From Porticoccaceae bacterium (lineage in GTDB: Bacteria > Pseudomonadota > Gammaproteobacteria > Pseudomonadales > Porticoccaceae), in contig JAFMBU010000002.1 in the NCBI GenBank assembly GCA_017858295.1, forward strand, positions 1 to 34,601: a stretch of DNA of 34,601 bases, given 5' to 3'. The position numbers were made by a program, and so were the translations under genes. The notes under the pieces were generated by a model that saw only the letters and a program-made list of their open reading frames with translations, ran no database searches and had not been told where the DNA came from. Every line of letters begins with the position of its first letter. Positions within the stretch are counted from its first letter, which is position 1. This document shows, in pieces, positions 1-34,601 of this stretch.

Positions 1-299
1 TTTAGGCAATACTCACATTCGCGACATTCTGCGGTGTACAGCGGAATCACATGATCACCTGGCTTGAGGCTCTTAACGCCCGGGCCTACTTCAACCACAA
101 CACCTGCACCCTCATGGCCCAAAATAGCGGGGAATGCGCCTTCGGGATCATCCCCAGACAGCGTAAATGCATCTGTATGACAGACACCCGTGGCTTTCAT
201 TTCGACCAGCACTTCCCCTGCTCTTGGCCCGTCGAGATCCACTTCTACCACTTCTAATGGTTTACCTGCGCCAAACGCTACTGCTGCCTTTGTTTTCAT
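1..299 (-). CDS. frmA: S-(hydroxymethyl)glutathione dehydrogenase / class III alcohol dehydrogenase, N-terminal ~99 aa (truncated by window start)
   Basis: Reverse complement from 299 translates as [99 protein letters not shown]. Catalytic zinc motif (CHTD, GHEGAG) and start of the structural-zinc Cys cluster, typical of class III ADH. Not in the ORF track because it is truncated. Confidence 0.88.
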
Positions 300-457
300 G
301 CTTTGAATCCTCTGGGAAATACTTATAAGTAAAAGTTCTTGGCTGTAACTATGACCGGGTGAATGGTCGGATTGATTTCCATCTTAGGCGAAAAGCGGTT
401 ATTTTGCCTACCAGATTAGTTTCCTATAAGAATAAATAATACACATCAGGAAATATC

Positions 458-2197
458 ATGAGATCCGTAATAATTACTTACCTATGGCTATTAAGCTTTC
501 CCTTTGCCGGCAGTGCGGCATCCAGTGCCGAGAGCCTAGATATCAATAGCGTTACTGACGACTTGATCATCTTCACAGCGAAGAAAATTATCACCATGGA
601 ATCTGCCCTGCCTGAGGCCACCGCGGTGGCTGTCGCCAATGGTCGCATTGTCTCAGTGGGTTCATTGGAGTCTCTGAGTAGCTGGACAGGTCAAAAAGAC
701 GCCCGCATCGACCGTCGCTTTGAGGGCAAGGTGATTATGCCCGGCTTTATTGATCCCCATGTGCACCCTTCGCTGCCCGCGGTCCTGACACAGTTTCCGT
801 TTATTGCCCCAGATGATTGGTCATTACCAACGGGAGAGTTCCCTGGCGCCAAAACCCCCGAGGCGTATCTCAAACGTCTAAAACAGCTGGTTGCCGAGCA
901 CAGTGACGAAAGCGTTCCCTTTATTGCCTGGGGTTATCACCCACTGTGGCACGGGGACCTGTTTCGCGAGGAGCTCACCGCCCTGTTTCCCGGCCAACCA
1001 GTGATGCTGTGGCACAGATCCTTTCATGAAATTGTGGCCAATGATGCGGCGCTTGAGATGCTCGACATAAAACAAGCGGATCTGGCGGGCAATCCCTTAA
1101 CGGATTGGGCCAAGGGGCATTTCTATGAGAATGGGATGTACGCCCTAATCCCGAAAATGCCATTCCTGTTTGACCCTGCGCGCTTTGGCAGTGGTATGGA
1201 GAACTTTATTCAAATGGTTCATCAGGGTGGCGTGACCACAGCCTTGGATATGGGTACAGGTGTATTTGGCAATCCGGACGCTGAGATCGACTTGATTCGC
1301 CATACAGTTGAAACACTGCAGGCACCGGCTCGACTAATTCTGACGCCGATTATTACCGACTTTATAGGCCGCGGGGTGTCCATTGAGGATGCCTTGGTGC
1401 AAGTGGATAAATGGCGAGCACAAAACAGTCATAGAGTAATGTTCGACCGGCGCTTTAAACTGATGATTGATGGGGCTATTTACAGTGGTCTGGCCCAGTT
1501 TAAGTTTCCCGGTTATATCGATGGCCATCAGGGTGTATGGATGGTACCGGCTGAGGTGTCTCAGCAGTGGGCCCAGGCATTCTGGGATGCAGGCTATCAG
1601 ATTCACGCCCACACCAATGGCGATGGCAGCGCCGAGGTGTTGATTGATCTGTTAAAAACCCTGCAAAAAAATACGCCCAAAAGTGATCATCGCTTAGCGC
1701 TGGAACATTTCGCCTACACTACAGAAGATCAGAACCGACAGCTTGCGGAGCTCGGTGCAGTGGTCTCCGCCAATCCCTACTATCACTATATGCTCAGCGA
1801 TATGTACAGCGATCAATGGTTGGGTGCCGACCGTGGCAGCCAGATGGTACGCCTGGGTTCTCTTGAGCGGCTGGGCATGCCCTTCGCCTTTCATTCCGAC
1901 AGTCCTATGGCACCATTGGAACCCCTGACGCTGGTTTCTGCGGCAGTAAATCGCGTCACTATTAATGGCAATCTTACCGGCGCCAATGAGCGGGTCAGTC
2001 TCCACGCAGCTCTGCGCGCCATCACCATCGATGCAGCATGGGTAATGGGCTGGGAAGATGAGATTGGATCGATTCGCGCAGGTAAAAAAGCCGATTTTAC
2101 AATTCTTGAGGCCGACCCCTATCAGGTTGGGTCCAAAGACATAAAAGATATCAAAATTTGGGGCACTGTTTTTGAAGGACTGCCGGCGCCGTTATAG
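458..2197 (+). CDS. Amidohydrolase family 3 (YtcJ-like) metal-dependent hydrolase, probably exported
   Basis: N-terminal hydrophobic signal (MRSVIITYLWLLSFPFAGSAAS), MPGFIDPHVHPS metal motif, AHTNGDG and FHSDSPMAPLEP, C-terminal GSIRAGKKADFTILEADP. Confidence 0.88.
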   Translation: MRSVIITYLWLLSFPFAGSAASSAESLDINSVTDDLIIFTAKKIITMESALPEATAVAVANGRIVSVGSLESLSSWTGQKDARIDRRFEGKVIMPGFIDPHVHPSLPAVLTQFPFIAPDDWSLPTGEFPGAKTPEAYLKRLKQLVAEHSDESVPFIAWGYHPLWHGDLFREELTALFPGQPVMLWHRSFHEIVANDAALEMLDIKQADLAGNPLTDWAKGHFYENGMYALIPKMPFLFDPARFGSGMENFIQMVHQGGVTTALDMGTGVFGNPDAEIDLIRHTVETLQAPARLILTPIITDFIGRGVSIEDALVQVDKWRAQNSHRVMFDRRFKLMIDGAIYSGLAQFKFPGYIDGHQGVWMVPAEVSQQWAQAFWDAGYQIHAHTNGDGSAEVLIDLLKTLQKNTPKSDHRLALEHFAYTTEDQNRQLAELGAVVSANPYYHYMLSDMYSDQWLGADRGSQMVRLGSLERLGMPFAFHSDSPMAPLEPLTLVSAAVNRVTINGNLTGANERVSLHAALRAITIDAAWVMGWEDEIGSIRAGKKADFTILEADPYQVGSKDIKDIKIWGTVFEGLPAPL

Positions 2198-2245
2198 TCG
2201 GCAAGTTACATCAAAAAACAGCAGGTCTGACGACTATTTAATCAA

Positions 2246-2289
2246 GCCCCAATGGGGCAGCCATTTTAGTCCCACCGGTCATAGGTGGG
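2246..2289. other. Two adjacent small hairpins in the intergenic region (GCCCC-AAT-GGGGC and CCCACC-N7-GGTGGG)
   Basis: Perfect inverted repeats read at 2246-2258 and 2271-2289, between the amidohydrolase and serine hydrolase genes. Function (terminator or leader) not established. Confidence 0.4.
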
Positions 2290-2358
2290 AGTTTCGCTGG
2301 CGCATTTTTGTCGTTACTATTATCGGACTGGTACGTAAAAATAATAAGTAGAGGAAAC

Positions 2359-3762
2359 ATGAAAATGTTTAAAGCTCTCGTCAGATCACTATCGTTAATA
2401 CTCCTTCTAACCCTACTGGTTTCCTGTGGCGGCGGATCCAATCCGACTGCAACTGCAGGCCTGGCCACAGAGACAGATGAAACACCAGAGGTTGATCAAT
2501 CATTCGTCTGGCAAGAGGCCACGCCTGAATCTGTCGGTATGGATTCTGTGTTATTAGGGCAGGCTTTTGATCAGGCTTTTGTCGATGGTAGCTACACTCA
2601 AGCCGCCCTGGTAGTCAAAGACGATAAACTGATCTACGAGCGCTACCGAGGCATTCTGCCAACAGAAGCGGCCAACCTCACGGCGACCACTGTTCTCGAC
2701 AGCCAAGCAGGCTACGGCACCCGCGATAGAGACAGCCTTGCAACTTCCTGGTCAACGGCAAAATCCTTTACCAGTGTGTTGGTCGCGATTGCCATTGAAC
2801 AGGGTTTTATCGAATCACTCTCGGAACCGGCCTCAACTTATATAGATGAATGGCAAGGGGATGACAGAGCCGCAATCACAATTCGCAATCTCTTGGATAT
2901 GCGCTCTGGGCTGCCACTAGTTTGTTATGACGTTGCCGGACAAAGTCTCGGCGTCTGCACCAATGCTGGCGCCGCTGGCGGTGATTTAATTTTCTCCAAC
3001 AATCAGATGTCCGCCTGTATTGATCGCCCACTAGCAGCCACCAATGTCAACCAACCCTGGCATACAACTGGGGCAATCTGGCAGTCCGGCTACTGGCTCT
3101 ATTCTAATTGCGACACCATGGTACTGGGGGAAATTCTCTACCGAGCCACAGGCCAGGACCTGCAGACTTACGCCGACCTGCAGCTGTTTTCTAAGATCGG
3201 TATGCAAGCCCAATGGTGGCGAGACAACGATGGCACTAGTCAGGTGGATGGCAATTATTTAGCCTATTGCTGTCTCGATGCGACGCCACGTGATTTTGCA
3301 AGATTTGGGCAGTTACTGCTGAATAATGGCCTATGGGATAGTGAACAGGTGATTCCCAGTGCTTACGTGGACAATATCAAAAACATTACTCTCGATTCTG
3401 TAGTGACTGAAATAGGCGGTGGAATATTTAGCTACGGGCTGAAATTTTGGAGCATAATCCCTGAAGTCCAAGAGGATGGTGTGGTTTATCCACTGCCGAA
3501 TACGCTGATTTCAACCACCGGCTTTGATGGTCAGTACATCAGCATAGATTTTGACAACAATATTGTGGTGGTGCGAAATAGCCTTTACAGCCCGATTATA
3601 AATGCCTCCGATGAACGGAAAATGACCATCACAGCAAGTGACTTGGGCGCATCTAGCCTAGTTGGCTCTTTACCCAGAGGCCTGGCCTTAACTGCCGGAT
3701 CTAGCTATGTGCACCAAAGGCTTCTCTATGGAGTCAATAAATCCATTATCGCGTCAGACTAA
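2359..3762 (+). CDS. Serine hydrolase of the beta-lactamase/penicillin-binding class C family, lipoprotein
   Basis: Start moved from 2308 to the ATG at 2359, which has an AGAGGAAAC ribosome-binding site and an immediate lipoprotein signal (MKMFKALVRSLSLILLLTLLVSCGGG). SxxK-like STAKSFTS, then DMRSGLP and the C-terminal beta-lactamase-type region. Confidence 0.85.
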   Translation: MKMFKALVRSLSLILLLTLLVSCGGGSNPTATAGLATETDETPEVDQSFVWQEATPESVGMDSVLLGQAFDQAFVDGSYTQAALVVKDDKLIYERYRGILPTEAANLTATTVLDSQAGYGTRDRDSLATSWSTAKSFTSVLVAIAIEQGFIESLSEPASTYIDEWQGDDRAAITIRNLLDMRSGLPLVCYDVAGQSLGVCTNAGAAGGDLIFSNNQMSACIDRPLAATNVNQPWHTTGAIWQSGYWLYSNCDTMVLGEILYRATGQDLQTYADLQLFSKIGMQAQWWRDNDGTSQVDGNYLAYCCLDATPRDFARFGQLLLNNGLWDSEQVIPSAYVDNIKNITLDSVVTEIGGGIFSYGLKFWSIIPEVQEDGVVYPLPNTLISTTGFDGQYISIDFDNNIVVVRNSLYSPIINASDERKMTITASDLGASSLVGSLPRGLALTAGSSYVHQRLLYGVNKSIIASD

Positions 3763-3815
3763 CTGGGGCCGTTTCGCCCACAAACAATTTTAATCATAAT
3801 AAAAAAGGTAATACC

Positions 3816-4181
3816 ATGAGCGACATTATTCTCTACGTACTAGCACTGACTCTCTTTCAAATCTGGCTGCTACCTATGGCCGTCAATTTAAAAAATAGCG
3901 CTTACCTGCTCTCCAACCGCGATGAAGAAGTTGAAACCTCGGTGACCTTTCAACGGATCAAACGCGCCGCCGCCAATCTTCAAGAAACCCTGCCCATTTT
4001 TCTTACTCTGGCACTTTTATCCATGATTATGGATGTCGATATGACTCAGGCTGCGACTGCCTGGTTGGCACTGCGTGTTATTCATCTGGCTTGCTATAGC
4101 CTTGGCTTTGCCATGCTTCGCAGCCTTAGCTGGGTCGGCTCCGTGATTGCACTGATCTACATGGCGCTGCAGTTAGTCTAG
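3816..4181 (+). CDS. MAPEG family membrane protein
   Basis: 121 aa with four hydrophobic segments and RIKRAAANLQETLPIF, characteristic of the MAPEG family. Confidence 0.75.
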   Translation: MSDIILYVLALTLFQIWLLPMAVNLKNSAYLLSNRDEEVETSVTFQRIKRAAANLQETLPIFLTLALLSMIMDVDMTQAATAWLALRVIHLACYSLGFAMLRSLSWVGSVIALIYMALQLV

Positions 4182-4240
4182 GCGATCCTGACCTTTTAAA
4201 AACAACCTTTAAAACCAGTTTTTTACAACAATAGGTGCCA

Positions 4241-4263
4241 GGCGTTGTGACATAGACAACGCC
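4241..4263 (+). promoter_or_regulatory. 8-bp-stem hairpin 22 nt upstream of the DUF3604 gene start
   Basis: GGCGTTGT-GACATAG-ACAACGCC, perfect 8-bp arms, between 4241 and 4263. No T-tract follows; the ATG is at 4286. Confidence 0.45.
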
Positions 4264-4285
4264 CAGTCACCAATGGAAAAATACT

Positions 4286-6238
4286 ATGCGCACCAAAATC
4301 TCTTTAGCACTAGGAATATTATTACTCACAGCTTGCAGTGGACCAGATGACTCATCCACCGTCAGCAATGAGCAAGCAGCAGCCACTGCTGCTGCAGCTC
4401 AGTCCGATACCTGCGACAATTTTAATGTCGATGGCACTGCACTATTTGGCGATCTGCATGTTCACACCAGCTACTCCTTTGACGCCGCGGCCAATAGCCT
4501 GGGCACCACACCTACAGATGCTCACCGCTATGCCCGGGGTGAAGCCATACCGTTTTTCCCAGTGGATAAGCAGGGTGTTCCCCTAGGCTCAGTAAAGATT
4601 GATCGACCATTGGACTTTCTTGCAGTCACAGATCACGGTGAATTTCTCGGCGAGCGAGCACTGTGTCGCACCGAAGGCTCACCGGCCTACGCCACGACTT
4701 TCTGTAAAAATTATCGCGCCAATGAGCGTCAGGGCATGATGATGCTGGGCTCGGTGATCACCACCGAAACCCCGGAGCGAATTGAAGAGATCTGCGGCGC
4801 CGATGGCAGCCAATGCAGTGACTATGCCGAGTCACCTTGGCAGGATATTCAGTTGGCGGCCAATAAAGCCAATGCTCCCTGCGAATTCACCAGTTTTATC
4901 GCCTATGAGTACACAGGTACACCGGGCACATCGAACTATCACCGCAATGTTATTTTTCGCGACAACAATGTTCCCGCCAAACCGGTTAGCTATATAGATG
5001 CGCCTATAGATAGCAAACTCTGGTCGGCACTGGATGCGGTCTGTGATATTGCCGAGGGTTGTGACTATCTGACTATTCCTCACAATTCCAACCTGGCCAA
5101 CGGACGTATGGCGCCCTATATGCAGCTTGAAGATACCACTGAAGCCAAGCGTGCCTATGCCACAGCCCGTTTAAAGCGCGAGCCCATAATGGAGATCTTC
5201 CAGCATAAAGGCGGCTCCGAATGCATCAATGGATTGAGCAGTGTCTTTGGCGCACCTGATGAGCTCTGTGAAGTCGAAGCAGTGCGACGCATGGGCGAAG
5301 ATAAAACCTATGCCACTCGCAGCTTGTCCGAGGGTACTCTGACTATGGGTCAGGCATCTGAAGTGACCGCAGAATGTGAGCCTGGCCAGACCGGCAGCAA
5401 TGGCATGCTCGGTGCTGGCTGCGTTCATCCTACTGACTTCCAACGCTCGGGCCTATTGGTGGGTCTGCTCGAAGAACAGTCGATCGGTTTAAATCCGGTT
5501 AAGCTCGGCACCATTGCCGCCACTGATACTCACTCAAGTACTCCAGGTGCCGTTATTGAAAGCGCTTGGACTGGTGCTGTGACTGGCGAATCAAACCCGG
5601 CTGAGCGACTCAAGCCAGGCCTGCTTACCAGTGGTATTGATGGCAACCCAGGCGGTTTGGCCGGTGTCTGGGCAAAGGAAAATACCCGCGATGGCGTCTT
5701 TGATGCCATGTTGCGCAAAGAAGTGTTTGGTACTTCAGGTCCGCGTATCCGACCGCGCCTGTTCGCTGGCTGGGATCTTAAACAGGGTCTCTGTGAAGCT
5801 CCAGATATGGTTGCTCAAGCCTATGCCTCTGGCGTTCCTATGGGCGCTGATTTAGTGGCTGCTGGGGACAGCGGCAAAGCACCGAGCCTGCTCGCCTACG
5901 CCGCTAAGGATCCAGATGGCAAGCCACTGGTCGCGTTGCACCTGATCAAGGGTTGGATTGATGGTGAAGGCAAAATGCACAATGAGGTAATAACTGTAGC
6001 CGAAGCAGAAACTGGCGCTGACAGTCTCTGTGTGGTGTATAGGGATAACAACTTTGACGCCAGTCAGTCAGCCTATTATTACCTGCGCGCCGTAGAGCCT
6101 GAGACGGCCCGCTGGCACACCTATGACTGTGCAGCATTGGCTGAGGCTGATCGACCCGAGGTTTGCTCTAACGGCGCTTATCCTGACAAGGTTCGCGAGA
6201 TGGCTTGGACCTCGCCGATCTGGTATCAGGGCCAGTAA
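4286..6238 (+). CDS. DUF3604 domain-containing lipoprotein (PHP-like metal-binding protein)
   Basis: Lipobox LLLTACSG; FGDLHVHTSYSFDAA, DFLAVTDHGEFLGE, IAATDTHSSTPG motifs typical of DUF3604. Confidence 0.87.
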   Translation: MRTKISLALGILLLTACSGPDDSSTVSNEQAAATAAAAQSDTCDNFNVDGTALFGDLHVHTSYSFDAAANSLGTTPTDAHRYARGEAIPFFPVDKQGVPLGSVKIDRPLDFLAVTDHGEFLGERALCRTEGSPAYATTFCKNYRANERQGMMMLGSVITTETPERIEEICGADGSQCSDYAESPWQDIQLAANKANAPCEFTSFIAYEYTGTPGTSNYHRNVIFRDNNVPAKPVSYIDAPIDSKLWSALDAVCDIAEGCDYLTIPHNSNLANGRMAPYMQLEDTTEAKRAYATARLKREPIMEIFQHKGGSECINGLSSVFGAPDELCEVEAVRRMGEDKTYATRSLSEGTLTMGQASEVTAECEPGQTGSNGMLGAGCVHPTDFQRSGLLVGLLEEQSIGLNPVKLGTIAATDTHSSTPGAVIESAWTGAVTGESNPAERLKPGLLTSGIDGNPGGLAGVWAKENTRDGVFDAMLRKEVFGTSGPRIRPRLFAGWDLKQGLCEAPDMVAQAYASGVPMGADLVAAGDSGKAPSLLAYAAKDPDGKPLVALHLIKGWIDGEGKMHNEVITVAEAETGADSLCVVYRDNNFDASQSAYYYLRAVEPETARWHTYDCAALAEADRPEVCSNGAYPDKVREMAWTSPIWYQGQ

Positions 6239-6240
6239 GT

Positions 6241-7893
6241 CTAATCGGCCGCCGTCGCAAGGCGCGCGGCCTGCTGGCGCAGTAGAAACTTTTGCACCTT
6301 GCCCGTGGACGTCTTGGCGATAGCGCCGATTACATAGCGACGCGGCACTTTAAAACCCGCCAGATGCTCTTTGCACCAGGCGGTTAAATCCTCTATTGAG
6401 ACATCACTGCCCTGTGCCAGTTCGACAAAGGCGCAGGGTGTCTCCCCCCACTTGTTATCTGGCATAGCCACCACTGCGGCGGCGACTATCTGCGGATGCT
6501 TGTGCAATACCTCTTCAACTTCGATCGATGAAATATTTTCACCACCGGAAATAATAATATCCTTGGAGCGGTCTTTTAGCTGAATATAACCATCGGGATA
6601 GACCACGCCAAGATCGCCGGAATGAAACCAGCCACCTTTAAAAGCCTCATCGGTGGCGGCGCGGTTCTTCAGATAACCTTTCATCACCACATTGCCGCGA
6701 AACATCACTTCACCTAGGGTCTCGCCGTCCCGGGGAACCGGCTCTAAGGTCTCTGGGTCTAGTACATCCAGTTCTTCCAGCGCATGGTAGCGAACGCCCT
6801 GACGCGCCTTTAACGATGCCTGTTGTTGCGCCGGCAATGTCTCCCACTCACTGTTCCAGTCATTCACCACCGCCGGGCCATAGACCTCGGTCAGACCATA
6901 GAGATGGGTGACGTTAAAGCCCGCCTCACGCATATCGGCCAGCACTCTTTCGGGGGGCGGGGCAGCGGCGGTAAAAAAGTCTACCTGTCGTTGCAGCGGG
7001 CGTTTAACCTCTGGTTCGGCATTTAAAATGGTCGACATGACTACAGGTGCGCCGCACAGATGGGTGACCTGATGTTGATCCAGTGCCCTCCAGATGGCGT
7101 CAGCACGCACTTCGCGCAAACAGACATGGGTGCCGCTCACTGCGGACAGGGTCCAGGGAAAACACCAGCCATTGCAGTGAAACATCGGCAGGGTCCAGAG
7201 ATAGACTGCATGTTTAGGGATCGACGCGGTAATCGCATTGCCCTGGGCCAATAGGCAGGCACCACGATGATGATAGACCACACCTTTAGGGTCGCCGGTG
7301 GTGCCGGAGGTGTAATTGACGCTGATGGCATCCCACTCATTGTTGGGCATCAGCCAGGCAAATTCAGCATCGCCACCGCTCACCAGTTCTTCGTAATCCT
7401 CGGTTCCCAGTCTTTCACCTGTTTGCCTGTTCTCTGCAGCCAGTACCGGATCAGCATAATCAATCAGCAGCGGAGTGACCTGAGTGGTCTCAAGAGCAGC
7501 GGCTATGGTCGATGAAAAACCGGTATCAGTGATCAGCAGTTTGCTCTCCGCATGATCCAACTGAAAGGCGATAACACCGGCATCCAGTCTGGTGTTCAAG
7601 GCATGTAACACAGCCCCACACATCGGCACTGCATAGTGCGCCTCAAGCATCGGCGGAGTATTCGCCAGCATCGCCGAGACCGTGTCGCCGCGCCCAATGC
7701 CGCGAGCAGTCAGCGCCGAGGCCAACTGTCGGCAGCGGCGGTAAAACTCAGCATAGGTAATTTCCAGGCCACCATAGACAATGGCGATGCGCTCGGGAAA
7801 TACCGTGGCGGCGCGCTCGAGAAACGTCAGGGGTGTCAGGGGTTGGTAGTTGGCCTGATTTTGCTCGAGATCCTGATCGTAGATACTGGCCAT
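6241..7893 (-). CDS. AMP-dependent acyl-CoA synthetase/ligase (DmdB/FadD-like)
   Basis: YTSGTTGDPKGVVYHHRG AMP-binding signature, HLYGLTEVYGP, GWFHSGDLGVVYPDGYIQLKDRSKDIIISGGENISS, C-terminal KTSTGKVQK. Confidence 0.9.
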   Translation of the reverse strand: MASIYDQDLEQNQANYQPLTPLTFLERAATVFPERIAIVYGGLEITYAEFYRRCRQLASALTARGIGRGDTVSAMLANTPPMLEAHYAVPMCGAVLHALNTRLDAGVIAFQLDHAESKLLITDTGFSSTIAAALETTQVTPLLIDYADPVLAAENRQTGERLGTEDYEELVSGGDAEFAWLMPNNEWDAISVNYTSGTTGDPKGVVYHHRGACLLAQGNAITASIPKHAVYLWTLPMFHCNGWCFPWTLSAVSGTHVCLREVRADAIWRALDQHQVTHLCGAPVVMSTILNAEPEVKRPLQRQVDFFTAAAPPPERVLADMREAGFNVTHLYGLTEVYGPAVVNDWNSEWETLPAQQQASLKARQGVRYHALEELDVLDPETLEPVPRDGETLGEVMFRGNVVMKGYLKNRAATDEAFKGGWFHSGDLGVVYPDGYIQLKDRSKDIIISGGENISSIEVEEVLHKHPQIVAAAVVAMPDNKWGETPCAFVELAQGSDVSIEDLTAWCKEHLAGFKVPRRYVIGAIAKTSTGKVQKFLLRQQAARLATAAD

Positions 7894-7931
7894 GGACTAA
7901 CTCCCCTAGAGAATATATTACAGCGCGGTAA

Positions 7932-8738
7932 TCACTTGTCCTGCCAGACCGGCACGCGTTTTTCAACAAAGGCACCAATGCCCTCTTCGGCGTCATGGGC
8001 AAGCATATTGTCGACCATAACCTGTGATGTGTAGCTGTAGGCATCATCAAGCGGCATAGTCGCCTGCTGATAGAAAGCGCGCTTGCCCACCGCCAATGTC
8101 ATACTCGATTTGCTGGCCATTTTTGCCGCCAGCGCCATAGTCTGCTCAGTCAGATCATCGGCAATGACTGCGCGATTGATCAATCCAATCTGCTCAGCTT
8201 TCTCGGCACTGATCATATCGCCGGTCAAGAGCATCTCCATGGCATGCTTGTTCGACACATTGCGCGACAGTGCCACCATTGGTGTGGAGCAGAACAGGCC
8301 GATATTGACGCCGGGAGTGGCAAAGCGCGCAGTCTCTGCAGCCAACGCCAGATCACAGCTTGCCACTAGCTGACAGCCGGCGGCGGTGGCCACACCAGCC
8401 ACTTCGGCAACAACCGGTTTAGGGTTGTTGACGATCAGTTGCATCACCGAAGCACAGGTGTCAAACAGCTGTTTAAAGTAAGCCTGGCCGCCATCAGCGG
8501 CGCTGCGAGCAGCCGTAATTTCTTTTAGATCATGACCTGCACAAAATGCCGGACCATTGGCCGCCAAGACAATCACTCTTATGGATGGATCCAGCGCCGC
8601 TTCGGAGAACACCTGCGCCAGTTGTGTCAGCATTATTTCAGAGAGCGCGTTGCGACGTTTTTGATCGTTTAGCGTCAGCCTCAAAACACCGTCGACCATC
8701 TCTTGCAACAGGATTTCACTGTTGTTTGGGTTTTCCAT
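7932..8738 (-). CDS. Enoyl-CoA hydratase/isomerase (crotonase) family
   Basis: LTLNDQKRRNALS, GPAFCAGHDLKEI and AGVATAAGCQLVASCDLALA crotonase motifs. Confidence 0.88.
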   Translation of the reverse strand: MENPNNSEILLQEMVDGVLRLTLNDQKRRNALSEIMLTQLAQVFSEAALDPSIRVIVLAANGPAFCAGHDLKEITAARSAADGGQAYFKQLFDTCASVMQLIVNNPKPVVAEVAGVATAAGCQLVASCDLALAAETARFATPGVNIGLFCSTPMVALSRNVSNKHAMEMLLTGDMISAEKAEQIGLINRAVIADDLTEQTMALAAKMASKSSMTLAVGKRAFYQQATMPLDDAYSYTSQVMVDNMLAHDAEEGIGAFVEKRVPVWQDK

Positions 8739-8768
8739 AGTTGTGCTCCGGACTGATTAGAAGTTTAT

Positions 8769-9230
8769 TTAGACTGCTATACCAGTCCAATAAGGTTGTT
8801 CCAATTCTATCTTGGGGCAGCGATTCATCACAACCTTGATTCCCGCCGCTTCGGCCAACTGCGCAGCCCGATCATTGACAATCTCCAGCTGCATCCACAC
8901 GACACTGGCGCCCATAGCAATCGCCTCTTCGGTCACAGCCAGCGCTGCATCCGATGAACGAAAGATATCGACCATATGGATCGGCTGATCTAGAGCCCCA
9001 TTGAGCGACGCTAAATCAGCGTAACAGTACTGGCCGAGAATTTGCTTTCCCGCCTCTCGCGGATTGACCGGATAGACTTTGTAGCCCTGCTCAAGCAGCG
9101 CCTGCATACAGCGATAGCTGTCGCGATCTTCACGCGGGCTCGCCCCCACCAGAGCAATGGTTTTCACCTCGGTGAGTATCTGCTTGAGATAGGCGTCGGG
9201 GTAATTGCTATGGTCAATTGCTGAAGTCAT
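8769..9230 (-). CDS. CoA-binding domain protein (YccU-like)
   Basis: TIALVGASPREDRDSYRCMQALLEQGYKVYPVNPR, VDIFRSSDAA, VVMNRCPKIE: typical CoA-binding (Rossmann) small protein. Confidence 0.85.
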   Translation of the reverse strand: MTSAIDHSNYPDAYLKQILTEVKTIALVGASPREDRDSYRCMQALLEQGYKVYPVNPREAGKQILGQYCYADLASLNGALDQPIHMVDIFRSSDAALAVTEEAIAMGASVVWMQLEIVNDRAAQLAEAAGIKVVMNRCPKIELEQPYWTGIAV

Positions 9231-9269
9231 AAAATGGTCGCGTAAGTTAGAGTTTTTAATGATTATTTT

Positions 9270-10436
9270 CTAACCAGCCTTGCTGGCAATGCTCTTTTTC
9301 GGATCGTAAAACGGCCTTTCCACAACTCTAACAGAGCGACGGCCAAATGGGGTGACAATCTCCGCCTCGGTGTCCATCGCGCAGTGCTCGATGGACATCA
9401 TCGCCAGAGCAATATTGCTTTTTAACCTTGGTGAGTGGATCGCCGAAGACACATGGCCCACTTTTTCGTCGCCAACATAGATAGGCCAGAACTCATTGTT
9501 AGCGCCAGTTAATGCTTCGCCATCAATCACAATGCCCACCTGTTTGCGGCGAATTCCCTGCCGCAGGATTTCCTGTAGCGCCGCCTTGCCGATAAAATCA
9601 GCTTCCATTTCCAAGTCGACTAGTCGATCGAGGCCCAACTCAAAGGGGTTAGTATTGCAGTCCATATCAGCGTGATATGAAAGCATGCCGCCTTCGATAC
9701 GACGGATTGCCGATGTGTGCCCCGGCTGCAAACCAAAGGGCTGCCCCGCCGTCATAATGCGCTCCCACAGCTCATCTCCACGACTGCCATCACGCAGATA
9801 AATCTCATAACCTAACTCGCTGGACCAGCCAGTGCGCGACACAATTAATGGAATGCCATCGAGCTCATATTCCTCGAGCCAGTAATAACGCAGATCATGG
9901 ACTTTGTCGCCAAACAAACTCTGCATAATTTCGCCAGAACGGGGTCCCTGCAACTGCAGGGGCGAAACATCTGGCTCGCAGATACTGACATCAAGGCCGG
10001 AATGAACTGCCACACCCTGAGCCCAGAGCAAAATATCGCTATCTGCCAGCGACAACCAAAAATGATTTTCCGCCAGACGCAGCAGGATCGGGTCATTCAA
10101 AACCCCGCCCTGTGCATTGGTGATCAACACGTATTTACACTGGCCAACGGCACAGGCGGAGAGATTGCGCGGAGTTAACATCTGTACAAACTCAGCCGCA
10201 TCGGGGCCGGTGATTTCTACCTGGCGCTCCACCGCAACATCACTTAGGGTCGCAGCATTGACCAGGTTCCAGAAATTCTGTTCCGGGTCACCAAAATCCC
10301 TCGGGATATACATATGGTTATAGACCGAAAAGCCCGCCGCGCCCCAGCGCACAGTGGCGTCAAAATAGGGGGATTTGCGAATCTGGGTACCAAAGCCAAA
10401 GGCCTTAGATTGGTTTGAAGAAGATGAATTTGTCAT
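9270..10436 (-). CDS. GcvT/DmdA-like folate-binding aminomethyltransferase-fold protein, probable tetrahydrofolate-dependent methyl/C1 transferase
   Basis: SVYNHMYIPRDF, ERQVEITGPDAAEFVQMLTPRNL, CKYVLITNAQGGVLNDPILLRLAENHFWLSLADSDILLW, EPDVSPLQLQGPRSGEIM and IRRIEGGMLSYHADM resemble DmdA/GcvT family proteins. The exact substrate is not assignable. Confidence 0.78.
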   Translation of the reverse strand: MTNSSSSNQSKAFGFGTQIRKSPYFDATVRWGAAGFSVYNHMYIPRDFGDPEQNFWNLVNAATLSDVAVERQVEITGPDAAEFVQMLTPRNLSACAVGQCKYVLITNAQGGVLNDPILLRLAENHFWLSLADSDILLWAQGVAVHSGLDVSICEPDVSPLQLQGPRSGEIMQSLFGDKVHDLRYYWLEEYELDGIPLIVSRTGWSSELGYEIYLRDGSRGDELWERIMTAGQPFGLQPGHTSAIRRIEGGMLSYHADMDCNTNPFELGLDRLVDLEMEADFIGKAALQEILRQGIRRKQVGIVIDGEALTGANNEFWPIYVGDEKVGHVSSAIHSPRLKSNIALAMMSIEHCAMDTEAEIVTPFGRRSVRVVERPFYDPKKSIASKAG

Positions 10437-10692
10437 GGACTAACACTCGAGTGAAGACGCGGGATTTTGCGCGAGTGTGATCCTAATAACGGGTTGCCGC
10501 TTGTTATTTTGCGACAGAGAAATGCAGCACTACGACATTAATATTGGGCCGGATATGTGGCGCTCGACGCCGTGGAAATCACTTGATAAAAGCACCAACA
10601 TAGATCGGGATAGCGGTTGCGTAACCACCCAATACCATTAAACTGAGTTAAACAAATCGGTCATAGAGCCGGTATTTACTAAGGGGGAAAAT

Positions 10693-12261
10693 ATGATTCC
10701 ACTGCAAGAAATTAGCCGCGTCGCGGATATCACTCGCTATCAAGCGCGACTTGAAGGCGACCGAGTTGCACAATTTTTTGAAGGCCGCGAAACCAGCTAT
10801 CTCGAACTCGATCGTCGCGCCAGTCAAATTGCCAATGGCCTAATCGCCGCTGGCTGCACTCCTGGCACTCACATTGGTTATGTAGGTAAAAACAGCGACT
10901 ATTATTTCGAAGTCATGACCGGCGCAGCCAAGGCCAATGTGGTGATTGCCGCAGTCAACTGGCGCCTCGCCGCTCCAGAGATAGAATATGTTCTCAACAA
11001 TGCTGAGGTCGAGATACTCTTTGTTGGCGCTGAATTTTACGACGTCATCAAACAGGTCGCTCCGGCTCTAACCTCCCTGCGCATGGTCATTGCCGTTGAT
11101 GATGGAGAGAGCAGCTGGACCTCTTTTACTCACTGGCGCGACCAACAGCCTGATGGCGATCCGCAGCTGTCCATTGACTTGGATGATGATGTGATACTGC
11201 TCTACACCAGCGGTACCACTGGGCATCCCAAAGGCGTCCAATTAACCAACAGAAATTATCTCGATCTATTAGATCAAGCGGCTAACGGTGGCTGGGGAGA
11301 CTGGACTAGTGGCGAAGCCAGTTTAGTCGCCATGCCAATCTTTCATGTTGCCGGTGTCAATGTCGGCCTGATTGGTTTAGCTCAGGGTCTGAAAAACGTT
11401 ATCTTGAGGGATATAGACCCAGTGACGATTTTGGACCTTCTCGAGCAGCATCGAATTAAATATGCGTTTTTTGTGCCCGCAGTGATTATGTTTCTCAATT
11501 CTGTTCCCGCCGTTCGCGACAGAGACTTCTCCAATCTGGAACTGATTCTCTACGGCGCCAGCCCCATATCTGAGGAAGTGTTATTAACCGCCACAGAGAT
11601 TTTTAAATGTCAGTTTTGTCAGGTCTATGGACTTACCGAAACTGCAGGTGCTGGCACTTTCTTAGAGCACCAAGATCATGATCCGACAAGGGGAAAATTA
11701 CGCTCCTGCGGTAAACCAGTGGCCACAGCTGAGGTGCGGATACTCGGGCACGATGGCGAAGATATGCCAGCTAATGCAGTGGGTGAAATACTCTACAGAT
11801 CTGGCACCCTGATGAAAGGCTACTGGAAAAATGACCAAGCGACTGCGAAAGCGGTTCAAGACGGTTGGTTTTACACTGGCGACGCAGGCTATTTAGATGA
11901 AGAGGGCTATCTTTTTATTCACGATCGGATCAAAGATATGATTGTCTCCGGCGGTGAAAATGTATATCCCGCCGAAGTGGAAAATGCCCTGTTTGGTCTT
12001 GCAGAAATTGCAGATGTTGCGGTTATCGGTGTGCCCGATACTAAGTGGGGTGAGGCAGTCAAAGCGGTTGTGGTGCTGAAACCTGGAGAGACCACTAGCG
12101 AGCAAGAAATTATTGATTTCGCAAAAACTAAGATTGCCGGCTATAAGGTCCCCAAATCTGTCGACTTTACCGATGCACTGCCGCGCAACCCAACCGGAAA
12201 ACTCCTCAAGCGAGAGCTGCGAGCACCCTACTGGGACAATAAAGAGCGGCAAATAAACTAG
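10693..12261 (+). CDS. AMP-dependent acyl-CoA synthetase (fatty-acyl-CoA synthase family)
   Basis: LLYTSGTTGHPKGVQLTNRN, QVYGLTETAG, DGWFYTGDAGYLDEEGYLFIHDRIKDMIVSGGENVYPAEVE, LPRNPTGKLLKRELR. GGGG-containing ribosome-binding site before the ATG. Confidence 0.9.
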   Translation: MIPLQEISRVADITRYQARLEGDRVAQFFEGRETSYLELDRRASQIANGLIAAGCTPGTHIGYVGKNSDYYFEVMTGAAKANVVIAAVNWRLAAPEIEYVLNNAEVEILFVGAEFYDVIKQVAPALTSLRMVIAVDDGESSWTSFTHWRDQQPDGDPQLSIDLDDDVILLYTSGTTGHPKGVQLTNRNYLDLLDQAANGGWGDWTSGEASLVAMPIFHVAGVNVGLIGLAQGLKNVILRDIDPVTILDLLEQHRIKYAFFVPAVIMFLNSVPAVRDRDFSNLELILYGASPISEEVLLTATEIFKCQFCQVYGLTETAGAGTFLEHQDHDPTRGKLRSCGKPVATAEVRILGHDGEDMPANAVGEILYRSGTLMKGYWKNDQATAKAVQDGWFYTGDAGYLDEEGYLFIHDRIKDMIVSGGENVYPAEVENALFGLAEIADVAVIGVPDTKWGEAVKAVVVLKPGETTSEQEIIDFAKTKIAGYKVPKSVDFTDALPRNPTGKLLKRELRAPYWDNKERQIN

Positions 12262-12441
12262 GCTGGCTGCTTTGAAATACACAGCTGAGAGTTGCACGCC
12301 CTGAAAGGCAGCGTTCTGCATTGAAAAGGGATTTGCGGTTAGCAACCTACTTCGCTAATGGTATTTCGATTGAGCACAGCGCTGCGAGATCTCCGCAACT
12401 TAACAGCAGACCTCTGAGGTTCGTTTAAAAGAGCAAAATGC

Positions 12442-12463
12442 GCGGTAATGAATTAATTACCGC
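12442..12463. terminator. Probable bidirectional terminator hairpin between convergent genes
   Basis: GCGGTAAT-GAATTA-ATTACCGC (8-bp stem) between the acyl-CoA synthetase (+) and MFS (-) genes. On the plus strand a T-run (ctttttt) follows about 14 nt later. Confidence 0.5.
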
Positions 12464-12484
12464 ACATGTTCACTATCTTTTTTA

Positions 12485-13666
12485 TTAACTTTTAAACGGG
12501 CTAGCGCCGCGAGTGACTAGCAGCGTCACCAGCATCAACACGGCGGCAGTAGCACCATAGACCAAAAGCACATTTTTTAATCCGCCCAAAGGTTGATCAA
12601 GCATAACAACCACCAAGGGCGCGATAAATTGGCCCAGAAAGAACATACCAGTCCACAGTCCCGTCCCACGGCCCCTGACGCTCGGAGATAAGATACTCAT
12701 AGTCCAAGCTAAGGTGCATGGGAGTAACATACCGGCACCCAAGCTAGTAACGATTGCGAATACTGTCGTGATTGACAGCGCAGATGACAGACCCATGCCG
12801 CCATAGCCAAGCGCAAACAACGCCATTCCAATGGCGAGAGGTTTTGGACCAGGTGATAGCACCTTTAACTTCGTAAAAGTAACTGCTCCAATCATCACAC
12901 CAAAATTAAACGCCGCTCCAACAGCGCCAATTATGGCGGGACTCGCGTCTTGGACAAGTAACAAAATATCACCCAACTTTACTATAGTGGTGTAAAAGAA
13001 TATCCCGACACCCAGAGTGATGAAGAGCAGAGGCAACAACGATCTCCAGGGGAGGACTCCTTTTGAATCGCTATTTTTCTCAATCACCGCAGGCTCAAAG
13101 AGTTTCCACAACACCAATAAGGCGATAGGTATTGCCATTAAGTAGAGAAGAAAAGGTCCGCGTGAGCCCAGGGTTTCGCCTAATGCACCGCCGATCGCAA
13201 TAAGGACAATTGCGCTCAGACTGACGACGCCAATTTGTATGCCAATCCACTTTTCTCGGGCAGCCCCTTTGAAATAATCACCGACAAGCGCCGTGGCAAC
13301 CGTCATGATGACGGCTTCAAAAACACCAAGACCAAAGCGCGCGCCAATAATCTGTTTTAAATCCGTCAAAAAGAATGGGATCGTCCCAATTACGGCATAT
13401 CCAAGTAACGAGAAAAATAACAACATTTTTCGGCCAATACGGTCTGAGAGCCAGCCAGCCAGCGGCGAAAAAAGAGCGACACATAGCGCAGGTATAGTGA
13501 GCGCGATAGGAACAAGTGCCTCACTTCCGGAGACACCAGCGAACTCGCGCCCCAAAAGTGGCATCACCGGCACCAGAGAGATAATCGCCATAGCAGGCAT
13601 AATCGCGGCTAAAACGAGAATAATTCCATGAATGTTGCGAGCTTCAGATACAATTTTAGTTGACAT
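12485..13666 (-). CDS. MFS transporter, candidate aromatic-acid uptake permease
   Basis: 12 hydrophobic segments; GWLSDRIGRKMLLFFSLLGYAVIG is the MFS loop 2-3 signature. Start set at the ATG at 13666 (GAGGAT ribosome-binding site). Substrate inferred only from the neighbourhood. Confidence 0.82.
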   Translation of the reverse strand: MSTKIVSEARNIHGIILVLAAIMPAMAIISLVPVMPLLGREFAGVSGSEALVPIALTIPALCVALFSPLAGWLSDRIGRKMLLFFSLLGYAVIGTIPFFLTDLKQIIGARFGLGVFEAVIMTVATALVGDYFKGAAREKWIGIQIGVVSLSAIVLIAIGGALGETLGSRGPFLLYLMAIPIALLVLWKLFEPAVIEKNSDSKGVLPWRSLLPLLFITLGVGIFFYTTIVKLGDILLLVQDASPAIIGAVGAAFNFGVMIGAVTFTKLKVLSPGPKPLAIGMALFALGYGGMGLSSALSITTVFAIVTSLGAGMLLPCTLAWTMSILSPSVRGRGTGLWTGMFFLGQFIAPLVVVMLDQPLGGLKNVLLVYGATAAVLMLVTLLVTRGASPFKS

Positions 13667-13761
13667 ATCAATCCTCATCTTATTATTGGTAGAGTGCAAA
13701 TCTGCAAAAAAATGCAGCTGAAAGTTGTAATCATATTTGAGATATTATTACTTAATAGTAT

Positions 13762-14538
13762 TTAATTATTTTTCACAAATTCGTCAAAAGTGTCAGCAAC
13801 AGCTTGAGACATCCCCGATTTTACCTGGGCCTGTTTTACGGTTTTGGCGACCTCACGCATTTCCTCAGCCCGACGCTGACCATGTGTGGATACACGCTCA
13901 AACCAATAATCGACACGACCTTCACGCCATCCCATCTCAGGGAAACTGTCATCTAAGGACGCCTTTATTTCGTTTTCTACATCGTAAAAACGAGCGGTTT
14001 GAAAACACTCAAGGGTAAGAGCCTCCATGCCTTTTATCATTACTGATCGGCACATTTTTATCGCCGCCGCTCGCCCAACTTCAGGGCCAACATATCGACT
14101 GTTTAGGCCTAGTGAATTGAGTGCATGGCTGATCGCCTGACCCTCGGGGTGAGATAAAAAAAGCGGTACGGACCCTTTAAGGGGATAGACTGGCGCCATA
14201 ATCGCAACGTCAACAAGATTGCAACAGGCTTGAATATTTGCCTGTTTTGTTTGCGGCGCTACAGAGTTCATCTCCAAAAAATATTGCTCTGGTCGCAAAT
14301 GCACACCAGCCTCCCTTGCCGCTATAGGTGCCTGATCTGCGGTAACAAGAGAGAATACAAATGCAGAATCCCGCAAGGCGTCAGCAAGATTGGCCTGGAA
14401 CTGAACACCAGACTGCTCTGCTTGGGCTTTTATTTCAGCATCTTGTTTTATATCGTAGACATGGACATCAGCATGACTCTGCAAATGCTCTGCGAACATC
14501 TTCCCCGCTTCACCAAAGCCGATTATCGCAACCTTCAC
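13762..14538 (-). CDS. NAD(P)-binding 6-phosphogluconate-dehydrogenase-like protein with C-terminal DUF1932
   Basis: MKVAIIGFGEAGKMFAEHLQSHADVHVYD Rossmann motif; C-terminal GREAAAIKMCRSVMIKGMEAL-like segment (GRAAAIKMCRSVMIKGMEALTLECFQTA) matches the DUF1932 type. Confidence 0.78.
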   Translation of the reverse strand: MKVAIIGFGEAGKMFAEHLQSHADVHVYDIKQDAEIKAQAEQSGVQFQANLADALRDSAFVFSLVTADQAPIAAREAGVHLRPEQYFLEMNSVAPQTKQANIQACCNLVDVAIMAPVYPLKGSVPLFLSHPEGQAISHALNSLGLNSRYVGPEVGRAAAIKMCRSVMIKGMEALTLECFQTARFYDVENEIKASLDDSFPEMGWREGRVDYWFERVSTHGQRRAEEMREVAKTVKQAQVKSGMSQAVADTFDEFVKNN

Positions 14539-15620
14539 GGAAAGACCTCTCCATCCATGATTTTTCGGGCTGTACGTAAAAGAGCTGTACGCACAACAGT
14601 GCTGTCATCCCACTCCAATTCAACCGTCAGCATCCCTGTGGGGTGTTCAACATCTACCTGGCAAGGATTGGTTTTTGCAAAAATGGCCATACCCGCCGCT
14701 ACACTGTTGGGTAACATGCAGCCTGCCGCTGACGAGGCCGCACCCAGCACACCAACGGATAGGTGGACGCGATGAGGAATAAATGTGCGCGTCGAAATAA
14801 TGCCTCCGTTTATCGGCGGCGCTATCAGGCACATCTTAGGAATGGTCTTATCTGTAACATCGCCTAAGTTCATCATCTGTCCCGCCTGAATGCGTATTGC
14901 TTCCAGACGTATTTTCAGCGCCTCATTAGCCTCTAAGACTTCAGGAGCTTCATAGCCACTCAACCCCAGATCTTTCGCACGTATCAGAACGCTTGGCATG
15001 CCATTATCAATTAGGGTGCAATCGACATCATCAATCGTATCGATCGCATTACCTGTGGGTAGCAACGCACCGCATTGCGCTCCGGCGGTGCCGTAATAGC
15101 GCTGCAAAATAGGCGCATGGGATCCGGGTACCCCATCAATCTTGGCGTCACCCTCATAGGTCACTTTGCCATCGGGGGTTTGGACAACCAACTCTGCGTA
15201 GGCATCGGAATTAACCATATGAACACGCACGACTGTCTGCTTCGTTTCTGCCGCAACGAGGCCACGCTCTATGGCAAATGGACCAACGGCGGCGAGCATA
15301 TTTCCACAATTTTGTGCGGCTGAAATCGCACCAGTTTCGGGTGTTACCTGCAAGAATAAATAGTCTACGTCCACTTCAGGCCGCTCAGAGGACGATACGA
15401 TGGCGACTTTGCTGGTAAGCGGATGGGCGCCACCTAGACCGTCGATTTGACGGGCATCAGGTGAACCCATCATCCTTAGAAGAGCTTGGTTTCGAGCGCC
15501 TTCCTCGGAGGGCAAATCCTGGGCAATAAAAAATGGTCCTTTGGATGTGCCACCGCGCATTAGCATGCAAGGGATGCCGATCGTGCTACTGGTTGTTGTA
15601 TTGGTCATTCTATTGTTCAT
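14535..15620 (-). CDS. ligU: 4-oxalomesaconate tautomerase (PrpF/AcnD-accessory-fold family)
   Basis: GIPCMLMRGGTSKGPFFIAQDLP, GLGGAHPLTSKVAIVSSS, CGNMLAAVGPFAIE: PrpF family. Function supported by position between ligI and the rest of the 4,5-cleavage pathway. Start chosen at the ATG at 15620; an in-frame ATG at 15608 is also possible. Confidence 0.83.
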   Translation of the reverse strand: MNNRMTNTTTSSTIGIPCMLMRGGTSKGPFFIAQDLPSEEGARNQALLRMMGSPDARQIDGLGGAHPLTSKVAIVSSSERPEVDVDYLFLQVTPETGAISAAQNCGNMLAAVGPFAIERGLVAAETKQTVVRVHMVNSDAYAELVVQTPDGKVTYEGDAKIDGVPGSHAPILQRYYGTAGAQCGALLPTGNAIDTIDDVDCTLIDNGMPSVLIRAKDLGLSGYEAPEVLEANEALKIRLEAIRIQAGQMMNLGDVTDKTIPKMCLIAPPINGGIISTRTFIPHRVHLSVGVLGAASSAAGCMLPNSVAAGMAIFAKTNPCQVDVEHPTGMLTVELEWDDSTVVRTALLRTARKIMDGEVFP

Positions 15621-15625
15621 GGTTA

Positions 15626-16522
15626 CTAGTCCGACCAATACAAAGACATAGGATTATCGACCAATAATTTGCGCTGTAACTCGACGGTCGGTGCGATACG
15701 TGGGATTTGATCCACAAGTTGGCCATCATCTGCAATGTGCGTTTTCATATTGGGATGTGGCCAGTCAGTGCCCCACAGCACACGATCGGGAAAGCGCTCG
15801 ACCAGTGTTCGAGCAAATGGCGTCACATCATCGTAGGGTGGTCCAGTGGCCGACAAGCGTTCGGGACAGGATACTTTGACCCAAAAATTTGAATTGTCAT
15901 CCAACAATTTCACGAAACGTAGGAATTGCCCATGGGTTGAGCCCAAGCTAATATCCGGACGTCCCATGTGGTCAATAACGACAAGTGTCGGTATTTTCTC
16001 GAGAAAGGGCGCAATGTCGTCAAGTTCCTCAGCTTCGAAATAAACCACCACATGCCAACCCATACTGGCAACCCGCTCGGCAATTTTGAGATACTCAGAT
16101 TTTGGCGTTGGATCCACGAGGCGTTTCAAAAAGTTAAATCGCACTCCCCTCACCCCGGCAGCGTGAAGTTCTTGTAGCTCCTTATCCGTTATCGCCGGAT
16201 CAACAATGGCTACACCTCTGGCCTTGCCGTTTGACTGATTCAGGCAATCGACCATAGCAGCGTTATCCTTACCGTGACAGCTAGCTTGGACTAAGACGTT
16301 TTTGTCAAATCCAAGATGATCACGAAGTGCAAATAACTTGGCAGCAGGTGCATCATGGGGGGTATATTTCCGAATCGGGGAATAGGGAAATTTATCCGAC
16401 GAACCAAAGACATGGCAGTGAGCGTCTACCGCGCCGGGAGGTGGACTAAAATCTGGTTTTTTAGGGTTCGGATGCACATCGAGTGCACCTGGCGTCGGTG
16501 GCTGAGCTTGCAGATTAGACAT
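15626..16522 (-). CDS. ligI: 2-pyrone-4,6-dicarboxylate hydrolase
   Basis: [75 protein letters not shown]: amidohydrolase-superfamily PDC lactonase signature. Confidence 0.92.
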
Positions 16523-17198
16523 TGATATATTTCAACCCTTTTTCTTTGAGTCGCTCACGCATTCCATAAACATCTAAACCGAGCTCGCCAGCGGCAAATT
16601 TAGCTCGATTGCGTGCTTCTTTATCCTCTCGAGCGCGCGCATTGATCAGTACGTCTGGCGCCGTTTCCCGCGGTACCACACAGACACCATCATCATCTGC
16701 GACAATTACATCACCAGGCTTGATTGCCTGTCCTGCGCAGATGATTGGTATGTTTATTGAACCGAGACTCTCTTTGACGGTGCCTGTGCCTTGGACATAT
16801 TTTGACCATACTGGGAAGTCCATTTCCTGCAATTCGGCTAGATCACGCACACCACCTTCAATGATAAGCCCGCGCACGCCGCGATATTTCAACGCTGTGG
16901 CAAACAGATCGCCAAAATATCCCGCATCAGACTCCGAAGTCGGCGAAATAACCAAAATATCGCCTTCTTGGCACTGCTCAACCACTACGTGAATCATCCA
17001 GTTATCGGCGGGCGGAATAGAGACTGTCACCGCATTACCTGCGATGCGAGCGCCCGGGTAAATAGGCCGCATATAAGGCTTCATACAGCCGGTTCTACCC
17101 TGCGCTTCTGAAACGGTAGAGACCCCACAAACACCTAGACCGTTGACAACCTCCAGATCGACACGGTCAATATTTTGCACAACAACATGTTCAGCCAT
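16515..17198 (-). CDS. ligK: 4-carboxy-4-hydroxy-2-oxoadipate aldolase/oxaloacetate decarboxylase (RraA-like fold)
   Basis: [75 protein letters not shown]. Start placed at the ATG at 17198 ([14 protein letters not shown]). Confidence 0.9.
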
Positions 17199-17276
17199 TA
17201 AGAAAATCCTAGAAGTATCAAAAGCTGCAGTATTATTTCTTGAAGGCGACAATTCCACATTGAAGTCAGCTGAACG

Positions 17277-17289
17277 TATAAGAAAATAC
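17277..17289 (+). promoter_or_regulatory. Candidate LysR-type regulator box upstream of ligK (TATAAGAAAATAC)
   Basis: Matches TATAAGAAAATGC on the minus strand at 18462-18474 upstream of ligJ in 12 of 13 positions. It lies 79 nt from the ligK start. Confidence 0.45.
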
Positions 17290-17297
17290 GAATTTAA

Positions 17298-18449
17298 TTA
17301 GCTAACAGACTCCAGAATCTCAATAAAACTCTCATGGGAGCTAGTGGGTCGCCAGTCCTGCCTGTATGTCACGCCAATCTTGCGATTCATTAACGGAGGA
17401 AGGGAGCACAGAACCGATAACCATCCGGCCTCCAGTTCGACGGCCACCTGGTCTGGTGACAAAATGGTTAAGCAATCGGTTCTCAGTAGAATTTGACGGT
17501 TTACGATTACCGATCCGCACTCCACAGAAATACGCGGCACCGGGAGACCTTCCGCAGTGAACAATGCCTCCCATTTCTCGCGCAGAGGGGAGTTAGAATG
17601 GGGCACGCACCATGGAAATTCAGCCAGTTCTCTGACTGTCGCCTGCGCCGCTTCGAGTCTGTCAAATAACGGGTGCCCCGTCCTGGCGACAACAACCGGT
17701 GCGTCTTCAAAGAGCGGAGTATGGACTAGGCCTGGGTCAGAGCCATGTTCCCTCAGGGCTCCGATCATAAAGTCCAGCTGACCACTCAATAGCGGCTCTA
17801 TAAGCTCGGTGAATGAACCCTCAGAAATACGTATATCAACGTTGGGATGGGATGCTTGAAATTCAACCACAGCTGCAGGTAACACTCGAGCGCGGCACAG
17901 GGGCATAGCGCCGATCACAATTGACCCAGAAGCTATACCTTTGAGCGCCATGAGATCATTGATCATATAACGCAATTCAGCCCCCGCAAGACTAAATCGA
18001 CGAGCTTGGGTCTGTCCAAAATCGGTCAAGGCAAGCCCGCGGCCTTTGCGGCGTGTCAGATCCTGTTTAAGGAAAATTTCGAGATCGCGAATAGCGCGGT
18101 GTAACGAGGCCGAAGATAGCCCGGTGCTATTGGATGCCTCGGCGAAATTTCCACACTGCGCTAGAGCGAGAAAGGCTTTTATCTGTGTATGAGTAACGTT
18201 TTTACGGCCAATATAGTTAAGCGTCTCAACAATCCGTGGGTAGATAAGCTTTGCCGCGTCAGTTGGAACCAAGCCTCCGCTCTGGCGATCGAATAGAGCA
18301 AAGTCCAATTGATCTTCAAGTTTTGCAATAGCCTGCGTGACAGCGGGCTGTGAAAGATTAACTGCCCGTGCAGCTGCGGTTGACGTTCCCATCTCTACTG
18401 TCTTCAGGAATGCCCGCAAATGCCTGATGTTAAATCGCCATATATCCAT
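17298..18449 (-). CDS. LysR-type transcriptional regulator with two tandem N-terminal HTH domains; candidate PCA-pathway regulator
   Basis: 383 aa. First HTH: FNIRHLRAFLKTVEMGTSTAAARAVNLSQPAVTQAIAKLEDQLDFALFDR. Second HTH-like block: THTQIKAFLALAQCGNFAEASNSTGLSSASLHRAIRDLEIFLKQDLTRR. Then a LysR substrate-binding domain. Confidence 0.85.
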   Translation of the reverse strand: MDIWRFNIRHLRAFLKTVEMGTSTAAARAVNLSQPAVTQAIAKLEDQLDFALFDRQSGGLVPTDAAKLIYPRIVETLNYIGRKNVTHTQIKAFLALAQCGNFAEASNSTGLSSASLHRAIRDLEIFLKQDLTRRKGRGLALTDFGQTQARRFSLAGAELRYMINDLMALKGIASGSIVIGAMPLCRARVLPAAVVEFQASHPNVDIRISEGSFTELIEPLLSGQLDFMIGALREHGSDPGLVHTPLFEDAPVVVARTGHPLFDRLEAAQATVRELAEFPWCVPHSNSPLREKWEALFTAEGLPVPRISVECGSVIVNRQILLRTDCLTILSPDQVAVELEAGWLSVLCSLPPLMNRKIGVTYRQDWRPTSSHESFIEILESVS

Positions 18450-18461
18450 TTCTTAATATTA

Positions 18462-18481
18462 GCATTTTCTTATAGAAGAAA
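18462..18481. promoter_or_regulatory. Candidate operator in the divergent regulator/ligJ intergenic region
   Basis: Contains GCATTTTCTTATA (shared with the ligK upstream region) overlapping the perfect inverted repeat TTTCTT-ATAG-AAGAAA at 18466-18481. Confidence 0.5.
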
Positions 18482-18550
18482 TACACTACTAATGCGCCCT
18501 GCATTGATAATTTGGTTACACTGTTTGAAAACAATTTTAGGCATCTCACC

Positions 18551-19591
18551 ATGAGTCTCATCATCGACTGTCACGGACATCAAACCCTTGTTCCTCAAGC
18601 ACACCTTGATTTCAGAGCAGCTCAGCTCGCGCGCCTTGAAGACCCTTCAAAGCCGCGCCCTAGCCTGCCTGTCTATCCAGACTCGGAGCTCTATGAGATC
18701 ATCGCCAACAATCAGTACAGGTTACAGCAGGAACGTGGTGCGGATATTACAATCTTCTCACCGCGCGCTTCAGCTATGGAACCCCACATTGGCGATACTG
18801 AAACCTCTATCGACTGGGCCCAAGCCTGCAACAATATGATTAAACGAACAGTCGACCTTTTCCCCGATAATTTTGTCGGTGTCTGCCAGCTGCCCCAGCA
18901 AGTAAAAAACGATAAACCCGCCGGCCTCGAGGACGCGATTGAAGAACTTGAACGCTGTGTACTCGAACTCGGATTTATCGGCTGTAATCTCAACCCTGAC
19001 CCGTCTGGAGGACACTTTTCAGCGCCACCTTTAACCGATCGCTACTGGTATCCACTCTACGAAAAAATGGTCGAGCTCCGAGTACCAGCCATGATCCATG
19101 TGTCCGGCTCATGTAATGCGTGCCTCCATGCCACAGGTTCTTATTACATGGCCGCCGACACCAATGCCTTTATGAACCTAATTACAGGGGACTTGTTTGC
19201 CGACTTTCCTGAGCTGAATTTTGTGATACCCCACGGTGGAGGAGCCGTGCCATATCATTGGGGCCGATACCGCGGGCTAGCAGATATGTTGGGCAAGCCA
19301 ACCCTCGACAAACATCTGATGCAAAATGTCTACTTTGATACCTGCGTTTACCATCAACCGGGCATTGATCTGCTATGCGAAGTCATAGATCCAAAAAACA
19401 TTCTGTTTGCCTCTGAGATGATCGGCGCTGTCCGCTGTATTGATCCAGAAACAGGCTTCTATTTCGATGACACCAAACGGTATCTGGAAAATCTCGATCT
19501 TACAGCTGATGCTCGGCACGATATTTTCGAAGGTAACGCTCGCCGTATTTATCCGCGGCTTGACGAACTACTGAAAGGACGGGGCTTGTGA
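18551..19591 (+). CDS. ligJ: 4-oxalomesaconate hydratase
   Basis: MSLIIDCHGHQT, HVSGSCNACLHATGSYYMAADTNAFMNLI, FVIPHGGGAVPYHWGRYRG, ILFASEMIGAVRCIDPETG: LigJ-type amidohydrolase fold. Start moved to the ATG at 18551. Confidence 0.9.
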   Translation: MSLIIDCHGHQTLVPQAHLDFRAAQLARLEDPSKPRPSLPVYPDSELYEIIANNQYRLQQERGADITIFSPRASAMEPHIGDTETSIDWAQACNNMIKRTVDLFPDNFVGVCQLPQQVKNDKPAGLEDAIEELERCVLELGFIGCNLNPDPSGGHFSAPPLTDRYWYPLYEKMVELRVPAMIHVSGSCNACLHATGSYYMAADTNAFMNLITGDLFADFPELNFVIPHGGGAVPYHWGRYRGLADMLGKPTLDKHLMQNVYFDTCVYHQPGIDLLCEVIDPKNILFASEMIGAVRCIDPETGFYFDDTKRYLENLDLTADARHDIFEGNARRIYPRLDELLKGRGL

Positions 19592-20602
19592 CTTTTATAA
19601 GAAATCGCTGGTATATCGCAGCCTGGGACGGTGAGGTTGCCAACGCTCCTCTCTCCAGAAAGATCTGCGGTGAGACTATTGTGCTCTACCGAAAACTTAA
19701 TGGCAGTGTTGTGGCCTTGCGCGATGCCTGTCCCCATCGCCTGCTTCCTCTCTCCCTTGGCACTCGAGAGGGGGACAACCTCCGTTGTAAGTATCACGGC
19801 ATGCTGATCGGACCTGATGGCAGTCCAGAGGAAATGCCTTTGACAAATCAGCGGGTCAACAAACAAATCTGTACTCAAAGCTACAATGTGGTGGAAAAGT
19901 ACCGCTATATCTGGGTCTGGATTGGAGAGCAAGATAAGGCTGATCCAGAGATGGTTCCCGATTTCTGGCCCTGCGATAGCGAAGGCTGGGTCTTCGACGG
20001 TGGCTATTCGCATGTGCAGTGCGATTATCGCCTCTTTATCGATAATCTTATGGATCTTACCCATGAGACATACGTCCATGCTGGGTCTATTGGCCAGAAG
20101 GAGTTAATGGAAAGTCCGTTAGAAACCTCTGTAAATGGGAATAAAGTGACTCTTTCGAGATGGATACCGAATATATCGCCGCCACCCTTTTGGCGCGACG
20201 CGCTGCAAAAGGACACTCAAGTTGATCGCTGGCAAATCTGCGAATTCATCGAACCCTGTTCGGTCAATATAGACGTTGGTGTTTCGCCCATTGAGAATCT
20301 TGACTCGCTTGAGGAGCATAATTCCGGCGTACGAGGATTTGTTATCGATTCTATGACACCGGAAACCGAAGAGAGCTGTCACTACTTCTGGGGCATGGCA
20401 CGTAATTTCAGAATTGACGACCAAGGCCTGACACAGCGTATCCGAGCCGGACAAGCGGCAATTTTTCATGAAGATATAGAGATACTTGAGCGTCAACAGC
20501 AATCAATTGCCGATAATCCTGATATGGCCTTGAGGGTTCTTTCCATTGATTCCGGCGGCGCCCATGCCAGACGCAGTATTTCTAAATTGATGGAAATCGA
20601 AA

Positions 20603-20610
<8 letters not shown>
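19588..20610 (+). CDS. vanA: Vanillate O-demethylase-like Rieske oxygenase subunit
   Basis: GTG start overlapping the ligJ stop (GTGA). Rieske motif CPHRLLPLSLGTREGDNLRCKYHG; CDYRLFIDNLMDLTHETYVHAGSIGQKEL, PPFWRDAL, VDRWQICEF, YFWGMARNF, LERQQQS: strongly VanA-like from memory of the family. Confidence 0.83.
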
Positions 20611-22795
<2,185 letters not shown>

Positions 22796-22815
22796 TTTCG
22801 CGAAAATCTTAAATA

Positions 22816-22890
22816 GTGAAAACCGACGTTATTATTGGAGCAGGGCCTTCTGACTTGATGTTGAACCCATGCCCGCCTAAGCGGGCATAG
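22816..22890 (+). pseudogene. Short remnant of an FAD-dependent aromatic hydroxylase N-terminus
   Basis: In-frame from GTG 22816 to TAG 22890: VKTDVIIGAGPSDLMLNPCPPKRA*. Resembles the DVxIVGAGPSGLM dinucleotide-binding start of flavoprotein monooxygenases, with an apparent loss of one V and a G-to-D change. Confidence 0.5.
22869..22888. terminator. Hairpin between convergent ligC and sulfatase genes
   Basis: ATGCCCGC-CTAA-GCGGGCAT, 8-bp perfect stem with a 4-nt loop. Position suggests bidirectional termination; T-tract weak. Confidence 0.6.
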
Positions 22891-22966
22891 ACTGCATTAT
22901 TGTTTAACGTCGATCACTTTTCTGATCTATCCAAGCGTCAAAATTTGGCTCAACCTTACTAAAATC

Positions 22967-24709
22967 TCACTCACTCTTTTGCTGCGGGGGCCCCGGCACA
23001 AATACACCATTCTGTTTAGCATATGCACCCCAAGCAGCTACAAGACGCTCTAAGACCTGACCATTTTCTGCGCTGACATCGTTGCTCTCAGCTATATCAT
23101 CTGAAAGATTGTAGAGCTTCCAAGAAGATGGCGAAGAACGGTCACCAGTATCTTTGCCATACACCGCTTTCCAATCTCCAACTCGTATACCGCGTTTCAG
23201 GTGGAGCTCCCAGGCAATTGCGTCAGTGTCAGAGCGCACAGACTCCAACGATCCGTCTAATATCGGCTTCCATGACTTCGCAGAAGGCATAGAGATGACA
23301 CCAGCGGCTGTTACTGGGGCTTCAGATACGTCACTGTAAGCTGTATGTGTAATGTCCAGTACTGTTGGCATAACATCACGAACAGACAGCGCACTTGAGA
23401 TAATTCTTTGGCCTTTTATAGCAGGGCCCGAGATAAAGGCAGGCACTCTCACACCACCCTCTTCTGTATCTCCCTTCGACTTTCGAAAAGGTGCCATTGC
23501 CGCTTGCGCCCACTGACTACCATAGGTAATAAAGCTCTCCCCGGTCCCCATCTTCGACAGGTCTGAATTGCCTGCATTAATCGCTGCAAGAACCGCGGCT
23601 TTGTGCTGCGGAGGCGTTGAGTTAGAGGTTCTACCTATAAGTGGCCTAGCTCCGATACCCTCGGCCCCATTATCCGACATGAAAATAATAACGGTGTTGT
23701 CATACTCTCCAGAGACACGCAATTGATCTAACACTCTACCCACGTTCTGATCCAGCGAGTCCACCATGGCAGCGTAGATTTCCATATTGCGAGATTCGAC
23801 CTTACGCTGCTGCTCTGAAAGCTTCTGCCAGTCGTCAAGTACAACAAGACTCGATATTGGAACGGCGCTATCGATTAATCCCAAACGCTTCATACGCTCG
23901 AAACGAGCGGAGCGTAAAGCCTCTGGACCCGCATTGTAGCGGTCCTTATATTTTTCGATCAGTTCCGCTGGCGCCTGCAATGGCCAGTGCGGTGCGGTAA
24001 AGGCCAAATAGGCAAAGAATGGCTGATCTGGCTTATCTTCGAGATTAAGATAATCGATTAAGCGCTCGGCATAGACATCGCTTGAATAGGAACCCAAGGG
24101 AAATTCGGCTGGCCGACCATTCTCGGTATAAGTCGCTGGCTGAAGGGCTGGACCACCATTTTGGCCGGCACCGAAATGATCGGCACCTCCCTGCATTAAG
24201 GCGAAGGCACGATCAAAACCGTGCTCTGTTGGTTGCTGGTTAGGCTGACTACCCAAATGCCATTTTCCACTCATTAACGTCCTATAGCCGGCATTGGAAA
24301 GCACTTCGGCAATGGTTGTGGTTTCTGGTTTGAGATAACCCTCGTAACCTGGTTTGCCCTTTAGAATCGAAAATGTTTGCAGAGCTTCAGCCATAGCGCC
24401 CATGCCAGCAGGATGGTTATCTTGGCCTGTCAGTAGCATGGACCGAGTCGGGGAACAGCTTGGAGTTGCATAGAAATTTGTAAGTCGTACCCCAGATGTT
24501 GCTAGGGCGTCAAGATTGGGCGTTTCAATTTCGCCACCAAAAGCCCCAAGATCAGAGAATCCAAGATCATCGGCAACGATAAGAAGAATATTTGGCTTAT
24601 CAACTTTTACCAACTCATCTGAGATACTCTCAGTCGATCCTAAAGCACTAATTACTCCAGAATACGCCAGAGAAATAACAAGGCAGATAACGTTTGGTAT
24701 GAGTTTCAT
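22967..24709 (-). CDS. Arylsulfatase-type, exported formylglycine-dependent sulfatase
   Basis: NILLIVADDLGFSDLGAFGGEIETPNLDALA, C-x-P-x-R motif SCSPTRSMLLTGQ, GKWHLG, FMSDNGAEG. N-terminal signal segment. Confidence 0.92.
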   Translation of the reverse strand: MKLIPNVICLVISLAYSGVISALGSTESISDELVKVDKPNILLIVADDLGFSDLGAFGGEIETPNLDALATSGVRLTNFYATPSCSPTRSMLLTGQDNHPAGMGAMAEALQTFSILKGKPGYEGYLKPETTTIAEVLSNAGYRTLMSGKWHLGSQPNQQPTEHGFDRAFALMQGGADHFGAGQNGGPALQPATYTENGRPAEFPLGSYSSDVYAERLIDYLNLEDKPDQPFFAYLAFTAPHWPLQAPAELIEKYKDRYNAGPEALRSARFERMKRLGLIDSAVPISSLVVLDDWQKLSEQQRKVESRNMEIYAAMVDSLDQNVGRVLDQLRVSGEYDNTVIIFMSDNGAEGIGARPLIGRTSNSTPPQHKAAVLAAINAGNSDLSKMGTGESFITYGSQWAQAAMAPFRKSKGDTEEGGVRVPAFISGPAIKGQRIISSALSVRDVMPTVLDITHTAYSDVSEAPVTAAGVISMPSAKSWKPILDGSLESVRSDTDAIAWELHLKRGIRVGDWKAVYGKDTGDRSSPSSWKLYNLSDDIAESNDVSAENGQVLERLVAAWGAYAKQNGVFVPGPPQQKSE

Positions 24710-24785
24710 ATTAACTCGCTCTTCTGATAACGACTGGAGGGGCAGAAAAAAATTAGGTTTACCTTAACCTCGTATAAATAATAAA

Positions 24786-24817
24786 CCCTGCTCACAACTC
24801 GAAGGTCATGAGCAAGG
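24786..24817 (-). terminator. Probable terminator downstream of the TonB-dependent receptor
   Basis: On the minus strand: CCTTGCTCA-N14-TGAGCAGGG (9 bp with one G-U wobble), followed by TTTATTATTTAT. Confidence 0.6.
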
Positions 24818-24844
24818 TCTATTAATACTTACGTTTCCTAACTA

Positions 24845-27361
24845 CTAAAAGCTAGCCATAAACCTAACACCGTAAGTGCGCGGCGGGGAGAAAATAGCAT
24901 AAGCCAATCCGCGGTTTGAGACATTGGTATTGACACTAAATCGCTCGTCAGTCGCATTTCTCACGAAGGCCGAAACAGACCAATCTTCATCACCTGAGTA
25001 GAGCGTTGCATCAAGGTTCAACGTCGTATACGAATCCGACTTAGTATCTTCGAGTAGCAGGAAGTTGGTTTGCTGCTCTGATCTATGGGAAACCATTGCT
25101 GTCAGAGACACCTGATGATTTGCCAAGTCGATGACGTGATTTACATTTAAATCCGCACCAATTTCAGGAGAATACAGCATGTCGCTTCCCGAGCAATCAT
25201 AGCTCTCGACACCATCACTAACACCATTAGATGAACAGCCAAATCGACCCTTGCCCGGATCTGAAATCAGCGCCAGCTTGTCATAAGAGGCTTCCAGATA
25301 CTGCACATTTAAGCCGAATGTTGTACTACCTGTCGCCGCCCAAATAACATCAAGATCCAGACCTTGAATGGTTGCATCGGCATTCGCAATTGGGAAAGCT
25401 GAAGCACCCTCTAGGGTAGTAAAGTACGTTACCTGCTGGCCATCATATTTCCATAGGAACAGCTCGGCGTTGACTTGCAAAGTGTTATCCATAAAGCGGT
25501 TCTTAGAACCTATCGTGATCGCATCGATAAACTCTGAATCATAGGTTGACGCCGGCCCAACTGCAAGATCGACACCACCAGCGCGGTAGCCTGTTTCAAA
25601 GGTGGCGAATAGAAGGTTGCTTTCAGCCCAATCCCATTCGGCGCCGAGTCTATAGGTCGTCTCGCTGTAGCTAAGATCGGCCGCTAACTCGCCATCACCC
25701 ACATTCACAATTGCACCAAGAATCGGCTCTGGATTACGTCCCGGAGTGGGAGGAACGCCGCCTGGTAAATTAAAGTTGTAGACTGGAGGGCGACCCCTAC
25801 CCGGAATATCCGCTACAGAATCTGCAGCGATCAACCCTTCATCGACAAAATATTGAATAAACGCATCGCGATCACTGGTCACCGGTTGCGCAGGCATTGC
25901 GCCAGAGGCACAGCCATTGGCAAAGCTATTGAATGGTGGTGGCCCAGGAGTCAAGAAGTTACCCGTAAACGGCGCACCGCCACAGAAGGTGACAAATGTA
26001 TCACTGATACCGTCAACAAATTTACTGTCTTCTGTGTAGCGAACACCAGCGTTCAAACGAAAGGTTTCGGAAAGGTCAAATGTGCCCTGCGCAAAGACCG
26101 CCCAACTATCGCCGCCGTTGTCATAATTCTGTATCGGAGATGCGTAGTTTTGAGCGAATACGGTACTGGTACTAATTTCTTCTTCGACATGAAAGGCACC
26201 AAGTATACCGTTTAAAGGACCATCCAAGTCAGTCGCAAAGCGGAGCTCAAACGACGTCTGATTATTTTCTTCGGCAGTTTTTGCGGGAGCAAATCCTGGG
26301 CCAGAAAACTGGTAATCCTGCTCTGATTCGCGGTATGCAGGGATAAACGTTAGCGTACCAACATCAGTCTGATAATTAATTTCAGCTGAGAAACCCGTCC
26401 AGCTGATATCTTGATACAGGTCCTCCCCATCTATAGGCTGAAAAGGCGCAAATGAAGGGGTGTGTAATACGCCCTCTCGAATGGCGTTGGCGCCTGCATC
26501 TGTAGGACCACTATCAATCGGCAGACCTGTTGGTGTGAATTCAGAAAGTGATCCAGTATCGTTGCTGTAGGTTCCATACAAATCACCACCGGCACCCTTG
26601 CCACTCACTTCAGAATGATCTACAGCTAGTCGGATAGAAAGTTTGTCGCTGGCATTAAATAACAGCTGTCCGCGTAAACCAAACGAGTCCTGATCATTGG
26701 TTCCATCATCTGAGAAGCCATCGCGCTCCAGCTTATTGCCAGAAATACGAATCGCAACATCGTCTGAAACAGCAATATTGGCTGCGCCCTGCAGGCCTAA
26801 TTTAGAGTAGTTACCAACTTCGGCTTGCATGTATCCTGAATTCTCACCCAGAACCGGCTTATTTGGAATGTAATTAACAACACCACCAGTGGCGTTACGG
26901 CCGTAGAGAGTACCCTGGGGGCCCTTAAGTAATTCGACACGCTCAAGGTCAAATAAAGCCTGGCCTGCAGCACCACTCGAGCGACCTAGATAGACACCAT
27001 CAACGTTCTGAGCGATAGCCGAGTCGGTCAATGGATTGACCGTTAGAGCACCAACACCCCGAACAAAGAAGCTTGCCAATGGACCGCCACCTGCGCTGAT
27101 CCCCAAGGCGGGAGAGAGTAAGCCAAGATCAGTTGCGGACTCGATTCCCGACTGAGTGAGCGTATCCGTATCAAAGCTTTGTACCGCTAGTGCGGCATCC
27201 TGAAGCGACTGTGCTCGGCGCTGAGCTGTTACAATAACTTCCTCAATGCCCGCATTCTCGTTAGCTTTGGGCTCAGCGGCGGACTGCGCAGATGCAGTCG
27301 AAACAGCGAGCGCCAAACTAAGAATGGTCGCGCTTGTTGTACATAGTGCTACCTTATTCAT
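24845..27361 (-). CDS. TonB-dependent outer membrane receptor
   Basis: 838 aa; signal peptide; IEEVIVTAQRRAQSLQDAALAVQSF TonB-box/plug start; plug domain DGVYLGRSSGAAGQALFDLERVELLKGPQGTLYGRNATGGVVNYI; C-terminal aromatic end (RTYGVRFMASF). Confidence 0.95.
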   Translation of the reverse strand: MNKVALCTTSATILSLALAVSTASAQSAAEPKANENAGIEEVIVTAQRRAQSLQDAALAVQSFDTDTLTQSGIESATDLGLLSPALGISAGGGPLASFFVRGVGALTVNPLTDSAIAQNVDGVYLGRSSGAAGQALFDLERVELLKGPQGTLYGRNATGGVVNYIPNKPVLGENSGYMQAEVGNYSKLGLQGAANIAVSDDVAIRISGNKLERDGFSDDGTNDQDSFGLRGQLLFNASDKLSIRLAVDHSEVSGKGAGGDLYGTYSNDTGSLSEFTPTGLPIDSGPTDAGANAIREGVLHTPSFAPFQPIDGEDLYQDISWTGFSAEINYQTDVGTLTFIPAYRESEQDYQFSGPGFAPAKTAEENNQTSFELRFATDLDGPLNGILGAFHVEEEISTSTVFAQNYASPIQNYDNGGDSWAVFAQGTFDLSETFRLNAGVRYTEDSKFVDGISDTFVTFCGGAPFTGNFLTPGPPPFNSFANGCASGAMPAQPVTSDRDAFIQYFVDEGLIAADSVADIPGRGRPPVYNFNLPGGVPPTPGRNPEPILGAIVNVGDGELAADLSYSETTYRLGAEWDWAESNLLFATFETGYRAGGVDLAVGPASTYDSEFIDAITIGSKNRFMDNTLQVNAELFLWKYDGQQVTYFTTLEGASAFPIANADATIQGLDLDVIWAATGSTTFGLNVQYLEASYDKLALISDPGKGRFGCSSNGVSDGVESYDCSGSDMLYSPEIGADLNVNHVIDLANHQVSLTAMVSHRSEQQTNFLLLEDTKSDSYTTLNLDATLYSGDEDWSVSAFVRNATDERFSVNTNVSNRGLAYAIFSPPRTYGVRFMASF

Positions 27362-27376
27362 GCTTAACTCCTGGGT

Positions 27377-27400
27377 TTTATTATTTATTATTTATTATTT
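27377..27400. repeat. Heptamer tandem repeat TTTATTA, three full copies plus 3 nt
   Basis: tttattatttattatttattattt read directly, 16 bp upstream of the TonB receptor start codon. Confidence 0.8.
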
Positions 27401-27533
27401 GTACTTGTTTTATTGTTACTCAACGATAGTTGCAACGCTGCCATTGGTAAAATTTATTGTTTTTATCATATTGCATACAAAATTATTATGGATTAGTCTG
27501 GTAACTTAAATAATCTAAGCAGAGAAAACAATA

Positions 27534-28454
27534 ATGCGCTTTAAAGGTTTAGATCTAAATTTGCTTTTGGCACTTGATGTTTTGCTGGACGAGAAAAGCG
27601 TCTCGCGATCCGCCGAGAGACTGCATTTAAGCCAGCCCGCTATGAGCGCGGCTCTCAGACGGCTGCGTGAATACTTTAACGATCCCATCCTCAAGCAGCA
27701 CGGCAAGCGAATGGTCTCGACACCTCACGCACTTATTATTCACCAAGAATTAAAAGTCGTGCTTGCCAGCGTGGAAGCGTTGATCTCCAAAACCGCATTT
27801 TTTGACCCTGCAACCACATCGCGTAAATTTACTATCACTGCATCCGACTATCTGGCCCAGGTCATTTTTGTCCCCCTAATTAGGAATTTGCGAAACCTAG
27901 CGCCTAATATACAGCTGGAAATCGTGCCCCCTGCGGATTCAACTCATGAGTTGTTGTCACAGGGCAGTATCGATTTGGTGATACTACCCGAACAAATGAT
28001 CTCTGATGAATTTCCTTCAGAGCTTCTCTTCGAAGATCGGTTCGTGATCGTAGGCTGCCAATCAAACCCAGTTTTCCAGCAGGCTATGACAGAGGAAGCT
28101 TTCTATACTTCAGGACATGTGGTCGTAAAGCTTGGCAACCGCCGCCCCATTTCAGTGTCCGACCAGCAACTCGAAGCGCGCAAGAAATCCAGAGATACGG
28201 ACATCTTAATCAGCTCATTCCTTCTGGCCCCTGAAATGGTCGTTGGAACAGATAGGCTGACGGTAATGCATGAACGTTTGGCTAATATTTTCGCTACGCG
28301 AGTTCCTATAGTCACAGCACCATTGCCATTTAGCTTTCCCTCCATAAAAGAACACGTGCAAGTCCATAGCGCCCGCTCTAACGACCCAGGCATTCAATAT
28401 ATTCTGCAGAAAATCAAAGAAGCAGCTATCACTAAAACAAATCCAAATACATAA
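27534..28454 (+). CDS. LysR-family transcriptional regulator (NodD-like subgroup)
   Basis: LDLNLLLALDVLLDEKSVSRSAERLHLSQPAMSAALRRLREYFNDPIL HTH followed by a LysR substrate-binding domain. Confidence 0.9.
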   Translation: MRFKGLDLNLLLALDVLLDEKSVSRSAERLHLSQPAMSAALRRLREYFNDPILKQHGKRMVSTPHALIIHQELKVVLASVEALISKTAFFDPATTSRKFTITASDYLAQVIFVPLIRNLRNLAPNIQLEIVPPADSTHELLSQGSIDLVILPEQMISDEFPSELLFEDRFVIVGCQSNPVFQQAMTEEAFYTSGHVVVKLGNRRPISVSDQQLEARKKSRDTDILISSFLLAPEMVVGTDRLTVMHERLANIFATRVPIVTAPLPFSFPSIKEHVQVHSARSNDPGIQYILQKIKEAAITKTNPNT

Positions 28455-28482
28455 AAACAATCAACTTTTATAATCTTATGGC

Positions 28483-28510
28483 TTGACCCAATAATACCCT
28501 TCATTAGAAT
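28483..28510 (+). promoter_or_regulatory. Possible sigma70-like promoter for the second aromatic cluster
   Basis: TTGACC (28483-28488), 16-nt spacer, TAGAAT (28505-28510), upstream of the GST gene. Confidence 0.35.
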
Positions 28511-28550
28511 TTTTGCGACTTTTCCGCAGGATTTAGGGGAGAACTAAGTA

Positions 28551-28601
28551 ATGGTTAAGCTTTACAGTTCAATGTTTTTAGGCACAGCGCTAAATGACTG
28601 A
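28551..28601 (+). other. Small ORF (16 aa) overlapping the GST start
   Basis: AGGGGAG, then ATG 28551: MVKLYSSMFLGTALND*, overlapping the ATG at 28594 of the GST gene in another frame. Confidence 0.3.
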
Positions 28602-29265
28602 CCTATGCCTACACATTGCCCCAGGCGCCTGCTCTAGAGTTCCATTGATTGCTCTGGAGACTATTGGTGTCCCCTTTCACACCCAGGTCATGCGGTTTAT
28701 GAAGGGGGAGCATAAGTCTTCGCAGTTCAAGAATCTTAACCCAAGCGGCAAGATCCCAGTTTTGGTTGTTAATGGAACGCCGATCCCCCAAAACGTTGCA
28801 ATTTTAATCTGGCTTTCGAAGACCTATCCGCAAGCCAATCTCTTACCTGAGTCAAATTCAAGTTTGGTCCAGGCGCAAGTAATGAGTGCTCTTGTAAGAT
28901 TTAGCGCTGACCTGCATCCCCTTGTTACTCGAATCAGGATGCCGCACTTTTTTTGCGATCTTGAGGGTGCTCCTCAGCGCGTTGTCGAAATGGCAACAGT
29001 AAGTATCTCTGAGCAACTGCAACAGATAGAAGCTGACTTGCTGAGCCAGCCTTGGATGCTCGGCGACCACTGGTCGGTAATCGATGCCTACTTACATTGG
29101 GTTTGGTTTCGCATCACTGGGGCTGGATTTGATCCCGCGCCGTTTCCAGCTATTACAGCTCACTATTCACGAACCCTCGAAATGCCAGCTGTGCAGCGCG
29201 CAATTTCAAGGGAAAATGATGCGGAGGCACTCCTTCAATCAGAAGGCTTAATGCCCCGCTTTTAA
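28594..29265 (+). CDS. Glutathione S-transferase family protein
   Basis: LHIAPGACSRVPLIALETIGVPFHTQVMRFMKGEHKSSQFKNLNPSGKIPVLVVNG thioredoxin-fold domain, then ILGDHWSVIDAYLHW-like C-terminal domain (MLGDHWSVIDAYLHWVWFR). Confidence 0.88.
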   Translation: MTDLCLHIAPGACSRVPLIALETIGVPFHTQVMRFMKGEHKSSQFKNLNPSGKIPVLVVNGTPIPQNVAILIWLSKTYPQANLLPESNSSLVQAQVMSALVRFSADLHPLVTRIRMPHFFCDLEGAPQRVVEMATVSISEQLQQIEADLLSQPWMLGDHWSVIDAYLHWVWFRITGAGFDPAPFPAITAHYSRTLEMPAVQRAISRENDAEALLQSEGLMPRF

Positions 29266-29332
29266 CAGTAAGAAAATTTAGGCCGCCGAATACATGGCAG
29301 CACAATCTTAGAAAATCTTGGAGAAATAACAG

Positions 29333-30235
29333 ATGGCTCGCGTCAATGAAATACGATACGTAGGTTACGGTGTCACAAATATCGAAGCAGAAAAAAAATT
29401 CTACACAGATGCCTGGCAACTCATTGCGGTGCCCAGCGATGATGGCATGGTCTATCTGGCTGCACCCGGCAGTTCAGCAGCATATTCCGTCAGACTAAGA
29501 CCGAGCGCTGAACCGAGAATTGATGTTATCAGCTGGAGTGCGGCTGATCGCTCTGAGGTTGACGCTTTGGCTCAGCAAGTTGAGCAAGCTGGCGGCAAGA
29601 TTATCAGTCAACCCCATGAGATGAGTGAACTTGGCGGTGGCTATGGTTTCCGCTTCTTTGACCCAATCGGATTCACCATCGAGGTATGTACCGGTTTTGA
29701 AACCCGCATAGCGGACACGATACAGCCTGGCGAACCTCGTCCTGAACAAATAAGTCACGTCGTGCTGCATGCTCCAAACCCTCAAGAATACGTTGAGTTT
29801 TACGAAAAAGCTCTGGGCTTCCGCGTGTCCGACTGGCTGGGAGATTTTATGTGCTTTTTGCGCTGCAATGAATGGCACCACCGTCTTGCCATTTTGCCGG
29901 GACCACCGGCATTTAATCACGTGGCTTATGATGTTCCCGATATTGATTCAGTGATGAAAAGCATCGCACGAGTGCGCAGCCACGAAAGTGATATCTTGTG
30001 GGGACCCGGGCGCCACACCGCCGGAAACAACGTTTTCTCATACTTCGCTACTCCTGGAGGCTATGTCGTTGAATATACATCCGAACTAGAAAGAGTCGAC
30101 GACGACAACTGGGTTGCAACTGTCCACAAGCCGAGCAAAGAAATTATGGATCAATGGGGTATTGGTGTGGGCGGTCCCGCGACTATGCCGAAGTCAGTAA
30201 CAAATAATGGGCTGTTCACAGCTCCGGAGGCCTAG
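29333..30235 (+). CDS. Two-domain VOC-family extradiol dioxygenase-like protein
   Basis: Two VOC repeats. Putative ligand positions in ISHVVLH, FNHVAYD and GYVVEYTSE match the H-H-E pattern of type I extradiol dioxygenases. Confidence 0.82.
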   Translation: MARVNEIRYVGYGVTNIEAEKKFYTDAWQLIAVPSDDGMVYLAAPGSSAAYSVRLRPSAEPRIDVISWSAADRSEVDALAQQVEQAGGKIISQPHEMSELGGGYGFRFFDPIGFTIEVCTGFETRIADTIQPGEPRPEQISHVVLHAPNPQEYVEFYEKALGFRVSDWLGDFMCFLRCNEWHHRLAILPGPPAFNHVAYDVPDIDSVMKSIARVRSHESDILWGPGRHTAGNNVFSYFATPGGYVVEYTSELERVDDDNWVATVHKPSKEIMDQWGIGVGGPATMPKSVTNNGLFTAPEA

Positions 30236-30238
30236 ATC

Positions 30239-31399
30239 ATGGCTTTATGTGAGTTTTTCCCAAATTATATCTGGAATCTTTCCGTTTCAATCGCTGTTGC
30301 CAGTGGCGCAGAGCTTGGCGAAATCGTGGATATGTGCGAGCCGATTAAACGTGCCGCTGATGAAGGCGCTGATGCCGGAACACCGGCATTTATGAAGGAG
30401 TGGGCGAAAAAGGCTGATACTCTGTCTGAGCTCGCCAATGAAGACTTAGAACGCGGTAGAAATTTATCCGCAGCTGAAAAATTTCGCCGAGCCAGTCTGT
30501 ACTACACCACGGCAGAGAGAATGCAGGGTGCAGGGCAGCCAGGTAAAGCAGTAACCTTTGCCAAAGCCCAGTCAGCCTTTAAACAATATGTCGAACTCAG
30601 CGGTGAAAATTGCACACGTGTCGAAATCCCCTACAAGGGAGCGGTTATACCAGCGCTCTTTACCCGCGCAGAAGGCGTTGATGGCCCCGCGCCCTGCGTT
30701 CTTTTTACCAATGGTCTCGATAGCAGCAAAGAACTTCTTTTTTGGTCTTGGCTTCCCCATGCACTGGCTAAAAGAGGTATATCCACGCTCTGTGTAGATC
30801 AACCAGGAACCGGAGAGACTCTGCGCCTGCATAACCTCCCTGCGACACCCTATGCGGAGGAGTGGGCAACGCCCTGTTACGAATACCTAGCTGGGCGTGA
30901 TGACGTCGATGGGGAGCGTGTCGGAGTATCTGGTATCTCTCTAGGCGGTCATTTCGCAGCGAGAGCTGCGGCCTACGAGCCGCGCTTTGCTTCAGCTGCC
31001 GTTTGGGGCGCCAATCACAACTGGCATGAAGTGCAAATTGGTCGCCTCGATAGCGAAGGTGAAAACCCAGTTCCGCACTATTGGAAACATGTCTATTGGG
31101 TCTTTGGCGCAACAGACAAAGAAGATTTTTTCAAAAAGATTGAGGGTATGGATATGAACGGTCATATGGACCGAATCAAAATGCCATTCCTAATTACCCA
31201 CGGTGCCAGTGATCGCCAGATCAATGTGAAATATGCCCACCAGGCATTTGAACAAATGACCAATTCCATCAAGCCAGAACTAAAAATCTTCACTGCTAGA
31301 GAAGGCGGTGTCGAGCACGTTGGAGCGGACAATATGTCCTTTGGCAGGGATTATATCGCTGACTGGTTCGCCGATACCCTAGGGGACCAGAGACGTTAA
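30239..31399 (+). CDS. Alpha/beta hydrolase resembling 2,6-dihydroxypseudooxynicotine hydrolase-type C-C hydrolases
   Basis: Helical N-terminal region (AEKFRRASLYYTTAERM), G-x-S-x-G nucleophile elbow (VGVSGISLGGHFAARAA), LITHGASDRQI, EGGVEHVG. Confidence 0.8.
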   Translation: MALCEFFPNYIWNLSVSIAVASGAELGEIVDMCEPIKRAADEGADAGTPAFMKEWAKKADTLSELANEDLERGRNLSAAEKFRRASLYYTTAERMQGAGQPGKAVTFAKAQSAFKQYVELSGENCTRVEIPYKGAVIPALFTRAEGVDGPAPCVLFTNGLDSSKELLFWSWLPHALAKRGISTLCVDQPGTGETLRLHNLPATPYAEEWATPCYEYLAGRDDVDGERVGVSGISLGGHFAARAAAYEPRFASAAVWGANHNWHEVQIGRLDSEGENPVPHYWKHVYWVFGATDKEDFFKKIEGMDMNGHMDRIKMPFLITHGASDRQINVKYAHQAFEQMTNSIKPELKIFTAREGGVEHVGADNMSFGRDYIADWFADTLGDQRR

Positions 31400-31503
31400 C
31401 AGCAAACCGAGAGCTGCGGCAAAATCAGCCGGAACCTTGCGCGACTGTGGATTGCTTTCGTCAAATGGTCTTGCAGGAAAAATTCAGGAAAGAGGACAAT
31501 ATA

Positions 31504-32091
31504 ATGGAAAACACTATCCCCCGACGCATTGTCACGGGACATAATTCTGAAGGACAAGCGATCATCCAAGAGGATGGTCCAGCGCCTCGCGTGCAGCGAA
31601 TTGGTGGCGAGACGGGTCCAATGTTTTATGAACTTTGGAATACCACAGCCAGCCCCGCGCTAATTGATCATGCAAGCGGAGAGCCTCATGAGGAAGGAAT
31701 CCAACTGGTACCGCCAGAAAATGGCACCCGCATCCGCATACTCGATATTCCGCCAGATGATGCAAGCTTCGCTGACCTGTCTCCTGAAGAGCGTATCGCG
31801 CACTTTGCAGAAATAGGCGCCGGTAATGCTGTGGCTGATGGTGGTACAAGTGAACGTCATGCTCATATGCATAAGACCGAAACCATTGATTACGGAATTG
31901 TGCTGGATGGCGAAATCGTTTTGATTATGGATGAGGGTGAAACGCTTTGTAAAACCGGCGATATCATCATTCAGCGAGGCACTAATCACGGATGGGCAAA
32001 TCGGTCAGATAGGAATTGCCGCATCGTCTTTGTTCTAGTTGACGGTAAATTCAGCCCAGAACTTGCATCTTCTCAGGACAGCGCACAATGA
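31504..32091 (+). CDS. Cupin-domain protein
   Basis: HAHMHKTETIDYGIVLDGEIVLIMDEGETLCKTGDIIIQRGTNHGWANRSDRNCRIVFVLVDG: single cupin core. Start set at the ATG at 31504, preceded by GAGGAC. Confidence 0.84.
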   Translation: MENTIPRRIVTGHNSEGQAIIQEDGPAPRVQRIGGETGPMFYELWNTTASPALIDHASGEPHEEGIQLVPPENGTRIRILDIPPDDASFADLSPEERIAHFAEIGAGNAVADGGTSERHAHMHKTETIDYGIVLDGEIVLIMDEGETLCKTGDIIIQRGTNHGWANRSDRNCRIVFVLVDGKFSPELASSQDSAQ

Positions 32092-33074
32092 AACTTGCCA
32101 CTTTAAAGTCTAATAGCCGCGACGGTACGTTGGTGGTTGTATCCGATGATAATCAACGCTGTATAAGCGCTGAAAGTATTGCACCCAATCTCTTATCAGC
32201 CATAGAAAACTGGAATCATGTTGAACAGGACCTAAGACAGCTGTCGAAGGCACTCAATGGGAGCGACGGAGACGCTGGGCAGCCCTTTGATTCAATGACT
32301 GCCACCGCCCCTCTGCCTCGCACTTGGCAATGGCTGGATGGGTCTGCTTTTCCGCAGCATGGAAAGTTAATGGAAAAAGCCTATAACCTCCCGCCTATCG
32401 ATGCACAAAAGCCATTGATGTATCAGGGATTATCCGACTGCTTTTTTGGTCCATCTGATGACATTCCTTTTCCTTCTGAGGATGGCGGTATCGATTTTGA
32501 AGGCGAATTTGGCGTGATTGTCGACGCGGTTCCTATGGGCGTATCCCCAGAGCATGCCATGCAGCACATAAAGCTCATAGTGCAACTCAATGATTGGAGT
32601 TTGCGTACGATTGCCGTCGCCGAAATGAAAACTGGCTTTGGCTGGGTACAGGGCAAACCTGCTTGCAGCATGGCAGGTGTAGCTATAACACCAGAAGAGC
32701 TGGGCCAGGTATGGCGCGACGGACAAATTCATTTACCGCTTCGAGTCGACCTCAATGGCGAGCAATTTGGAGAAACGGTTGGCAATGAAATGGAATATGG
32801 CTTTCATGAATTGGTAGCTCATGCCGCTGCGACGCGCGACCTGCCCGCCGGAACTGTTATAGGTTCTGGGACTGTTTCAAATGAAGACTACAAGGCAGTG
32901 GGGTCATCCTGTATTTCTGAACGTCGTGCAATTGATTTGATTGAGCTTGGAGAGATACAAACACCCTTCATGTCGTTTGGTGATCGGGTTCGGATGGAGA
33001 CGAGAGGGCTCGATGATAAGCCACTCTTTGGGCCAATGGACCAATGTGTAACAAAACAAGGGAAAAATAAATGA
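32088..33074 (+). CDS. Fumarylacetoacetate hydrolase (FAH) family protein
   Basis: YQGLSDCFFGPSDDIPFPSEDGGIDFEGEFGVIVDAVPMGVSPEHA, LNDWSLR, GSGTVSNED: FAH superfamily. ATGA overlap with the cupin gene. Confidence 0.88.
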   Translation: MKLATLKSNSRDGTLVVVSDDNQRCISAESIAPNLLSAIENWNHVEQDLRQLSKALNGSDGDAGQPFDSMTATAPLPRTWQWLDGSAFPQHGKLMEKAYNLPPIDAQKPLMYQGLSDCFFGPSDDIPFPSEDGGIDFEGEFGVIVDAVPMGVSPEHAMQHIKLIVQLNDWSLRTIAVAEMKTGFGWVQGKPACSMAGVAITPEELGQVWRDGQIHLPLRVDLNGEQFGETVGNEMEYGFHELVAHAAATRDLPAGTVIGSGTVSNEDYKAVGSSCISERRAIDLIELGEIQTPFMSFGDRVRMETRGLDDKPLFGPMDQCVTKQGKNK

Positions 33075-34219
33075 ACAAAAATACTCTTTCATTCCGAGGC
33101 TCCGACCATCCTTGGAAAGTACTAATTATAGGCGCCGGAATTGGTGGATTATCCGCAGGGATAGCACTCAGAAAAAAAGGCTATGATGTTGAGATAATTG
33201 AAAAAGACCCAGAGTGGACAGTGTACGGTGTCGGTATTATTCAACAAAACAATGTAATCCGGGCCATGTATGAGCTCGGGGTGATTGATGACTATATTGA
33301 TGCCGGCTATGGTTTTGATCATGTCAAAATCTTTGCGCCAAATGGAATGGAGGTTGCAAAAATACCTTTACCACCCCTTGTTGAAGGCTATCCAGCAAAT
33401 GTCGGTATTGCACGCCCTGCTCTTCAACGAGTTCTCGCTGAAAGCACTAAGGCATCCGGAGCCGACATCCGTCTTGGCCTGACAGCAGAAACAATTAATG
33501 ACGGCGGTGACGTTGTTGAGGTTACTTTTAGTGATGGCAGTCAAGGCAAATATGATCTGGTCATTGGTGCCGATGGGATTTATTCTCAAACTCGCCAAGC
33601 TATTTTCCCAGAAGCCCCCGGCCCTGAATTTACCGGCCAATCGGTGTGGCGGTATAACTTCGACCGACCTAAAGATATGGAAGGCCTCCACGTATACAAC
33701 GGCCGAGTCGGCGTGGGCCTAGTGCCAATGTCGCAAGAGCAGATATATATGTATGTGACAACGCCAGAGCCAGAGAATCCTCATTTTGAAAAGTCGACGC
33801 TTGTAGATGAAATGAAAGCACGATTGAATATGGCCTGCCCTACTCTGCACCACTTTGCAGATGAGATTACAGACAATCAAAGCGTCGTCTATCGTCCGCT
33901 GGAGTGGCTGATGCTCGAGGGCGATTGGCACAGTGGCCGCATTGGATTACTAGGCGATGCTGTGCATTCTACAACGCCGCACTTAGGGCAAGGTGCCGGA
34001 TTGGCCATCGAAGATGCGCTTGTACTGGCCGACGAGCTGACAAAAGCATCAACTCCTGAAGAAGCCTTTAAGAACTATAGAGATCGTCGCTTCGAACGCT
34101 GTGACTACATCGTTAAGAGCAGCCTTGGCATTTGCTTAGGACAACTTGGCAAAGGGCCTTTGATTGATAACAGCCAAGCGACCGCTGACAGTATCGCGGT
34201 TGTGGCGAAGCCGATCTAG
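33071..34219 (+). CDS. FAD-dependent aromatic monooxygenase (salicylate/3-hydroxybenzoate hydroxylase-like)
   Basis: KVLIIGAGIGGLSAGIALRKKGYDVEIIEK, LVIGADGIYSQTRQAIF, GRIGLLGDAVHSTTPHLGQGAGLAIEDALVLADEL. ATGA overlap with the FAH gene. Confidence 0.9.
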   Translation: MNKNTLSFRGSDHPWKVLIIGAGIGGLSAGIALRKKGYDVEIIEKDPEWTVYGVGIIQQNNVIRAMYELGVIDDYIDAGYGFDHVKIFAPNGMEVAKIPLPPLVEGYPANVGIARPALQRVLAESTKASGADIRLGLTAETINDGGDVVEVTFSDGSQGKYDLVIGADGIYSQTRQAIFPEAPGPEFTGQSVWRYNFDRPKDMEGLHVYNGRVGVGLVPMSQEQIYMYVTTPEPENPHFEKSTLVDEMKARLNMACPTLHHFADEITDNQSVVYRPLEWLMLEGDWHSGRIGLLGDAVHSTTPHLGQGAGLAIEDALVLADELTKASTPEEAFKNYRDRRFERCDYIVKSSLGICLGQLGKGPLIDNSQATADSIAVVAKPI

Positions 34220-34344
34220 CTGAGGCATATTCCCTTGGTCGAAGAGAGCTTACAGCCGTATTTAACACAAATGGTAAACCTAATATCAGCGGCAGGCATA
34301 CCTTCGTGTTCGATATTGAAAAGCATTCCCTAGGAGGAAATCAA

Positions 34345-34601
34345 GTGGCAAGCTCCAATGATGTCATGGTAACAAGTGCGCCCACTCGTTCAGAGTTTGC
34401 TCTGGACATGTGGTACGTAGCCGCATTGAGTGCAGAAGTTAGCGATAAACCCTTAGCGCGCACCTTGCTAAACGAACCGGTAGTCTTGTTTAGAACACAA
34501 GACGGTCAAATCGGGGCACTTGAAGATCGCTGCTGTCACAGAGCACTACCTCTGTCACTGGGGACCGTTGATGAATCTGGGTTGCGTTGCGGATATCACG
34601 G
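34345..34601 (+). CDS. Rieske-type aromatic oxygenase subunit, N-terminal ~85 aa (truncated by window end)
   Basis: GTG start after AGGAGG: MASSNDVMVTSAPTRSEFALDMWYVAALSAEVSDKPLARTLLNEPVVLFRTQDGQIGALEDRCCHRALPLSLGTVDESGLRCGYHG. C-x-H and C-x2-H Rieske ligands. Absent from the ORF track because it is open at the window end. Confidence 0.88.
   Translation, partial: MASSNDVMVTSAPTRSEFALDMWYVAALSAEVSDKPLARTLLNEPVVLFRTQDGQIGALEDRCCHRALPLSLGTVDESGLRCGYH

Follow-up and report, generated by a model that had tools for sequence, protein, structure and literature searches.

The window, a stretch of 34,601 nucleotides from a Porticoccaceae bacterium, carries a LysR-type regulator gene, ligR, between two gene arms headed by ligK and ligJ, and raises the question of whether the encoded protein controls both arms through one shared operator. 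An earlier note on this DNA had proposed as much from two 13-mers, GCATTTTCTTATA upstream of ligJ (18462–18474, plus strand) and GTATTTTCTTATA upstream of ligK (17277–17289, minus strand). Both are present at these positions and strands and differ at 1 of 13 positions. The distances of 77 and 79 nt given there refer to the same sites, counted to the A of the ATG; 76 nt lie between the 13-mer and the ATG at ligJ (ATG 18551) and 78 nt at ligK (ATG 17198, minus strand).

Genes of the Two Arms

ligR (17298–18449, minus strand) is flanked by the ligK arm on one side and a ligJ–ligA–ligB arm on the other, and ligK, ligU, ligA, and ligB all score above curated cut-offs. On the minus strand, ligK (16515–17198; NF006731, 356 bits; TIGR02798, 346 bits) is followed by a ligI-like amidohydrolase gene (15626–16522; PF04909) at the 2-pyrone-4,6-dicarboxylate hydrolase position, a kind of gene also found in sphingomonad clusters, by ligU, encoding 4-oxalomesaconate tautomerase (14535–15638; NF033377, 505.6 bits versus a cut-off of 440), and by genes for an oxidoreductase-like protein and an MFS transporter. 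The oxidoreductase-like gene (13762–14538) stands at the far end of the ligK arm, whereas in sphingomonads an oxidoreductase gene comes first in the ligJ arm.

On the plus strand, the first gene of the arm is ligJ (18551–19591; PF04909), which encodes 4-oxalomesaconate hydratase of the amidohydrolase family and was aligned to the annotated FldW in locus L042. It is followed by a Rieske/VanA_C oxygenase gene (19588–20610; PF19112, PF00355), ligA for the protocatechuate 4,5-dioxygenase alpha subunit (20603–21007; TIGR02792, 184 bits versus 108.6), ligB for the class III extradiol dioxygenase beta subunit (21009–21854; NF009903, 491.6 bits versus 317), and a ligC-like Gfo/Idh/MocA dehydrogenase gene (21851–22795; PF01408, PF19858) with a counterpart at the equivalent position in L043 and L044. 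A Rieske/VanA-type gene likewise lies between ligJ and ligA in some Sphingobium clusters; the corresponding space in strain MOLA455 (L004, 3338–3856) is too short for one. Further downstream in the window, a second LysR gene (27534–28454) lies beside a TonB-receptor-like gene (24845–27361), followed by further catabolic-type genes.

LigR and Its Tandem HTH Domains

LigR is a LysR-type regulator of 383 residues, with 44–51% identity to alphaproteobacterial LigR/FldY proteins, whose genes have neighbors of the same types on either side as here. By Pfam, it has the HTH_1 and LysR_substrate domains of a LigR-like LysR protein, with HTH_1 occurring twice (residues 8–66 and 88–146) before the substrate domain (residues 173–380). 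The two HTH_1 segments match the family separately, with 73 and 52 bits versus a cut-off of 26.6, as they also do in one sphingomonad LigR and in one relative from gammaproteobacteria. Among distant relatives, the first HTH is the best-kept part of the protein (49% versus 35–36% for the second HTH and the ligand domain). A single-sequence structure prediction of LigR gave a mean pLDDT of 46 and was set aside. Literature searches returned no account of LysR proteins with such a doubled HTH, a weak indication that none has been published.

The best-matching segment of LigR is 100% identical to a protein of the marine gammaproteobacterium HTCC2207, a member of the SAR92 clade; identity to the protein of MOLA455, listed under Porticoccaceae, is 85%. 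Among 50 genomes of the genus, high-identity LigR occurs in two besides the window's own. Another genome of the genus, G023, encodes a 37% relative adjoining a ligJ-like gene. In the tree, SAR92 LigR groups with alphaproteobacterial LigR (support 99/98) and not with this same-genus relative, a position that fits horizontal transfer.

Predicted LigR Boxes Upstream of ligJ and ligK

Four footprinted LigR sites, from Novosphingobium aromaticivorans and Sphingobium SYK-6, share a TT-N-GC-N6-TTAT box overlapping a T-N11-A core (PMC12710314). Its inner portion corresponds to the 13-mer. The element common to ligJ and ligK reaches 3 nt further upstream than the 13-mer (TTAGC.../TTCGT...), an extension missed in the earlier note.

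The predicted box of the ligJ arm, TTAGCATTTTCTTAT (18459–18473, plus strand), matches TT-N-GC-N6-TTAT exactly and is separated by 77 nt from the ligJ ATG and, on the opposite strand, by 9 nt from that of ligR. The predicted box of the ligK arm, TTCGTATTTTCTTAT (17278–17292, minus strand), sits just past the ligR stop codon and has a single mismatch, a T in place of the footprinted-consensus C; among 14 sphingomonad boxes that follow ligR, 4 have this T as well. The T-N11-A core is present at ligJ (T 18460, A 18472) and at the equivalent positions at ligK. The spacing of the boxes, measured here to start codons rather than to transcription start sites, is compatible with a LigR footprint at about −50 to −85, and DNase I footprints of N. 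aromaticivorans LigR lie at −51 to −85 (PMC12710314).

A weaker second shared element (ACTACTAATGCG / ACTTC-AATGTG), also overlooked previously, begins 26 nt downstream of the box start. The ligJ copy, ACTACTAATGCG (18485–18496, plus strand), corresponds in position to the sphingomonad GTTCCGATT block, which occupies +28 to +37; the ligK copy, ACTTCAATGTG (17256–17266, minus strand), lies downstream of the ligK box and is conserved in MOLA455, where it reads ACTTCAATCTG. Both copies are candidate activation half-sites.

Conservation and Search with an Independent Matrix

The box was examined at 34 non-redundant alphaproteobacterial loci, almost all from Sphingomonadaceae, in which ligK is divergent from ligR. 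It lies about 9–14 nt upstream of the ligR start, with no mismatch at 21 loci, one at 12, and two at 1, so that 33 of the 34 have at most one. In shuffled regions, the best match had no mismatch in 0.16% and one mismatch in 3.3%. Closer to the window, the ligJ box is conserved in HTCC2207, and MOLA455 keeps both sites, with an identical ligK box and one change in the ligJ box, while the flanking bases differ. The earlier proposal thus stands up in orthologous loci.

A weight matrix of 15 positions was built from 48 sphingomonad-type boxes, none of them from the window's lineage and the window itself excluded. Within the window, it ranked the site at 18459 (plus strand) first with 19.7 bits and that at 17292 (minus strand) second with 14.3 bits. 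With longer matrices, the ligJ site was still first, and the ligK site was second or fifth. On 800 kb of HTCC2207, the same matrix placed the ligJ site first and the ligK site fifth; the latter is not unique by score there, as three higher-scoring sites lie outside the cluster. Of the other HTCC2207 matches, considered as possible LigR targets, the one inspected for neighbors (748541) has unrelated genes beside it, and all were judged to be due to chance.

As to rarity, GYATTTTCTTATA has 2 exact copies in the whole genome of 1,930,143 bases, and these are the ligJ and ligK copies; the concern that the motif might be frequent elsewhere does not apply to the exact 13-mers. A search of the genome for extra LigR targets (16-mer, 2 mismatches) gave one site, on contig C183, no more than the reversed control. 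It lies beside acyl carrier/fatty acid genes and was also attributed to chance.

Inverted Layout and a Possible Wider Motif

In the SAR92 genomes (the window, HTCC2207, and MOLA455), ligR is divergent from ligJ in all three cases, and not from ligK as in N. aromaticivorans. The partner from which ligR diverges is a matter of layout and does not define the regulatory logic. In sphingomonads, where ligR is divergent from ligK, the box on the start side of ligR begins with TTAGC, and some loci have an end-side box with TTCGC/TTCGT or TTAGC; yet in the SAR92 genomes, too, the start-side box has TTAGC and the end-side box TTCGT. All 34 start-side boxes have A as their third base, and 7 of the 14 boxes on the end side have C. 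The simplest reading is that the box–ligR–box unit (17278–18473) has been turned round relative to the arms in comparison with the sphingomonad loci (L042–L085). To judge from this layout, the operators may move together with the regulator.

De novo motif sampling, applied to the DNA preceding 24 tandem-HTH LysR genes of more distant kinship (L009, L015–L041), revealed TATAKCAAAAAYNAATA upstream of the regulator gene, recognizable at about 22 of the 24 loci and in a register that fits the LigR box (TTAGCAAAAACTTATA). It reached 15.4 bits versus 8.0–8.5 in eight shuffled sets. Because the sampling used a single width and the set includes related sequences, TATAKCAAAAAYNAATA is a lead to a motif common to tandem-HTH LysR loci. 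Tentatively, and with somewhat less than even confidence, it can be suggested that these proteins form a large clade whose doubled domain reads a common asymmetric operator, TATAKCAAAAAYNAATA, with TTAGCAN4CTTATA as its LigR form, and that box–ligR–box is a cassette that can be reversed between the arms with control kept. How the doubled DNA-binding domains of a LysR protein read an asymmetric site is the question posed by the tandem HTH and the candidate clade-wide motif.

Alternative Explanations

The similarity between ligJ and ligK could simply be chance in AT-rich intergenic DNA. The core is T-rich and of low complexity, about 2.5 matches to the loose pattern TTNGYN6TTAT would be expected in the window, and dinucleotide shuffles of the 101-nt ligJ/ligR and 99-nt ligR/ligK intergenic regions produced a 12/13 match somewhere in 26 of 1500 cases; by itself, the pair of 13-mers is suggestive but not overwhelming. 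However, only 5 of the 1500 shuffles placed the match at equal gene distance (within 2 nt), and it is the comparative evidence that is decisive: the retention of the sites in MOLA455, the box across alphaproteobacteria, and the first and second ranks under the independent matrix contradict chance and make it extremely improbable. Another possibility is that the motif belongs to a promoter and is not an operator, with TATAAG on the opposite strand (18474–18469) serving as the −10 hexamer of ligR. It precedes the ligR start codon by about 20 nt, a plausible place, but the ligK copy, oriented alike, faces the end of ligR and would serve no purpose there as a promoter, and conservation also spans TTAGC, outside the hexamer, so this explanation is very unlikely in place of an operator. 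A ligR −10 overlapping the ligJ-side box may nevertheless hold in addition, giving autoregulation by overlap. Scoring of −10/−35 elements covered all six upstream sequences and gave no strong core promoter that recurred consistently, the candidates being weak and in no agreed place. The lack of a strong core promoter is usual for activator-dependent promoters.

The earlier note had also pointed to an inverted repeat, TTTCTT-ATAG-AAGAAA (18466–18481), overlapping the ligJ motif. It is perfect over 16 nt in the window, and an altered copy exists in HTCC2207 (TTTCTTATATAAGAAA), so that the conserved signal could be a symmetric operator, bound by LigR or by another repressor, with the ligK 13-mer as a half-site. 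MOLA455, however, keeps the box and has lost the repeat (TTTCCTTATATCAAAC), which speaks against the palindrome as the operator; no such repeat was found at ligK or at the sphingomonad boxes, and conservation tracks the asymmetric box. The repeat, although real, is judged incidental, and there is little likelihood that it is the signal.

Proposed Regulation by LigR

The two motifs are very probably LigR recognition sites through which LigR activates both arms with the pathway inducer, because they match, exactly or with one mismatch, the box of the four footprinted LigR sites, and because the box is conserved beside ligR in alphaproteobacteria, kept in MOLA455, and ranked in the top two places by an independent matrix. 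The same evidence, with the LigR/FldY type of the regulator and its place between the arms, supports the earlier proposal of a shared predicted operator for the intervening LysR protein, with the two arms as one regulon. Points against this assignment are the T of the ligK box in place of the consensus C, the score of the ligK site, which is not unique in 800 kb of HTCC2207, the weak −10/−35 candidates, and the identity of LigR to the alphaproteobacterial proteins, which is only about 44–51%.

We infer that LigR, encoded between the arms, binds TTNG(C/T)N6TTAT upstream of ligJ and ligK, probably without ligand. With inducer present, its contacts would extend to the downstream element and to RNA polymerase, and both arms would be activated. 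Judging from the literature on SYK-6 LigR and Pseudomonas putida GalR, protocatechuate, gallate, and 4-oxalomesaconate are the likely inducers: the footprint of SYK-6 LigR is altered by protocatechuate or gallate, as reported in PMC12710314, and 4-oxalomesaconate activates the Pseudomonas gallate regulator GalR (PMC9942251). LigR probably also represses its own gene, as suggested by the 9 nt between the ligJ-side box and the ligR start codon.

As judged from the DNA, the two motifs are almost certainly the LigR sites of a LigR/protocatechuate-4,5-cleavage regulon in SAR92-clade gammaproteobacteria, a new case of known biology. It would represent a complete two-armed LigR regulon with predicted operators in marine bacteria, an arrangement previously said to be mostly limited to Sphingomonadales, and would place a system known from lignin-degrading sphingomonads in aromatic-acid breakdown in a coastal marine bacterium. 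Findings beyond the literature consulted are the inverted box–ligR–box, the two LysR-type HTH domains in LigR, and TATAKCAAAAAYNAATA in related tandem-HTH loci. TTNGYN6TTAT may serve as a sequence code for predicting LigR targets from genomes without experiments.

Comparison with Known Systems

GalR of P. putida KT2440, like LigR here, is a LysR activator divergent from a 4-oxalomesaconate hydratase gene (galB) and has a T-N11-A core (PMC9942251). Its predicted RBS, accompanied by a predicted ABS motif, resembles CTATA-N9-TATAG, unlike the LigR box (PMC9942251). FldY, encoded on Sphingobium plasmids (AP027331 and others), is 47% identical to the window LigR and also has a tandem HTH. The neighbors of fldY are fldZ (ligK) and, at a greater distance, fldW (ligJ), and a vanA-like gene precedes the dioxygenase genes, as here; yet fldY is divergent from fldZ and not fldW, whereas ligR in the window is divergent from ligJ. 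No exact box was found downstream of fldY in the Sphingobium plasmid locus scanned. LigR of Sphingobium lignivorans SYK-6, as summarized from Kamimura 2010 (J Bacteriol 192:3394) in PMC12710314, recognizes sites at about −48 to −80, upstream of both ligK and ligJ, and the boxes in the window lie upstream of the same genes.

A further likeness is to N. aromaticivorans DSM 12444, in which a LysR gene also lies between ligK–ligU–ligI and ligJ–ligA–ligB–ligC arms, with one TT-N-GC-N6-TTAT box upstream of each arm, one of them adjoining the ligR start codon (PMC12710314). There, LigR binds two sites flanking ligR and activates exactly the two flanking arms (PMC12710314). The layout differs: in N. 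aromaticivorans, ligR is divergent from ligK, and SARO_RS14280 precedes ligJ in the second arm, whereas in the window ligR is divergent from ligJ, ligJ heads its arm, and the oxidoreductase gene (13762–14538) belongs to the ligK arm.
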